DNA of 64,000 nt. Source: Thermomicrobium sp. CFH 73360. GTDB taxonomy: Bacteria > Chloroflexota > Chloroflexia > Thermomicrobiales > Thermomicrobiaceae. The stretch lies in assembly GCF_023806465.1 (NCBI RefSeq), contig NZ_JAMSLS010000001.1, positions 434,001 to 498,000 on the forward strand, given 5' to 3'. A program made the translations under genes and the position numbers. Numbering within the stretch: position 1 is the stretch's first letter; each line of letters begins with the position of its first letter. The notes under the pieces are model-generated. The model ran no database searches. It saw only the letters and a program-made list of their open reading frames with translations, and had not been told where the DNA came from. Below, one piece after another: positions 1-64,000 of the stretch.

Positions 1-1271
1 TTTACCTTGTGATTGTACGTATCGGCGACCAGGAGCTCCCCGCCTGACCAGGCAACGTCGAGCGGGTGCTGCAAGCGCACCGCATCGCCCGTCCCATCCC
101 GATCGCCGAAGTCGAACAGACCAGTCCCAACGAGCCGCCCGACTTTCGGGTTCGGGGTCCCAGGCAGATCGACCGTTCGGACTGCGCTCGCCTCCGGACA
201 GGCAACGTAGAGGATGTGTCCATTGCTGGTCAGACCAGAAGGCTGAGCAAACCAGGCACGGTCGAGCGGCCCGCCCTGAATCCCTTCCATACCGGAGCCG
301 GCATAGGGCTGAAAGAGACCCGTGGCCAGATCCAATGCCCAGATCTGGTGACTGCCGGCCATTGCGACGAACAGGAAACCGTCTCGATACCAGAGCGCCC
401 ATGGCGAGCGAAGATCGAGTTGGCGCGCTGGACCAGCGCTTGGGAAACCATGCCCTAAGCGTCCCGTTCCGGCGATCGTCTCGACGACACCCCGTGCCAG
501 ATCGACGCGACGGATCGCGTGGTTGCCGCGATCAGCAACAAAGCAGAAATCGCCGTAGAGAAAGACCCCCTGCGGTTCGCAGAAGCGCGCCTCATCGAGC
601 GAGCCATCGCGCAGACCGGGTGTTCCATCCCCGATCACCTGGTAGACTGTCCCGTCAAGTGCCGCTACCACCAACCGGTGGTGCCCTGTATCGCTCACCA
701 CGAGCCGATCACGCGCCTCGCTGACAGCGAGCTTCCCCGGAAATGCGAGTGGCGTGCGCGGGCGCTGCTCAGGCGCCAGGAAATCGAGCGGGCTTGCTGC
801 TGTCACACCGGCGCGGGCGAGCAGTTGGGCAACCGCCCGCACCAGGCTCTCAACCGGTATCTCCCCCTCGTGAACCCCGAGAATACGACCATCAGGGCCG
901 ACAAAGACGAGCGTCGGCCATGCCCGCACGGCATACCTCCTCCAGAGGAGCAACTCCGGGTCGTGCACGACCGGATGCGTGATGTCCTCGCGGAGGATCG
1001 CTTGCCGCACGTTTGCCGGCTCACGCTCGTTCGGAAACTTTGGCGAGTGAACACCGATGACGACGACCTGCGCCGGATACCGCTCCTCAACCGCCCGCAA
1101 CGCGGGCAGGACGTGCAGGCAATTGATTCAGCAGTATGTCCAGAAGTCGAGAATCACCAGACGTTCTTGGAGATCAGCCAGCGTTAACGGGCGCCGCACA
1201 TTGAACCAGGTGAGTCCGGAAGGAAAGTCTGGGGCCCGTACTGGACCGTACGCATCATCCCACCGCCGCAT
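1..1271 (-). CDS. Thioredoxin-fold/NHL-repeat protein with in-frame UGA (probable selenoprotein), 3' end outside window
   Basis: Minus-strand gene running off the left edge. The N-terminal part (about residues 20-150) is a TlpA/thioredoxin-like domain: [13 protein letters not shown], then [18 protein letters not shown], then [11 protein letters not shown] and the cis-Pro-type [10 protein letters not shown]. From about residue 170 come NHL-type beta-propeller blades ([38 protein letters not shown]). This order is that of the NHLRC2-like family, where the motif is normally C-C-I-N-C. Here codon 48 is TGA, giving U48-I-N-C51, and I read no other stop in 423 codons to the edge. I chose ATG at 1271 because GGGGAGGA precedes it by six bases; a longer frame starts at 1385. 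The likely role is a thiol/selenol oxidoreductase, substrate unknown; no signal peptide is seen. A nonsense mutation is the alternative reading. Confidence 0.85.
1091..1130 (-). promoter_or_regulatory. Sec recoding site: UGA codon plus candidate bacterial SECIS hairpin
   Basis: The UGA is at 1130-1128. Nineteen to 37 bases downstream on the mRNA lies CUGCCCGCGUUGCGGGCGG (1109-1091): eight base pairs (one U-G) closed by the three-base loop GUU. This matches published rules for bacterial SECIS elements: a short apical loop with G in its first two positions, placed about 16-37 bases after the UGA. The element lies inside the coding sequence, as bacterial SECIS elements do. The rule is loose, so the hairpin supports but does not prove recoding. 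Confidence 0.7.
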
Positions 1272-1569
1272 GACGGTCCTCCCCGAAACACTCATTCCGC
1301 AGTTATCGGGTCGATCATACCAACCGTGAATCACCCTGAGCCGGAACGAGGCGAACGTCACCATAAAATCGGCACGCCGCAGCACACAGATAATGGCAGA
1401 TTGTCGCCGGTCCTAGGACCCCTGGGTCAGGCCGGTCGAGATCACAATCGAGTTGTGTTTGTCGTCGTGGCATGTGGCACATGGGCTCCTCTGAAGACCA
1501 TAACCAGCCGTAGTACTGAAATGGAGTCAGTGGGCACCCGCGTGCCCTGTGCGATAGGAGCCCGGTAAC

Positions 1570-2622
1570 ATGGCCTGCGAGTGTACGAGACCGCTCACGA
1601 GTCGCTCCCCTCTAAGGGAGGGAAAATACCTGCTGTTGTGGCCACCCATGCTCCACACGGCGCAGAAGATTCGGAATGCAGCGAACCAGCTCGGCCTCAC
1701 AGTGAAGGATGCGGCCGACCAGACCTGCGTGGTAGTCGAATTCTTAACGGGAACCACCCGGGAGACTCTCTTGCGTCGCCTGACTCATCTACTCACCGAG
1801 GAAGAGCTCGACGCCACACAAGCCCTGCTGAGCTCAAGCGTTTCGCTCTCAATTAGCGACGTCCCGAGGGTACGGTCGCTTCGCCGTCTCATCGCCGCTT
1901 TCGAGCATCAATGGTTCGAGCGAGTGATCAGAGAGGGACAGCTGACTTCTGCATTCCAACCCATCGTACAAGCGGGATCACATCAAGTTGTCGGTCATGA
2001 GGCACTCCTGCGGGCCCGATTGCCGAACGGCGAGGAAATTTCTGCAGCTTGACTCCTCGCCGCTGCCCGAGCACTTGGGCAATTGGTCCAGCTCGACGTT
2101 CAAGCTCGTCTAGTCGCATTGGAGCGTGTCGCACAACACTCCCTCTCCGGGCTGGTGTTTATCAACTTCAGTCCCACAGCTGTTTACGATCCAGCGACCT
2201 GCCTGCGCGCAACTTGGCAGGCTGCCGAACAACTGGATATTGATCCGTCACACATCGTGTTCGAAGTCATCGAAACAGAGTCCCTCACCAACCTGCGTCA
2301 TGTGAATGACGTCTTAACCGAATATCGGCGGCATGGTTTTCGCGTTGCATTAGACGATATTGGGTCAGGCTATTCGAGCCTCGTTTGGCTGAGTGCACTC
2401 CAACCGGACTTCGTGAAAATTGACCGACAGCTCGTTCAAGGGGTCAGTGAAGACCCCGTTAAGCAGGCGATCACGAGTAAAGTGGTGGACATGGCTCACC
2501 ACATCGGAGCGATAGTCATCGCCGAAGGCATTGAGGAAGAGGAGGACGCACGCAAGAGCGAGGAGTTCGGGGTTGATCTCCTCCAAGGATACCTCTTCGG
2601 CCGTCCGCGCATTCTTGACTGA
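1570..2622 (+). pseudogene. EAL-domain (cyclic-di-GMP phosphodiesterase) gene interrupted by in-frame TGA
   Basis: Read through one stop, this is a 350-residue EAL protein. The N-terminal about 110 residues contain a short Cys pair (C3, C5) and a helical region; the EAL domain follows with GHEALLRAR (the EAL motif itself), VFINFSPTAV, VFEVIETES, LDDIGSGYSSL, VKIDR, IAEGIEEEE and LLQGYLFGRP, so the metal and catalytic motifs are all present. A TGA at 2050-2052 splits the frame between EISAA and LLAAARALGQLVQLD, with no frame change. The position is not a redox site and homologous positions are ordinary helix residues, so a CGA-to-TGA nonsense change at a CpG is the simplest reading. ATG 1570 is preceded by AGGAG. 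If translated only to the stop, the product would lack most of the domain. Confidence 0.75.
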
Positions 2623-3138
2623 AGTTGCGGCACAATAAGCCTTACCCCGACCCGTGCTTGTCCCAACCGGACAATTCGCTCTCTGAATTCTACTCTCTTC
2701 CCCATACCGATCCGTACCCAGGCCTGTGGCCGAGAGGAGTCAGTGCCCACCGAAACGCAGCAACGGTCTCTCGAACTCTGGATCCGTTATCCGGCCAATG
2801 ATCGCGTCATCACCCTTTCTGCCGTCTGGTGTCAGTGACTACCAGAGGCCCGTTAGACTTGGGTCATCAGAGGGGATAGCGACGAAAGCGACCACGCTTG
2901 GTCACTATCCCAGATAGCCAGCGCTCTGCCCCGATGGATGACCGGCAGGTGCATTACCGTACCCTGATAATGCCGGATCCGCCCCCTTGACAGCCCCCCC
3001 GGAGTCTCGGCTAGACTCCGTACGTGCGGTCCACCTCACGACGGTGCCCCGCTCTGTCACCCACCGTCAGGCTGGATACGCCCGGGCGTGGCTGCCCCCG
3101 TGACTGCGCAGCCATTGGATCAACCATGGAGGGATTGT
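2623..3138. other. Intergenic region, no gene seen
   Basis: No frame here has the codon pattern or any domain of a real gene. It holds the 3' flank of the EAL gene and the promoter region of the aminotransferase. Confidence 0.6.
2987..3017 (+). promoter_or_regulatory. Candidate promoter of the class III aminotransferase gene
   Basis: TTGACA (2987-2992) and TAGACT (3012-3017) are separated by 19 bases, longer than the ideal 17. The same TAGACT box occurs in the trp operon promoter of this window. The predicted leader would be about 115 bases. Confidence 0.4.
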
Positions 3139-4557
3139 ATGAGTACCGAACTTTTGCTGGGCGATCACTATTTCGCCCAGAGTAGGAAGCTCTTTGAACG
3201 AATTAGCCAGACAATTGCTGGCGGAGAAAGCTCTTACGCGCGTTTGAAGAAAGGTCTTGAACTCTGCTTCTCCCACGGTGAGGGTTCCCACTTCTGGGAT
3301 GTCGATGGCCACGAGTACATCGACTACAGTCTGGGTTACGGTCCCCTCATCTTCGGTCATAAGCCACGGCGCGTGATCCAAGCCGTCATCGAAGCGATCG
3401 AACGATACGGCACTCTCGCAACCTTCCCCTATGAACTGGATGCCGAAGTCGGCGAGCTGTTTACCGAGCTGGTGCCAGGGGTCGAGCTCCTGCGGTTCGC
3501 CAACTCCGGTACCGAGGCAACAATGGCAGCTGCCCGTCTCGCTCGCGCCTACACCGGTCGGCCGAAGATCGTCCAGATGGAGGGGGCCTACCACGGCTGG
3601 GCCGATACCCACCTGTGGTCGAGTCACCCCGACGTATGGCGCCCGCAACTGCGGCCCTACAGTCCGCGGCCAATTCCCGGTTCGCGAGGCATCCCCGAGG
3701 TCTATGGCGACGCACTCCTCATCGCGCAGTACAACGAGCGTGAGAGTCTGGAGCGGCTCTTCCTGGAGCATGGGCATGAGATCGCTGGTGTCCTGGTCGA
3801 GCCAGTTCAATGCAATTCCGGTGTGATCCTTCCCGAGCCTGGATACCTGGAGTTCCTCCGCGAAATCACCCGCGCATATGGCGCACTGCTTATCTTCGAT
3901 GAGGTGATCACCGGCTTCCGCCTCGCACCAGGGGGAGCTCAGGAGCGGCTCGGCGTGATTCCAGACATCGCGACCTATGCCAAGGCGCTGGGAGCCGGTT
4001 TCCCAATCGCCGCCTTCGGCGGTTCACACGAAGTGATGCAGCTGGAAGCAACGAATCAGGTGATGCATGGCGGTACCTACACCGCCAATGTGCTCGCGCT
4101 GGCCGCTGCTCGCGCGGTTCTGACCGAGATGAAGACACGACGTCAGGAGCTGTGGGCCATCCTGGACGGCTTTGGTGAACGCGTCCGGGAGGGGCTTCGC
4201 GAAGCCTGTGAAGCAGCGGGCTTGCGTTGCATCGTCCAAGGGATTGGCCCGGTGTGGCACATCTTCTTCGCCAAGCCAGATGCCCCCGCGCTGGATCGGA
4301 TCCGCAACTATCGCGAGGCTCATGCGTACACAAGTATTGATATTTACGATCGATTCCACCGTGCGATGCTCAAGCGCGGCATTTACTTCCACCCCTATCA
4401 CCTGGAGCGATGGTTTCTTTCCACGGCCCACAGCGAGGCCGATGTGCGAGCGACACTGGAAGCTGCGCATGAGGCTGCGCTCGAAGTGGCGCGCTCGCTC
4501 CGTGAACAGCCGGTAGCTGATCCGGCCACTCTTGCTATGCCGGGTATCGCGCAGTGA
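3139..4557 (+). CDS. Class III aminotransferase, glutamate-1-semialdehyde aminomutase-like
   Basis: A 472-residue PLP enzyme of fold type I. Visible family marks are the N-terminal FERISQTIAGG segment, FANSGTEATMAAARLAR (cofactor phosphate site), GAYHGW, LIFDEVITGFR with the pyridine-nitrogen Asp, and TYAKALGAG with the Schiff-base lysine at about K282. The closest family by pattern is HemL, but the segment before the lysine and the 430-residue norm differ enough that another aminotransferase or aminomutase is possible. The gene stands alone, with no other haem genes beside it, so the context does not settle the function. ATG 3139 is chosen over an upstream in-frame start at 3088 because GGAGGG lies directly before it. 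A strong hairpin terminator follows the stop. Confidence 0.85.
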   Translation: MSTELLLGDHYFAQSRKLFERISQTIAGGESSYARLKKGLELCFSHGEGSHFWDVDGHEYIDYSLGYGPLIFGHKPRRVIQAVIEAIERYGTLATFPYELDAEVGELFTELVPGVELLRFANSGTEATMAAARLARAYTGRPKIVQMEGAYHGWADTHLWSSHPDVWRPQLRPYSPRPIPGSRGIPEVYGDALLIAQYNERESLERLFLEHGHEIAGVLVEPVQCNSGVILPEPGYLEFLREITRAYGALLIFDEVITGFRLAPGGAQERLGVIPDIATYAKALGAGFPIAAFGGSHEVMQLEATNQVMHGGTYTANVLALAAARAVLTEMKTRRQELWAILDGFGERVREGLREACEAAGLRCIVQGIGPVWHIFFAKPDAPALDRIRNYREAHAYTSIDIYDRFHRAMLKRGIYFHPYHLERWFLSTAHSEADVRATLEAAHEAALEVARSLREQPVADPATLAMPGIAQ

Positions 4558-4585
4558 GGGATTGCACCATTGTGAGGAGAACAGC

Positions 4586-4612
4586 GAGCGGGCGGGTAAT
4601 CCCCGCCCGCTC
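4586..4612. terminator. Bidirectional intrinsic terminator
   Basis: An 11-bp stem (GAGCGGGCGGG with CCCGCCCGCTC) around the loop TAATC, followed by TGTTTTC on the plus strand. It sits between the convergent aminotransferase and ferredoxin genes and can serve both. Confidence 0.85.
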
Positions 4613-4638
4613 TGTTTTCGGTTCCAATCGCAATCGTA

Positions 4639-4890
4639 CTATACACGCTGCTTCTGGAAGTACTCGCGGTTCTTCTGCAGGTAATGTCGCCACTGTTCAG
4701 GGAGGTCGTCCTCGAAGTAAATCGCCTCGACGGGGCAGACTTCAGCACACACTCCGCAGTCGATGCATTCGTCTGGATTAATGAAGTACTGCTCTGCCTC
4801 CGGATCGGACTTGATGCAGTCGACGGGGCACACTTCGACACAGGAGGCATCCTTTACGCCGATGCAGGGCTCTGCGATCACGTATGTCAT
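4639..4890 (-). CDS. 7Fe ferredoxin ([3Fe-4S][4Fe-4S])
   Basis: An 83-residue electron carrier with eight cysteines: C9, C17, C21 and C25 in the first half and C42, C45, C48, C52 in the second (CIDCGVCAEVCP). The C9-x7-C17 spacing is that of seven-iron ferredoxins of the Azotobacter FdI type, where C9, C17 and C52 would hold the 3Fe cluster and C21, C42, C45 and C48 the 4Fe cluster. Such proteins are common in aerobic thermophiles as low-potential cytoplasmic carriers. ATG 4890 is preceded by GGAGGAG; longer frames upstream lack a ribosome site. It appears monocistronic, with a terminator shared with the convergent gene. Redox partners cannot be told from the neighbours. Confidence 0.93.
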   Translation of the reverse strand: MTYVIAEPCIGVKDASCVEVCPVDCIKSDPEAEQYFINPDECIDCGVCAEVCPVEAIYFEDDLPEQWRHYLQKNREYFQKQRV

Positions 4891-4990
4891 CGGTGTTGCT
4901 CCTCCGCCTTCCGTCTCTGTACGCCGTCGCGGGCGCGCGCCAACCGCCGTTGGTTGTGCAGCAAGTGTACTCTCGTGAGAACCCGAAAAC

Positions 4991-5022
4991 AAAAACGCGA
5001 GGCACAGCAAGAAGCCCCGCGT
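4991..5022 (-). terminator. Intrinsic terminator of the 69-residue orphan gene
   Basis: On the minus strand ACGCGGGGC pairs with GCCTCGCGT over a 10-base loop (9 bp, one G-T) and is followed directly by a run of T. It begins 19 bases after the stop at 5041. Confidence 0.85.
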
Positions 5023-5040
5023 CGCTCACCACAGCCACGA

Positions 5041-5250
5041 TTACCGCGGGATCTCCCCCCGCGAGTAAAGCCACTTGACGAAGCGCAACCGATTCCACTG
5101 CTTGCGCGAATCCATGTACTCGATGTAGGGGTACATGTCCCGCAGCTCACGCAGGCGAGCAATCTGCTCGGGCGTAAAGCCCAGCTCTTCGAGCCACATC
5201 TGCTCGCGCTGCTCTTCGGGGCGCGGCGTCAGTGCCTTAAAACCTGTCAT
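5041..5250 (-). CDS. Small conserved-looking protein of unknown function
   Basis: A 69-residue acidic-then-basic protein beginning MTGFKALTPRPEE and containing LGFTPEQIARLRELRDMYP and RLRFVKWLYSRGEI. It has no signal peptide, membrane segment or cysteine. The middle looks like two short helices with a GFTPEQI turn, the sort of pattern found in small nucleic-acid or protein-binding modules, but I do not recognise a family. ATG 5250 has GGGAGG in front of it. The gene seems to be a transcription unit of its own, with an extended -10 promoter before it and an intrinsic terminator after it, which argues for a real expressed product rather than a chance frame. Confidence 0.75.
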   Translation of the reverse strand: MTGFKALTPRPEEQREQMWLEELGFTPEQIARLRELRDMYPYIEYMDSRKQWNRLRFVKWLYSRGEIPR

Positions 5251-5330
5251 GACCCGCCTCCCTGTACACGCGCCCCCCGCGCGGTGTCGAGTCGCCACCA
5301 ACAGGAGAAACTCGGACGACTCGCACCAAA

Positions 5331-5339
5331 AGTATAGCA
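5331..5339 (-). promoter_or_regulatory. Extended -10 promoter of the small orphan gene
   Basis: The minus strand reads TGCTATACT, an extended -10 element (TGN plus TATACT), about 80 bases before the start codon at 5250. No good -35 hexamer is seen, which is usual for extended -10 promoters. Confidence 0.5.
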
Positions 5340-5360
5340 TACTGGACAACCGAACAGCGA

Positions 5361-5681
5361 TCAGGCCTCTCCTTCAGCCGTCTCGGCGACTTCCTGCCCC
5401 TCTTCGCGCTCAACAAGCAGCGCCCGCCGCTCGAGCCGCTTGCGCCGCCGCTCTTCCTTCTTCTTGCGCGGCTGAGCTTGCGCCTTCTCCAAGCGGCGCA
5501 TGTAGCGTTCAACTTGCCCAGCCGTATCAACAATCTTCTGTTCGCCGGTAAAGAACGGATGGCACTTGGGGCACAGCTCAATGCGCAGGACCGGCTTCGT
5601 TGAGCCCGTCGTCCATGTATTGCCGCACGTGCAAATCACCGTTGCTTGGGGATAGTATTGTGGATGAATTCCCTTCTTCAT
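5361..5681 (-). CDS. rpmE: 50S ribosomal protein bL31
   Basis: Starts [20 protein letters not shown] and has the zinc-binding cysteines CTC and CPKCHPFF, so this is the C+ (zinc) form of bL31. At 106 residues it is longer than the usual 65-85; the extra C-terminal about 40 residues are a charged tail ([21 protein letters not shown], then an acidic end). Its ATG overlaps the rpmA stop as ATGA (5678-5681), which indicates translational coupling at the end of the rplU-rpmA-rpmE operon. Confidence 0.95.
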
Positions 5682-5977
5682 GCGACTGTACTCCCTGCCA
5701 CAGCTGGCTGTGCCTGGACGACTGGCGCAGGATAGACGCTCACCCGCCGCTTGTCGCGCGAGATCGGCTCGAACTTTACAAAGCCATCGACCAGCGCAAA
5801 GAGCGTGAAGTCACGACCAATCCCCACATTACGACCCGGGCGAAAGACGGTTCCCCGCTGCCGCACCAGCACACTTCCAGCATGGACAAACTGTCCGTCG
5901 AAGCGCTTTACGCCGAGCCGCTTGGCACGACTGTCACGTCCGTTCCTTGTCGAACCGCCACCCTTCTTATGCGCCAT
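5678..5977 (-). CDS. rpmA: 50S ribosomal protein bL27
   Basis: A 99-residue protein beginning [16 protein letters not shown], the classic bL27 N-terminus that reaches the peptidyl transferase centre, followed by [25 protein letters not shown] and the core [12 protein letters not shown]. There is no N-terminal cleavage extension of the Firmicutes type. The gene lies 20 bases after rplU and overlaps rpmE by four bases. Confidence 0.97.
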
Positions 5978-5997
5978 CGTTGTCCTCCAATCATCAC

Positions 5998-6321
5998 TCA
6001 GGATGCTATGCCGAGCTCGATCGCCTCCACCTGGAGCCGCGTGTAGCCCTGACGATGCCCAGTCTTTCGGCGATAGCGCGTCTTCGGCTTCATCTTGAAG
6101 ACGATCAGCTTTGGGCCCTTGACCTGGTCAAGCACTCGCGCCACAACCCGAGCGCCCGGCACGACTGGCTGCCCGACTGTCACTGCCCCGTCCTTTTCGA
6201 CGAGCAGGACGTCATCGAGTGTGACCTCTTGCCCGGGCTCAACCGGGAGCTTTTCGACTTCGACGATGTCGCCGACGCGCACTCGGTACTGTTTGCTACC
6301 CGTTCGGACGACCGCGTACAC
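5998..6321 (-). CDS. rplU: 50S ribosomal protein bL21
   Basis: A 107-residue protein, close to the normal bL21 length. It begins with GTG as (M)[13 protein letters not shown], and ends with the basic signature [29 protein letters not shown] at 6321 is chosen because GGAAGGAAG lies just before it and because homologues start at exactly this YAVV residue; a longer GTG frame from 6372 would add 17 unrelated residues. It is the first gene of the rplU-rpmA-rpmE operon, with a well-matched promoter about 65 bases upstream. Confidence 0.95.
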
Positions 6322-6384
6322 GTCTCTTCCTTCCCCAAGGGCAAATACGTCCCAGCGTGTGGGTGTGCCCACCCACAGAGTTCA

Positions 6385-6413
6385 AGCCTAGCGTGCTCTG
6401 AGCGCCACGTCAA
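6385..6413 (-). promoter_or_regulatory. rplU operon promoter
   Basis: The minus strand has TTGACG (6413-6408) and TAGGCT (6390-6385) separated by exactly 17 bases. The roughly 57-base leader contains a 7-bp hairpin (TGTGGGT with ACCCACA, about 6362-6381) that could be a structured ribosomal-protein leader. Confidence 0.65.
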
Positions 6414-6568
6414 CTTTCTGGGTGTCGCGTCATCCTCAGCCTGGGGAGCACGTCCAGGGCTGCGCTGGCGGGGCGGTAAAAACTCCTCATCGCTCTCACG
6501 GTACCGGGCAAGCAGGGAGTTCTCAATCTTCCCCTCGCAGCCCCCTCCCGCAGAAGGTGGACGAGCAT

Positions 6569-6599
6569 GCGGCGTCCCGACCTGCCGCCGGGACGCCGC
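6569..6599 (-). terminator. Hairpin downstream of the Nramp-like gene
   Basis: An 11-bp stem (GCGGCGTCCCG with CGGGACGCCGC) and a nine-base loop lie 17 bases after the stop at 6616. No T-run follows on the minus strand, so it may slow or process rather than terminate by itself. Confidence 0.6.
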
Positions 6600-6615
6600 G
6601 CTCATTTGTCACCGA

Positions 6616-8142
6616 TCAGAACTTCACGAGTGGCGTCTTAAAGATCTGCGTCCACAGGAAGTTCACGAAGAAGAATCCGAAGAACACCGTATTTGCCACG
6701 AGCAGGACATATGACCACCAGCGTAGGCGAGCTGGCCGTGGCAAGCGCCGGTTCAAGTACATGAGAAGGAATGGGAAGACGAGCGTTCCGAGATTCGCCA
6801 TGTTGGCGGAGATCAGAATCAACTCGGTGGGCAGTGCCTGGAAAATCAGGAAGCTAATAACCACGAGCAAGAGGATCATGAACGGGTAATAGAAGCGGCG
6901 GGGATCCCCGGCAATCGCCCGCCGGAAGGCAGGACTCAGACCATACAGTGCGTCCGACATGTTGCGAACCAACGACTCAAAAACACCAAGCTGGGTACTG
7001 AACAGAATGAAGAACCCGACGATGAGCGCCCACGTATACAGAAAGCTCCCGTATTCCCGCGACAAGACATCGGCAGCGAAGGTGGGCATTGTTGCCCGCG
7101 TTGGCTTCTCGACCCCGGGTAGATTGGCAAGGTGATAGACCAGGAGAGTGGTTAGATACATACCAACCAGAGCACCACCAAAGAAGACGACCCACTGATC
7201 CAGCAAGAGAAGACGGAACCACCGCTTCCAGCGACGTTCGTTCTCCGGCGTGTCAGGGAAGGTCACGCCACTGGCCAAGACTTCTTCCTGTTTACCACCA
7301 ACCAACCCAGCAATGAATCCGACCCGTGCACCCATACCGTATCCATGGTCGCGGTAGTAATTCATGTTGTACCAGTTCAATCCAGATGCAAGAGCGGTGT
7401 ACCCAGCCAACCCACCGAGCAGTGTTGCATCCACTCCCGCTGGTGGCAGCGCGGGCGTCAGGAGGCCACGCAACGCCGTCCACCACGTCTCGAATGGGAC
7501 AATGAAGAGATTCACCAGCAAAAGGGTAATCAGGATAAAGCCAACCACTACCCAATTGACGAGTTCCAGCGTCCGGGCAATCTTCCGGCCAAAGAGCACA
7601 AGCAGGAACACAATACCCAGCAGTAAGACCGCAAGCCAGCGCGCTGCTGTCCGCTCATTCGGCTGATCAACGAGGTTCCCCGTGAGCAACACGTACAGTC
7701 CCTCACCGGCCCCTGCAGCCCACCCTCCCCAAATATTCGCGAAATACACCATTAAGAGCGCGACCGGTACCCATAGCCACCACCCCGGTGGAACACGTGC
7801 CCAGCCAAGCACCGGAACCTCACCGGTCGCCATGACGTAGCGGGTGATCTCGACGTTATAAAACGTCTGTAAGAGTGCAGAGAGCAAGATAACCCAGCCA
7901 ATCCCAACAAAGCCGTACTGCGCTACGGCCAGCGGTCCCAGAAGCCATTCACCCGAACCGATCGACAACCCCAGCGCGATGAGACTGGGTCCGATAACGG
8001 CAGTGATAGCCGCTTTGAAGTTGATCCGCGGAACCCTGAACACCTCCTCAGGCTCCGGGAGATCAACCAGCGGAAGTGGCGGACGGCCGCGACCGAGCTG
8101 TACCGCCTCACGCACAACACCACCGTCACCTCCTACAGCCAT
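6616..8142 (-). CDS. Nramp-like (APC superfamily) membrane transporter
   Basis: A 508-residue integral membrane protein with about 11-12 hydrophobic segments. After a 45-residue cytoplasmic N-terminus, the first segment reads AVIGPSLIALGLSIGSGEWL, in the style of Nramp-related carriers, but the DPGN metal-binding motif of true Mn/Fe Nramp proteins is missing, as is the matching MPH motif later on. The substrate is therefore open: an Nramp-related metal carrier or another APC-type solute. ATG 8142 is preceded by GGAGGG. A good promoter lies 165 bases upstream, leaving an unusually long leader. A hairpin follows the stop. Confidence 0.8.
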   Translation of the reverse strand: MAVGGDGGVVREAVQLGRGRPPLPLVDLPEPEEVFRVPRINFKAAITAVIGPSLIALGLSIGSGEWLLGPLAVAQYGFVGIGWVILLSALLQTFYNVEITRYVMATGEVPVLGWARVPPGWWLWVPVALLMVYFANIWGGWAAGAGEGLYVLLTGNLVDQPNERTAARWLAVLLLGIVFLLVLFGRKIARTLELVNWVVVGFILITLLLVNLFIVPFETWWTALRGLLTPALPPAGVDATLLGGLAGYTALASGLNWYNMNYYRDHGYGMGARVGFIAGLVGGKQEEVLASGVTFPDTPENERRWKRWFRLLLLDQWVVFFGGALVGMYLTTLLVYHLANLPGVEKPTRATMPTFAADVLSREYGSFLYTWALIVGFFILFSTQLGVFESLVRNMSDALYGLSPAFRRAIAGDPRRFYYPFMILLLVVISFLIFQALPTELILISANMANLGTLVFPFLLMYLNRRLPRPARLRWWSYVLLVANTVFFGFFFVNFLWTQIFKTPLVKF

Positions 8143-8313
8143 GGAACCCTCCTCTCTGTAGGCCACAGTGCTTCGACCCGCTCTTTGGACGCACAGATAC
8201 AATCATGAGGAAGACAGCCCCACGCTTTGTCGTCTTCCGACAAGAACTGCGAGAGCACTGTCAACAACGCCCGGCAGCTCCCCTTGTTCCGTTGCGTTAC
8301 GACGCTCGATAGT

Positions 8314-8342
8314 ACTCTAAACTCAACTCATGACACTGTCAA
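8314..8342 (-). promoter_or_regulatory. Promoter of the Nramp-like transporter
   Basis: TTGACA (8342-8337) and TAGAGT (8319-8314) are 17 bases apart on the minus strand. Transcription would start near 8307, about 165 bases before the start codon. Confidence 0.65.
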
Positions 8343-8797
8343 TAGCGTGGTCTTTCCCAGGGACAGCCGCACTTCACCACTCTCCCGCCCCGTAACCAGC
8401 CCGATCAGGCAACCTATCATCAGACTTCCCCCCCAGACAGTTGATCGCCACCGGATTTGCCCAGCCCCTCCGGTGGTTTGATTCTCCAAAGAGGCCTGGT
8501 CATGCCCGAGGGAGCTCGATGCCTAACCTGCCGCGTCCGGTCATCACGGGACTGGGGGCAAGCTTCAGACCGGTGTTGACGGACGCCCGTCGCCATTCAG
8601 CACTGCTGACCTCGGCTCGACCGTCGGCCACACGCGCGATCTGACGAGACAGCCGCAGGACACCACGGGCATCTTCCGATAAACAGTCAAACGGCCAGTG
8701 TGATGATAGGAACCATCAGAACCTTGATCCCCTGCACGACCCACGTTGGAAGCGGTAGACAACCGGCAGCATGACCTCGCAATCACGCCAGCGGTTC

Positions 8798-8826
8798 TTG
8801 ACACGCAGCCCTGGATTTGCGATAGT
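8798..8826 (+). promoter_or_regulatory. argF promoter
   Basis: TTGACA (8798-8803) and GATAGT (8821-8826) are 17 bases apart, giving a leader of about 125 bases. No ARG-box-like palindrome was recognised. Confidence 0.55.
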
Positions 8827-8957
8827 CGGAGCAGGGCGTGGTTGCCCGATCGGAAAGGAATGGGGACAGTGCACCTCCGCATGAGGCACAGGTCTAGGTC
8901 CAGGCGTCACCGGTTCGTCCGAGGCCGGATCGTGTGCAGCATGAAGAGGAGGTTGCC

Positions 8958-9923
8958 ATGGCTGTCCCGACGGTTCGCAAGCTTTTCCATCTCTTGACTG
9001 ACGACGATCTTTCGCCCGAGCAGGCGGTTGCCCTCATCGAGTTTGCCGCACAGCTCAAAGCACAGCACCGCGCCGGCGAGCCACAACACCATCTCCTTCG
9101 CGGGAAAACTTTAGCCATGATCTTCCAGAAGCCGTCAACGCGTACTCGCGTCGCCTTCGAAGCCGGGATGGCACAGCTCGGTGGCCACGCACTCTATCTC
9201 TCGACTTCCGATCTCCAGCTTGGCCGCGGCGAGACTATCGCCGATACCGCTCGTGTTCTCTCACGGTACGTCGATGCGATTATGGCCCGTGTCTTCCGCC
9301 ACGCTGACGTTGTCGAACTCGCCACCCACGCTAGCGTGCCGGTCATCAACGGCCTGTCTGACCTCGCGCACCCCACGCAAGGCCTGGCGGACATGCTCAC
9401 CATTCAGGAACACCTTGGCGGCTGGAATGGGCGGACCCTCGCCTATCTGGGGTGCGCGAATAACATGGCCCACTCGCTGGCTCTCTCGGGTGCGCTTGTC
9501 GGGCTCTCGGTCCGTATAGCCACGCCTCCAGGTTGCCGACCGGATCCAGAAATCGTGCAGCGAGCGCAGCAGATCGCCGCCCGGACCGGCGCACGCATCG
9601 AGGTACTCACTGACCCGATCGAGGCTGTACGAGGGGTGGACGTTGTCTACACCGACGTCTGGGTCAGCATGGGACAAACCGTTCCGGATGAGGCGCTCGC
9701 GGCGCTGGAAGCCTACCGGGTCACGCCAGCGATCATGGCTGCCGCAGCACCACACGCGATCTTCATGCACTGTCTCCCCATGTTCCGCGGGCAAGAGGTG
9801 ACCGCTGAGGTCGCAGACGGGCCGCAATCTGTGATCTTCGATCAGGCGGAGAACCGGCTGCACCTGCACAAGGCGCTGCTGGTCGAACTCCTGAGCGATG
9901 CCGGCCCAGGGGTGCTGCGGTAG
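8958..9923 (+). CDS. argF: Ornithine carbamoyltransferase
   Basis: A 321-residue cytoplasmic enzyme that makes citrulline from ornithine and carbamoyl phosphate in arginine synthesis. Carbamoyl-phosphate motif FQKPSTRTR, then HPTQGLADMLTI, DVWVSMGQ and FMHCLPMFRGQE (the HCLP ornithine motif) are present in order, so ornithine rather than aspartate is the expected substrate. One oddity is YLGCANNMAHS, where the family nearly always has GD(G/A)xN: the Asp is a Cys here. ATG 8958 is chosen for GAGGAGG in front of it, over an upstream start at 8934. No other arg genes lie nearby; it may share a transcript with the following orphan gene. Confidence 0.94.
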   Translation: MAVPTVRKLFHLLTDDDLSPEQAVALIEFAAQLKAQHRAGEPQHHLLRGKTLAMIFQKPSTRTRVAFEAGMAQLGGHALYLSTSDLQLGRGETIADTARVLSRYVDAIMARVFRHADVVELATHASVPVINGLSDLAHPTQGLADMLTIQEHLGGWNGRTLAYLGCANNMAHSLALSGALVGLSVRIATPPGCRPDPEIVQRAQQIAARTGARIEVLTDPIEAVRGVDVVYTDVWVSMGQTVPDEALAALEAYRVTPAIMAAAAPHAIFMHCLPMFRGQEVTAEVADGPQSVIFDQAENRLHLHKALLVELLSDAGPGVLR

Positions 9924-9989
9924 TCCAGAGCATACCTTGACACTGGCTTGCGGTAGACGCGAGATACAATGAAGCCGAAAGGAGAACGC

Positions 9990-10355
9990 ATGACCGGTGT
10001 CACTGGTGCACCGCCGCAACTTCCTAATGAGATCGCCGGTTGGGTATGCGATTGGCGGGCGGCGAGGTCAAACCTTGAACTGGTGACGCACCGCACTGAC
10101 CGGCGTGGTGCAGCCATTGGTGAGGCACTCGCAGGGCGCATCATCGTCGGCCGCCAACAGTCTGGTTGGGAAATTCAGGCTCGGCTCTGGGTATTGGAGG
10201 ACGTCGCTGAGCACCAGCGTCTCCGTGTTCGCCGGGGCTCCGCAACAACGCCAGGTGAGATACACGATTTCTTGGCCGATGCAGGTTTGCCGAGAGAACT
10301 CGCAATCACTGTGGCAGAAGCGGCAGGGTCGCTTCCGCTCCCCGCGTCGTCGTGA
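9990..10355 (+). CDS. Uncharacterised small protein
   Basis: A 121-residue soluble protein beginning MTGVTGAPPQLPNEIAGW. No signal peptide, membrane segment or cysteine cluster; the centre (VGRQQSGWEIQARLWVLEDV) looks like beta strands and the end (TPGEIHDFLADAGLPRELA) like a helix. I do not recognise a family. GGAG stands before the ATG at 9990, and codon usage is typical of the region. TTGACA at 9937 and TACAAT at 9965 could form a weak promoter, though the 22-base spacing is too long, so cotranscription with argF 66 bases upstream is also possible. Confidence 0.65.
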   Translation: MTGVTGAPPQLPNEIAGWVCDWRAARSNLELVTHRTDRRGAAIGEALAGRIIVGRQQSGWEIQARLWVLEDVAEHQRLRVRRGSATTPGEIHDFLADAGLPRELAITVAEAAGSLPLPASS

Positions 10356-10939
10356 TCAATCGTCCGGACGAGTCGCTGCGCTGTTTTACAACAAGGGTAA
10401 AAGAGCGCGCGCCCGCTCGGAGATACTGTTATCGACCGTATCCGCTGCGACCGAGAGCCTGCCGCAGCGGAGCTACCCGCAGAGCAAAGCTTTGCCTTTC
10501 TTCGACTCATGCGGTACAGACCTGCATCCTGCACGCTCGGCTGATGCCTTTGGCCCTGTGGCATTGCTCGACGTTGCGACGCATTGACCGTCACACAGCG
10601 AATCATGGAGGCTTGTCAGCGCTGCCGACCGTGCATGCACTCCCTCTCCCAGTAACGAGCAGCACCGACAAGCAATCCCGATAAACCAGACTTAGGCACG
10701 TCGACAAGAGAAAAACACCCGCTGGCGGAATCGTTCAGCCGAATGACGCGATGCCGAGCAAACCGCGAGGCAGCACGGAACAAGTGCTTGTTGCACTCCC
10801 CGACTCCACAACCGCCGATCGGGGAATCGAAACCTCGGGCGGGCTTTGGGTAGTCCGCAGAAAGCGGTCACCAGTGATGCGAAAGAGGGGGCAGCGCCAG
10901 GAGATGGCCGGCATTTTCCGGCTGCAAGGTTGACGGATC
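10356..10939. other. Intergenic region, nothing recognised
   Basis: About 580 bases between the orphan gene and tRNA-Tyr. The overlapping short frames on both strands have no ribosome sites or family features. A GC-rich hairpin near 10403-10418 is not followed by a T-run. Confidence 0.5.
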
Positions 10940-11027
10940 TGGTGGGGAGAGAGGGATTCGAACCCCCGACGCGCGTCAGCGCACCGATTTTACAGACCGG
11001 CCCCTTGAACCGCTCGGGCATCTCCCC
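10940..11027 (-). tRNA. tRNA-Tyr (GUA)
   Basis: An 88-base class II tRNA. The acceptor arms GGGGAGA and TCTCCCC pair fully, the anticodon loop is CUGUAAA with anticodon GUA, the variable arm is long (GCGC-UGAC-GCGC), and the T loop reads TTCGAAT. The 3' CCA is encoded (10940-10942 on the complement) after discriminator A, as expected for tyrosine. Confidence 0.96.
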
Positions 11028-11074
11028 ACAAAAGCGACCCGGAGGTGTCCCCCTCACCCCTGGGTCGCGAAGAA

Positions 11075-11104
11075 AGTATACGCCATAGATTCTGTAAAGT
11101 GCAA
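11075..11104 (-). promoter_or_regulatory. tRNA-Tyr promoter
   Basis: TTGCAC (11104-11099) and TATACT (11080-11075) are separated by 18 bases on the minus strand, about 48 bases before the mature 5' end. Confidence 0.6.
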
Positions 11105-11673
11105 GGAGCCTGTGCAAACCTAAACGTCTTCTTAGCCTTTCGCCTCTTCGATCTCTGCCTTCAGTTCGCTATAGTGGTCGCTTTTCTTGCGCATCGCCCG
11201 TACGTTGCTGAGGCTGGGCAGCCGCCGCGACACCACGCGCGTGCGTGTTCCAGTCGTGAGCCCAACCGGTGGTTCGGCCCACGAGGTTGCCACTTGGCCA
11301 ATTGGCCGAATTGGCCATGTTGCCTTATCCCACCAATACAGCACACCGCGCTTCCCGAGTAGACCGAGATGCGCGGGATCAGAAGCCTTCGACCGTCACG
11401 ATCACTGGCAAAAAGTTTGACGTGAGCAAGCCCTGGCTCCGCAGGGCTGGGCACAAAGCGACAACACCCGAAACACGGCTCGCGCAGCGCTGGCCACGGA
11501 GGATCACTGGAGCTCCACTGCCATCCCAAAGCCGTTCTCGACCGTGTCATCAGAAAGCCATACACTGCCACTTGTGGCGAGAGAGTTGTATCAGGCCTCC
11601 CCAGTGAGCCGACCGAATCACTTGCATCGTGCGCTCGACGATGCCACCATGTGGCGCGGGTACGGAGGCTGCA
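11105..11673. other. Intergenic region with TTGGCC direct repeats
   Basis: No convincing gene. At 11294-11316 TTGGCC occurs three times at 8- and 9-base steps, and GGCCAATTGGCC inside it is a perfect 12-base palindrome. A 70-codon minus-strand frame (11132-11344) covers the repeats but has no ribosome site. Confidence 0.45.
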
Positions 11674-12894
11674 GTGCGCGGGACACGGGATCTCCTTTGG
11701 CCAGTCTATCTCCCCACAGTTCTCCTCGCCTTTGGGCAGGGTGTCATGGTACCAGTGCTCCCGCTCTTCCTGCGCGAGCACGGTGCCAGCTACACGGTTA
11801 CCGGGCTGGCGATTGCCGCAACTTGGGTCGGGACGCTGGCGGCAGACGTGCCGGTCGGCACGCTCCTCACCCGTATCGGCTACCGTCGAGCCTTTCTAGC
11901 CGGCTCACTCATCTACGCCGCTGCGACAGTCGGTGTCGCATTCGCAGGAAAAGTCCCCGCTGTGCTCATCGCCCTTCGACTGGCGACCGGTGTGGGGATT
12001 GCGTTGTGGGGGCTCTCCCGGCACGCGTATCTCGCGACCGTCGTGCCAGTTGAACAGCGTGGGCGAGCAATTGCCGTCTTCGGGGGAATCAACCGGCTCG
12101 GATGGTTCCTCGGGCCAGCACTGGGAGGATGGCTCGGTACCCTGCTGGGCCTCCGCTGGGCAATCGTTGTCACGGCGGTTGTGGCTGTGGTCGCCTTCGT
12201 CATCGCCGCAGTCGCCTTCGAGCCCGCTGCGAGACCGGTCGTGACGACGCGTCCTGCACCGCTGGCCGCGATCAGTGACGTGCTGCGCTCACGCTGGAGT
12301 GTCCTGGTAAGCGCTGGGACAGCACAACTCTTCGGCCAGATGCTCCGACAGACCCGGCAAGTTGCGATCCCACTCTATGGTGCAGACGCGCTCGGTCTCA
12401 GTGCTGCTGCAATCGGGCAGATCGTCAGCTTTTCGGCTCTGGTCGACATGGCACTCTTTTGGCCAGCCGGATGGGTCATGGATCGCTGGGGCCGCAAAGC
12501 GGCAGCTGTCCCATCCTTCTTGCTACTCGGTCTCGGCATGGCACTCGTCCCTCTGAGCTCAAGCTATACCGAGCTCCTCCTGGTGGGTCTCCTCATCGGC
12601 CTCGCAAACGGCTTGGGTTCTGGAACGATGATGACGCTCGGTGCAGACCTGGCTCCACTAGGACGCACCGGCGAGTTCCTCGGCCTGTGGCGTCTCATCG
12701 GCGACGGTGGACAGGCCCTTGCACCACTCGCCGTTGGAATCGCGGCCGATGCACTCGGCATCGCCGTGACAGCCGGCCTCTGTTCTGGTCTCGGACTGCT
12801 CGCAGCCGGTATGCTCGTGGTCTTCGTTCCGGAGACACGCCATGCTCAACAGCCCGCCCATGCCTCGGCCGGCTCCCCCTCGCAACGCCATTGA
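11674..12894 (+). CDS. MFS-family transporter (drug/solute exporter type)
   Basis: A 406-residue protein with about 12 hydrophobic segments in two halves. The first half has VYLPTVLLAFGQGVMVPVLPLFL and the loop 2-3 motif GTLLTRIGYRRAF in place of the usual G-x-L-a-D-r-x-G-R-K; the second half has the repeat copy AGWVMDRWGRKAAAV. This domain order is that of proton-driven major facilitator exporters; the substrate cannot be named. GTG at 11674 is taken as start because GGAGG lies five bases before it; upstream in-frame starts at 11629 and 11641 lack such a site. A strong terminator follows. Confidence 0.85.
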   Translation: MRGTRDLLWPVYLPTVLLAFGQGVMVPVLPLFLREHGASYTVTGLAIAATWVGTLAADVPVGTLLTRIGYRRAFLAGSLIYAAATVGVAFAGKVPAVLIALRLATGVGIALWGLSRHAYLATVVPVEQRGRAIAVFGGINRLGWFLGPALGGWLGTLLGLRWAIVVTAVVAVVAFVIAAVAFEPAARPVVTTRPAPLAAISDVLRSRWSVLVSAGTAQLFGQMLRQTRQVAIPLYGADALGLSAAAIGQIVSFSALVDMALFWPAGWVMDRWGRKAAAVPSFLLLGLGMALVPLSSSYTELLLVGLLIGLANGLGSGTMMTLGADLAPLGRTGEFLGLWRLIGDGGQALAPLAVGIAADALGIAVTAGLCSGLGLLAAGMLVVFVPETRHAQQPAHASAGSPSQRH

Positions 12895-12968
12895 CAAGAG
12901 ACAAGCCTTGGCAGACGAGTGTCTTTGATACGAAGAAACAGGAAGAATTGCCCCTCGTCGAAAGCGAA

Positions 12969-12990
12969 AGCCCGGGCCGGAGCCCGGGCT
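12969..12990. terminator. Bidirectional terminator between MFS and hsp20 genes
   Basis: AGCCCGGGC pairs with GCCCGGGCT (9 bp) around the tetraloop CGGA. It lies between two convergent genes. No clear T-run follows on either strand. Confidence 0.65.
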
Positions 12991-13016
12991 CGTCCTGAGG
13001 GACGCCTCGAGTGCGA

Positions 13017-13493
13017 TCAGTTGACCGCGGCCGCTAACGCCGTCGGCTGCTGCACCGGAATCCGCTTGACGCGTGCCTCACTCGTCTTGGGCAAGGTTAG
13101 CGTCAAAATCCCGTGCTCGATGTGCGCCTGGGCGGCGTCAGCGTCCACCGGTGCCGGCAAGGTCAGCGTCTCGCTGAACTCACCATACCCAAGCTCGCGC
13201 CGGTACCAGGTCACGTGCTTTGCAGTCTCCTCGTCAAGCATCGAACCGCAACGACCGCGGATGGTCAGGGTATTCTGCTCAATGCTGACTTCGAGATCCT
13301 CCGGCTTCGCCCCCGGCACCGCCGCCCTGACGACGAGCGCTTCGCCAGTGTCGAAAAGATCGATCGCCGGCCGAGCTGTGAGCGCTCGCGCGAAGAACGG
13401 TCGAGTCGTGCGGCCGAAGGCCTCGCTCACCAGGCGATCCATCTCACTCCAGAGCCGCTCGAACTCCGCGATCGGACTCCAGCGCTCCACCAT
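13017..13493 (-). CDS. Small heat shock protein (Hsp20/alpha-crystallin)
   Basis: A 158-residue ATP-independent holdase. The N-terminus (MVERWSPIAEFERLWSEMDR) is the usual amphipathic start, followed by the alpha-crystallin domain from about residue 45: PAIDLFDTGEALVVRAAVPG, EVSIEQNTLTIRG, FSETLTLPAPVDADAAQAHI and HGILTLTLPK, and a C-terminal IPV tail motif (RIPVQQ) that docks subunits into oligomers. ATG 13493 has AAAGGAGG before it. A near-consensus sigma70-type promoter precedes it; no CIRCE element was seen. Confidence 0.94.
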   Translation of the reverse strand: MVERWSPIAEFERLWSEMDRLVSEAFGRTTRPFFARALTARPAIDLFDTGEALVVRAAVPGAKPEDLEVSIEQNTLTIRGRCGSMLDEETAKHVTWYRRELGYGEFSETLTLPAPVDADAAQAHIEHGILTLTLPKTSEARVKRIPVQQPTALAAAVN

Positions 13494-13549
13494 GGCTCTC
13501 CTCCTTTCGCATCGCGGCTGCACGAGCTCATCGATGCTTCTACGGAATG

Positions 13550-13578
13550 TATATAGTAGACTGCACAATCCGTGTCAA
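13550..13578 (-). promoter_or_regulatory. hsp20 promoter
   Basis: TTGACA (13578-13573) and TATATA (13555-13550) are exactly 17 bases apart on the minus strand, about 57 bases before the start codon. The rest of the stretch up to 13890 shows no gene. Confidence 0.75.
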
Positions 13579-13890
13579 GAGCATGTCCTCATGCATGTCA
13601 TAGTTAGCGAGGCAATTGATCCCCACACGCTCCCCGGCTGCCGCACCAGAGAAGCGCCGCGCTCGCCGATCGGGGGACCGGATACCGTTTGGCGAGGAAC
13701 TCGGTCTCCAAGTGCGACTCCATGACAATCTCCCGTTCGCGAGCACCGCCGGACGACCGACTTCGACCGGGCTTCCCTCCTCCGTCTCCCGTCACTTGCC
13801 TGAAAGCGCCTGGCAGTCGATCCCCCTGACACACGCTCGGTGTACACTCCTGTCAGCGGCGGCGCGGGCCATCCCCGAGGTGGGAAACAC

Positions 13891-15033
13891 GTGGTCACGG
13901 CTGGTCTCTCACTCCATTCGCATGAACGACAGGCGAACTTCCGCAACTTCGACTGGGCGCTGCTCGTCACAGCACTTGTACTCTCCGGCTTTGGGCTGGT
14001 AGCGATCTGGAGTGCCGACGGTGCTGGGCCCTTGCGCCTCGGTGGGCCAGTCTTTCGGCAAGCTTTCGCGATTGTCCTCGGACTGCTTCTGATGGCTGTG
14101 CTCAGTTGGGTCGACCCGCGGTACGTGAAGGCACTTGCCTGGGCGATCTACGCCGTCGCACTTGTCGGGCTCGTCGCTGTCGATCTTCTTGGCGTGACGA
14201 TCGGCGGTGCGCGCCGCTGGATCGACCTCGGCCCACTCACGCTCCAGCCGTCGGAGCCAGCCAAGATAGCTGTCCTGATCGCACTCGCCGCGTTCGTTGC
14301 CGACCGTGGTGTCGAGATGCGTCACTTTCGCAATTTCCTCTTGGCTGGCCTCATTGTCGCCGTCCCGATGGCCCTGGTATACCAACAACCCGATCTTGGG
14401 ACGGCTGGTTGCTTCGCTGCCATCTGGTTGGTGGTGATGCTGGTGAGTCCGGTCCGGCGTCTCCACTTGCTGAGTGTGGTGGGCGCGAGCCCGTTTGCCG
14501 CGCTCTTCGCTTGGCACTTTGTGCTGCATGACTATATGCGCGAGCGACTCCTTATCTCGTACCAGCCGGAGCGGGACTACTTCGGTGAAGGGTTCAACAT
14601 CATCCAGGCCCAGATCGCCATCGGGACGGGGGGTCTCTTGGGCAATGGACTCGCCGGGAGCCTGCAGAGCCAACTCGGTCTTTTACGCGTGCGGCATACC
14701 GACTTCATCTTTGCCCACGCTATGGGCATGGTCGGCTTCGTCGGTGGCGTTGCACTCGTGGCGGCCTATCTCCTCTTGCTGTGGCGGATCAGTCGCGCGG
14801 CACTCCTTGTCGACGATCTGTTCAGCCGCGCACTCGCAACAGGGGTGACGGGCCTCTTCTTCTTCCAGGCATTTGTCAACATGGGGATGAATGTCGGCTT
14901 GCTCCCCGTGACCGGCGTTCCGCTGCCTTTCATCAGCCTCGGCGGCAGCGCTATCTGGACACAATTCGCCGCACTCGGCCTTATTCAGGGACTCCTCACA
15001 CATCGACGACGTACCGCGTTCGGCAGACAGTGA
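13891..15033 (+). CDS. rodA: RodA-type SEDS peptidoglycan glycosyltransferase
   Basis: A polytopic membrane protein of 380 residues that polymerises lipid II for cell-wall elongation. SEDS marks are visible: GVTIGGARRWIDLGPLTLQPSE (cut here by the text limit into GGARRWIDLG and LQPSEPAKI), QQPDLGTAG, the loop FGEGFNIIQAQIAIGTGG, HTDFIFAHAMG and VTGVPLPFISLGGSA. The NIIQAQIAIG/HTDFIF pattern and length favour RodA over FtsW. GTG 13891 has GAGGTGGG upstream; the frame could also start at GTG 13840. No penicillin-binding protein lies next to it, and mreB is 16 kb away in this window. Confidence 0.9.
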   Translation: MVTAGLSLHSHERQANFRNFDWALLVTALVLSGFGLVAIWSADGAGPLRLGGPVFRQAFAIVLGLLLMAVLSWVDPRYVKALAWAIYAVALVGLVAVDLLGVTIGGARRWIDLGPLTLQPSEPAKIAVLIALAAFVADRGVEMRHFRNFLLAGLIVAVPMALVYQQPDLGTAGCFAAIWLVVMLVSPVRRLHLLSVVGASPFAALFAWHFVLHDYMRERLLISYQPERDYFGEGFNIIQAQIAIGTGGLLGNGLAGSLQSQLGLLRVRHTDFIFAHAMGMVGFVGGVALVAAYLLLLWRISRAALLVDDLFSRALATGVTGLFFFQAFVNMGMNVGLLPVTGVPLPFISLGGSAIWTQFAALGLIQGLLTHRRRTAFGRQ

Positions 15034-15253
15034 CTGGGGATTCCTCGCTGGGAAGAGGCTCGGAGGATTCAGGCAACAGGACACCGCCCGACGCCGAGAT
15101 CGGGAGCAATACGCCGAATCCAGGTCAGCTGCCCGGACACGGTTCAAGAACCTGCGAAGGGACCGACTGCCGATCAGCCCGCTGGAATTCCAGAAAGTTC
15201 GATGAGGGACTCTCCTGGAGCCGGCCTGGCCAACACGCAATTGCCCGATGGAG

Positions 15254-15259
15254 TATAAT
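15254..15259 (+). promoter_or_regulatory. -10 box before hemW
   Basis: A perfect TATAAT lies 33 bases before the hemW start codon. I see no matching -35 hexamer at 16-18 bases, so the promoter call rests on the -10 alone. Confidence 0.4.
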
Positions 15260-15291
15260 TGACAGAATAGCGCAAGATCTGGAGCTCGTGT

Positions 15292-16509
15292 ATGATGGCC
15301 CACACCACTCCGCAGGCAGCGCTCGAGCAAGCCGCACCACAGCCACGCGAGACACCGTTGGGGTTGTACATCCATATTCCCTTCTGCCGCCGTATCTGCC
15401 CCTATTGTGATTTCAACGTCTATGCACGGCAGGAGCAGCTCGTCCCTGCGTACCTCGCTGCCATACAGCGCGAACTCACTCTCTGGGCCGAACAGGTGGA
15501 CAGACGCCCGCTCCAAACCATTTATCTCGGCGGCGGCACTCCGTCGTTGCTCGAACCGGCTCAGGTCGCCGAACTCCTCGAAACGATCTTCCAAAAGTTC
15601 ATGGTCCTCGACAGGGCGGAGGTGACGCTGGAGGCGAATCCGGAGACGCTCAACGTGGCGAAGCTTGCCGGATACCGCACTGCCGGGGTGAATCGCCTCA
15701 GCATCGGTGTGCAAACGTTGGCCAGGCACGGACTCAAGGTACTCGGACGTGCTCATCGCCCCGAGACACCAGTGGAGGCCTTCCGTGCTGCGCGAGCCGC
15801 CGGATTCGAAAACATCAATCTCGACCTCATCTACGGCTGGCCAGGACAGTTGCGTGAAGACTGGATGCGTGACCTCCGAACCGCTCTCTCTTGGGAACCC
15901 GAACATCTTTCGCTCTATGCACTCACCATTGAGCCGGGTACCCCTTACGAACGCGGAGTCCGCCGCGGCGTGCTCCGTCCACTCGACGATGACACGATGG
16001 CCGAGTTTGCCGAGCTCGCAGCGGAACTCCTTACGGCTCACGGATACGAGCACTACGAGATCTCGAACTGGACACGGTCAGGCAACTGGCGCTCGCGCCA
16101 CAATCAGATCTACTGGCGTAATGGGTACTACGTCGGTGCTGGCGCTGGCGCTCATGGCTATTTCGACGGACGGCGAACAGTCAATGAGCGGCTTCCCGCT
16201 CGGTACATTGAACGCCTGGGGCGCGGTGAACTCCCGGTCGTGCAGACAGAACTCATTGACCAGCGGACAGAAGTCGTCGAGACGATGATTCTTGGGCTTC
16301 GCCTGGTAGTGGATGGCGTCTCGGCGACCGCCTTTCGAGCGCGGCATGGTGCCGACCTGGTGGAGCTCTATGGCCCGGTCCTCGCGGAACTGGCAGCGCT
16401 CGATCTGATTGAGTGGGATGGAGAGCGTCTTCGCTTGACACCGCACGGTGTGTGGGTCGCAAATGAGGTTGCTGTCCGCTTCTTGGATCCGCGTGGTAGA
16501 CTGGGATAA
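15292..16509 (+). CDS. hemW: Radical SAM haem chaperone HemW (HemN-like)
   Basis: A 405-residue radical SAM protein. The 4Fe-4S/SAM motif is YIHIPFCRRICPYCDFN (CxxxCxxC), followed by IYLGGGTPSLLEPAQ, EANPETL, GVNRLSIGVQT and LSLYALTIEPGTPY, the standard HemN/HemW sequence. The cluster motif is followed by aspartate and the HemN-specific N-terminal extension is missing, so the haem chaperone HemW is more likely than oxygen-independent coproporphyrinogen oxidase, although the two cannot be told apart fully by eye. The next gene, parA, begins 24 bases after the stop, and guaB follows, so the three may form one transcript. Confidence 0.88.
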   Translation: MMAHTTPQAALEQAAPQPRETPLGLYIHIPFCRRICPYCDFNVYARQEQLVPAYLAAIQRELTLWAEQVDRRPLQTIYLGGGTPSLLEPAQVAELLETIFQKFMVLDRAEVTLEANPETLNVAKLAGYRTAGVNRLSIGVQTLARHGLKVLGRAHRPETPVEAFRAARAAGFENINLDLIYGWPGQLREDWMRDLRTALSWEPEHLSLYALTIEPGTPYERGVRRGVLRPLDDDTMAEFAELAAELLTAHGYEHYEISNWTRSGNWRSRHNQIYWRNGYYVGAGAGAHGYFDGRRTVNERLPARYIERLGRGELPVVQTELIDQRTEVVETMILGLRLVVDGVSATAFRARHGADLVELYGPVLAELAALDLIEWDGERLRLTPHGVWVANEVAVRFLDPRGRLG

Positions 16510-16533
16510 TTAACACCGACCGCGCAAGCGGGG

Positions 16534-17352
16534 ATGGGCGGCGTGGAGCGAGTGATCGCGGTCGCGAACCAAAAGGGTGGTGTTGGTAAGACTACGACCG
16601 CTGTGCAGCTCGCAGCATTTTTTGCCCACCGTGGTTTTCGCACGTTGCTGGTTGACCTCGATCCACAGGCGAACGCGACGAGCAGTCTGGGCATCGATCG
16701 CGGGCAGCTCGAGACGACCGTGTATGAGGCATTACTGGAGCCGGAGGGTGCCGAGTCAGCCGTCCTTGCTGACGTACGGCCTGGGCTTGATCTTCTACCT
16801 TCGTCTGGGCTCCTCGCCGGTGCCGAGGTGGAGTTGGTCGCGACGCCTCAACGGGAATTCCGCTTGCGAGCAGCTTTGCAACACCTGGCACCACGGTATG
16901 CGGTCGTTTTGGTCGATTGTCCGCCTTCGCTTGGGCTCCTGACAGTCAACGCGCTGGTCGCAGCACGCGCTGTCCTGGTACCGATCCAGTGCGAGTACCT
17001 GCCCTTGGAGGGGCTGGCCCAACTGGTCACAACACTGGACCTTGTGAAGCGGCGGTTGAACCCGCCGCTTGACGTCATCGGTGTGGTACTGACGATGTTC
17101 GATGCGCGGACGCGACTTGCGCTACAGGTCGTCCAGGAAGTTCGGCGTGCATTCGGCGCCCGGGTCTTCCGCGCGATCATTCCGCGCGCTGTTCGGCTGG
17201 CCGAAGCACCGAGTCATGGGCAAACGATTTTCGAGTACGATCCCGCTTCCCGCGCGGCCCGCGCGTACAACGAACTCGGCGCGGAACTGCTCGAGCGACT
17301 GGGGCTCTGCACAGTCCCAGAGCCGATCGAATCCGCCCAAGGAACACCATGA
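16534..17352 (+). CDS. parA: ParA/Soj-family chromosome-partitioning ATPase
   Basis: A 272-residue deviant Walker ATPase. The P-loop is [20 protein letters not shown] (KGGVGKTT with the signature lysine), Walker A' is [16 protein letters not shown], and the Walker B-like strand is [18 protein letters not shown]. These are the marks of ParA/Soj proteins, which bind DNA nonspecifically and drive segregation together with ParB. No parB or parS-like sequence is seen next to it, unusual because the genes are normally adjacent. It could alternatively be a stand-alone MinD/ParA-like protein positioning some other cargo. It sits between hemW and guaB with gaps of 24 and 20 bases. Confidence 0.88.
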
Positions 17353-17366
17353 GAACCAGGGGGTGA

Positions 17367-18908
<1,542 letters not shown>

Positions 18909-18939
18909 CGGCCTCACCGACCATGTCGCATGCTGAGCA

Positions 18940-18965
18940 GGCGGCCGGTCGATCGACCGGCCGCC
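18940..18965. terminator. Bidirectional terminator after guaB
   Basis: A perfect 26-base palindrome with arms GGCGGCCGGTC and GACCGGCCGCC around GATC. It separates guaB from the convergent repeat-protein gene. No long T-run follows. Confidence 0.7.
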
Positions 18966-18972
18966 CCCGATC

Positions 18973-20769
18973 TTAGTTGGCATGAGTCGGGATGTCAGGA
19001 TGGCGGCCGCCGTCCCAGCTTATTCCCCAGAAGTGCCAGCGGAAGACTTCTTCGAGGGAGCGAAGCTCCTGAGTGATCGCCTCGGGGTTGGGTCGCCCCT
19101 GACTGTCGAACCATTGCCGGAGTGGCTGCGGCCCAGAGACACTCGTGGCATGAGTGGGGAACTCAGGATGCGGCTGCCCGTCCCACGAAACGCCATAGAG
19201 GTGCCAACGGAACCCCTCCACCAGTGTACGGAGAGTCCGCGAGACGGTATCCGCCTTTAGGCGACCATCAGGCGTAAACCATGGGCTCTCGTTGGGATTG
19301 CTCGACACGACGAAACCCCAGCTCATCGTGAGCGTCCGACCAGCCGTGTCGCGAGCGGTCGCGGTCACGCCATACAGCCCCGGCTCAAGCTGACGCGTGG
19401 TAAAGACGAACCAACTCCGCGCATCGTCCTGCGAGATCTCGACGTTCAGGAGTTGGCCGTTCAAGCGGAGCTCGACGCTCGCCAGCGGCTGGTCAGTCGA
19501 GCGCGCTTCGACCGCGATCATAACGGGATCCGTGGGTGGCAGCGTCATGAAATGCATCGGGGAGCGCGTGACAAATCGGATCGTCGAAGCAACCGTCCCA
19601 TGGGTCGGCATCTCCGGATGGTAGGCGCCATCCCAGGAGATACCAAAGAAGTGCCAGCGAAATGCTTCGCTGAGCGCGCGCAGCGACTGCTCAATTTGCA
19701 CCCGGCGCGGCGTCCCGTCGGCCGTAAACCACCATCCGTCACGCGCGTTCGCAGAGACAACGAACTGCCATTGGGCCGTAAAGGAACGGCCGTGAATATC
19801 GGTTGCCGTCGCACGAACGGTAAAAAAGCCGGGCTGCAAGGTCTGCTGCACACTCACAATCTTTGTCCTGTCATCGCCAGTGACCGTCGGGGAGAGCTCA
19901 TTGTTGTTGAGCCAGAGGCGTACGAAGCGCAGACCGACGTCACTCGTGGCGGTCACCGCGATGCGCACGGTACCGGGAGCGACCGTCGCCCAGGGATGGG
20001 GAGTTAACTCCCGGAATGTCGGTCCGGCTGTGACACCACCGCCTCGTGTCGTCACGACACCGGTCGACTCGAAGTTCCAGAAGACAGTGAACGGATCACT
20101 GCGGAAGAGCAGGGCGTCGATGGCACCTTGCCAGCCACCCCAACCGCTCCCGAGACATCCGACCCCCACACCGAGCCCTCCTTGCCCACTCTCTGGCACC
20201 GCCAGCCGAGCTCCAGGGAAGGCCTGCAGATAGCTTGCGAGCGGGCCGGGAGCGCTCGGCAAGAGCCCACCGAGCCCTCGCTGCGACCACCAGCGCCCTC
20301 CGACTGCTTCCCATTCCTGCCAGGTGAGCGGCGTCACCGTGCCGTTCAGCTCCGGCTGGTAGATCAACCGGTCATCGGCAACCCCGTCATCGTTGAGGTC
20401 CACGTCGAGAAACACGTGTGGGGCGACGGCACCGCCACGCGTTACGAACGTCCAATAGCGAATTTCCCTCACTACGGCGAGCGCAGTTCGTGCGACCGTC
20501 GGCTGGACCAATTGCGACCAGATCCGACCCTCGTTCACCACGGCAACAGAGAACTGCAGGCTTCCAGTCCCGTAAGGCGGCGTACCCGGTCCAGGCGCAA
20601 ACTCCTGCTGGGCGAAGCCGCCATTCGTTCCACACGCCTCGACGTAACCGCTCCAGCCGCCCATTGACTCCTGAGCAGCAACCGGGAGAACCGAGAGAAC
20701 TGCTCCAAGGAGTAAGACCGCCACCGCGAGAAGCCGAACGCGCGCCACCAGGTGAGCCGGTTGCCACAT
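18973..20769 (-). CDS. Secreted protein with Ig-like domains and three copies of a 47-residue FRWH module
   Basis: A 598-residue exported protein. Residues 8-33 form a signal peptide (LLAVAVLLLGAVLSVLPVAAQ, cleavage after an A-x-A type site). The next about 230 residues contain many W, G and Y residues and a Ca-like DVDLNDDGVADD stretch. Two Ig/cadherin-like segments follow (ending ATATDIHGRSFTAQWQFVVS and ATARDTAGRTLTMSWGFVVS). Each is followed by a module with the core FRWHxxGxSWDG and ending PTHA/PTHG, and a third module ends the protein: residues about 346-392, 496-542 and 552-598. I know no family name for this module. ATG 20769 is preceded by GGGAAGGG. It is probably a cell-surface or secreted protein; the function is unknown. 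Confidence 0.8.
   Translation of the reverse strand: MWQPAHLVARVRLLAVAVLLLGAVLSVLPVAAQESMGGWSGYVEACGTNGGFAQQEFAPGPGTPPYGTGSLQFSVAVVNEGRIWSQLVQPTVARTALAVVREIRYWTFVTRGGAVAPHVFLDVDLNDDGVADDRLIYQPELNGTVTPLTWQEWEAVGGRWWSQRGLGGLLPSAPGPLASYLQAFPGARLAVPESGQGGLGVGVGCLGSGWGGWQGAIDALLFRSDPFTVFWNFESTGVVTTRGGGVTAGPTFRELTPHPWATVAPGTVRIAVTATSDVGLRFVRLWLNNNELSPTVTGDDRTKIVSVQQTLQPGFFTVRATATDIHGRSFTAQWQFVVSANARDGWWFTADGTPRRVQIEQSLRALSEAFRWHFFGISWDGAYHPEMPTHGTVASTIRFVTRSPMHFMTLPPTDPVMIAVEARSTDQPLASVELRLNGQLLNVEISQDDARSWFVFTTRQLEPGLYGVTATARDTAGRTLTMSWGFVVSSNPNESPWFTPDGRLKADTVSRTLRTLVEGFRWHLYGVSWDGQPHPEFPTHATSVSGPQPLRQWFDSQGRPNPEAITQELRSLEEVFRWHFWGISWDGGRHPDIPTHAN
18976..19734 (-). repeat. Three coding copies of the FRWH/SWDG module
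   Basis: Copies lie at 19594-19734, 19144-19284 and 18976-19116, 141 bases each. Shared pattern: W-F-(T/D)-x-x-G at the start, an amphipathic helix, then FRWH(F/L)(F/Y/W)G(I/V)SWDG, HP(E/D)xPTHA. The first two are separated by an Ig-like segment, the last two by nine residues. Confidence 0.85.
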
Positions 20770-20878
20770 GGTCACCCTTCCCTTCCCGCTCGGATACGAG
20801 CCGAGCACGTCCCGCATCCCCCTCGCTGGGCTCTCTGGAAGCCTAGCGCAGTAGTCAACACATGGCAACAACCCGTCC

Positions 20879-20906
20879 CTTGTCGATATCGCGATATCGT
20901 GATATC
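20879..20906 (+). promoter_or_regulatory. Operator-like triple GATATC repeat in a candidate promoter
   Basis: GATATC occurs at 20885, 20893 and 20901, an exact 8-base step; the first two units make the 16-base palindrome CGATATCGCGATATCG. TTGTCG at 20879 and the last GATATC at 20901 could be -35 and -10 boxes 16 bases apart, so the repeats would lie inside the promoter of the downstream cluster. This is the arrangement of a cooperative repressor site. Confidence 0.45.
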
Positions 20907-20948
20907 CTCAAGATGCTGCCGATACGGCAGGAAAGGAGGAACCAGACC

Positions 20949-21134
20949 ATGCGGACCATCGAACGACTGCTGAGGATCCTGCACCGCGATCGACCACCGA
21001 TCAGTGACCCCGGCTTCGCCGCCTACTACAGCGCCTTGGTTACCGAGGCGGGCAGCGGCGTACCGACCGTTGAGGAAGCGCGCCGTGACTTTGAACCGAT
21101 CCGCCGCCTCATTGAGCGCGCCTTCATCGTCTGA
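20949..21134 (+). CDS. Small protein of unknown function, first gene of a cluster
   Basis: A 61-residue basic-then-acidic protein beginning MRTIERLLRILHRDRPP and containing DPGFAAYYSALVTEAG and PTVEEARRDFEPIRRLIERA. It is predicted to be mostly helical and soluble, with no cysteine. I recognise no family. The ribosome site GAAAGGAGGAA is among the strongest here, which supports translation of this short frame. It heads a run of six plus-strand genes (to 23756) and lies behind the GATATC repeat. Confidence 0.65.
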   Translation: MRTIERLLRILHRDRPPISDPGFAAYYSALVTEAGSGVPTVEEARRDFEPIRRLIERAFIV

Positions 21135-21156
21135 GACTTGCCGTGTAGCCTCTCCG

Positions 21157-21190
21157 TGGTCGATACTGAGCACCAGCGCGGTATCGACCA
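21157..21190 (+). promoter_or_regulatory. Ten-bp inverted repeat before the second gene of the cluster
   Basis: TGGTCGATAC (21157-21166) and GTATCGACCA (21181-21190) pair perfectly across 14 bases, just before the GGGAGG ribosome site at 21192. It could be an operator, a weak terminator or a translation-controlling hairpin. Confidence 0.5.
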
Positions 21191-21202
21191 GGGGAGGCAC
21201 CC

Positions 21203-21394
21203 ATGACCTATCTGGACCGCGACCGTCTCGTCGAATCTCTCCTCCGCGATCTCGACCGCGAGCTGGAACGGTATCCTGCTCTCCGCGCATTCGCCGAACG
21301 GGTTGCTGACACGATCCTTGCGACGCTTGCAGAGCACGAGCGGCGGCTCCACATGGTGACGCCAGAATTCGGTGAAGAGGAACGGAACGGATGA
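21203..21394 (+). CDS. Small acidic helical protein of unknown function
   Basis: A 63-residue protein (MTYLDRDRLVESLLRDLDRE at the start, AEHERRLHMVTPEFGEEE near the end) that should form two or three helices. No motif or family recognised. GGGAGG precedes the ATG, and its stop overlaps the start of the LLM oxidoreductase as ATGA (21391-21394), so the two are translationally coupled and probably work together or share expression needs. Confidence 0.65.
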   Translation: MTYLDRDRLVESLLRDLDRELERYPALRAFAERVADTILATLAEHERRLHMVTPEFGEEERNG

Positions 21395-22290
21395 GCGAGC
21401 AGTCTGCTGCCCCGGCGAACAGCTCTCCGCCCGTGCGTTTCGGCATCGGGACCGGTAACCGCCGCCCCTTCCCCGAACTCTTGGCCCAGTGGCGCTGGAT
21501 CGAAGAACTCGGCTTCGACACCGCCTGGGTCGTTGATCACTTTCTGGCGGCCGACAATGAGGACACCCCGTACTTTGAGGCCTGGACACTGATCGCCACG
21601 CTCGGTGTCCAGACCCAGCGCCTCCGCTTCGGCGTCCTGGTGAGTGGGAACACCTACCGGAACCCCGGCGTGCTGGCCAAAATGGCGGTCACGCTCGACC
21701 ATGCCTCAGGCGGACGGGTCGAACTCGGCATCGGTGCTGGTTGGTGGGAGCGCGAACACCGTGCCTATTCGTTCCCCTTCCCAAGCGTCGCTGACCGGAT
21801 CGCTATGTTGGAGGAAGCGATCCAGATCATCGATCGACTGCAGCGCGAGCGACGCGTCACCTTCCACGGTCGCTTCTACCGCTTCGAGGACGCACCATTC
21901 GAGCCGAAGCCGCTCCAACAGCCTCGCATCCCGCTGATCGTCGGTGCCTTCAAGCCGCGTATGCTTCGGCTCGCCGCACACTACGCCGACATCTGGAACA
22001 CGCGTGGTGAACCGGACGAGGTCGGCGAACTCGCTCGCTTCGTCCGCCAGGCAGCGCGTGAGTTCGGGCGAGATCCAGCGACACTCCGCTGTTCGGTCTT
22101 CACGTGGCGACCGCCGTTTGAGAGTGTGGAACGTTTTCGCTCGCTCGCGATCGCCTATCTCCAACACGGCTTCACCGATCTCGTTTTCCCAATGCCGCCG
22201 GAAGCACAGTGGCCGGTACTTGAGCGCTGTGCACGGGAAGTGATTCCCGAATTGCGACACCGCGCGGCACGGGGTGAGTTCAGTGTCTGA
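21391..22290 (+). CDS. LLM-class (luciferase-like, F420-dependent type) oxidoreductase
   Basis: A 299-residue TIM-barrel flavin/F420 enzyme. It opens with VRFGIGTGNRRPFPELLAQW and continues with EELGFDTAWVVDHF, LRFGVLVSGNTYRNP, KMAVTLDHASGGRVELGIGAGW (the LLM signature) and the QRERRVTFHGRFYRFEDA segment after IQIIDRL. These are the family marks; whether the cofactor is F420 or FMN, and the substrate, cannot be read from the sequence. It overlaps the preceding 63-residue gene by four bases and is followed after 46 bases by a thioredoxin-like gene. Confidence 0.88.
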   Translation: MSEQSAAPANSSPPVRFGIGTGNRRPFPELLAQWRWIEELGFDTAWVVDHFLAADNEDTPYFEAWTLIATLGVQTQRLRFGVLVSGNTYRNPGVLAKMAVTLDHASGGRVELGIGAGWWEREHRAYSFPFPSVADRIAMLEEAIQIIDRLQRERRVTFHGRFYRFEDAPFEPKPLQQPRIPLIVGAFKPRMLRLAAHYADIWNTRGEPDEVGELARFVRQAAREFGRDPATLRCSVFTWRPPFESVERFRSLAIAYLQHGFTDLVFPMPPEAQWPVLERCAREVIPELRHRAARGEFSV

Positions 22291-22336
22291 GACGCTGCCG
22301 GTGTAGGATGAGTCCAGCGGAAAGGGGGTGGGCTCA

Positions 22337-22939
22337 ATGAGCCTTGCAGCCGAACGCTGGGAGCAGGCAATGACGCCTGACGAGTATATCGCCTCGATGC
22401 AGCAGTATCGCGCGGAGTTCGAACGGAACATCACCCGGACGCGTATCATGCCGGGTGACTGGGCAGCGTTCGGACAGGAACCGTTGCACATTCTCATCAT
22501 GACCGAGGACTGGTGCCCGGATTCGGTCCAGTTCGTCCCGATGGTAATTGCGCTCGCCCAGCGTGTGCCAACGGTTGAGGTGCGCCTTGTGCGACGAAGT
22601 GAGCATCAAGACCTCGCCGCACACTATCGGCGGCCAGATGGCACACAGGCTATTCCGACCTTTGTCTTGCTAGACGCAGACTTCCAAGAGCTGGGCGTGC
22701 TCATCGAGCGACCGGAACGCGCTGCTGCGGAGTTGCGCGCGGCGCTCACCGAGTTCGCCCGTACGCACCCAGAACTCGAAGGAGTGGAACGCCCATGGGC
22801 AGAGATGCCACCGGAGACACGTCTGGCCGTTCGGGCGTTCCTGAACGAGTGGCGTGAACAGCAGTTCGACCGCTGGACACGCTACCTGTTTGAGGATCTG
22901 GCCGAGATCGCCAAAACAGCACGAGTCCGCGCGGCTTGA
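22337..22939 (+). CDS. Thioredoxin-like protein with CPDS active site
   Basis: A 200-residue protein. The thioredoxin fold starts at about residue 50 with LHILIMTEDWCPDSVQFVP, in which the second redox Cys is Ser (C-P-D-S), and has the cis-Pro segment TQAIPTFVLLDADF. The first 45 residues are helical (MTPDEYIASMQQYRAEFE) and the last 60 are helical too. A CxxS site allows a monothiol mechanism such as glutathione- or mixed-disulphide exchange but not ordinary CxxC reduction. ATG 22337 is chosen for AAGGGGGTG upstream. This arrangement is known from uncharacterised thioredoxin family proteins. Confidence 0.8.
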   Translation: MSLAAERWEQAMTPDEYIASMQQYRAEFERNITRTRIMPGDWAAFGQEPLHILIMTEDWCPDSVQFVPMVIALAQRVPTVEVRLVRRSEHQDLAAHYRRPDGTQAIPTFVLLDADFQELGVLIERPERAAAELRAALTEFARTHPELEGVERPWAEMPPETRLAVRAFLNEWREQQFDRWTRYLFEDLAEIAKTARVRAA

Positions 22940-22985
22940 CGGGCGGTTTCGCTCGCTGGCCGCGCCGCGTGAAGGGATCGGATCG

Positions 22986-23486
22986 ATGCATGACACGCAG
23001 CAGCCAGGCATCCACCACACGCACTACCGGCAGCCCGGCGGAAATGTCCCTACAGAAGCGACAGGTGCCACCAGCGTACACGCCGAGCGTGTCGAGGGGC
23101 AGATGGTCATTGTGCAGCAGAGCCGCGTCGAGCACCTGACCGGAGCCCGTGTCAGTCTCGAACAGTCCACGGCCAACCACGTCGAAGCACGCAGCGCGCA
23201 GGTCGATCGCAGCGCGATTCGTTCTCTGGAAGCTGAACGGGCCGTAACCCTCCGCAGTGCGATCGCCCTCGCTCGCGTCCGGGAGCTCCGTGCCTCGCGT
23301 GCTCGTATTGGTCTCCTCCGAGCTGACCACGCGATCATCGAGCAAGGGCGTATTGGGATCGCTCTCGTACGCGACCTTTCTGGCCCGGCGCTCCTCCGCC
23401 TCCCTCTCGCAACGCTGGCCACATTTATCGTCGGACTACTAGCTGGGGCACTCTTGGACCGTTCGATCACCGCGAAGCGGAGGTGA
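22986..23486 (+). CDS. Membrane-anchored protein with short solenoid-like repeats
   Basis: A 166-residue protein. Residues about 25-125 are a repetitive pattern in which V/A/I residues recur every six to seven positions (RVEHLTGARVSLEQS, RSAQVDRSAIRSLEAE, LRASRARIGLLRADHAIIEQ), reminiscent of a beta-solenoid such as those in bactofilins, though no family is recognised. A single hydrophobic segment near the C-terminus (LPLATLATFIVGLLAGALL) should anchor it in the membrane with a short basic tail inside. ATG 22986 follows GAAGGGATC. It ends three bases before the next gene, also a membrane-associated small protein. Confidence 0.65.
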   Translation: MHDTQQPGIHHTHYRQPGGNVPTEATGATSVHAERVEGQMVIVQQSRVEHLTGARVSLEQSTANHVEARSAQVDRSAIRSLEAERAVTLRSAIALARVRELRASRARIGLLRADHAIIEQGRIGIALVRDLSGPALLRLPLATLATFIVGLLAGALLDRSITAKRR

Positions 23487-23489
23487 GCG

Positions 23490-23756
23490 ATGGCCACAGC
23501 ATACCGACTCCTCCGGTTCCTCGCCAGTAGTGCTCTCGGTATCGCGGCCGGAGCAGCGGTCGCCGCCGCCCTCTCCTCGGAACGACGGCGTGCATTGGCA
23601 GCATCGCTCCGCGAGCGCTGGCACCAGGCCCGCGAAGCTGCGGAGAGCGAGTCAGCACGGACCGAAGAAGAGCTGTGGGCACGGTTCCGCCAACTCGTCG
23701 GGCTCCCGACAGCTGATGGCCTGCCCCACGACTTTACCGCCCCGCCGTCTCGCTGA
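23490..23756 (+). CDS. Small YtxH-like membrane protein
   Basis: An 88-residue protein with an N-terminal membrane segment (FLASSALGIAAGAAVAAALS) followed by a charged helical stretch (SERRRALAASLRERWHQARE). This Gly/Ala-rich segment plus helix is the layout of YtxH-type gas-vesicle/stress small membrane proteins, but similarity is only general. GGAGGTG precedes the ATG. Its 3' end overlaps the convergent cyclase gene by 23 bases. Confidence 0.65.
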   Translation: MATAYRLLRFLASSALGIAAGAAVAAALSSERRRALAASLRERWHQAREAAESESARTEEELWARFRQLVGLPTADGLPHDFTAPPSR

Positions 23757-24414
23757 ACACTGCGTAGGCCCGCACCGGTACTGCTGATCCAGCACGGATC
23801 GGGATCGGTGCGGCATGGAAACGGAACGCTCGTCCAACGAGTGAGCTCAGATTCCGCAGGTTCTCGACGATCGGTATGCCTGCGGCGAGCAGTTTACTGT
23901 GCACGGGGCGGCTGAGATCGGCGACATTGTCGATGTTCCAGCTGTCGATACCGACAAGCACCGCGCCCGCCGCGATCAGTGACTCGGCAGCCTCACCCAC
24001 CAGATGCGGATTTGCTGCCAAGTACCGCTCCGTTCCCCAGTGGCGATCCCAGCCAGTGCAAATGAGAACGGCACATCCTGCCAGTTCCAAGCCGGCAAAG
24101 CGTTCCGCGCCGACCCCAAGCCGCCCCTGTGCAACCAACCAACGGACATCGATGACAACGCCTGGGAGGTCGGCAGTCCGCTCCAGAGGAAGCGTCGCCA
24201 GGTCTGCACCACCTTCGTACCGGTGGAATGGTGCATCCAGATAGGTTCCGGAATTTCCGATGAACGTATAGCGGTGGATCACAAAGCTCGTGCTGCTGGC
24301 ATACGAAGCAGCCGTTGCTGTACGCGTTCGATACTCCACGAGCTCTGGCTGAGGCAACCCCGGGAACATTGGAATACTCGCATCGAAAGGATGTGTGAGA
24401 TCGATGACGACCAT
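23734..24414 (-). CDS. Cyclase-family protein (kynurenine formamidase-like)
   Basis: A 226-residue metal-dependent hydrolase. It starts MVVIDLTHPFDASIPMFPG, and has the metal/active-site signature GNSGTYLDAPFHRYEGGADL (the HxxxxxD-type histidine region) and VGIDSWNIDN. The family includes kynurenine formamidase (KynB), isatin hydrolase and polyketide-associated cyclases; with no tryptophan-degradation genes next to it the substrate stays open. ATG 24414 is chosen for AAGGGGG before it. The gene is convergent with and overlaps the YtxH-like gene. Confidence 0.85.
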   Translation of the reverse strand: MVVIDLTHPFDASIPMFPGLPQPELVEYRTRTATAASYASSTSFVIHRYTFIGNSGTYLDAPFHRYEGGADLATLPLERTADLPGVVIDVRWLVAQGRLGVGAERFAGLELAGCAVLICTGWDRHWGTERYLAANPHLVGEAAESLIAAGAVLVGIDSWNIDNVADLSRPVHSKLLAAGIPIVENLRNLSSLVGRAFRFHAAPIPIRAGSAVPVRAYAVFSETAGR

Positions 24415-24585
24415 CCGCAGCCCCCTTCTTTCGTTCGCGCGTACACCGAGTGCAGCGTAGAAGACGCCGAGTGACACTGTGATCGTACAGCGTCCTCTTC
24501 AGCCCTCGTGACCGGATGAGCGAAAACAGGTAGGCTGCACAAGGCGTTCGGACAAGGATGAACAAATGCTTGAGCACGAACTTCC

Positions 24586-25251
24586 ATGCATAATGGTCAT
24601 CACACAGCCTCGTCGCGAGGTCGAACCGGACTGGTAAACGTCCTGAGAAATCGGCGGTTCCTGGCGAGCCAGGTGGTATTGCTCCTCGCCGTCGCTGGCT
24701 TTACACAGTTCCAAGTGAGCGTGCCTCCCTTTCTCCGTTCTGAAGCGAATTTTCCGGAGCGCGCTCTCGGCCTGCTCTTCGCCCTCAATATGCTCGTTGT
24801 GGGTGCCCAAGTACTGGTGGCGCGCTGGATCGGCAAGACACCGCTGGTATACCTGCTTGCCGGTACCGGTTTGGGATGGGCGCTTGCCTCCACCGTTATC
24901 GGATTCGCGCCGAAGGAGCCGTTACTCGCCTTCCTCGGGGCACTGCTCTACTCCGTGGCTGAACTCCTGTTCGTTCCTGCAGCGGGTGGGGTTGTGATCG
25001 CGCTCGCTGACCTAGAGCATCGAGCTCGGTCTCTTGCCTTCTCCAGTGTCGTTTGGGCGATCGGCGAGGGAGAATCGGCTTGGATCGCCGGAACACTCCT
25101 TGAGAGAGGAACAAGCCTGGCACTCTGGGGTGGAACAATCGCGATGATGGTCGTGATGAGTTTCCTTGCCTGGGGATTCGTTCGCTGGCCCGAACCAAAG
25201 CCCCTTCTCCAGTCCGTTGTCGTCAACGAGGTTGGAACAGACGATGGCTGA
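24586..25251 (+). pseudogene. C-terminal half of an MFS transporter
   Basis: A 221-residue frame with about six hydrophobic segments that begins at VNVLRNRRFLASQVVLLLAV, the point where the second half of a 12-segment MFS exporter begins, and continues as GLLFALNMLVVGAQVLVARW and AELLFVPAAGGVVIALADLE. The first half is absent: upstream there are only about 170 bases before the divergent cyclase gene, and no ribosome site precedes ATG 24586. It is best read as a 5'-truncated remnant, though an expressed half-transporter cannot be excluded. Its end overlaps the start of the ATPase gene by eight bases. Confidence 0.7.
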
Positions 25252-27775
25252 ACAGACGAGTACTGCGACAGATACCGAAATACCGCTCGGGTTGACCAGC
25301 GCAGAGGCAGCCGAGCGCCTTCAGCGCTTTGGGCCGAACGAACCCGTACCCCCGCGGCGCCGCCGAGCGCTCGTGCAGTTCTTACAGCTGTTCATCGAGC
25401 CGTTGACATTTGTCCTGCTCGTCGCGAGCGGGATCGCAGCACTCCTCGGGGAGTTCGTGGATGCCACGCTCATTGTCTCGATCGTCCTTGCCAGCACGAC
25501 AGTGAACTTCGTCCAAGCGTATCGATCGCAGCGCGCCGTGGAGCGCCTGTCAGTCAGCATCGTGCCGACGGCGACTGTGCTTCGTGACGGAGCCTGGCAG
25601 GAGCTCCCACGCTGGACACTCGTACCCGGCGACGTCATTCGCCTGACGGCTGGCGATCTGGTACCCGCCGATGCACGCCTGCTGGAAGCGATACACCTCA
25701 CAGTCCAGCAAGCAGCGTTAACAGGCGAATCATTTCCGGTCGAGAAACAGGCGAATCCAACTGCACCGCCGAGCCAGGATCCGGACGCTGCACACATGGT
25801 GTTTCTCGGTTCCTCAGTCGTTTCCGGCTCCGGCATCGCTGAGGTGGTAGCGACGGGGAAAAACACGCTCTTCGGTGGTATCGTCGCCCGGCTCGGTGCG
25901 CCGCCCCCTGAGACCGCGTTCCAACGCGGTCTTCGCGAGTTTAGTCATCTCATCACTCGTACCATCGTTGCGCTGGTGCTCGTCGTCCTCGCCGTCACGC
26001 TCTCCCTTGGTCGTGCACCTCTGGACTCCTTGCTCTTCGCCGTCGCGCTCGCTGTTGGACTTACCCCGGAGTTCTTGCCAATGATCGTCACGATCGCTCT
26101 CGCGCAGGGAGCAATCCGGATGGCGCGACGACGCGTGCTTGTCAAGTCGCTGCCAGCAATCGAAAACCTCGGCAGCATCGACATTGTCTGCAGTGACAAG
26201 ACGGGAACGCTGACGCTCGGCGAGATGCGTCTGATGCGGGCACTGACCCTCGCAGGGAACGACTCTTCGCGAGTACTGCAGCTGGGCTGGATCAACGCAC
26301 GCGCCCAGTCTGGCTTGGTAAGCCCATTCGATCAGGCCCTGCTGGCTACCGAACTTCCTACACTGCCGACTTTCACAAAAGTAGACGAACTTCCCTTCGA
26401 CTTCGAACGCCGCCGGGTCTCGGTCGTCGTTCGCCTCCTGGGTGAGCCGTTACTCCTGATCACCAAGGGCGCTCCGGAGGCGATCCTGCCAGCATGCACC
26501 GCATTTGAAGACGAACGTGGCATCGTGCACCCGTTCGAAGAGACGATGCGACAGAACGCCACAAGTCTCTTCCGGCAATTGAGCACCGAAGGGCTCCGCG
26601 TGCTCGCAGTCGCCTGGCGAGTGTGGGAATCACCCCATCCACTTCGTCCTGAGGACGAGAACGAGCTTGTCTTAGCGGGATTCCTTGCCTTTGCCGACCC
26701 GCCCTTATCCGAAGCGAGGGAAACGCTCGCACAGCTTGCCGCTGATGGAGTACGCGTGAAACTTCTCACCGGTGATAACGAACTCGTGGCAGCGGCAATC
26801 TGTCGTGCCGTTGGACTCCCAGCTGAGCGAATTGTTCTTGGCAGCGAACTTGAACACCTTGAGCCCCTTGCACTCGAGCGTCTGGTCGAGGAGGCAGATG
26901 TCTTCGCACGCGTCACACCAGCACAAAAGCACCGCATTGTACTCGCGCTCAAGGCCCACGGTCATGCAGTCGCGTTCCTGGGGGACGGGATTAACGATGC
27001 ACCCTCCTTGCACGCAGCGGACGTCGGCATCTCGGTCGTGAACGCTGTCGATATCGCACGGGAGGCTGCGGACATCGTGCTCCTGGACCGACGCCTCTCG
27101 ACACTCCATGAGGGAATCCTGGAGGGACGCCGCGCCTTTTCCAACGTGATGACGTTCCTCCTCATGGAGACAAGTTCCAACTTTGGCAATGTCTTCAGCA
27201 TGGCTGGTGCGGCCGCATTATTGCCGTTCTTACCTCTGCTTCCGCACCAGATTCTGCTGAACAACTTTTTGTACGATCTCGCGCAAGTTGCCATTCCCCG
27301 CGACCGGGTTGACCCTCAGCTGACTGCCTCCCCACGTCGCTGGGATATCGGATTTGTCCGGACTGCGATGCTTGTCCTCGGACCGGTCAGCTCGCTCTTC
27401 GATTTCCTGACCTTCGCCGTCCTCCTTTTCCTCTTCCGTGCGGATGAGATGCTCTTCCACTCTGGTTGGTTTGTTGAGTCCTTGGTCACGCAGTGTCTTG
27501 TCGTCTTCGTCATCCGGACAGCCCGAGCTCCTTGGCACTGGTTACCAAGCCCAGCGCTAGCGCTGAACGTGCTCGTAATCGTCCTCATCGGCCTGTGGCT
27601 TCCGTACAGCCCACTCGCCGCGTTCCTTGGCTTCGTTCCACTGCCACCGGTATATCTGGCGTTCCTCGCAGGCGCTGTCGCAAGCTACCTCATACTGGTC
27701 GAACTCACAAAACGGGCACTCTACACCTGGTGGAACCACCGTCACCGCGAGACGGTGCGATCTGGCCGACAATAG
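25244..27775 (+). CDS. mgtA: P-type ATPase, Mg2+-importing (MgtA) type
   Basis: An 843-residue P3B-like ATPase. In order: N-terminal LTSAEAAERLQRFGPNEP, membrane pair, actuator motif QQAALTGESFPVEK, the membrane-4 motif VGLTPEFLPMIV (typical of MgtA: GLTPE-LPMIV), phosphorylation site CSDKTGTLTLGEM with D318, TKGAPE in the nucleotide domain, LLTGDNELVA, and GDGINDAPSLHAADVGISV. The GLTPEFLPM motif sets it apart from Ca2+ (PEGLP) and K+ pumps. ATG 25244 has GAGGTTGG upstream. No M-box-like leader is seen. Its stop lies 34 bases inside the convergent oxidase gene. Confidence 0.9.
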   Translation: MAEQTSTATDTEIPLGLTSAEAAERLQRFGPNEPVPPRRRRALVQFLQLFIEPLTFVLLVASGIAALLGEFVDATLIVSIVLASTTVNFVQAYRSQRAVERLSVSIVPTATVLRDGAWQELPRWTLVPGDVIRLTAGDLVPADARLLEAIHLTVQQAALTGESFPVEKQANPTAPPSQDPDAAHMVFLGSSVVSGSGIAEVVATGKNTLFGGIVARLGAPPPETAFQRGLREFSHLITRTIVALVLVVLAVTLSLGRAPLDSLLFAVALAVGLTPEFLPMIVTIALAQGAIRMARRRVLVKSLPAIENLGSIDIVCSDKTGTLTLGEMRLMRALTLAGNDSSRVLQLGWINARAQSGLVSPFDQALLATELPTLPTFTKVDELPFDFERRRVSVVVRLLGEPLLLITKGAPEAILPACTAFEDERGIVHPFEETMRQNATSLFRQLSTEGLRVLAVAWRVWESPHPLRPEDENELVLAGFLAFADPPLSEARETLAQLAADGVRVKLLTGDNELVAAAICRAVGLPAERIVLGSELEHLEPLALERLVEEADVFARVTPAQKHRIVLALKAHGHAVAFLGDGINDAPSLHAADVGISVVNAVDIAREAADIVLLDRRLSTLHEGILEGRRAFSNVMTFLLMETSSNFGNVFSMAGAAALLPFLPLLPHQILLNNFLYDLAQVAIPRDRVDPQLTASPRRWDIGFVRTAMLVLGPVSSLFDFLTFAVLLFLFRADEMLFHSGWFVESLVTQCLVVFVIRTARAPWHWLPSPALALNVLVIVLIGLWLPYSPLAAFLGFVPLPPVYLAFLAGAVASYLILVELTKRALYTWWNHRHRETVRSGRQ

Positions 27776-28923
27776 TCGGTCGGATCAATCCAGGGTCGCC
27801 CCTCAGCGAGCCGCGTGACCCGAAACGCCTGGACGTCCTGGCGTGGCATTCCCTCAACGATCCACTCGGCAAGAGCCCGCCCGATTGCAGGAGCCGTTTT
27901 GAACGACGTTCCGGAATCCCCCAAAAACGCGAAGAGTCCAGAATACTCCGGTATCGGACCGAAGAGCGGTCGCCCATCTGGGCTCTGCATGACAACTCCG
28001 GCCCATCCACCACGCACGATACCCTGCATCAGCAGTGGATATCGCTGGGCGATTGCCGTCCGGGCTGGAGCGACAAAATCAGCATCTGTGGTCTCAGCAG
28101 ACCGATCCGGATCCACCTGGCGAAATCCCCACTCCAGTCCGACGAGCGTCGCTGTCTCACCCTCCGGGCGGAACCACATGCCCAGAGCGGTATCGATGCC
28201 ACAACAGTGCCGTGGTGCCGGCTCGATCGGCCAACGGAAAACAATCACTTGCACGCGTCGCGGTATAAGGCCGTAATCGAGGCCCAGCGCAGCAAGCAAG
28301 CTGTTCGCCCATGGCCCCGGCGTCAACACCACAAACGGCGCAGCGATCCGTCCGGAGCTTGTCTGGACGCCAGCGACGCGTCCATTCCTGATCTCCACTC
28401 CGGTGGCCCGTTCCCCGATGCGAAGCTCCGCGCCGTTTTGCCGTGCCCGCTCGAGCAACCCAAGAGTTGCGGCGACCGGATCGGCATAGCCGCTCTCTGG
28501 TTCGTAGGCAGCAACCGTGATCCCCCTCACATCGCACCAGGGTTCGAGCTCGGCAACCTGCTCAGCCGTCAGCAGCTCGACCGGAGCGCCAACCGCCTGT
28601 TGCATGGTGACGTTGGCCTGAAGCTTCTCCTCGTCGCTAGGTGCAACGATCTGGAGAAAGCCGGTGCGAACGAACGGTGAGCGTGTTCCGAGGCGCGCTT
28701 CCCATTCCTGAAAGAAACGCAGGCTTTCGAACGCGAGACGCGTCTCATGGGGGTTCGGGTAATGAAGCCGCACCAGTGCACCAGATTTGCCGGTCGCACC
28801 CGCCGCCGGTACCCGTTGCTCTACGATGACAACGTCGCGCAGGCCTGATTCTGTTAGCCAGTACGCGGTACTCGCCCCGACGATCCCTGCACCAACAATC
28901 ACCACCTCGGCAGTCGTGCGCAT
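27742..28923 (-). CDS. FAD-dependent amine/sarcosine oxidase (DAO family)
   Basis: A 393-residue flavoenzyme with an N-terminal dinucleotide fold (VVIVGAGIVGASTAYWLTES) and the DAO-family parts AATGKSGALVRLHYPNPHETRLA, RIAAPFVVLTPGPWANSLLAALG and GPIPEYSGLFAFLGDSGTSF near the end. The pattern is that of sarcosine oxidase beta-subunit/glycine oxidase-type enzymes that oxidise secondary or N-methyl amino acids to imines with H2O2. The exact substrate is unknown, and no other sox genes accompany it. ATG 28923 follows GGAGGAG; a GTG three bases earlier is also in frame. It overlaps mgtA tail to tail. Confidence 0.85.
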   Translation of the reverse strand: MRTTAEVVIVGAGIVGASTAYWLTESGLRDVVIVEQRVPAAGATGKSGALVRLHYPNPHETRLAFESLRFFQEWEARLGTRSPFVRTGFLQIVAPSDEEKLQANVTMQQAVGAPVELLTAEQVAELEPWCDVRGITVAAYEPESGYADPVAATLGLLERARQNGAELRIGERATGVEIRNGRVAGVQTSSGRIAAPFVVLTPGPWANSLLAALGLDYGLIPRRVQVIVFRWPIEPAPRHCCGIDTALGMWFRPEGETATLVGLEWGFRQVDPDRSAETTDADFVAPARTAIAQRYPLLMQGIVRGGWAGVVMQSPDGRPLFGPIPEYSGLFAFLGDSGTSFKTAPAIGRALAEWIVEGMPRQDVQAFRVTRLAEGRPWIDPTDYCRPDRTVSR

Positions 28924-29332
28924 CACCGTCTCCTCCTCTCTGCCATGGAAACAGGGCTACGCACTGCCGTCAAGTCGTCCGACCTGCTCCGGCGATACCT
29001 AGGCAGCCGAACGATGTGACTGTGGCTGGCCTCGCGTCACCTCTGGGCTTCCTGGCAGATCAGGGTCTGAGCAGCCTGTATGACAGAACGAATCGCAGAG
29101 AAACGCAACGAGCCGTAATCCCCGCAGGGGCCACAACTAGCCCCTCCGCTCTTCGACCTCGCCAAAGACCTCGATTCTCAGCAGCTCCGCAGTAACCACT
29201 CGTTTGTCGTCGAAGAAGGCTCGTGCTACCCGTCTCCCGGCACTGGTAAGCTCGATGGAGCAGGAACCACCTGAGATCCCGACAGGCAGCTTTGCGAGAC
29301 ATCGATCGGCATTGCAAGAGTTCACTTAGGGC
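28924..29332. other. Intergenic region, possible 3' gene remnant
   Basis: Between divergent genes. A minus-strand frame ending at 29137 reads ELTSAGRRVARAFFDDKRVV and then TAELLRIEVFGEVEERRG, which looks protein-like, but no start with a ribosome site is found; it may be the tail of a lost gene. Confidence 0.35.
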
Positions 29333-30295
29333 ATGAAGCGACTGGAACTTGACACGCTTGAACGTCATCAGGTCTGGATCGCCTTTGCTGGACTGGTCGT
29401 CGGCGGTTCGGCGGGGCTCTTCCTCCCTGGAAGCCACACTGCCTTTGAACAGCTCATTTACCCGGCCCTGGCACTTCTGCTTACCTCCCTGTTTTTGCAA
29501 ATCCCGTTTGGCATGTTGCGACAGGCCTTTACCGATCGTCGCTACCTCGTGGCCACTCTCACAACAAACTTCGCTGTTGTACCAGTGGTGGTCTGGCTTC
29601 TTGCCCATCTGGCACCGCAGCAGCCTGCAGTGCTGCTCGGGCTTTATCTGGTCCTTCTTGCGCCTTGCATCGACTACGTTTCCATGTTCTCCCGGCTCGG
29701 TGGTGGGAACGAGCGGGTCGTCCTCGCGTCAACACCCGTTCTCCTCGTGGCACAGGTCCTGCTCCTGCCAGGCTATCTGTGGTTATTCCTCACCGAATCA
29801 GCCCGAAACATCATCGATCTGAAGCCGTTCCTGGAGGCATTTGTGTTCCTCATCGCTCTCCCACTCGGTATCGCACTCGCGCTCCAGTACTTGTCATTGC
29901 GCTATCCAGGCCTCGACCGCATGACTGACGTCGCACGATGGCTACCGGTTCCGATGTTGGCCCTGACGCTCCTGGTGATCGTCGGATCCCAGATTGCCCG
30001 GGTGAGGAGTGCATTCCTCGATCTCGCTGGCATCGTACCGCTCTATCTTGCATATCAAGTGATGATCGGACTTCTGGGGTCACCAATTGCACGAGCATTT
30101 AAACTTGACCCGCCACGCGGCCGAGCACTGGTCTTCAGCGCACTGACACGCAACTCGTTGGTCGTTCTTCCACTTGCGCTGGCACTGCCGCGGGAACACT
30201 CCCTCGCGGCGCTGGTGATCGTCACCCAGACCCTGGTCGAACTCCTCGGGCTCCTCGTTGCGGTCCGGATCGTGCCACGGCTGCTCCCTGCGTGA
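29333..30295 (+). CDS. SBF-family transporter (bile acid:Na+ symporter / arsenite ACR3-like)
   Basis: A 320-residue protein with about ten hydrophobic segments. The segment QIPFGMLRQAFTDRRYLVAT and the half-buried LLAPCIDYVSMFSRLGGGNE match the SBF/ACR3 superfamily, in which the A-P-C-x region carries the substrate-binding Cys of arsenite exporters. Arsenic-resistance-type annotation is common for such proteins, but there is no arsR or arsC beside it, so another anion is equally possible. ATG 29333 lacks a strong ribosome site. Confidence 0.7.
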   Translation: MKRLELDTLERHQVWIAFAGLVVGGSAGLFLPGSHTAFEQLIYPALALLLTSLFLQIPFGMLRQAFTDRRYLVATLTTNFAVVPVVVWLLAHLAPQQPAVLLGLYLVLLAPCIDYVSMFSRLGGGNERVVLASTPVLLVAQVLLLPGYLWLFLTESARNIIDLKPFLEAFVFLIALPLGIALALQYLSLRYPGLDRMTDVARWLPVPMLALTLLVIVGSQIARVRSAFLDLAGIVPLYLAYQVMIGLLGSPIARAFKLDPPRGRALVFSALTRNSLVVLPLALALPREHSLAALVIVTQTLVELLGLLVAVRIVPRLLPA

Positions 30296-30508
30296 CCGAT
30301 TTCCCATTCGCGGACCTCCCGTGCGTAACCGCTCCGCCTTCTGGGGTGAGGCGGTGCATCAAGGATTCGACGCTATGATCTTGTGAGAGTACAAAGATCC
30401 CGCCAGGAAGCCGAACGCCCATTAACTGTCGTGATGCTAGAATTCCTCTCGAGATCGAGCAGACGGTCCGTGGACACGGAGAGCGACAGCGGAGTGGGGT
30501 GACGGGTC

Positions 30509-31513
30509 GTGGCGAAGCAGCTCGGAATCGATCTTGGAACAGCAAACGTCCTTGTCTACGTCCGCGGGCGTGGCATTGTGATCAACGAGCCATCCGTGGT
30601 CGCCATCTCGGCCAAGGACGGTCGGGTGAAGGCCGTTGGTATTGAAGCGCGGAACATGCTCGGGCGCGAACCTCGCGATACCATTGAGGTCATTCGTCCA
30701 ATGCGAAACGGCGTCATCGCCGATTACGTGGTGACGCAAGAGATGCTGCGCTACTTCATCAACAAGGCGGTCGGCCGCTTCTCGCTCATCCGACCCGAGG
30801 TCATGATCTCTGTCCCTGCTGGCGTGACGAGCGTTGAGCGCCGCGCGGTGCGTGATGCGGCGCTCAACGCGGGAGCTCGCCGCGCATATCTCATCGCTGA
30901 GCCACTCGCAGCCGCAATCGGCGCGCGGATTCCGATCGCTGACCCGAGTGGCAACATGGTCATCGACATCGGTGGCGGGACCACAGAAGTCGCAGTCATT
31001 TCCCTGAACGGCATTGTCGTCGCCAAGTCAGTACGAATCGGTGGGAACCACCTGGACGACGCGATTGCTGCGTACGTTAAACGGAAGCACAACTTGCGCA
31101 TCGGTGAGCGGACAGCGGAAGAAATTAAGATAGCTATCGGTTCAGCGCTCCCGGTCGAAGAAGATATGGTTATGGAGGTTCGTGGCCGGGACGAGGTGAC
31201 TGGCCTGCCACGAACGATCCAACTCCATGCGAACGAGGTCGTGGAGGCGATCGCCGAACCGCTCGAGGCGATCCTCTCTACTGTTCGCGCGGTGTTGGAA
31301 GAGACGCCACCCGAACTTGCCTCCGACATCATTGACAAGGGGATGGTGTTGACCGGGGGTGGCGCATTGCTCCGCAATCTGGATCGCCTGCTCACGGAGG
31401 TGACAGGCGTCCCTTGCTTTGTCGCCGACGATCCTTTAAGCTGTGTGGCCATCGGCACGGGGCTGGCACTTGAGTATTTCGACGTGATCCGGGACAGCCT
31501 CGAAGAAATTTAA
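30509..31513 (+). CDS. mreB: Rod shape-determining protein MreB
   Basis: A 334-residue actin homologue that guides elongation wall synthesis. Actin-fold ATPase motifs are clear: [17 protein letters not shown] (phosphate 1), [19 protein letters not shown] (phosphate 2) and [15 protein letters not shown] (adenosine). Both halves and the hydrophobic filament surface are complete and the length is normal. The start is GTG 30509. No mreC/mreD follow; instead a convergent Nudix gene overlaps its end by four bases. RodA, its functional partner, is encoded at 13.9 kb. Confidence 0.95.
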
Positions 31514-31983
31514 GTCAGTGCGTAGTACTCTGCTTCCTCGCCCCCACAGGCAATCACCGCATGGATATGGCGGACCGCCCAGCGCTGACTCGTCCAGAGG
31601 AGGCGTGCAACTGCCTCGTCGAGATCGCACCAGGCGTAATCATCATGCGCCGCGGAGAGTCGCACCGTTGCCCGTGGTTCGACCAGCGCGGCGAAGGTCG
31701 GTGCCAGCACAATCGCATCATTGGTGTGGTCGTAAAATTGCGCGATGTAATCGGCAGAGTAGAGGCGCTGGGGTACGAGTCCTGTCTGCTCGAGGAGCTC
31801 CCGGGCAGCCGCCTCGACTGCTCGCTCCTGCGGCAGGATCCGTCCGTGCACCGCATGCCAGGTCCCACCCAGGGGCCCATCTGCACGGCGACGTAACAGC
31901 AAAAACTGCACCTCATGTGGCGGTCGTTGCGGGAGCCGGCGGAACACATAGACATCCACCAGATCGCTCACCACTCGCGGCAT
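31510..31983 (-). CDS. Nudix hydrolase with a degenerate Nudix box
   Basis: A 157-residue protein starting [17 protein letters not shown]. The Nudix box is [23 protein letters not shown]: the G, the first E, the R-E-L and the next E are kept, but the consensus pair REUxEE ends in Q instead of E, removing one of the usual metal ligands. The rest ([21 protein letters not shown]) is typical. Activity is therefore uncertain; a dATP/ADP-ribose type house-cleaning hydrolase is the family expectation. ATG 31983 is preceded by a GGGAGGG some 15 bases upstream. Confidence 0.82.
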
Positions 31984-32071
31984 CGTTTCCCGAATCCCTC
32001 CCGCACGGCCGACACGACTCGTCCCATGCTCAATGCAGTCAGGATAGCATCTTGGCGGCAGGCGAGAACAC

Positions 32072-32503
32072 TCACCAGCGGCGGCGCAGACGCCACCACT
32101 GGTAACGGAACCAACCAATGATCCCGCGCCGCGCCGGTGGCAGGACGATGTCACGTCCGCGCCAGCGCCGCGGTTGATCCGGCGTCCAACTCGGACCACG
32201 AGCGAGCTGCCGGACTACCGGCGCAAAGAAGGACACAAGACTCGCAATCGCCAACAGCATGGCGAGCGTTCTCGACCAGTCGCGGACGAGAACGGCAAGT
32301 AAGGCGAGAAGAAACGCTCCGGCCAACAGTGCAGTGCTCTCGGGAAACGAGAAACGCCATGCATGCAACCCACGATGCGGTACGAGGAATCGGGGACGTC
32401 GCAAGCGCCGCAGCCAGCGGCGCCAGCGTGGTTCCCGCTCCGCCTTCTCGAGAATCTCAAGTATCTGTTCTTCGAGACGCGACGAACGGCGCTCCTGCGG
32501 CAT
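32072..32503 (-). CDS. Basic membrane protein with two hydrophobic segments
   Basis: A 143-residue protein of unknown family. Residues 1-50 are strongly charged (MPQERRSSRLEEQILEILEK, then RWRRWLRRLRRPR), followed by two membrane segments (STALLAGAFLLALLAVLV and LAMLLAIASLVSFFAPVV) and a basic C-terminus rich in R and W. It lies 11 bases after the cysteine desulfurase gene on the same strand, so it is probably cotranscribed with it and with the E1-like gene. No function can be assigned. Confidence 0.7.
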   Translation of the reverse strand: MPQERRSSRLEEQILEILEKAEREPRWRRWLRRLRRPRFLVPHRGLHAWRFSFPESTALLAGAFLLALLAVLVRDWSRTLAMLLAIASLVSFFAPVVRQLARGPSWTPDQPRRWRGRDIVLPPARRGIIGWFRYQWWRLRRRW

Positions 32504-32514
32504 GGCTGGCCTCC

Positions 32515-33687
32515 TCAGTCCGCTCGGCTTGGTGTCCGCGCCAGTTCCGCCACCGCGAGGATGACGCGGTCAATGTCTTCCTCAGTTGTGCACCACCCTG
32601 GCGACAGGCGGACAGTCCCGTGCGGATACGCACCAAGAGTCCGACACGCCTCGGACGCACCGTGTAATCCAGCCCCGACGACGATCCTGTAGGTCTTCTC
32701 TAAAACGCTTGCCAGATCGACCGGTCGCCATCCACTCACCAGGCAGGAAATCACAGCCACGCGTCGCGGGGGATCCGAGGGTGACAGCAGCCGTACGCCT
32801 GGGATCGTCTCCAACCCGGCCACGAGCCGGTCGGCCAATCGACGCAAGCGCGCGCTTAGCGTCGTGAACCCCTCTTGGACAAGCCATTCCAACGCGGCAC
32901 CAAGCGCAACAATACCGACTGCATTCGGGGTTCCCGCTTCGTATCGTTCAGGAAGTGACCAGAGTTGGGTGATGTCCGGTAGGTCACGCGCCGTCGCTCC
33001 CTCGCGGAGCGGTGCGAGCTCTGACGGATCGACGCGCGGACCAAGGACAAGTACACCAGTGCCCGGTGGACCAAGCAGCCACTTGTGGCCACTGAGGGCG
33101 AGGAGATCAGCGCCAAGATCATCCAGCGTGAAGGGAATGACGCCTGCGGTCTGGGCAGCATTCACCAAGACTAACGTGCCCTGCACATGTGCCCGATTCG
33201 CGATCTCCACGACTGGTTGCAGTGCGCCGGTCACATTCGATGCATGGCCAATGATGACGAGCCGAGTGTTCGGTCGGAGTGCTCGCTGCATATCCACGGG
33301 ATCGACCAGACCATCTGGGCCGACCCCGACTCGTGTCGTCGTGACACCAAACAGCTCGAGTGTGCGCAGCGGTCGTCGCACCGCATCGTGTTCGATTGCG
33401 GTGGTAACAACATGGTCACCCGGGCCCAAAAGGCCCTTGATCGCCAAATTGAGCGCATCGGTTCCACTGGCAGTGAAAAGGACACGTCGCGGATCGGGAA
33501 CCCCGAAGAACGCCGCGAGGCGTTCGCGGACCCGTTCGATCGCCTCCCATGTCTCGGTCGCCAGCCGGTTACCCGGACGGAGTGGCACCCCGCTCGCTCG
33601 TTCCAGGAATGTCCCAAGCGTTCGGATCACCACTTCAGGCTTCGGCCAGCTTGTGGTCGCGTTGTCCAAATAAGTCAGCACAGCCAT
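32515..33687 (-). CDS. Class V aminotransferase / cysteine desulfurase
   Basis: A 390-residue PLP enzyme (MAVLTYLDNATTSWPKPEVV at the start). Family marks: TASGTDALNLAIKG, TTAIEHDAVRRPL (His stacking on the cofactor), VNAAQTAGVIP, and the lysine motif LLALSGHKWLLGPPGTGVLV. This DNATTSWPKP start is that of the small group of SufS-like desulfurases often annotated CsdA. The gene starts at ATG 33687, overlapping the stop of the E1-like gene by one base, so the two are coupled. Such a pair can form and pass on persulfide sulfur, for example in thiamine, molybdopterin or tRNA thiolation. Confidence 0.85.
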   Translation of the reverse strand: MAVLTYLDNATTSWPKPEVVIRTLGTFLERASGVPLRPGNRLATETWEAIERVRERLAAFFGVPDPRRVLFTASGTDALNLAIKGLLGPGDHVVTTAIEHDAVRRPLRTLELFGVTTTRVGVGPDGLVDPVDMQRALRPNTRLVIIGHASNVTGALQPVVEIANRAHVQGTLVLVNAAQTAGVIPFTLDDLGADLLALSGHKWLLGPPGTGVLVLGPRVDPSELAPLREGATARDLPDITQLWSLPERYEAGTPNAVGIVALGAALEWLVQEGFTTLSARLRRLADRLVAGLETIPGVRLLSPSDPPRRVAVISCLVSGWRPVDLASVLEKTYRIVVGAGLHGASEACRTLGAYPHGTVRLSPGWCTTEEDIDRVILAVAELARTPSRAD

Positions 33688-34718
33688 CACATCCCGATAT
33701 AGCGCGCGTAGAGCGCTCGAGCTACCGCGGGATCGGTCGTTCCACGGACGATCGCTCGCCCGTCACTGAAGACGGTCAATTCATAACCGTCTACGCGGAA
33801 TCGTATCAGGTATGGGTTATAGTGCACTTCCCCCAATGGTGCTAGCTGCTGCGCGAGCCGAGCGAGGTCGATCGCTACACGCGGATGGACGACGACTTGC
33901 ACCGCATCGCGGCCGCAGAGTGCAACCGTTCGGCTGGGAGCACGTTCATACAGGAACCGTCGCTCACCGAGTGCACAGGCCGGGCAGTCAGGACGGCGCC
34001 GCGCCGTGATGCGCGCAATTTCGAGCGTCCAGAGATCAACTGTCATCAGTGTGCGGTTACATGCCGACCAGGCACCGACGAGGAGCTTGATTGCCTCTGA
34101 AGCCTGCAAGGCACCGACGAGCGCAGCCGCTGGACCGAGCACTCCTGCCGTGTCACATGTCGGCACACTCCCGGCGGATGGTGGCTCAGGGAAAAGGCAG
34201 CGCAGACATGCCGTCTCACCAGGAATTACCGTCAGGGTTGTTCCGAGCGTGCCGATTGCGCCTCCGTAGATCCACGGCTTGTTGAGTTCCAGCGCCGCAT
34301 CATTCAGAAGGTACCGTAGCTCGAAGTTGTCGCTTCCGTCGACGACTGCATCCACATCAGCAATGAGCGGCACGATCGAGGTCGCATCAACATCGATGAC
34401 AACGGACTCAATCGACACATCCCGGTTCACCCGCTCAAGAGCACGAGCCGCTGCCACTGCCTTCGGCAATGCCGCCTCGACATCGGCTTCCTCATAAAGC
34501 ACCTGTCGCTGAAGGTTTGTCCACTCAAGAACATCCCGATCGACCAGTCGCAAGAACCCGACCCCAGCCCTGGCAAGGAGCATCGCCACGTGAGTGCCGA
34601 GTGCCCCCACGCCTAAGACGCAGACTCGTCCACGACGTAACCGTTGTTGTCCGGATGTTCCAATAACCGGGAGGAGAACCTGCCGGTGGTATCGCTCAAC
34701 TGATTCCTCGCTGGTCAT
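33687..34718 (-). CDS. E1-like adenylating enzyme (ThiF/MoeB/HesA family)
   Basis: A 343-residue enzyme that activates ubiquitin-like sulfur carriers (ThiS, MoaD) by adenylating their C-terminal Gly-Gly. Visible: SVERYHRQVLLPVIG, nucleotide fold VCVLGVGALGTHVAMLLARAG, DRDVLEWTNLQRQ with the adenylation Arg, VDGSDNFELRYLLND, zinc cysteines CLRC and CPAC, and the TCDTAGVLGPAA loop with the candidate thioester Cys. After about residue 265 comes an extra 75-residue domain (VQVVVHPRVAIDLARLAQQL) in place of the rhodanese domain of MOCS3-type proteins. It is coupled to a desulfurase gene; no ThiS/MoaD gene is seen nearby. Confidence 0.87.
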   Translation of the reverse strand: MTSEESVERYHRQVLLPVIGTSGQQRLRRGRVCVLGVGALGTHVAMLLARAGVGFLRLVDRDVLEWTNLQRQVLYEEADVEAALPKAVAAARALERVNRDVSIESVVIDVDATSIVPLIADVDAVVDGSDNFELRYLLNDAALELNKPWIYGGAIGTLGTTLTVIPGETACLRCLFPEPPSAGSVPTCDTAGVLGPAAALVGALQASEAIKLLVGAWSACNRTLMTVDLWTLEIARITARRRPDCPACALGERRFLYERAPSRTVALCGRDAVQVVVHPRVAIDLARLAQQLAPLGEVHYNPYLIRFRVDGYELTVFSDGRAIVRGTTDPAVARALYARYIGM

Positions 34719-34894
34719 GGCGTGGTCTCCACTCTCCACACATATGGTACAGTTCCCAACCGGCGCGCCCCAAGCGCCGTTGCAAAACGTGTCTTGACTC
34801 GGTTCCTTCGCTGAATCACTACGGCGGATCGGAACCTCGCTTTAAGGGTTAAGGGGTGCGACCCGACGCGTATGCTTGACATGAGGGAGCAGAG

Positions 34895-35377
34895 GTGAGC
34901 ACGGTTCGTTTAACCGTCGTCGATCGCCACGGAACTGTGAGTTTCCTTGGTCCTGGGCACGTCATCAAAATGCTCACTGCGGCCTGCAGTCGCAATCCAA
35001 CCACCGTGAACGAACTTCTGGACTATGCAGCACCGTACGATAGCGATTTCGTCGAAACTGTTCGCACGGGACTTGCGATCTTTGACGAGCACAACACACC
35101 GGAGAATTCGAGTGCGTTTCACTCGGTCGCTACGATGCTCAGCCCAGAGCGCCTTCCACCCTTCCGCGTCATCGACGAGCTGACGCGGACACTCAGCCTC
35201 CAGCCAGTCGGCGTTGGGCTCGTGCTCTATAACCTTGAAGCGCGACGGATTGTCCAGCTTGTCAACCGTTACGGAGAACTCCTGCGCCAGGATCGTGGAC
35301 GCATCCGGCGAGGTGGCGAACCGACGCGTTTCTTGTACGCGTACCGCTTACCCGACGATTGGCGCATTCTCCCCTAA
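34895..35377 (+). CDS. Uncharacterised 160-residue protein
   Basis: A soluble protein starting STVRLTVVDRHGTVSFLGPG, with RFLYAYRLPDDWRILP at the C-terminus. The pattern alternates strands and helices (VNELLDYAAPYDSDFVETV, LQPVGVGLVLYNLEARRIVQ); there are no catalytic-looking motifs, membrane segments or metal sites. I do not recognise a family. Start GTG 34895 overlaps a GAGG-type ribosome site only loosely. Its stop overlaps tyrA (convergent) by four bases. Confidence 0.65.
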   Translation: MSTVRLTVVDRHGTVSFLGPGHVIKMLTAACSRNPTTVNELLDYAAPYDSDFVETVRTGLAIFDEHNTPENSSAFHSVATMLSPERLPPFRVIDELTRTLSLQPVGVGLVLYNLEARRIVQLVNRYGELLRQDRGRIRRGGEPTRFLYAYRLPDDWRILP

Positions 35378-36408
35378 TGCTGACGAGTCGATTTTCGCCC
35401 AGCCTGCCCCTTGTCCGGACGACGCCGAGTGATGAGTCCACCGAGAAACAATTGCTGGAGGTGCTGCCCCACCGACAGTTGCGAGAGCTCGCTGGCTGGC
35501 TCGTGTGGGGACTCCCCGGACCGCTGCTCGAGGACGGCCCACTCAATTCGCGCCTCGCGCGCCCGCTCGAAGGTCTCTCGAAGCTCCGCCAGCGCCTGCT
35601 CCGATCCGTCAGCGATCAGGTCACGCAGTTGCTGGAGTTCCCCGATCACTCTATCGAGCCAACGGACGATTGCGGAAGCGTTCGTCGCGCAAATATCCTG
35701 ATACATCTGCGGACTGCCCATGGCGAGCCGCGTGGTATCGCGAAATCCGCCCGCTGCGAGCTGGCGCATCTCGCGCCACGCCGCATCGCTGCTCGTCACC
35801 TGCATCAGCGTCACGGACAACAGGAATGGCAGATGGCTGATAGCTGCGACGAACGAGTCATGTTCCTCCGGATCAAGGAAGCGCGGCTCTGCCCCCAGTG
35901 CCTGAACCATGCCGAGCACCGTTTCGATAGCCTGCTGGCTTGCGGTGAGCGCGGGCGTAATCACCCACACCGCACCGCGGAACAGGTCGGCATCGGCTCC
36001 CTCGATGCTCTGCGTCTTCCCTGCCATCGGATGACCGCCGACAAAGTGCAGGCGAGCGGGCAAGAGCTCGCTGGCCCACCGCATCACCGCCGCTTTCGTA
36101 CTGCACGTATCGGTCACCACTGCCCCATCAGGTGCATGCTCAGCAATCGTTGTGAACACGTCGGGGACTGCACTGGGCGGTGTTGCAACAACGATGAGAT
36201 CAGCCCCCTCCAGCGCCTCCGTAAGGGTCCAAGTGGTCCGATCGACCGCCTTTATCCGCTTTGCCTCGTTCTGATGAAGGAGCTCGATATCAAACCCGAC
36301 AATGCGGAATGGGCTGGGACGTTGCCCGTTATCCGTTGCCCAGCGACGAAGACCGAGCCCTATCGATGCCCCAATGAGTCCCAAACCAACAATGGTTACT
36401 TGTTGCAT
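35374..36408 (-). CDS. tyrA: Prephenate/arogenate dehydrogenase
   Basis: A 344-residue NAD(P)-dependent enzyme for the tyrosine branch. Rossmann start QVTIVGLGLIGASIGLGLRR, cofactor strand RIVGFDIE, then ADLIVVATPPSAVPDVF, VVTDTCSTKAAVM, HFVGGHPMAGKTQSIEGAD (the catalytic H and substrate-binding region) and VAAISHLPFLLSVTL with the second conserved His. The C-terminus past residue 300 is a longer basic tail than usual. GGAGG lies six bases before the ATG. The other aromatic genes (pheA, trp operon) are 12-23 kb away. Confidence 0.93.
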   Translation of the reverse strand: MQQVTIVGLGLIGASIGLGLRRWATDNGQRPSPFRIVGFDIELLHQNEAKRIKAVDRTTWTLTEALEGADLIVVATPPSAVPDVFTTIAEHAPDGAVVTDTCSTKAAVMRWASELLPARLHFVGGHPMAGKTQSIEGADADLFRGAVWVITPALTASQQAIETVLGMVQALGAEPRFLDPEEHDSFVAAISHLPFLLSVTLMQVTSSDAAWREMRQLAAGGFRDTTRLAMGSPQMYQDICATNASAIVRWLDRVIGELQQLRDLIADGSEQALAELRETFERAREARIEWAVLEQRSGESPHEPASELSQLSVGQHLQQLFLGGLITRRRPDKGQAGRKSTRQH

Positions 36409-36454
36409 GTGTTCCTCCGGCCGCTTTGTTCTGTCGATCCTACCACACCAGCCA

Positions 36455-36949
36455 CTAGCGGCGGATCAGCTCCAGATCGACAGTCCGGATCCATCCGTCC
36501 CGCCCGTCAGGCAGTTCCAGGTGCAGCCATGTGGCATTTCCAACCTGTTCCTGCTCCCCGAGAAAACGGAGCTCCGTACCCGGCTCCAGCACCGCAACGA
36601 CCTGATACTGTGTTCCTGGTCCGCTGCGGAAGTTCACCTGGGAGCCCTGTGCCACCCGGTGTGTTGCCTGCCAGGCTGGGGTGGGGCTTGGTTGAGGCGT
36701 CACGACCGGCGTGGGGCTCGAGGCGGACCTCACCGCAGCTGCTGGTGACGCCTCGGGGGTCACGACGGACGTCGGCGTCGCCTCAGGCAGGCGAGAGACA
36801 AAATCGCTAAAGACTGGCGCAAGACGTCCATAGAGCCAGATGAATCCGGCAAGCGCAATGAAGATCGCCAATCCCATCGCCAGTCCCAGCCAAATCCCCG
36901 ATTGACGCGAGCGCTGCCGCAGTCGCGCCGAGAGCTCTTGATCAACCAC
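36455..36949 (-). CDS. Membrane-anchored bacterial SH3-domain protein
   Basis: A 164-residue single-pass protein (from GTG 36949). A membrane segment near residues 18-38 (GIWLGLAMGLAIFIALAGFI) is followed by a Pro/Thr/Ser-rich linker (ATPTSVVTPEASPAAAV, SSPTPVVTPQPSPTPAW) and a C-terminal SH3b domain (VNFRSGPGTQYQVVAVLEPG, ATWLHLELPDGRDGWI). SH3b domains on the outer face usually bind peptidoglycan or other wall parts. An ATG at 36988 is possible but lies only about ten bases from a likely TATACT box (37006-37011) and lacks a ribosome site, so the GTG is preferred. It may be cotranscribed with tyrA 46 bases downstream. Confidence 0.75.
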   Translation of the reverse strand: MVDQELSARLRQRSRQSGIWLGLAMGLAIFIALAGFIWLYGRLAPVFSDFVSRLPEATPTSVVTPEASPAAAVRSASSPTPVVTPQPSPTPAWQATHRVAQGSQVNFRSGPGTQYQVVAVLEPGTELRFLGEQEQVGNATWLHLELPDGRDGWIRTVDLELIRR

Positions 36950-37078
36950 TCCACCACTCCAGCACTCGCTCGACCACTCGGCCAGCATTCTTGTCCACGC
37001 AGCGCAGTATAGCGCAGCCTGCGGTAGACTCGTGACGAACGGAGCACGTTCCCGTGGCCGAACGGAAGGAGCGCACCG

Positions 37079-38578
37079 ATGGCAGAGTTCAAGAACTACA
37101 TCGGCGGCCGGTGGGTGGACGCCAAGAGCGGAGCAACCTTCGAGCGGCGGAACCCCGCGACCGGCGAACTGATCGGCACCTTCGCGAAGAGTGGTCCAGA
37201 AGATGTCGCCGCCGCCGTGGAAGCGGCCAAGGCAGCCTTTGACCGCTGGCGCAAAGTACCGGCCCCCAAACGCGGCGAGATCCTCTTCCGAGTCGGCCAA
37301 CTTCTTGTCGAACGCAAGGAGCAGTTGGCTCACGAGATGACTGAAGAGATGGGCAAAGTCCTCACCGAGGCACGAGGCGATGTGCAAGAAGCGATCGACA
37401 TGACGTTCTATATGGCTGGTGAGGGTCGCCGCCTGTGGGGTCAGACCACACCTTCCGAGCTCCCCAACAAGTGGAATATGACGCAACGGCGGCCAATCGG
37501 CGTGGTCGGCTTGATCACACCCTGGAACTTCCCGATGGCCATTCCGGCTTGGAAGATCATGCCCGCCCTGATCTCTGGTAACACCGTTGTCTTCAAGCCA
37601 GCCAGTTACACCCCGCGCTCCGCTGTTCGCCTTGTTCAGCTCTTTGAAGAAGCAGGTTTGCCACCTGGCGTGCTCAACCTCGTCCTCGGTACAGGTGACA
37701 CCGTGGGGACGGCGCTCGTCCAGCATCCCGACGTTGCGCTGATCTCCTTCACCGGCTCAAACGAGATCGGCCAGCAGGTCGCAGTCGAGTGCGCACGACT
37801 GGGCAAGCGTGTCTCACTCGAGATGGGCGGGAAGAACGCGATCATCGTCATGGAGGATGCCGATCTGCGCTTGGCACTGGACGGGATTGTGTGGAGCGCC
37901 TTCGGCACCTCAGGCCAGCGCTGCACGGCAGCCAGCCGTGTCATTGTCCAAGAAGCAGTCTTCCGCGAACTCGCTGACCAACTCGACGCACGCGTCAGCC
38001 GGTTGAAGCTTGGCAACGGCCTGGATCCGACAACCGACGTTGGACCACTCGTCAGCCAATCACAGCTCGAGCGGGTTCACCACTACGTGCAGATCGGCAT
38101 TGAGGAGGGTGCGCAGGTCCTGACCGGAGGACAGATCGCCCGCGAGGGGGAACTGGCACTCGGGCACTTCCACCAGCCGACGGTTTTTGTCGACGTGCGC
38201 CCGGAGATGCGCATCGCACAAGAAGAGATCTTTGGTCCGGTGACTGCGCTGATCCGCGTCCGCAGCTTGGAAGAAGCAATCGCGGTTTGCAACGGTGTCC
38301 GGTACGGTCTCTCAGCTTCGATCTACACGCGGGACATCAACAAGGCATTTCGGGCCATCGAGGACGTCCATACCGGCATCTTCTACGTCAATGCAGGGAC
38401 GATCGGTGCAGAGATCCATTTGCCGTTCGGCGGTACGAAAGCGACCGGCAACGGACACCGTGAGGCTGGCCAAGCGGCGCTCGACGTCTTCACCGAATGG
38501 CAGTCGATCTTTATCGACTACAGCGGCCGGTTGCAGCGTGCCCAGATCGACGTGGAGCAATTGACGGCAGACGACTGA
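37079..38578 (+). CDS. Aldehyde dehydrogenase (NAD(P)-dependent)
   Basis: A 499-residue ALDH-superfamily enzyme. [19 protein letters not shown] (cofactor site), [28 protein letters not shown] with the general base E248, [13 protein letters not shown] with the nucleophile C282, and [14 protein letters not shown] are all present, so it should be active. The substrate is not clear; it resembles semialdehyde-type members (alpha-ketoglutaric or aminoadipic semialdehyde dehydrogenases). GGAAGGAG stands before the ATG. A palindromic terminator follows. Confidence 0.9.
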
Positions 38579-38629
38579 ATCGGTGGAGACGCGCCTGCCC
38601 TTCGCGTCAATAGCCGACGAAGTACCGTC

Positions 38630-38653
38630 GCGGGCTCGGCATGCCGAGCCCGC
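38630..38653. terminator. Bidirectional terminator after the aldehyde dehydrogenase gene
   Basis: A perfect 24-base palindrome, arms GCGGGCTCGGC and GCCGAGCCCGC around AT, between two convergent genes. No T-run follows. Confidence 0.65.
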
Positions 38654-38697
38654 ATTCGCTTGTGAACCCACCGCCCCCTGGACAGCCCCGAGCGTTT

Positions 38698-39846
38698 TCA
38701 AGATTCCGCCGGGGGATCGAGGAATCGCCGCGGTGAAAAGCGGGCGGGGATCTCGTCTTCGCTCTCCTTTTCTACCGCCTCCGCGAGGACATCCGCGGTA
38801 ACCGGCGCTAACATCACGCCGAGGCGGAAGTGTCCGGCTGCAACCCACAGGTTTCGCCAGCCGGGTACTCGCCCGAGTATCGGCAGATCATCAGCAGTTC
38901 CTGGCCGCAGGCCCGCCCCCACCGCGTGGATTTCTTCTTGGAGAAGCGCTGGAGCAAGTCGCCGGGCAGTATCGATGCACTGCCAGAGTCCCTGAGCCGT
39001 CGGACGGGTCCCCCAGCGTCCTCGTTCAACCGTCGTCCCCACCCAGACTAGTCCGTCTGCCCGCGGAACCACATAGCCTGTCACACCCGGCGCACCGACG
39101 ATGTGTCGAGGTCGGCGAGTGCTTCCGTCGATTAATGCCATTTGTCCTTTCACGGGAACCGTCGGCAACGGTACACCCAACGGCGCCACGAGTTGCCCAG
39201 ACCACGCACCTGCCGCGAGCACGACAGTATCGGTCGGCAAGCGCTCGCGCGCTGTCTCCACCGCTACTACCCGTTCGCCAGCAACCTCAAGATGAACAGC
39301 AGCAGTATGCTCGAGGACCGTCGCCCCGTGGTGCTGTGCCCCAGCAAGGGCGGCCCGGACCAACTGCGGAACCAGAACACTCGCCCCGTCCTCAAGCAGG
39401 AGTCCTCCCTGGACGTGGACAGGTGCCAATGGCTCCGCTTCGCGGGTCGCCGGACCATCCAGCCATTCAGCGGTGAATCCCCGCTCTTCGAGCCACTGGC
39501 CAAGTTCCTGGAGTACAGTGACTTCCGCTTCAGTCTCAGCGAGCAGCAGCGTACCCCATTGCTGAAACCCAACCGAGAGCCCCGTCTCTTCCTGTAACGT
39601 CCCAGCAAGCCAAGGGTAGGACCGCAGGCTCCGCCAGAGTAGTTGTTGGAGCTCTATTGGATACTGACGCTGATCGAGGGGGCTCACAATTCCGGCCGAT
39701 GCTGCCGAGGCTCCATCGCCGATCGTCTCGCGTTCAATCACTGTCACTCGCTGGCCACGACGGGCCAGCACGTAGGCGATTGTTGCACCGATGATGCCGC
39801 CACCAATGACAATGACATCGGGATGCGGTTCCAGCCTCCTCGTCAC
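38698..39846 (-). CDS. FAD-dependent glycine/D-amino acid oxidase (ThiO-like)
   Basis: A 382-residue flavoenzyme. Dinucleotide fold PDVIVIGGGIIGATIAYVLA, then GDGASAASAGIVSPLDQ, TDTVVLAAGAWSGQLVAPLG, PTVPVKGQMALI, PRHIVGAPGVTGYVVPRADG and the end motif GLRPGTADDLPILGRVPG / LWVAAGHFRLGVMLAP. This is the ThiO glycine oxidase pattern, an enzyme that makes iminoglycine for the thiazole of thiamine, but no thiG/thiS are adjacent and no TPP riboswitch was found. GTG 39846 is taken as start (GGGGGAA before it); the frame extends further upstream without a ribosome site. Confidence 0.82.
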   Translation of the reverse strand: MTRRLEPHPDVIVIGGGIIGATIAYVLARRGQRVTVIERETIGDGASAASAGIVSPLDQRQYPIELQQLLWRSLRSYPWLAGTLQEETGLSVGFQQWGTLLLAETEAEVTVLQELGQWLEERGFTAEWLDGPATREAEPLAPVHVQGGLLLEDGASVLVPQLVRAALAGAQHHGATVLEHTAAVHLEVAGERVVAVETARERLPTDTVVLAAGAWSGQLVAPLGVPLPTVPVKGQMALIDGSTRRPRHIVGAPGVTGYVVPRADGLVWVGTTVERGRWGTRPTAQGLWQCIDTARRLAPALLQEEIHAVGAGLRPGTADDLPILGRVPGWRNLWVAAGHFRLGVMLAPVTADVLAEAVEKESEDEIPARFSPRRFLDPPAES

Positions 39847-39951
39847 GACTTCCCCCTTCCAGCGCTTACGGTGCGCTGCCGGTCGTCGAGAGCGAGCCTG
39901 GACGCTCTTGCGAACGATACCACGTGGGAACACAGCAGAGAACAATCCATT

Positions 39952-40652
39952 TCACCGCGGAACTGGACTGATCGCATGAATGCCGACGTTGACAAGAAGA
40001 GCCAAAATGAGTAGGACGATCCCCTACGCCAAGGCCATCGCAAAGTCGCCACGACTTGTCTCCAGGACGATCGCGGTCGTGAGAATCCGCGTCTGGCCGC
40101 GGATGTTCCCGCCCACCATCAGCGATGCGCCCACTTCAGTAATGGCTCGTCCAAACGCTGCTGCCGTGGCGAAACCGACGTGCGGCAAGGTCGCTCGCCC
40201 AAGCTCCCACCCGCATCGCACGGGACCAACTCCAAAGACACGTAACGCATCGAGGAGCTCCGGGTCGAGCAACTGGATTGCACCGCGCGTGATTCCCGCT
40301 GCGACCCGGAAAGCGACGATCCACTGGACGATCACCATGGCAAGCGGGGTATACAGCAACGCTACCGCCCCAAGCGGACCGCTCCGCCACAACAGGAGCG
40401 TGACAACGAGCCCGACCACGACTGGTGGAAGCCGTTATCCTGTGTTCACCAGCACGCTGAGCACACGCCCGCCGGGGAACCGACCAATGGCCAACCCGAC
40501 TCCAAGAGGAACCCCGTCAGTACCGCAAGCCCTGTCGCGAGGCCAGAGACGAACAGCGTCCGCTCCACGATCTCCACGAATGCGGGGTCAGCGGACAGGA
40601 TGAGACGAAACGCGCCGGTGAACCCCTGCCAGAACAACTCCACAAGACACAC
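39952..40652 (-). pseudogene. tupB: Decayed tungstate ABC transporter permease (TupB-like)
   Basis: Fragments of a TupB-type permease: LFWQGFTGAFRLILSADPAF and LFVSGLATGLAVLTGFLL; then, in another frame, GVGLAIGRFPGGRVLSVLVN; then PPVVVGLVVTLLLWRSGPLG, TEVGASLMVGGNIRGQTRIL (the EAA-type loop) and GIVLLILALLVN. Lesions I can place are a one-base frameshift near 40500, a TAA at 40435-40437 and a TAG at 40024-40026 inside the last membrane segment. With three independent breaks it cannot give a full permease. Confidence 0.8.
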
Positions 40653-41561
40653 CTGTTTCGGGCTGCGGCGTCACCGTAGGCACGCGAGCCGGGCGGAAGA
40701 GTGACTCACCATGGCGGTCAACGCCGAACGAGGCGATCACCTGCTGAGCCACCTGGGACACAAGGAAGCGAGCGAACGCCTCTGCGCCGCGTGCATTGAC
40801 ACGAGCAAACCGCGTTGGATTCACCGTGATGACATGGTAGGGAGTGATCAGCGCTGGATCACCAGCTGCGAGAATCACGAGACTGATACTGCTCCGGAAC
40901 GCGAGAAACGTCGCACGGTCACTCAACGTGTAGGCACGCTTCTGGTCGGCGAGCACGAGCGTCATACCCATGCCCTGTCCAGAGAGGATCTACCACGACC
41001 GGTCACGGGGATCGATACCTGCCTCTCGCCAGAGCCGCTTCTCCAAAGGGTCTGTCTCCGATCAGTCGTCCCGACTGACCCAGGTCGCACCAGTCGCCGC
41101 GATGCGACGCAGCGCATCGAACGCGGAACTCGCCTCACGCACATGCGCTGGATCGTCCGCAGGTCCGACAATCACGAAATCATTTGTCGCAACGAGAAAC
41201 CGCAATTGCCCATACCCCTCAGCCATGAACTGCTCCTCAGCCCCGGGAGCATGCACAAGCAGCACATCTGCTTCACCACGCCGCCCCAGTTCGAGCACTT
41301 GTCCCGTTCCGACTGCGATCACCTTCACCACATACCCCGTCTCTTCCTGGAAACGCGGCAGCAGCGCATCGAGTAGACCACTGTCTTGCACACTGTCGTG
41401 GTTGCCAGGATGATCGTGCCACTCTGCCCTTCCACCGTAGCCTGGGGAACGCCCGTTGGGGCCGTCCCATCGTGGAGCGATGACGCTGCCCTACCAGCAC
41501 ACGCAGTCAGCAGGACGAGGAGAATGATTACGACAGTTCCGAAGGTTACCGACACCCTCAT
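40588..41561 (-). pseudogene. tupA: Decayed tungstate-binding lipoprotein (TupA-like)
   Basis: Begins with a lipoprotein signal (FGTVVIILLVLLTACAG, Cys as lipidation site), then ILATTT; a frameshift near 41390 breaks the next motif, which continues as VQDSGLLDALLPRFQEETGY, VIAVGTGQVLELGRRGEADV and LLVHAPGAEEQFMAEGYG, the TupA anion-binding pattern. A TGA at 41062-41064 falls in the VSRDD-SETD loop and a TAG at 40990-40992 before ILSGQGMGMTLVLADQKRAY. Periplasmic tungstate/molybdate capture would be lost. No ATPase gene (tupC) is seen next to the pair. Confidence 0.8.
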
Positions 41562-41645
41562 ACCAAGGATCGATCCGCACCAGTACGGCTGTCGGCGAGT
41601 GTACTCGGCAACGAGCGCATTTCGCTGTTCCTCCGTGCTGGTGAC

Positions 41646-42533
41646 TCAACCGGAACGTGGCGTCCCAGACAGACCAAGCATGCTTGCCAATTCCTGGATC
41701 AGCGCGATATGTGCACGCGGCGAAGGAAGGCCGAGTCCCATCGTATTGATGCAGAGATGCGTCGCCCCGAGTTCGCGCCACGCCTCGACATCCTGCAGCC
41801 ACTCGCCACGCGGTACCTGTGCGAGTGTCAGCCTCCCCTCGATCCCAAAGGCCGCTGGGTCGCGTCCGTTTGCGCGCACCCACTCCCGGAGTTCGTCAAC
41901 CATCGCACGGAGTTCGGGGGTCGGTCTCCACTGCGGCATCCAACCATCCGCCAGTCGGGCTGCGCGCCGCCGCGCGGCCTCCGACATGCCACCAAGCCAA
42001 ATCGGGATTGGGCGCTGGACAGGAAGCGGATTGAGTCCAACGGCCGGAAGGTGGTGCCAGCGTCCCTCGTAACGTACAATCGGTTGCGTCCAGAGCAGAC
42101 GCAAAACCTCGATTTGCTCTTCCTCGCGACGGCCGCGCGTGTGGAAATCCATACCAAGGGCAATGTACTCTGCCTCGTTCCAACCGACCCCAACACCCAG
42201 CCGTAAGCGACCACCAGAGAGAACATCGACCTCTGCCGCCTGCTTGGCCACCAGAACAGTCTGCCGTTGTGGCAGGATAACAACGCCTGTCACGAGTTCG
42301 AGCCACTGTGTTACCGCCGCAAGGTAACCGAACAGCACGAACGGCTCGTGGAACTGGTGCCCAACATGGTAAGGCCCTCTCCATCCCGGATACTGGGCGA
42401 GATCAACGCCGACCACATGCTCGTAGGTGAGAATATGGGTATAACCGAGTTCCTCAGCAGCTTGCGCGTACTCGCGAATCACGCTCGGATCACTTCCGAT
42501 TTCCGTCTGGGGGAAAACGAGCCCGATGCGCAT
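41646..42533 (-). CDS. LLM-class (F420-dependent type) oxidoreductase
   Basis: A 295-residue luciferase-like TIM-barrel enzyme starting MRIGLVFPQTEIGSDPSVIR. Family marks are EELGYTHILTYEHVVG, LELVTGVVILPQRQTVLVAK, QAAEVDVLSGGRLRLGVGVG and WLGGMSEAARRRAARLADGW. It is a second member of this class in the window and not closely similar to the one at 21.4 kb (different length, loops and C-terminus). Substrate and cofactor (F420 or FMN) unknown. ATG 42533 has GAGGAG before it; longer frames upstream lack a ribosome site. Confidence 0.87.
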   Translation of the reverse strand: MRIGLVFPQTEIGSDPSVIREYAQAAEELGYTHILTYEHVVGVDLAQYPGWRGPYHVGHQFHEPFVLFGYLAAVTQWLELVTGVVILPQRQTVLVAKQAAEVDVLSGGRLRLGVGVGWNEAEYIALGMDFHTRGRREEEQIEVLRLLWTQPIVRYEGRWHHLPAVGLNPLPVQRPIPIWLGGMSEAARRRAARLADGWMPQWRPTPELRAMVDELREWVRANGRDPAAFGIEGRLTLAQVPRGEWLQDVEAWRELGATHLCINTMGLGLPSPRAHIALIQELASMLGLSGTPRSG

Positions 42534-42682
42534 GACCGCTCCTCTCTGGTTCATTGCCTGGGGAGTGTAGGACGGTACCAACTCATCCGCTCGGCACGAC
42601 TCTGCATATGACACGCCTGGACAAGATCCACTCTGGGAGAGGCAAGCACCTCCCGAGTAAGGCGCGCTCCTTCACGTATCCG

Positions 42683-45106
42683 TCATCTCTGAGAATTCGC
42701 ATCCCTGCTCGCCTCAGTCGAACGCGAGCGCTTGCCTGCTTTCACTCCTCCCTCACTGGAGGGCGACAACAGCCCCGAAGACGATTGCTCGGGAGGCGCC
42801 AAAAGCAGAAGCTCGAGTGCCTGCTCCACCGTCTCGACCCAATGCACAGTGAACCTTCGTGTGACAGTGGCGGGGAGGCTTGCTACCTCGGCTTGGTTTC
42901 TCGCCGGTGCAAGGAGCCCTCGAAGGCCGGCTCGCTGTGCTGCGAGCACCTTCTGTCGTAGTCCACCAACCGGCAACACGCGACCGCGCAGTGTAATCTC
43001 TCCGGTGACGGCAAGATCGCTCCGCACTGGACGCCCTGTCAACGCCGACACGAGCGCGACGACCAGTGCAAGGCCAGCGGATGGTCCATCTTTCGGCAAC
43101 GCCCCCTCGGGCAGGTGGACGTGGAGATCCATCCGTTCCGCAAAATCCGGTGCAAGCCCGAAGTGGCCCGCATGTGCCCGCACCCAACTCAACGCCGCCC
43201 GAGCCGACTCTTGCAGCACCTCGCCAGCTTGACCCGTCACCTCAAGGTGACCACGTCCCGGCATGGCCAGTACCTCGACCGGCACGAGCGTTCCACCAAG
43301 TAGCGTCGCGCCAAGTCCATAGGCGACCCCGACCTGCGGCTCCGGAAAGACCCCCAACTCTTGATAAGGCGCCGGACCCAGATAACGACGCATAACTGCC
43401 GGTGTCACCCGCCGACGTGGCAGGCCCTCATTCGCGTTCAGGCCACGCTCGACCATCTCCCGCGCCACCTTTCGACAGAGTGCTGCGAGCTGTCGTTCCA
43501 ACTCGCGGACACCTGCCTCGCGCGTGTAGCCGCGGATAAGCTCGTGCCAAGCCGTATCGGTCAATTCCAACGCGCGCTCGGGAAGCCCATGCAGCGCAAG
43601 TTGCCGTGGCAGAAGATGACGACGTCCGATTTCTCGCTTTTCGTCTTCCGTGTACCCCTCGATGACAATCGCTTCCAGCCGATCCCGGAGTGGGCGTGGC
43701 AACGGCGCCAAGGAGTTGGCCGTCGCGATGAACAGCACCCGCGAGAGGTCGAGCGGCACATCAAGATAATGATCGACGAAATGCCGATTCTGCTCCGGAT
43801 CGAGAACCTCAAGCAACGCAGCCGCAGGATCACCGCGATAGTCCGTAGCGAGTTTGTCGAGCTCGTCGAGCAAGATCACCGGATTGCGTGTCCCGGCGCG
43901 CCGCAGCGCCTCAACAATCCGCCCCGGATAGGAGCCAAGATAGGTGCGGCGATGGCCGCGAATCTCCGCCTCATCCCGTATGCCACCGAGACTCACCGTT
44001 ACGAACCGTCGCCCCAGCGCCTCAGCAATCGAGCGTGCCAAACTTGTTTTGCCGACACCCGGCGGTCCGACCAAACAGAGAACCGTACCACTCCCGCTCT
44101 GTTCACCCGTCAAAGCACGCACGGCAAGATAGTCCAGTAGCCGCTCCTTTACTTGCTCGAGGCCAAAGTGGTCACGCTCGAGAATCGCGCGCGCCCGGGC
44201 GAGTTCTACCGTTTCCGGCGTCTCGACCGCCCAAGGAATGCTGAGGACGGTCTCAATGTAGGTGCGCGCGACGGTCGCCTCCGCTGCAGACTGCGGCATG
44301 CGTGCCAAACGGTCGATCTCCTGTTCGATTCGCTCGACCACCGCTGGAGGAGCACCGCACTCAGCCAGCCGACGACGCAGCCGTTCAGCCTCCTCACGCG
44401 CCTCATTGGCTTCGTCGAGCAGGGCCGCAGGCTCGGCGCTCGGACGGCTTGGTACTGGCCCTGCAGCGGTCGGTGGCTCAACGACAGGCCGCCAGCGTGC
44501 CAACTCCCGCTCGATCAGTCCGGCAAGTTGTTCGAGCCGTTCGAGCGGATCGACGAGCTCGAGAAGACGTTGTCGATACGGGAGGTCACGGACAAGTTGC
44601 GTGGCCAGGAGATCTGCAAAGCGATCAGGGTCATCAGTGGTCTCGAGTACGCGGAGCGTCTCGCCGTCTGGCAGACCAAGCTGTCGCTGGAGCTCGCCAG
44701 CAAGCGCACGCACGCGCTCGACTGCGGCAAACGCAGCTGGCGTCACATTCGGGAGCAGCTGCTCCACCCGAGCCTGCGGAGCAGCACCTGCCATGTCGAC
44801 GGCGAGCAATCGGACACGCCGGAGCCCCTCCAAACGAACCTGCAGCCGTTGGCCAGCTTGGGGTTGGGCCTCGGCAACGCGGGCAAGCGTCCCAACTTGA
44901 TGCACAAGCTGATCACCACTCCGTCCATCGGCAAAGACAACCACGACGAGGGCAGCCTGCTGTTGGCGCGCGAGTTCCACCGCACGGAAGGCTTCTGCTC
45001 GCCCGATGGCGAGGGTGACAGCATTCCCCGGGAACAGCACCGCACTCTGCAGGATCAGGAGCGGATAACGAGACGCATACACATCGGCACGGCTCACACT
45101 CGCCAT
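42683..45106 (-). CDS. lon: ATP-dependent protease Lon
   Basis: An 807-residue cytoplasmic AAA+ protease. N-terminal LAN domain (YPLLILQSAVLFPGNAVTLA, residues about 10-200), coiled linker, AAA+ module with Walker A LVGPPGVGKTSLARSI and Walker B NPVILLDELDKLA, sensor and GYTREAGVRELERQL, then the protease domain with LPEGALPKDGPSAG (catalytic S676) and GGLRQKVLAAQRAG (K719, the usual 43 residues later). Length and parts are complete. ATG 45106 is chosen for GCGGAGTG upstream. Confidence 0.96.
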   Translation of the reverse strand: MASVSRADVYASRYPLLILQSAVLFPGNAVTLAIGRAEAFRAVELARQQQAALVVVVFADGRSGDQLVHQVGTLARVAEAQPQAGQRLQVRLEGLRRVRLLAVDMAGAAPQARVEQLLPNVTPAAFAAVERVRALAGELQRQLGLPDGETLRVLETTDDPDRFADLLATQLVRDLPYRQRLLELVDPLERLEQLAGLIERELARWRPVVEPPTAAGPVPSRPSAEPAALLDEANEAREEAERLRRRLAECGAPPAVVERIEQEIDRLARMPQSAAEATVARTYIETVLSIPWAVETPETVELARARAILERDHFGLEQVKERLLDYLAVRALTGEQSGSGTVLCLVGPPGVGKTSLARSIAEALGRRFVTVSLGGIRDEAEIRGHRRTYLGSYPGRIVEALRRAGTRNPVILLDELDKLATDYRGDPAAALLEVLDPEQNRHFVDHYLDVPLDLSRVLFIATANSLAPLPRPLRDRLEAIVIEGYTEDEKREIGRRHLLPRQLALHGLPERALELTDTAWHELIRGYTREAGVRELERQLAALCRKVAREMVERGLNANEGLPRRRVTPAVMRRYLGPAPYQELGVFPEPQVGVAYGLGATLLGGTLVPVEVLAMPGRGHLEVTGQAGEVLQESARAALSWVRAHAGHFGLAPDFAERMDLHVHLPEGALPKDGPSAGLALVVALVSALTGRPVRSDLAVTGEITLRGRVLPVGGLRQKVLAAQRAGLRGLLAPARNQAEVASLPATVTRRFTVHWVETVEQALELLLLAPPEQSSSGLLSPSSEGGVKAGKRSRSTEASRDANSQR

Positions 45107-45585
45107 GCGCTGCACTCCGCTCTGTGATCGCCACCCACTCACCAGTGCACCGCAAGGAGCGCTGACTCCCTTTCGGACGGCGTCAGTGTGCCAGCCCGAC
45201 CGACCGTCGGCAAGCGGCCCAGATGGGTGAGGACAACCGGTTTATACCACGCCCTCAGTCAGATTCGTCTTGATTGGGAGCCAGAGACAACAGACGCCAT
45301 CGTAAACGCCACCGTTACCACCCAGGCGACGGTGGCTCTGAGTGCGCTACTCCTTGCTCCGAGGCCTTGAGCTCGGGAAAACCCGCGGCGTGAGGACGAC
45401 GCTAGGCAAGACCCACGGATGCTCGCACAAGGTGCAGTACATTCATCGCCTGATACCTTGGGAACGCGTTGACGCCGTTCTGCAAAAGCTGCTAGAGTTG
45501 CCAGAGAGGGATCGGCTGTCTCGCCGATCCTGTCTGTTCGCTCGAAGATCGAGTCTGGGGCAATGGAGGGTGGAGCGATTCGACG
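45107..45585. other. Intergenic region between lon and rpsP
   Basis: About 480 bases between divergent genes with no convincing frame. It should hold the lon promoter, which I could not place, and the rpsP promoter. Confidence 0.5.
45469..45498 (+). promoter_or_regulatory. Candidate rpsP operon promoter
   Basis: TTGACG (45469-45474) and TAGAGT (45493-45498) are 18 bases apart, about 88 bases before the start codon. Confidence 0.5.
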
Positions 45586-45885
45586 ATGATTAAGCTGCGT
45601 TTACGCCGGATGGGGAAGAAGAAGCAACCGCATTACCGCATCGTGGCTGCTGAAGCGCGCTGGCCGCGCGACGGTCGATTCATCGAAGTCATTGGGTACT
45701 ACAATCCCCGGACCGACCCCTACACCCTTGAGGTAAATGTCGAGCGGGCTCGTTGGTGGCTCGAGCACGGTGCCCAACCGACCGACACCGTCCGCGCACT
45801 CCTCGTACGCGCTGGTGTGCTTCCACCGCGCCAGCGTGGCGAGGGGCAGAAGCCCGAAGCAGCTGCGCAGCAGCCTGACGCCTGA
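45586..45885 (+). CDS. rpsP: 30S ribosomal protein bS16
   Basis: A 99-residue protein starting [20 protein letters not shown] and continuing [20 protein letters not shown], the unmistakable bS16 pattern; the C-terminal 20 residues (after [13 protein letters not shown]) are an extra tail. First gene of the rpsP-khpA-rimM group, whose order is widely conserved in bacteria. Confidence 0.96.
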
Positions 45886-45897
45886 GGAGTGTGACGC

Positions 45898-46254
45898 GTG
45901 CAACGCCGCGACGCCTCTCGACCACCACAACGGCCACATCGCCGGGATCGATCGGCGATCGATCCTGAGCTGGCGATGCAGCGCTTGGCGACGCTGGTCC
46001 GCTACATTGCCGGGCAGCTCGTTGAGGATCCGGACGCCATTCAGATTCGTACGAGGCGCCGCGGCCGCACGGTCATCCTGCGTCTGTCGGTGCCACACGA
46101 ACAACTCGGAAAGGTGATTGGACGAGAAGGTCGGATCGCTCGCGCTATCCGCACCATGCTCAGCATCGCAGCAGTTCGGCAGGGTGTACACGCCAGTCTC
46201 ACGATCGATGACCAAGTCGAACCACAACCGTCCTCAAGCGTCCGAGCGCATTGA
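45898..46254 (+). CDS. khpA: KH-domain RNA-binding protein KhpA
   Basis: A 118-residue protein with one KH domain, LVRYIAGQLVEDPDAIQIRT then LGKVIGREGRIARAIRTML, which carries the GxxG loop (GREG). The first about 26 residues are an Arg-rich extension not typical of KhpA, so the start could be ATG 45976 instead of GTG 45898, though GAGG-type ribosome bases precede only the GTG. The place between rpsP and rimM is the standard one for khpA, whose product binds RNA and in some bacteria affects cell division and elongation. Confidence 0.88.
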   Translation: MQRRDASRPPQRPHRRDRSAIDPELAMQRLATLVRYIAGQLVEDPDAIQIRTRRRGRTVILRLSVPHEQLGKVIGREGRIARAIRTMLSIAAVRQGVHASLTIDDQVEPQPSSSVRAH

Positions 46255-46762
46255 GCCGCCGCACCGCTTGTCGATCGGTCGCATTGTTGGTGCCCATGGT
46301 CTGCGTGGGGCCATCAAGATGCGTGTCTGGACTCATTTCCCTGAGCGGATTCCCACGCTCACTCATGTGTATCTCGACGACGATCCGACCCCACGTCGTC
46401 TCCTTCGGGCTCAGCTCCAGGGCGACATCGCCCTCCTCCAGCTCGAAGGGATCGGAACACGCAACGATGCGGAGGCGTTGCGCGGCGTCATCGTGCGGAT
46501 TGACCGCAGTCAGGCAGCGCCGCTTGCGGAGGACGAGTATTACCACTTTGAAATCCTCGGGCTGCACGTTGTCGATGAGGAAGGTCACTCTCTGGGCAAC
46601 GTCATAGAAATCCTCGAGACCGGCGCGAACGACGTTTACGTTGTGCAGCGCCCCGATGGGAGTGAACTCCTGCTTCCTGCAATCCGTTCGGTCATCCTTG
46701 AGATAGACCTCGAGCGCCAACGCATGGTTGTTCGCCCACCACGCTACTACGACGAGGAATGA
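46208..46762 (+). CDS. rimM: Ribosome maturation factor RimM
   Basis: A 184-residue protein needed for 30S assembly near bS19. N-terminal barrel HRLSIGRIVGAHGLRGAIKM, then EALRGVIVRIDRSQAAPLAE, and the PRC-barrel half DEYYHFEILGLHVVDEEGHS with NDVYVVQRPDGSELLLPAI. ATG 46208 overlaps khpA by 47 bases and has no clear ribosome site; translation may depend on khpA. trmD and rplS, which usually follow, are absent; instead the convergent hisIE gene overlaps its end by 16 bases. Confidence 0.93.
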   Translation: MTKSNHNRPQASERIEPPHRLSIGRIVGAHGLRGAIKMRVWTHFPERIPTLTHVYLDDDPTPRRLLRAQLQGDIALLQLEGIGTRNDAEALRGVIVRIDRSQAAPLAEDEYYHFEILGLHVVDEEGHSLGNVIEILETGANDVYVVQRPDGSELLLPAIRSVILEIDLERQRMVVRPPRYYDEE

Positions 46763-47400
46763 CCACGGCGCTCACGAAGCACACGCCACACGGCCTCGGC
46801 CGACACTCCACACCCCTGAAGTAAGACCAGCAGATGGTAGAGGAGATCGGCGGCCTCCCGAGCGAGCGGTTCTGGTTCGCCGTTCTTGGCGGCCACAATC
46901 ACCTCGGCGGTTTCTTCTCCGATTTTGCGCGCGATCCGGTCGACACCGGCACTCAGGAGCGCTGTCGTATAGGATCCAGGTTGCGGCCGTGACGCCCGTG
47001 CCGCGATAACGCTGGCCAACTCGTCGAGGATCGCCGCCGTCACAGGGATATTCTCCGTCTGGGCGAGTGGTGGTGTATCGAAGCAGCTGAGACGCCCAGT
47101 ATGGCAGGTCGGGCCGTGCGGTCGCACACGTGCCAGCAGTGCGTCGCCATCACAGTCCGCACGCAGTTCCACGAGCTCCAGCACGTTTCCGGAGGTCTCC
47201 CCTTTCATCCAGAGGCGTTGTCGGCTCCGACTCCAGAAATGCACGCGCCCTGTCTCGAGCGTGCGCCGAACGGCCTCGTCGTTCGCGTAACCGATCATCC
47301 GTATCTGACCTGTCGAGACGTCTTGGACAATTAGCGGCACCAGGCCATCCGACCCAAAACGAAGAGCAGCCAACACGCGCTCAATCGCTGTTTCGGTCAT
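46747..47400 (-). CDS. hisIE: Bifunctional HisI/HisE (phosphoribosyl-AMP cyclohydrolase / phosphoribosyl-ATP pyrophosphatase)
   Basis: A 217-residue fusion for steps 2 and 3 of histidine synthesis. The HisI half (residues 1-110) has QIRMIGYANDEAVRRTLETG, HFWSRSRQRLWMKGETSGN and the zinc cysteines DCDGDAL and GPTCHTGRLSCF; the HisE half (about 125-217) has the all-helical MazG-like KIGEETAEVIVAAKNGEP and AADLLYHLLVLL. It starts 11 bases after aroF on the same strand and seems to be the last gene of the T-box-controlled trp operon. No other his genes are in the window. Confidence 0.93.
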   Translation of the reverse strand: MTETAIERVLAALRFGSDGLVPLIVQDVSTGQIRMIGYANDEAVRRTLETGRVHFWSRSRQRLWMKGETSGNVLELVELRADCDGDALLARVRPHGPTCHTGRLSCFDTPPLAQTENIPVTAAILDELASVIAARASRPQPGSYTTALLSAGVDRIARKIGEETAEVIVAAKNGEPEPLAREAADLLYHLLVLLQGCGVSAEAVWRVLRERRGHSSS

Positions 47401-47411
47401 CGTTTGCTCCC

Positions 47412-48470
47412 TTAGTCTGCTGGCGACAGGCTGGGTTCGGCTGCTGTGACGCCGCGCAGGCTGCGCCCAACCGCGCGAGCGACTGCTGCGAGTTTCGGCA
47501 TCACTGCAGCGAAGTTCTCCGGCGTGAGTGATTGCGCACCGTCGGAGAGCGCGTGATCGGGATTCGGGTGCACTTCGACGATCAGCCCGTCGGCCCCGGC
47601 AGCGATGGCAGCAAGCATCATGGGCGGAACAAGGAACCAGCGTCCTGTTCCGTGGCTCGGATCGACGATGATCGGCAGGTGGCTCAAATGCTTGACGGCT
47701 GGCACGGCGTTCAAATCGAGCGTGTTGCGCGTGAATGTCTCAAAGGTGCGGATGCCACGCTCGCAGAGGATCACCTGCTCATTCCCCTGCGCGACGATAT
47801 ACTCCGCCGCGAGGAGCCACTCTTCAATCTGCACCGACATCCCGCGCTTGAGCAGCACCGGCTTCTTCGCCCGGCCGACCGCTTCAAGGAGGAGGTAGTT
47901 CTGGCAGTTGCGCGCCCCAATCTGGAGCACGTCGGCGTATTCCGCCACTAGATCGACGTGCTGTGGGCTCAGCACTTCGGTCACAACAGGAAGGCCTGTC
48001 TCTTGGCGGGCCTTGGCGAGCAGCTTAAGGCCTTGCTCACCCAGACCGCGGAACTCGTAGGGCGACGTGCGCGGTTTGAACGCACCGCCGCGGAGCATGC
48101 TCGCTCCGGCCGCCTTCACCGCTTGCGCCGTTTCAATGATCTGCCGCTCGTTCTCGACCGAGCACGGCCCAGCAATAACCACAATCTCGTTACCGCCGAT
48201 TGTCACGTCACGAACTTGAATGACCGTATCGAGTGGGTAGAACTCACGGCTGACCAACTTGTAGCGCTTGCTGACACGGATCACCTCTTCGACACCAGGC
48301 AACCGCTCGAGGGCCTCTTTGAGGGTATCCGGCAGCGGCGAGCCCACCACACCGATGACCATCCGCTCCGCACCGGGTGCGAGTTTGGTCTGGAACCCGA
48401 ACTCTGCAACGCGATCGATAACAGCCTGAATCTGCTCTTGCGTCGCACCCGGCTGCATAACCACGATCAT
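47412..48470 (-). CDS. aroF: 3-deoxy-7-phosphoheptulonate (DAHP) synthase
   Basis: A 352-residue type I-beta enzyme for the first shikimate step. An N-terminal ferredoxin-like/ACT-type regulatory domain of about 70 residues ([20 protein letters not shown]) precedes the barrel, with [60 protein letters not shown] and [15 protein letters not shown]. This domain is where aromatic end products usually inhibit the enzyme. The start overlaps the aroH stop as ATGA, so aroH and aroF are coupled within the trp operon. Confidence 0.95.
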
Positions 48471-48883
48471 CGCTCCGTCCCTCCCACTCCTTTGCGATCT
48501 TCACCAAGCATGACTGACTCTTGGCCGAACTCCGGTCGAAGGACGCGTGCTCCGCGCAGGTAGACGTGTCGAATCTCGCGCGGGGATTTTTCAGTATTGA
48601 CGTGCATAAGGACGCGTACAACGCCGCGCGGTGCACCGGGAACATCCATCTCGTGCGCACAGAGCAGCGGTACATGTACCCAGCCGAGTTGCCGCGCAGC
48701 GACCGCTGGAAATGTCGCATTGAGATCGCGGGTCGTTGTGAAGATGATGCTTGCGATCTGGTCCGGATCGATCTGATTCGCCTCGACCAGCGCGAGGAGC
48801 AACTCGCGCGTCGCGCTCACGATCGCCTCAGCGGTATTGCCGTCAACTGTTGTGGCCCCGCGAATCCCACGACACAGGAGCAT
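48467..48883 (-). CDS. aroH: Chorismate mutase, AroH type
   Basis: A 138-residue enzyme converting chorismate to prephenate. Bacillus AroH-type marks: [18 protein letters not shown] with the active-site Arg, [20 protein letters not shown], the [13 protein letters not shown] segment and [20 protein letters not shown]. The length is close to the B. subtilis protein. It lies six bases after trpA and overlaps aroF, inside an operon governed by tryptophan supply, although its product feeds tyrosine and phenylalanine. Confidence 0.94.
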
Positions 48884-48889
48884 TGTCCC

Positions 48890-49723
48890 CTATGACCCCT
48901 CCCCAACCGTTGCCGCGGTTTCCGCTCCGCTCCGCAACCAGGCGATGAACTCCTCCGCAGTTGAAGCCCGTTCTGCTGGTGCCACTGATACCAGACGATC
49001 GAGCAAGGCGCTCCCCACAACCACCGCATCGACCAGGTCGCGCACCTGAGCGACGTGTTCTGGGCGTGAGATTCCGAACCCGAGCGCCAGCGGGAGTTCG
49101 GTCACTGCACGAACGCGCTGCAAGAATGCCGGAAGATCCGCAGGCAGCCGATCGCGTGCCCCGGTGACGCCGGTGAGCGACACACAATAGATGAATCCGC
49201 TCGCGCGCGCGGCCACCTCGCGGAGATGACGTTCTGTGCTCGTTGGCGCGACCATGAAGATTAAGTCACGCCCAGCCGCGCGGCAGAGCGCGTGCAGCTC
49301 ATCGCTTTCGTTCGGTGGTAGATCGGGCACGATCACGCCGTCAACGTCGACCTCGACGCAGGCACGCACAAAATGCTCCAGACCATACTGGAGCAGTGGG
49401 TTGAAGTATCCCATGAAGACAAGCGGAACGTCAACACCCTGTTCCCGTAGGCGGGCTGCGGTCTCCAGGCAGTAGCGGACAGTCACCCCGTTCTGCAAGG
49501 CTACCTGGCTCGCACGTTGGATCGTGGCTCCATCGGCAAGCGGATCGGAGAACGGAATCCCGAGCTCCACTGCACAGGCTCCCCCACGGACCAGAGCCGG
49601 AACCAGCTCGAGCGCACTCTCCCGCTCTGGGTACCCGATCGTGAGATAAGGGATGAAGCCGAGCTCACGGCGAGTGCGCAAGCGCACGAATGTTTCGTTG
49701 ATTCTACTCGGCCGACTCGTCAC
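48890..49723 (-). CDS. trpA: Tryptophan synthase alpha subunit
   Basis: A 277-residue barrel that cleaves indole-3-glycerol phosphate and passes indole to Trp[20 protein letters not shown], the catalytic-Glu segment [48 protein letters not shown] (catalytic Asp), [17 protein letters not shown] and [16 protein letters not shown] are all present. The start overlaps trpB by four bases. Confidence 0.97.
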
Positions 49724-50934
49724 AGTGTCACCCCCAGTGCACTGGCCACCGTGTGCATGTCTTTATCGCCGCGACCGGAAAGATTGACGACGATGATCTG
49801 GTCACGCGGTCGCTGGCGCGCAAGCCGAACGGCCAGCGCGATGGCATGTGCCGACTCTAATGCTGGGATGATCCCCTCTGTCCGGCATAGGAGCTGGAAC
49901 GCCTCGAGTGCCTCTGCATCCGTGATCGCATGGTACTGAGCACGACCGGTCGTCTTCAGGTACGCATGTTCCGGTCCCACGCCGGGGTAGTCCAATCCGG
50001 CAGCGATGCTATGTGCCTCCAGGATTTGCCCGTCTTCATCCTGGAGCACGAACGAGCGCGAGCCATGCAGCACTCCCACACGTCCAGCCGTGAGACTCGC
50101 CGCATGTCGGCCGGTCTCCAGGCCCTCACCGGCCGCCTCCGCGCCATGAAGTTCCACCGTCTCGTCGTCCAGGAACCCGGAGAAAATCCCCATCGCGTTC
50201 GAGCCCCCACCCACGCAGGCGACCACAGCGTCCGGGAGACGTCCGGTCGCAGCAAGAATCTGCTCTCGTGTCTCCCGCCCAATCACCGCCTGGAAGTCAC
50301 GCACGATCATCGGATACGGATGCATTCCTGCCACCGAGCCGACAAGGTAGTACGTCGTTTGGACGTTCGTCACCCAGTCGCGGATCGCTTCGTTCATCGC
50401 ATCTTTGAGGGTTCGACTGCCGGAGCCCACTGGGCGAACTTCCGCTCCCAACAATTTCATCCGGAAGACGTTCAGGGACTGCCGTTGCACATCGAGTTCG
50501 CCCATATAAATCACACACTCCAGACCGAGCATCGCACAGACTGTGGCGGTCGCCACGCCGTGTTGCCCCGCGCCGGTTTCAGCGATCACCCGTGGCTTGC
50601 CCATCCGTTTGGCGAGCAGTCCCTGGCCCACTGCGTTGTTGATCTTGTGTGCACCGGTATGTGCGAGGTCCTCGCGCTTGAGGAAGATCCGCGCCCCGCC
50701 AACCTTCTCGGTCAGACTTGCTGCGTAGTACAGCGGTGTGGGTCGACCGACAAACTCACGCAAGAGTCGTTCAAACTCCGCCTGGAAGGCTGGATCACGT
50801 CGCGCGTCCTCGTAGGCGGCAATGAGTTCCTCAATTGCCGGCAGCAACGTAACCGGCGCGTAGATCCCTCCAAATTCTCCAAATCGTCCCCGCTCGTCCG
50901 GAAGATTCCGTGCTCGTTGGACAGTCGCCGTCAT
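49720..50934 (-). CDS. trpB: Tryptophan synthase beta subunit
   Basis: A 404-residue PLP enzyme (TrpB1 type) that joins indole and serine. [47 protein letters not shown] with the Schiff-base K97, [17 protein letters not shown] (catalytic Glu) and the phosphate loop [15 protein letters not shown] mark the family. The COMM region for alpha-subunit contact is present. Overlaps trpF and trpA by four bases each. Confidence 0.97.
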
Positions 50935-51623
50935 GGTTCCCCTCCACTTCTGGCATCATTGCTCACGGCGACGCGCGCAAAAGCCGCTCGCGCCGCCGCC
51001 ACGAACGCGCGCATCGCCGCTGGATCCTTTCTTCCTCCCCTCTCGATCCCGCTTGAGACGTCCACACCGAGCGGTCGTACCACTTCGATTGCCTCTGCCA
51101 CAGTCTCTGGACGGAGCCCACCAGCCAGGAGAAGCGGAAACTCCCGTGCCAGTGCCGCGGCGAGGGTCCAGTCCAGTGTCTGCCCTGTTCCCCCAGGCAG
51201 CTTCGGATGGTAGGCATCGAGCAGCACCGCAAGCGGCACCGGTTCACGCGCGAAGTAGGGGGCAATCCGTGCCCGCACTGCATCCACCGTCTCCCCGGCA
51301 CGCACACGTACAGCCTTGATCACCGGCCAACCGAGCGCCTGCACGAACTCTGGGGACTCGTTTCCATGAAGCTGTACGACATCCAGCGCGAGCACCCCCG
51401 CCGTCACCACGATCTCTTCGAGCGGGGCGTCGACAAACAGACCGACCAACCGCGGCGCATTCTGCCTCTGCCGCACCACTCTGCAGAGCTCGGCCGCTTC
51501 CTCGAGCGTGACGCGCCGCGGGCTAGGGGCGAAAACCAGCCCGAGAAAATCAGCTCCTGCCTCGGCTGCTGCCAGAGCGTCGTCCGGCGTGCGCATGCCG
51601 CAGAGCTTCACAAGGCCCGGCAT
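50931..51623 (-). CDS. trpF: Phosphoribosylanthranilate isomerase
   Basis: A 230-residue barrel. [20 protein letters not shown] with the general-base Cys, [55 protein letters not shown] (the catalytic Asp) and [16 protein letters not shown] are the standard motifs. The C-terminal part after residue 215 is a short extra tail. Overlaps trpC by 16 and trpB by four bases. Confidence 0.96.
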
Positions 51624-52435
51624 CGCACAGCCTCCACCCCGGCGAGTTCAGCCACCGCGGCCTGACGATTCGGTGCCGTCATCAACGCCTCACCCACCAG
51701 GAGCGCGTCGACTCCAGCCGCCGCGAGTCGCTCGACATCAGACGTCCGGTGAATGCCACTCTCAGCCACAACGATCCGGTCACCTGGAACGCGTGGCGCC
51801 AGGCGCTCACTGACACTGAGATCGACCGTGAACGTGCGTAAGTCCCGGTTGTTGATCCCCACAACTCGTGCGCCGGTCTCGAGCGCCGTCTCCAGCTCCG
51901 CCTCGTCGTGCACTTCGACAAGTGCCTCCATACCGAGTTCCCACGTCGCAGCGAGAAGTTCTGCAAGCTGCAGACGATCGAGTGCTGCCACAATGAGGAG
52001 CAGCGCATCAGCACCTGCGGCTCGGGCCTCCAGGACCTGATAGGGATCGAAGATGAAGTCCTTGCGCAACACCGGGACTGGCGGCTGGCCGGCATGAGCT
52101 CGCATCGCGACCCGCTCAAGATCCTCTAAGCTCCCGTGGAAGAACGGCCCATCTGTGAGCACCGAGAGCGCTGCGGCACCGCCAGCCAAATAGTCCTCGG
52201 CAACCGTCACTGCATCAACACCCGCAGCAAAAACCCCTCGTGAAGGTGAGGCACGCTTCACTTCAGCGATGATGCGGACTCGCTCACCGCGTAGCGTGGC
52301 AGCGAACGCAACGGGCTCCGGACGAGCCAATGCCTGCTCGCGCAGCACCGCCTCCGAGACGACGCGGCGCCTCTCTACGAGATCACCCCGCGTCCGCTCC
52401 AAGATGCGGTCGAGAATCGTCCCGGTCCGTGTCAC
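51608..52435 (-). CDS. trpC: Indole-3-glycerol phosphate synthase
   Basis: A 275-residue barrel. ILDRILERTRGDLVERRRVV, VRIIAEVKRASPSRGVFAAG (catalytic Lys and the K-x-S-P-S motif), LSVLTDGPFFHGSLEDLERV, VLRKDFIFDPYQVLEARAAG, LVEVHDEAELETALE, VGINNRDLRTFTVDL and VAESGIHRTSDVERLAAAGV follow the family exactly. TrpC and TrpF are separate genes here. Confidence 0.97.
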   Translation of the reverse strand: MTRTGTILDRILERTRGDLVERRRVVSEAVLREQALARPEPVAFAATLRGERVRIIAEVKRASPSRGVFAAGVDAVTVAEDYLAGGAAALSVLTDGPFFHGSLEDLERVAMRAHAGQPPVPVLRKDFIFDPYQVLEARAAGADALLLIVAALDRLQLAELLAATWELGMEALVEVHDEAELETALETGARVVGINNRDLRTFTVDLSVSERLAPRVPGDRIVVAESGIHRTSDVERLAAAGVDALLVGEALMTAPNRQAAVAELAGVEAVRCRAL

Positions 52436-53478
52436 GACGACACCTCCGCCGTGGCCAGCGCCTGCGAGAGTGCAATGAACCGCTCCAAACAGTCGAGCGC
52501 AGCCCCACTCTCAAGCGATCGCCGAGCGAGTTCGAGTCCTTCGGCAAACGATTCCGCCGCGTCTGCCGCGACAAGCGCCGCTGCCGCATTGAGGAGCGTT
52601 ACCTCGCGCGCTGGTCCAGCGGCACCCTCCAGCACCGCGCGCACGATCCGTGCGTTCTCCTCCGCCGATCCACCGCGGAGCACTTCAGTCGGCACCCGTT
52701 GGAGCCCGAGCGCTTCTGGCTCGATGGTCATCCGCCGTACCTGGATCGACCCATTCCGCCGCACCTCATAGACGGTGGTCGGCGCAGCCAGACTGAGCTC
52801 GTCGAGACCGTCCGCAGCATGCACCACCAGCGCGTGCTCAATTCCCAGCAGTGCGAGGACACGTGCGACCGTTTCAACCAACTCCGGCATGGCCACGCCG
52901 ACCAGCTGGTGCTGGACGCGTGCTGGATTGGCGAGTGGACCAAGCACGTTGAAAACCGTCCGGAACCCAAGCTCGCGGCGCACCGGAGCCGCGTGCCGCA
53001 GTGCTGGGTGATAGCGTTGAGCGAACATGAAGCCGATTCCGACTTCCTGGACACACCGCGCAACCGCCTCCGGTCCCAGGTCAATCCGCACTCCGAGCGC
53101 CTCCAGTGTGTCCGCTGCCCCTGCCCGGCTGGACATGGCACGGTTCCCATGCTTGGCAACCGGGACCCCTGCGCCGGCCACAACGAACGCCGCGGTAGTT
53201 GAGATGTTGAACGTCCGGTTACCGTCTCCCCCTGTTCCGACCACATCAACTGCTGGTCGCTCGGTCACCAGGTCTACTGGAATCATGTGCTGGCGAAGCG
53301 CCTGGACGAATCCGGCAATTTCCGTTTCCCGCTCGCCCCGCATCCGCAAGGCCGTCACGAGCGCTGCAATCTGGGCCGGCGTGGCCTCGCCGGTCATCAC
53401 CGCGCTCATCGCCTGTGCGGCTTCCTCGACGTCAAGAACCTCACCCGCGACGATCTTCTGCAGTGCTGTGCTGATCAC
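52432..53478 (-). CDS. trpD: Anthranilate phosphoribosyltransferase
   Basis: A 348-residue enzyme. [20 protein letters not shown] (the PRPP-binding GTGGD loop), [20 protein letters not shown] (substrate loop KHGNRxxSSxxGAAD), [20 protein letters not shown] and [20 protein letters not shown] are the signature blocks. Stand-alone TrpD, not fused to TrpG. Overlaps both neighbours by four bases. Confidence 0.97.
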
Positions 53479-54086
53479 AACGCACCTCCCCTGAGGCTCG
53501 CCGGTTCGCGCCGATGCATTTCGACCTGCCTGAGGAAGTTCTGGAGTAGGTCCTTCCCGACCGTGGTCAAGATCGACTCCGGATGGAACTGCACCCCCTC
53601 GACCAATCCAGTACGGTCACGGAGGCCCATGATGACGCCATCTTCGCTCCGCGCGGTGACGATTAGCCCTGCCGGAAGCGCCGACTCGTCAACCATCAAT
53701 GAGTGGTAGCGAGTCGCCACGAACGGGTTGGGCAATCCAGCGAAGACGCCCTGGCCGTCATGGACGATCTCGCTCGTCTTCCCATGCATCAGGCGCGGTG
53801 CTCGGATGATCCGGCCACCATAGGCCGCGGCGATCGCCTGGTGCCCGAGGCAGACTCCAAGGATCGGGATTCGCCCTGCGAAGCGCTCGATCGCCGGCAC
53901 CGAGACACCTGCCTCCCGCGGGGTACACGGACCAGGTGAGATCACCAGCCCATCTGGGGCGAGCTTCTCGAGTTCCTCGACCGTGACCGCATCGTTCCGG
54001 AGCACCCTCAGTTCCGCACCCAACTCGGCCAGATATTGGACCAGGTTGAAGGTGAACGAGTCATAGTTGTCGATGACCACAATCAT
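53475..54086 (-). CDS. trpG: Anthranilate synthase glutamine amidotransferase (component II)
   Basis: A 203-residue class I amidotransferase that supplies ammonia to Trp[57 protein letters not shown] (nucleophilic Cys in GVCLGHQ) and [20 protein letters not shown] (His and Glu of the triad) are intact. It could also serve PabB for folate, as in organisms with one shared TrpG. Confidence 0.97.
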
Positions 54087-55702
54087 CGCTCGCCTCCTCG
54101 CAGCTCGCGCTCTAACTGCTCCGCGTGTTCAACGGCGCGGACGAGCGCGCGCATCTTGTGGTGGCACTCCTGGTGTTCCCGCTCGGGAATACTGTCGGCG
54201 ACGATCCCCGCACCGGCTTGCAAGGAGGCGTGGCGCCCCCGCATGACGATAGTCCGCAGTGTGATTGCGGTATCGAGATTGCCACTGAAGTCCACATAGC
54301 CGACCGCTCCGGCATAGGGACCACGTTGCTCCGACTCAAGTTCGGCGATGATTTCCATCGCTCGAATCTTCGGCGCCCCACTCACCGTTCCGGCCGGGAA
54401 ACAGCTGCGGAGCGCATCGAGCGCACTGAGATCATCCCGGAGGCTCCCGGTGACTTCGCTGACCAGGTGCATGACATGGCTGAACCGTTCAACCGCCATC
54501 AGGCGCGGTACACGCACCGTGCCAGGTCGGGAGACGCGGCCAATGTCGTTGCGTGCCAGATCGACAAGCATGATATGCTCAGCACGCTCCTTCTCGTCCC
54601 CCACAAGCTCCTCAGCAAGTGCGGCATCCTCCTCCGGTGTACGGCCGCGTCGGCGTGTTCCCGCGATCGGGTGGGTGAAAAGTTGTCGATCATCGACTCG
54701 CACCAGCATCTCCGGCGAGGCACCGACGAGCGCGTCCTCACCGAGGCGGAGGAAATACATGTAGGGGGAAGGGTTAATGCGTCGGAGCGCCCGGTAGATG
54801 GTGAAAGGATGCGCTCCGGTCTCCAGTTCCTGCCGCTGCGAGAGCACGACCTGGATGATATCGCCAGCGGCGATGTACTCCTTGGCTCGTTCGACCATTG
54901 CGACATAGGTCGCGCGATCCAGGTGCGGGTGAAGTCGCTGCTCGACCGTCGCCGGATTGACCGGTCCGCTCCCCAGCGGGACAACCGCTGGTTGACGCAG
55001 GCGGTCGACCAGCCGCTCAATCCGCTCGACCGCTTCGTGATAGGCAAGTTCTACCGTTGTGCCGTCCTCAAGATGGACATGACTGACGACGGCAATCGTT
55101 CGCTCAAGGTGGTCAAAGACAAGCATCGAGTCGACAAAGAGAAAGATCGCCTCTGGCAGACCGAGTGTGTCACGGGCGGCAACCGGTACACGAGGTTCAA
55201 AATAGCGAATGGTCTCATAGCCCAAATATCCGACCGCGCCTCCAAGAAACCGAGGCATCCCCGGCAAATGGATCGTTCGGTAGCGCTGGAGCAACCGTTC
55301 CAGGAAACGAAGCGGATCGTCGAAAGCCACAACCTGCTCATCGACCGGATGCCCGTAATAGTCCGCACCACCGAAAGAAGCGAGAGCCGATGCCGCAAGC
55401 GTGGCACGCGTTCCGGTGCTGCGCACGCGAGCGCGCCCCCGGTCGAGTTCCACAACGAGAAACGGGTCGGTGCCGATAAACGAGTACCGAGCCAGTCGCT
55501 CGCCACCTTCGACACTCTCGAGAAGGAACGCGTATGGTCCTTGGGCGACTTTGAGGAACGCCGAGACGGGTGTTTCCAGATCTGCGTCCAGCTCCCGGTA
55601 GATCGGGACAACTGTCGCCTGCTGGGCCAAAACCGTCACTTCCTCAAGCGAGGGGCGATAACGACCTGGAGATGAACGGATGAGCATCGTCGTCTCGACC
55701 AT
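54083..55702 (-). CDS. trpE: Anthranilate synthase component I
   Basis: A 539-residue chorismate-binding enzyme, first step of tryptophan synthesis. The N-terminal part has [20 protein letters not shown] (the tryptophan feedback-site LLES region), and the catalytic half has [88 protein letters not shown] and [19 protein letters not shown] 55702 is chosen because GGAGG stands before it; an upstream frame to 55831 runs through the T-box terminator and is not coding. First gene of the operon, overlapping trpG by four bases. Confidence 0.97.
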
Positions 55703-55729
55703 GCGCGCCTCCGGTGAATGAGCCAAATC

Positions 55730-55762
55730 AAAAACCTCCGTCCCAGCAGGGACGGAGGTTTT
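55730..55762 (-). terminator. T-box-controlled terminator before trpE
   Basis: A 14-bp stem, AAAACCTCCGTCCC with GGGACGGAGGTTTT around TGCT, followed by a T-run. It directly follows the T-box sequence, and part of its 5' flank pairs in the alternative antiterminator. Confidence 0.93.
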
Positions 55763-56050
55763 CACTCCGCGGTGCCACCCTGGTTGGATGCCGCATAGGC
55801 GAACATCCCACCTCGACCGGTACGGGATCACCGACCGCGACGATTCGCTGGAGGCGATCCGATACCGTGCTCCAGATAACGGTGGAGCATCCGGCGCCGC
55901 CTACTTGCACCATGCGTTCGGGGCGCAACTCCCGGATCCATTCCGTCCGGCCGTAAGCACCGACCTCGCACCACCCGCCGGCTCGCTGAGCCTCGTACCG
56001 GACGTACTCGCTCCGTTCGTCGTCGTTCACCGTATTGTGTTGTCTTGTCC
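55731..56050 (-). promoter_or_regulatory. T-box riboswitch (tRNA-Trp) of the trp operon
   Basis: The minus strand carries the conserved T-box AGGGTGGCACCGCGG (55781-55767), where UGGC can pair with the free end of uncharged tRNA; UGGC fits a tRNA with discriminator G, as bacterial tRNA-Trp has. Upstream, Stem I contains AGTACG, a distal AGCGAGCCGG...GGTGCGAG loop pair, and the specifier loop GGAATGGATCC, in which UGG (55940-55938) after GAA and before A is the tryptophan codon. Uncharged tRNA-Trp would thus turn on the whole operon. Confidence 0.93.
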
Positions 56051-56054
56051 AGAG

Positions 56055-56083
56055 AGTCTAGCGGAGCAACTCACCTCTGTCAA
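56055..56083 (-). promoter_or_regulatory. trp operon promoter
   Basis: TTGACA (56083-56078) and TAGACT (56060-56055) are exactly 17 bases apart, placing the transcription start at about 56048, just before the T-box Stem I. Confidence 0.88.
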
Positions 56084-56231
56084 GTCACACTCACCTCAAA
56101 CTGAGGGATTACGGATGCGTAGGCTGGCGGCATAAGCCAGTCACTCCAACGGCTCCTCAAGAACTTGGCAACCTCTCGGGAAACCACAGCACACATCGAT
56201 GCCCTGCGAGTGCGGCAGGTCATCTCAGTAG

Positions 56232-57215
56232 CATCGCCTCACCACAACCGCTCGACTCCGCTCGTTTCGACAGATACTCGATCAGATCCAGTTCACCCGC
56301 CGCGAACGTGCTCCCACAGACATCGGTCTGCTCATCCCCTCGTACTTCGACACCGCCTATCCATTCACACACCCCGATGAGCGGCCTGTCATGCGCCAGA
56401 TCTTGCTCCAGGCCTACTGCACTGCACGACTCGCCGACCTTCCGTCGTTGGTCATTCGGGAATTGGATTTGTGGCCTTCCGTCCGTCTCCTGCTTTGCCC
56501 GTCTACCAAGGCCTTGACCGCCCCAACCTGGCAGCGTCTTGAAGACTTCGCCGCAGCGGGAGGCACTGTCTATGTGTCCTTTTTCGCCGGCTCAACCGCC
56601 ACTCAACGAGGCCCGTGGTGGCCAAATCTCGACCAACGCTTTGGCGTGCGCCACCACCTCCGGTACGGCCTCGTCGCCCCTGTGGAGGATGATGAGATCG
56701 TCTTGACGTTCGAGCAACCTTTCGGGAATCTCCCCGTCGGGACTACACTCCGCATGCGAGTCGCTGGCAATGAGCACGGTCGCGCCTTCCTCCCGGTCGA
56801 GCCGGTAGAAGCCACCGTGATCGCCCGTGATCAGCATGGACGCCCTGCACTGCTCGCCAGGCATGTCGGCTCCGGCCAGCTCCTCTGGATGACCTATCCG
56901 CTTGAGTACTTTGCAGCGACTCGCCCTCACGCAAACCCGGACGAAGGCATGATCGCCCTCTACAGCGCCCTCGCCCGGGAGACGCGCGCTGCACCACCGG
57001 TCAGCATCCGTGCACCTGACATTTGGTGTGACCGACTTGTGCGCGACGACGGCACCACGTTCCTCTGGATCGTCAGCGAGCGGGAGACCACGGCGGTGGT
57101 GACACTCGAAATTGCTGCTGGGACGGAGCTCCTCCACCTCACCACTGGTGAGCGCGTCGCGCAGCCGCTGGAACTCCCGCCATATGGAGTGACGGTTCTA
57201 CGCCTAGCCCGGTGA
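56232..57215 (+). pseudogene. C-terminal remnant of a glycoside hydrolase-like protein
   Basis: The frame is open from a TAG at 56229-56231 and no start with a ribosome site is found; ATG 56391 falls inside continuous protein-like sequence (RRERAPTDIGLLIPSYFDTA before it). It reads ADLPSLVIRELDLWPSVRLL, WQRLEDFAAAGGTVYVSFFA and GSGQLLWMTYPLEYFAATRP, the pattern of the trimerisation/flavodoxin-like and C-terminal beta domains that follow the catalytic barrel in GH5/GH42-like enzymes (APPYGVTVLRL-type end). The barrel itself is missing, so this looks like a 5'-truncated gene. Confidence 0.65.
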
Positions 57216-57267
57216 GCAGAGCAACACGAGGGTGCTTCGCGCGGGAATCCGGTAACGCCGGCGTATC

Positions 57268-57783
57268 TCACCGGACAGCGCGTGACTCACTCCCAGAGGC
57301 CGTGAGCTCCGCTTTTACGCGTTGGATGTGGCTTGCCGCATTGAGTACTGCGGCCTCCACCTTCTCCAAAACGTCCAGCGCGTAACGGTTTGCCTCAACA
57401 ATGGCGCGTTGTTTCTGTTCCTTGGCATGCCGAAGCATCTCCTCGCAACGCGCGCGTGTTTCATTCATGATCCCTTGTTCGCTCATGAGATAGTGTGCAC
57501 GCTCCTGCGCCGTCGCCAGGATCCGCTGCGCTTCAAGCTGCGCCTCAGTGATGATCTTCTGCCGCTCCTGCAAGACACGCCGCGCTTGCCGGAGCTCGCG
57601 CGGGAACGCCTGACGCAACCCTTCGACTAACGCCAACAGCTCATGCTCGTCAACCATCACCTTGTTACTAAACGGAACACGGGAACTCCGTTCCACCAGC
57701 TCTTCCAGCCGTTCTAGCAACTGGTAGAGATCGGGGGTCGGCTCGGCAACAGGATACCCACGAAGTTCGTCTGCAGCCGCCAT
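57268..57783 (-). CDS. Coiled-coil protein with ATP synthase B-/DivIVA-like domain
   Basis: A 171-residue soluble protein. After a short leader with TPDLYQLLERLEELVERSSR come long helices: VDEHELLALVEGLRQAFPRE, RRVLQERQKIITEAQLEAQR and HAKEQKQRAIVEANRYALDV, typical of a parallel coiled coil of the ATP-synthase b subunit/DivIVA kind but without a membrane segment. Proteins like this are commonly encoded next to coaD; their role is not known. It starts six bases after coaD ends, so it is probably cotranscribed with rsmD and coaD. Confidence 0.78.
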   Translation of the reverse strand: MAAADELRGYPVAEPTPDLYQLLERLEELVERSSRVPFSNKVMVDEHELLALVEGLRQAFPRELRQARRVLQERQKIITEAQLEAQRILATAQERAHYLMSEQGIMNETRARCEEMLRHAKEQKQRAIVEANRYALDVLEKVEAAVLNAASHIQRVKAELTASGSESRAVR

Positions 57784-57788
57784 TGCCC

Positions 57789-58292
57789 TCACTCCCGCAC
57801 GAGCGCTCGGAACTTCCGGATCAGCGCCTCCACCACATGCTCGGGGACCAGGCCAGTCAAATCCCCGCCAAGCTGTGCAACCTCCTTTATCATGCTTGAG
57901 CTGATAAAGGAATACTGTGAACTCGTCATCAGGCACACGACATCCACGTCCGGCGCCAGGTGACGGTTCATGTGCGCCAGCGAGAACTCGTACTCAAAGT
58001 CGGAGACTGCTCGCAGCCCCCGAACGATCGCCTGTGCCCCCACGGCACGCGCGTAGTCTACCGCGAGTCCATTGAAGACGTCAACGCGCACATTCGGCAG
58101 CCCGCGCAAGGCCTCCTCGGCCAGTTCGCGCCGCTCCTCGGCACTGAACAGCGGCTGCTTGGTTCGTCCTTCGTGCCCCGCATAGATCCCTACAATGAGG
58201 AAATCGAACAGACGCGCTGCTCGCTGCGCTACGTCGACATGCCCATTGGTGATCGGATCGAACGTCCCAGGATAAAAGGCGATGTGCTTCAC
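57789..58292 (-). CDS. coaD: Phosphopantetheine adenylyltransferase
   Basis: A 167-residue enzyme for the penultimate step of coenzyme A synthesis. AFYPGTFDPITNGHVDVAQR (the T/HxGH nucleotide motif), GIYAGHEGRTKQPLFSAEER, AIVRGLRAVSDFEYEFSLAH and QYSFISSSMIKEVAQLGGDL (the ISSxxxK/R loop) are all present. Starts with GTG overlapping the rsmD stop (GTGA). Confidence 0.96.
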   Translation of the reverse strand: MKHIAFYPGTFDPITNGHVDVAQRAARLFDFLIVGIYAGHEGRTKQPLFSAEERRELAEEALRGLPNVRVDVFNGLAVDYARAVGAQAIVRGLRAVSDFEYEFSLAHMNRHLAPDVDVVCLMTSSQYSFISSSMIKEVAQLGGDLTGLVPEHVVEALIRKFRALVRE

Positions 58293-58870
58293 GAGTCAGC
58301 CTCACTTCCGTCCGGTCCGCTGCGCCGTATGACATAAATAGCGACACAGCTGTCGCCATGGCAACGATCGCGCAGCTGCTCCAAGCCATCCATCCGCTCC
58401 GGCATCGGCACCCGCGGCGAATGACCAACGACCAGCACTGTCCCGTCTCGGACATGCGGGGAATGGGCGACCGCGAGCATCGTCTCGTGGATCGTCGGAT
58501 CGGCATATGGCGGGTCCATGATCACGAAATCATACGGCTCGCGCGGTGGCCGCCGCAGAAACGCCTGCACGGTGGTACAGTGCACCGCGGCCCGGTCCGC
58601 AAAGCCCGTCGTGACTAAGTTATCGCGGATCACCGCACAAGCCGCCGCGCTTCGCTCCACGAAGTCAACCCACTCAGCACCGCGCGAAACTGCTTCGATG
58701 CCGACTGCACCACTCCCTGCATAAAGGTCAAGAACTCGGCGCGGACGAATGCCGAGCGAATCCAGCATTGCGAAGAGCGCCTCGCGGATCTTGTCCGCCA
58801 TCGGTCGCGTCCGTAACCCGCGCGGTGCCTTGAGTCGTCGCCCCCGAGCGCTCCCACCGATCACCCGCAT
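58289..58870 (-). CDS. rsmD: 16S rRNA (guanine966-N2)-methyltransferase
   Basis: A 193-residue SAM-dependent methyltransferase. MRVIGGSARGRRLKAPRGLR, RPMADKIREALFAML, VLDLYAGSGAVGIEAVSRGA (SAM site) and YDFVIMDPPYADPTIHETML with the catalytic (D/N)PPY are standard for RsmD, which is widely paired with coaD. It is 12 bases after pheA. Confidence 0.95.
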   Translation of the reverse strand: MRVIGGSARGRRLKAPRGLRTRPMADKIREALFAMLDSLGIRPRRVLDLYAGSGAVGIEAVSRGAEWVDFVERSAAACAVIRDNLVTTGFADRAAVHCTTVQAFLRRPPREPYDFVIMDPPYADPTIHETMLAVAHSPHVRDGTVLVVGHSPRVPMPERMDGLEQLRDRCHGDSCVAIYVIRRSGPDGSEADS

Positions 58871-58882
58871 GGTGCTGTCCCC

Positions 58883-59749
58883 TCACCGCCGCTGCTCGCG
58901 TGAGCCGTTGAGGCCATCCTCGTCGCGCGGGTAGGAACCAAAGATTTTGAGGTCAGCGGCTTTCTCCGCCATTCGTTGCAGCGCCGCCGCGATCTGGGGA
59001 TCCTTTCGATGTCCCTCAATGTCGACGAGAAAAACGTACTCACCGAGCACCGACTTCATCGGGCGACTCTCGACTTTGGTCATCTGAATCTGTGCAACTG
59101 CCAGTTCGTTCAGCACTTCAACGAGCGCACCGGGAACATTGCGCTTGACCGTAAAGCAGAGTGACGTCCGATCGACCCCTGTCGGTTCGGCATCCTCATG
59201 CGCCAGCACAACGAACCGCGTGGCATTGCTCTTCTGATCCTGGATATCCCGCGCGAGCACGGCCGCACCGTAGAGCTCCGCCGCACGCAGCGTCCCAATC
59301 GCCGCCCTTGACCGGTCCTCACCCCGCATCACCTCAGCCACCGCCGCAGCCGTGCTCAGCGCTGCAACCTGCTCGGCTTGCGGCAGGCACCGTTCCAGAA
59401 ACCTCCGACACTGCGCCAGCGCCTGCGGATGAGACAGGACAACCCGAATTTCGTCCAGTCGCGTCCCGGGATGAGCGAGGAGAAAGTGCCGCACCGGCAG
59501 GATCAACTCAGCGCAGATCTTGAGGTCTGTCTCGTGGATCAGCAGGTCAACCGTTGTACTAACCGTCCCCTCCAACGAGTTTTCGATCGGTAAAATCGCT
59601 CGGTCAGCCAGCCCCGTCTCCACAGCCGACACCAACGCCGGCATCGAGCTGAAAGGAATGAGCTCCGCCTGCTCACGCTCGGCGTAGCGCAACGCCGCCT
59701 CTTCTGTGAATGTCCCCGGTGGTCCAAGATACGCGAGTCGCACCACCAT
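58883..59749 (-). CDS. pheA: Prephenate dehydratase
   Basis: A 288-residue stand-alone enzyme making phenylpyruvate. The catalytic domain (residues 1-185) starts LAYLGPPGTFTEEAALRYAE and includes LPIENSLEGTVSTTVDLL and the catalytic NATRFVVL (T-R-F). The ACT regulatory domain (about 200-275) has CFTVKRNVPGALVEVLNELA and the phenylalanine-binding ESRP motif (KVESRPMKS). No chorismate mutase domain is fused; that activity is encoded by aroH in the trp operon. Confidence 0.96.
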   Translation of the reverse strand: MVVRLAYLGPPGTFTEEAALRYAEREQAELIPFSSMPALVSAVETGLADRAILPIENSLEGTVSTTVDLLIHETDLKICAELILPVRHFLLAHPGTRLDEIRVVLSHPQALAQCRRFLERCLPQAEQVAALSTAAAVAEVMRGEDRSRAAIGTLRAAELYGAAVLARDIQDQKSNATRFVVLAHEDAEPTGVDRTSLCFTVKRNVPGALVEVLNELAVAQIQMTKVESRPMKSVLGEYVFLVDIEGHRKDPQIAAALQRMAEKAADLKIFGSYPRDEDGLNGSREQRR

Positions 59750-59788
59750 TCCTCCCCGGCAGCATTCTGGTCGAGAGCATACCGCTCC

Positions 59789-60091
59789 TCAACTTCGACG
59801 CACACGACGATTCACCGTTAAGAGTTCACGTACCGGCTGGCGTGCCCCACACACACGGCAGACGAGAACACCGCCCTCCGGTGTCTCTTTGACGTCCGCC
59901 CGCAACGCGTAGAAGCGGCGCCGCCGGAATACTGCGATCGGTGCACCGCAGACTGAACACTGAACGATGACCCCCCGCAGTCGCTCGAGCGGGAATGGAA
60001 GATCGAGGTCATCTGTACGTCCAGCGTCACGTTGCCGCTCCACGGCTCCTCCATCGCCACCTGTTCCATCGTACGACGCCTGTGTCTGCAT
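59789..60091 (-). CDS. Small zinc-ribbon protein
   Basis: A 100-residue protein with an acidic N-terminal half (QTQASYDGTGGDGGAVERQR) and a C-terminal four-cysteine zinc ribbon: QCSVCGAPIAVFRRRRFYAL and later LVCRVCGARQPVREL (CxxC ... CxxC, about 28 residues apart). This kind of ribbon often binds nucleic acid or helps in complex assembly. ATG 60091 has only a weak ribosome site (GGACGAG); a TTG start at 60136 would add 15 residues. Confidence 0.65.
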   Translation of the reverse strand: MQTQASYDGTGGDGGAVERQRDAGRTDDLDLPFPLERLRGVIVQCSVCGAPIAVFRRRRFYALRADVKETPEGGVLVCRVCGARQPVRELLTVNRRVRRS

Positions 60092-60824
60092 CGCTATCTC
60101 GTCCCGTGTTGTGAAGACCGCCAAGTACCCGTCCAAGGATGTCAGGGGAGCCTAGCCACGTAAACTCGCTCACTCCTCTGCGACGCTCGCCTGCACCTGC
60201 GGTGCCACGACGATCACCAAACCGTAAGGCCGACAGGCCTCCTCTTGGGGAACTCAGCACTCCCTCCGCAGCAGAAGACACGGCAGAGACCAGGTACTGG
60301 AGTTGCCCAAAGGCCGGTCGAGTTCCATGACAGACGGAGGCTCTTGTTCTGGCCCAGGTGGCGCCTCCGGCGCCTCTTCGAGGCATGAGCGCAGCCACGG
60401 TTAGAACCAGCAGCCTCCAGCTTCTGAGAACCAGGCACTATCCAAGCGCCGGAACGGCGAACTGTCACCACCTTAGCCAAGCTAAGATGCTGCTGCTCAC
60501 GCTGACACCAGACCACCGCTTCCGCTTGCGATGCAGCAACGCTGCACCACGTTCCGCCGGTCAACTGGATCCTCGGGACACGCGCTCATCTGTTGTGGCG
60601 CCATCACTCGCGCCGGCAAAGATTCATCGTCTCGACGGTATGACGACTCTCGCGTACGGCACAGTGACTGAGCCACGCAACGTGATAAGCTGACGCAGTC
60701 TCACCGCAGCAGTAGAATTCGGGCTCGGGGGAGCGAGAAAGATTCTGACCTTGCGGATCCGGCATACTGGCGCTCCTATCAGCTATACTTGGAATGAAAT
60801 GCGAGGTCATGAGGTCGTGCCGCC
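60092..60824. other. Intergenic region, nothing firm
   Basis: About 730 bases between divergent genes. The frames in it are short and look random. One small hairpin (CTTAGC with GCTAAG, 60472-60486) and a TATACT box at 60784-60789 (possible -10 of thpR, no -35 seen) are the only marks. Confidence 0.45.
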
Positions 60825-61400
60825 ATGCGTGAAGAGTGGCGGCTTTTTGCCGCCTTGTCCCTACCAGACGAAGTGCGCGAGCGCGTTGCAGCGGCAATCG
60901 CTCAGCTGCAGGCACGCGGCTACCGGGCAAAATGGGTCGATCCCGACGCTAGTCACCTGACCATTAAGTTCTTTGGCTCGGTGCCGGTATCGGCTGTGCC
61001 GGAACTGATTGCCGCCCTGCGTGCGAGCGTTCTTGGCTCCGTGCCGTTTGAGCTCCGCGTCAACGGTGCTGGTGCGTTTCCCCACCTCGAGCGACCGCGT
61101 GTCCTCTGGCTCGGTATCAACGGCGCGGTGCGCGAACTCACCCAATTGGTGGCTCGAGTTGAACGCACTGCGGGTCACTTCGCCGAGGCAACCGAGACAC
61201 GGCCGTATCATCCGCATATCACCCTCGCACGCGTGCGGCCGGAAGATCTCCCCACACTGCGGGGTTTGCCACGCGAGTTAGAGCGTCTCGCCAAACTGCC
61301 ACCCATTCCGTTTTCAGTCGAGCACCTGACGCTCTACCGCAGCGAACTGTTCCGCTCGGGCCCGCGCTATACCGTCGTCGAGGAGTTCATGCTTGGGTGA
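60825..61400 (+). CDS. thpR: RNA 2',3'-cyclic phosphodiesterase (2H family)
   Basis: A 191-residue 2H-phosphoesterase. Both catalytic HxT motifs are present: SHLTIKFFGSV (H44) and HPHITLARV (H131), placed in the usual symmetry-related halves. Length is that of LigT/ThpR proteins, which open 2',3'-cyclic phosphates of RNA. The next gene begins nine bases after the stop, so it leads a short operon with the LOG-like gene, prfA and prmC. Confidence 0.92.
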   Translation: MREEWRLFAALSLPDEVRERVAAAIAQLQARGYRAKWVDPDASHLTIKFFGSVPVSAVPELIAALRASVLGSVPFELRVNGAGAFPHLERPRVLWLGINGAVRELTQLVARVERTAGHFAEATETRPYHPHITLARVRPEDLPTLRGLPRELERLAKLPPIPFSVEHLTLYRSELFRSGPRYTVVEEFMLG

Positions 61401-61409
61401 GGTGCAGCA

Positions 61410-61895
61410 ATGCTGGTCGCGGTGTGCGGGCCAAACGAGGCGACAGTGGAAGAGTCAATGGCGGCTGAGCGACTGGGCGAGCTCCTCGCTCGCGCCGGTG
61501 TCACGATCGTGTGCGGTGGTCGCGGAGGGGTTATGGCAGCAGTCTGCCGCGGCGCGAAGCGAGGCGGTGGTGCGACGATCGGTATCCTGCCCGGGACTAA
61601 TTCCCATGAGGCGAACGAGTGGGTCGACTATCCGATTTGCACTGGACTTGGCGAGGCACGGAACGCGGTCGTTGTGGCATCCGGTCAGGTCGTCATTGCG
61701 ATCGGTGGCGGGTTGGGGACACTCTCGGAAATTGCCCTTGCGCTCAAGCTTGGCCGTCCCGTCATCACCCTGCACTCCTGGCCACTCGACCCAGCACTCC
61801 TTGAACGAGCCAGAGCTCGCGTCGAGGAGGCAACGACGCCTGACGAAGCGGCTCGTCGGGCACTTGAACTCCTCCGCATGGCACACCCCAACTGA
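61410..61895 (+). CDS. LOG-like Rossmann protein (TIGR00725 / molybdenum-cofactor carrier type)
   Basis: A 161-residue protein. VTIVCGGRGGVMAAVCRGAK and VVIAIGGGLGTLSEIALALK are the GGRGGVM and GGGxGTxxE-type motifs of the LOG/DprA-like superfamily; the short length and lack of the full PGGxGTxxE catalytic motif fit the TIGR00725/MoCo-carrier-like subgroup rather than cytokinin-riboside hydrolases. Ligand unknown. GAGGTG precedes the ATG; it sits between thpR and prfA. Confidence 0.85.
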   Translation: MLVAVCGPNEATVEESMAAERLGELLARAGVTIVCGGRGGVMAAVCRGAKRGGGATIGILPGTNSHEANEWVDYPICTGLGEARNAVVVASGQVVIAIGGGLGTLSEIALALKLGRPVITLHSWPLDPALLERARARVEEATTPDEAARRALELLRMAHPN

Positions 61896-61910
61896 GGGAG
61901 GTAGCTGAAC

Positions 61911-63002
61911 GTGACAACGCAGACGATCACGGTTCTCGACAAACTGGCCGAACTGGAGCAGCGGTTCGAGGAGCTTGAGCAATTGCTCGCTGATCCTACG
62001 GTGGCAACCGATCCGCAGCGGCTGGCACAACTTGGACGCGAGCGGGCTGAGCTGGAGGAGATCGTCACAGTTTATCGCCAACTGAAGGAGATCGACCGCC
62101 AGCTCGCGCAGGCCGAGGAACTCCTCGAAGGAGAGGATCCAGACCTCGCCGAACTGGCTGCAGACGAGTTGGAGCGGCTCCGTGAGGAACGCGAGGCAAT
62201 CTACCAGGATCTCCGTCGCCGCCTCGTTCCGAAAGACCCGAACGACGAGAAGGACGTTATCGTCGAGATTCGCGCTGGAACGGGCGGAGAGGAAGCTGCA
62301 CTCTTCGCCGCCGACCTCTACCGAATGTACACCCGCTACGCTGAACGCCAGGGTTGGAAGGTTGAAGTGCTCTCCAGTAGCCCGACGGAACTTGGCGGCT
62401 TCAAAGAGGTCATCTTCGAGGTACGCGGGCGGGGTGCATACAGCCACTTCAAGCACGAGAGCGGCGTTCATCGTGTCCAGCGTGTACCGGTCACTGAATC
62501 ATCCGGGCGGATCCACACCTCGACCGCCACTGTTGCCGTCCTTCCCGAGGCCGACGAGGTCGAGGTACAGATCGACGAGAATGATCTCCGGATCGAAGTC
62601 TTCCGCTCCAGCGGACATGGCGGGCAGAGCGTCAACACGACGGACTCGGCTGTGCGCATCACGCACCTGCCAACCGGTATTGTCGTGAGTTGTCAGGATG
62701 AGCGCTCACAGCTGAAGAATCGGCTCAAGGCGATGGCAGTTCTGCGTGCCCGGCTCTACGAGCTCCAGCGTCGCAAGCAAGAAGAAGAGCGTACTGGTAT
62801 TCGTCGCGCCCAGGTCGGTACGGGAGAACGCGCGGAAAAGATCCGCACCTACAACTTCCCTCAGGACCGCGTAACCGACCATCGGCTGAAGTTGACCGTG
62901 AATAACCTCGCCGCTGTGCTTGACGGCGAAATCGCTGTCTTTGTCCAGGAACTCCAGGCGCTCGAAACCGCTGAACGGTTGCGTGCCGCCGGCATTAGCT
63001 GA
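61911..63002 (+). CDS. prfA: Peptide chain release factor 1
   Basis: A 363-residue class I release factor that reads UAA and UAG. The N-terminal helices ([20 protein letters not shown]) precede [20 protein letters not shown], the [20 protein letters not shown] segment with the RF1-like P-x-T-type codon-recognition loop, and [20 protein letters not shown] with GGQ at residues 237-239. Because this factor does not read UGA, the Sec codon described at 1128 would compete only with RF2. The start is GTG 61911 with GGGAGG upstream. Confidence 0.97.
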
Positions 63003-63014
63003 GCGAATGGCGTC

Positions 63015-63875
63015 GTGCCAACCTATCGTGACATCATTCGCGCTGCGACCGAACGTCTCCGAGCCAGCCATTCGGACTCACCGCGTCTCGATGCGGAAGT
63101 CCTGCTTTGTCACGTCCTCGGTATCGATCGCACCGAGCTGTATCGCCGACTTCCGCTGCCCCTTGCCACCCCGCTCGATCGCTTCTGGGAACTCGTCGAA
63201 CGACGAGCACGAGGGGAACCGGTCGCCTACCTCACTGGCCATCGCGAGTTTTATGGCCTTGACTTCCTCGTCACTCCAGCGACGCTCATTCCCCGCCCCG
63301 AAACCGAATACCTGGTCACCTGGGCAGCGGAGCGCCTCCGTCTGCGTCGTGATCGGCCACGCTGCGTCGACGTGGGCACCGGTTGTGGAGCGATTGTCAT
63401 CGCGCTTGCGGTGACGCTCCGAACTGAGACCTCTGCCCACCTGGTTGGAAGTGACCGCTCGCTGGCCGCGTTGCGGGTAGCCCGCACAAATCGGGATCGG
63501 CTTGCAGCGACGGATGTGCATCTTGTCTGTGGGGATCTCCTCAGCTGGTGTCGGGGGCCGCTTGACCTCGTCGTTGCCAACCTCCCGTATCTCCGCTGGG
63601 AGCAGTGGCACCCAGGAATCGCTTTTGAGCCCCCAGAAGCCTTATTCGCGCCGGACGACGGCTTTGGCCTCTATGCGCGTCTCTTGCCACAAGCGGCAAC
63701 GCTCTTACGACCCGGAGGTGCGTGCATCGTGGAGATTGATCCAGACCAAGCCGAACGAGCGATGAAGACTGCCCGCCTTGTCTTCCCAACGGCACACATA
63801 GCCATCGAGCCGGATCTCGCCGGCCTGGCACGCTACTTGACGATCGAACTACCAGAAAAGGACCGGGCCAGCTGA
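63015..63875 (+). CDS. prmC: Release factor glutamine N5-methyltransferase
   Basis: A 286-residue SAM enzyme that methylates the Gln of the GGQ motif, adjacent to its substrate gene prfA (12-base gap). N-terminal helical domain (SPRLDAEVLLCHVLGIDRTE), RRARGEPVAYLTGHREFYGL, LIPRPETEYLV, the SAM site CVDVGTGCGAIVIALAV and the substrate loop LVVANLPYLRWEQW. The usual NPPY is NLPY here, a variant that occurs in some lineages. The start is GTG. Confidence 0.94.
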   Translation: MPTYRDIIRAATERLRASHSDSPRLDAEVLLCHVLGIDRTELYRRLPLPLATPLDRFWELVERRARGEPVAYLTGHREFYGLDFLVTPATLIPRPETEYLVTWAAERLRLRRDRPRCVDVGTGCGAIVIALAVTLRTETSAHLVGSDRSLAALRVARTNRDRLAATDVHLVCGDLLSWCRGPLDLVVANLPYLRWEQWHPGIAFEPPEALFAPDDGFGLYARLLPQAATLLRPGGACIVEIDPDQAERAMKTARLVFPTAHIAIEPDLAGLARYLTIELPEKDRAS

Positions 63876-63889
63876 CAAGCCAGCCCGGT
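63862..63889. terminator. Bidirectional hairpin between prmC and rpmB
   Basis: ACCGGGC pairs with GCCCGGT (7 bp) across 14 bases. On the minus strand it is followed by CCTTTT, so it fits best as the rpmB terminator; the 5' arm overlaps the prmC end. Confidence 0.6.
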
Positions 63890-63914
63890 TGACTGACAGC
63901 GTTTTCTCGCTGCG

Positions 63915-64000
63915 TCAGCTCGTCCGCGCCTCTTTATAGAGTGTGCGGAGACAACGGGTACAGATGCGCATACGCTTCGGGACACCATTCAGGACGATTG
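63915..64000 (-). CDS. rpmB: 50S ribosomal protein bL28, C-terminal part only
   Basis: The last 28 codons of a minus-strand gene that enters from the right edge: IVLNGVPKRMRICTRCLRTL then YKEARTS and stop. This is the C-terminal signature of bL28 (KR-x-R-x-CTRCLRT); the Cys pair would belong to a zinc-type bL28, whose other two cysteines lie outside the window. Confidence 0.85.
   Translation of the reverse strand, partial: IVLNGVPKRMRICTRCLRTLYKEARTS

Follow-up and report, generated by a model that had tools for sequence, protein, structure and literature searches.

The window analyzed here, a stretch of 64,000 nucleotides from Thermomicrobium sp. CFH 73360, contains a minus-strand gene (18973..20769, ATG start) for an exported protein of 598 residues that carries three copies of a module without a named match in the databases searched. 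An earlier note on this DNA took a single 47-residue module as the unit; instead, three modules of unequal type together make up the unit, a triad. Three unequal terminal repeats placed on varied heads are also described features of the SLH and CWB2 cell wall anchors, and this likeness makes a non-covalent envelope anchor the most likely role of the triad. Judging from the analysis as a whole, the anchor is probably restricted to this lineage, and its ligand would be a polymer in the unusual envelope of the Thermomicrobia.

The window protein starts with a signal-peptide-like N-terminus (aa 1 to 33; 20671..20769, minus strand like all features given here), whose cut site was read by eye. Next is an unnamed domain (aa 38 to 240; 20050..20658), which has no Pfam match and is beta-rich, as judged from the strands in the structure model. 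An Ig-like domain of the Big_7 type (about aa 248 to 340; 19750..20028) then precedes the first module copy, M1 (aa 346 to 390; 19600..19734), and a second Ig-like domain, of the Big_13 type (about aa 395 to 490; 19300..19587), separates M1 from a tandem of M2 (aa 496 to 540; 19150..19284) and M3 (aa 552 to 596; 18982..19116). The stop follows two residues after M3. Self-comparison and copy profiles support all three copies, and a tree of the copies places M3 and assigns M2 to an M1-like type. The Ig-like domains are seen in the model and exceed the Pfam curated cut-offs, with 34 bits versus 24.1 for Big_7 (PF17957) and 30.3 versus 27 for Big_13 (PF19077). Big_7 and Big_13 thus identify the spacers; the module overlaps neither of them, and the models show it as helical. 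The earlier note had described the copies as interleaved with Ig-like domains, which holds for copies 1 and 2, with one Ig domain between them, but not for copies 2 and 3, which are in tandem. Likewise, the PTHA end ascribed to every copy does not extend to copy 1, which ends in PTHG.

The beta-rich N-terminal domain (20050-20658) has no relative in the plasmid collection, and it is common to the Sphaerobacter carriers L044 and L050. The neighborhood of the gene (15292-22939) is ordinary: a HemN-like radical SAM protein, a ParA-like ATPase, and IMP dehydrogenase are encoded on its stop side, and a luciferase-like monooxygenase and a thioredoxin on the other, all on the opposite strand.

Multiple lines of evidence establish the repeat. 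The three 45-residue cores align without gaps, with 24, 26, and 22 of 45 positions identical between pairs. The best 45-column self-match is 26 in the real protein but 15 when the window protein is shuffled 300 times, which rules out chance repetition. In addition, a profile made from any two copies recovers the third (E 2e-23 to 8e-21). The earlier claim of a three-copy repeat in an exported protein is thus confirmed. When the codons of the shared residues are compared (M and W excluded), they are identical in only 6/21, 12/23, and 7/19 cases. These differences exclude a recent DNA duplication within the gene and indicate that the repeats are old and have been kept by selection on the protein. 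Related genomes supply 75 distinct copies, in all of which L24, H31, and W37 (alignment columns) are kept; F28, W30, P47, and H49 are present in 74 copies, R29, D38, and G10 in 73, and H42 in 69. The motifs of the module are, in order, F-R-W-H at the end of its helix, a G-x-S/T-W-D-G turn, and a P-T-H end.

The statement in the earlier note that the module was not recognizable as a described domain has withstood a database search. Thirty-five copies searched against Pfam and NCBIfam gave no credible named match, the best stray having an E value of 0.0053 for one copy. Searches with the triad in PHROGs yielded nothing better than E 0.0093, PDB sequences contained no credible match to the module, and a literature search by title and abstract start found no paper that describes it. 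Stray matches, such as those to TraF, CIS_tube, and FD15, involve one copy, are short, or cover just the helix, and identity with a named domain was rejected.

Structure prediction, which the earlier note had suggested for one copy, gives a confident AlphaFold2 model for the Ig domain plus triad of L055, a protease carrier (pLDDT 90.1, pTM 0.85). Each module in this model has one helix of about 20 residues. The model of the full window protein has a pLDDT of 81.9 and a pTM of 0.58; its pLDDT is low where M2 and M3 end. Fold searches with the Ig-containing models matched the Ig parts only, and the Ig domain filled the lists.

The window's genome encodes a second carrier, also exported, with three tandem C-terminal copies (contig position 728,252-728,737); the genome holds six copies in all. 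This second protein looks like a protease of the trypsin type that also contains an Ig domain, and its orthologue L055 matches both Trypsin and Trypsin_2 in Pfam. When repeat views of the same proteins or genomes are left out, 27 carrier ORFs can be compared. Exactly three copies are present in 26 of them, and in 26 the last copy lies 0 to 2 residues from the C-terminus. The copy-to-copy period is 55 to 57 residues, or 149 to 150 where an Ig domain sits between M1 and M2. Positive genomes have only one to three carriers each, and in 13 of the 14 the number of copies is 3, 6, or 9. The carrier with two modules is L054 (ORF at 4753), whose last module resembles M2 in its first part and M3 in its second, as would be left by a deletion between repeats.

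The partner domains of the triad are unrelated to each other: Trypsin/Trypsin_2, Amidase_3, Big_7/Big_13 arrays, and the unnamed beta-rich domain. L052 (5521-7149) is the sole positional exception, with an internal triad in the order Ig, M1-M2-M3, and then Amidase_3 (E 2.4e-37). It is also the only carrier with a wall hydrolase, an N-acetylmuramoyl-L-alanine amidase, and comes from a draft genome that is 51% complete. Export, terminal triads, unrelated partners, and one wall amidase together support the earlier idea of a compact ligand- or wall-binding module, in which the binding is what we infer from the architecture.

The position of a copy within the triad is reflected in its sequence. On a tree of 80 copies, which has few columns and many open forks, M1, M2, and M3 separate with 3 label changes, compared with a mean of 37.7 for shuffled labels. 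In window-type carriers, M2 groups beside M1. By its sequence, this M2 looks as if an Ig-M1 unit had been put in place of the ordinary M2, with the count still three.

The triad also evolves differently from the rest of the protein. When L055 is compared with other protease carriers, identity is 58-94% in the triad, 38-79% in the catalytic part, and 26-86% in the Ig domain, and the triad is the most conserved part in all eight comparisons. In window-type carriers the modules are mostly, but not always, the most conserved parts; between the window protein and L039, for example, M3 (71%) is below the N-terminal domain (76%) and the second Ig domain (77%). Two adjacent paralogous proteases in genome G009 (locus L087:1558-5407, on G009:C2) have triads identical at 474 of 486 nucleotides and upstream parts only 52% identical in amino acids, indicating that the triad has been homogenized or exchanged between the proteases.

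In the genomes searched, the module occurs in a narrow group of bacteria. It is present in 14 of the 21 genomes of the window's family. At the level of the order, 16 of 61 genomes have matches, two of which (G428 and G429) are weak and distrusted; the match in G429 is a short resemblance within an ORF of a different type, and we attribute it to chance. Within the class, 15 of 158 genomes are positive. The one outside the family, G498, has its match at contig positions identical to those of L052, which is from a Chloroflexi draft genome under a sediment-bin record that belongs to another family of the class and lies outside the order list. A draw of 400 genomes from the phylum gave 8 positives, all in the window's family, in a search that scored 17 candidates per genome and may have missed diverged relatives. 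The same holds for a scan of 84,980 species genomes, which used a single peptide pattern around LVEAFRWH. Named carrier records come from Thermomicrobium, Thermalbibacter, Sphaerobacter, other Thermomicrobiaceae, and the hot-spring bins HR27 and HR28. The seven family genomes that lack the module include all five of one genus, two of these 98% complete, and thus the module is dispensable within the group. No relative was found in the plasmid, phage, or viral_contigs collections, where 14 pattern matches in viral_contigs were not confirmed, and a phage or plasmid origin was therefore discarded.

The closest parallels to the triad are SLH and CWB2. Both are described as three tandem unequal motifs at a protein terminus that form trimers with a three-helix core; their repeats are needed together and are not interchangeable, and their conserved arginines are thought to meet anionic wall polymers (PMC6081394, PMC4973711). 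CWB2 copies are reported to be N- or C-terminal, with varied heads that include proteases and wall enzymes (PMC4973711), and LysBT1 is described as an amidase with an SLH domain (PMC12285257). Like SLH (PF00395), the module occurs as units of about 55 residues, in three unequal tandem terminal copies of exported proteins, with conserved W, G, and R, except that an Ig domain lies between copies 1 and 2 in window-type carriers. The SLH trimer has a parallel three-helix core; the L055 model gives each module one helix, which may or may not pack in this way. As in CWB2 (PF04122), the three copies are unequal and position-specific, with the positions here clustering on the tree.

These likenesses do not extend to the sequence itself. 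SLH is found in none of the 35 copies in Pfam at E values up to 1. With hhalign, the module compared with SLH has a probability of 0.04%, versus 99.6-99.7% for the M1-M2 and M1-M3 controls. The SLH profile was made from 23 motifs of one genome, two of 25 SLH loci (L101 and L103) being dropped because they lie near a contig end; with this profile, a distant kinship with SLH is unsupported. The 35 copies likewise have no CWB2 match in Pfam, and their motifs are instead FRWH, SWDG, and PTH. By sequence the module is neither SLH nor CWB2; the triad is best seen as a candidate triplicate anchor that is built from a distinct module and resembles both in the features readable from sequence. One Chloroflexota genome, G132, has 26 SLH matches, although of 151 genomes sampled from the phylum just 2 have any. 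In the window's family, SLH occurs in 1 of 21 genomes. SLH has a pyruvylated wall polymer as its ligand, and PF04230, the family of the pyruvyl transferase CsaB, occurs in 2 of 21, with none in the window's genome at E 1e-10.

A covalent route to the surface is probably also represented in this group. Sortases are found in 20 of the 21 family genomes, with two to seven matches each, which indicates that sortase display is probably present in these bacteria; the lineage has few described surface proteins. The carriers differ from the LPXTG substrates of sortases, as none of 23 carrier ORFs contains an LPxT[GA] motif.

How the triad would act can be outlined as follows. The carrier would be exported by way of its signal peptide, with the Ig domains probably serving as spacers. 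The three module helices may fold together, in a packing that could be three-fold, and the three unequal modules would act as one binding unit, an idea derived from the exact copy number, the constant spacing, and the existence of positional types. This unit would bind a wall polymer, for which the R, W, H, and D residues, almost without variation, are a likely contact or metal site, and the variable head, whether protease, beta-rich domain, or amidase, would thereby be kept at the cell surface. The envelopes in question are unusual: the wall of T. roseum is described as having little peptidoglycan, as dominated by protein, and as bearing a regular structured outermost layer (PMC2615216), while S. 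thermophilus is reported to have a protein-rich wall and a peptidoglycan with ornithine and beta-alanine (PMC3035262). A closed triad is harder to picture in the window protein, where an Ig domain lies between the first two modules and the lower pTM marks a less certain model. The wider reading as an anchor has against it that there is a single carrier with a wall hydrolase, that 7 of 21 genomes do without the module, that positive genomes have so few carriers, that one carrier has two modules, and that the edge in conservation is not uniform.

Other functions must be weighed against anchoring to a wall polymer. Docking between proteins, in which the triad would attach its carriers to an S-layer-like protein lattice of the wall rather than to a glycan, is improbable. 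The protein-rich walls of T. roseum and S. thermophilus and the regular outermost layer reported for T. roseum (PMC2615216, PMC3035262) speak for it, as does the abundance of tryptophan in the module; the L055 triad, for example, has 8 W in 162 residues. However, we found neither a lattice protein nor a cohesin-like partner, and the sole amidase partner targets peptidoglycan.

Recognition of a substrate, in which the triad would bind the polysaccharide or protein substrate of the attached enzyme like a carbohydrate-binding module, is a similarly doubtful proposition. Ig-like spacers are common in secreted hydrolases, the triad adjoins catalytic domains, and its Trp residues are conserved. However, the same triad is joined to S1 proteases, an amidase, and non-enzymatic beta-rich heads; it evolves more slowly than these heads and has been exchanged between proteases. 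This mixed chemistry, together with the slower evolution and the exchange, is easier to reconcile with a common location than with a common substrate. A purely structural module, in which a metal is held by H31, D38, H42, and H49 and the only role of the triad is to stabilize the protein against heat, is very unlikely: the four residues are highly conserved and most named carriers come from the known thermophiles Thermomicrobium, Thermalbibacter, and Sphaerobacter, but the positional types, the terminal placement, and the homogenization would go unexplained, and the record that contains L052 takes its name from a sediment bin.

Thus, the non-covalent envelope anchor is the preferred reading, and it bears on how Thermomicrobium and Sphaerobacter retain proteins in their atypical envelopes, a matter that the genome papers, in the portions drawn on here, leave unexplained (PMC2615216, PMC3035262). 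According to one paper, Gram-positive bacteria have no known modules for S-layer anchoring other than SLH and CWB2 (PMC6081394). If the triad binds as proposed, it would be a further triplicate anchor beside them and could supply a heat-stable surface-display tag for the laboratory. With about 160 residues and a clear motif, it would also offer a direct handle on its ligand in isolated walls. A bolder version, to which we give slightly less than an even chance, is that the triad represents a third family of triplicate wall anchors, unrelated or very distantly related to SLH and CWB2, which was born in the Thermomicrobia and is directed at a wall polymer particular to their atypical envelope. 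If this is true, unequal helix-bearing triplets would have been invented three times independently, suggesting that non-covalent wall anchors follow a general rule of design.
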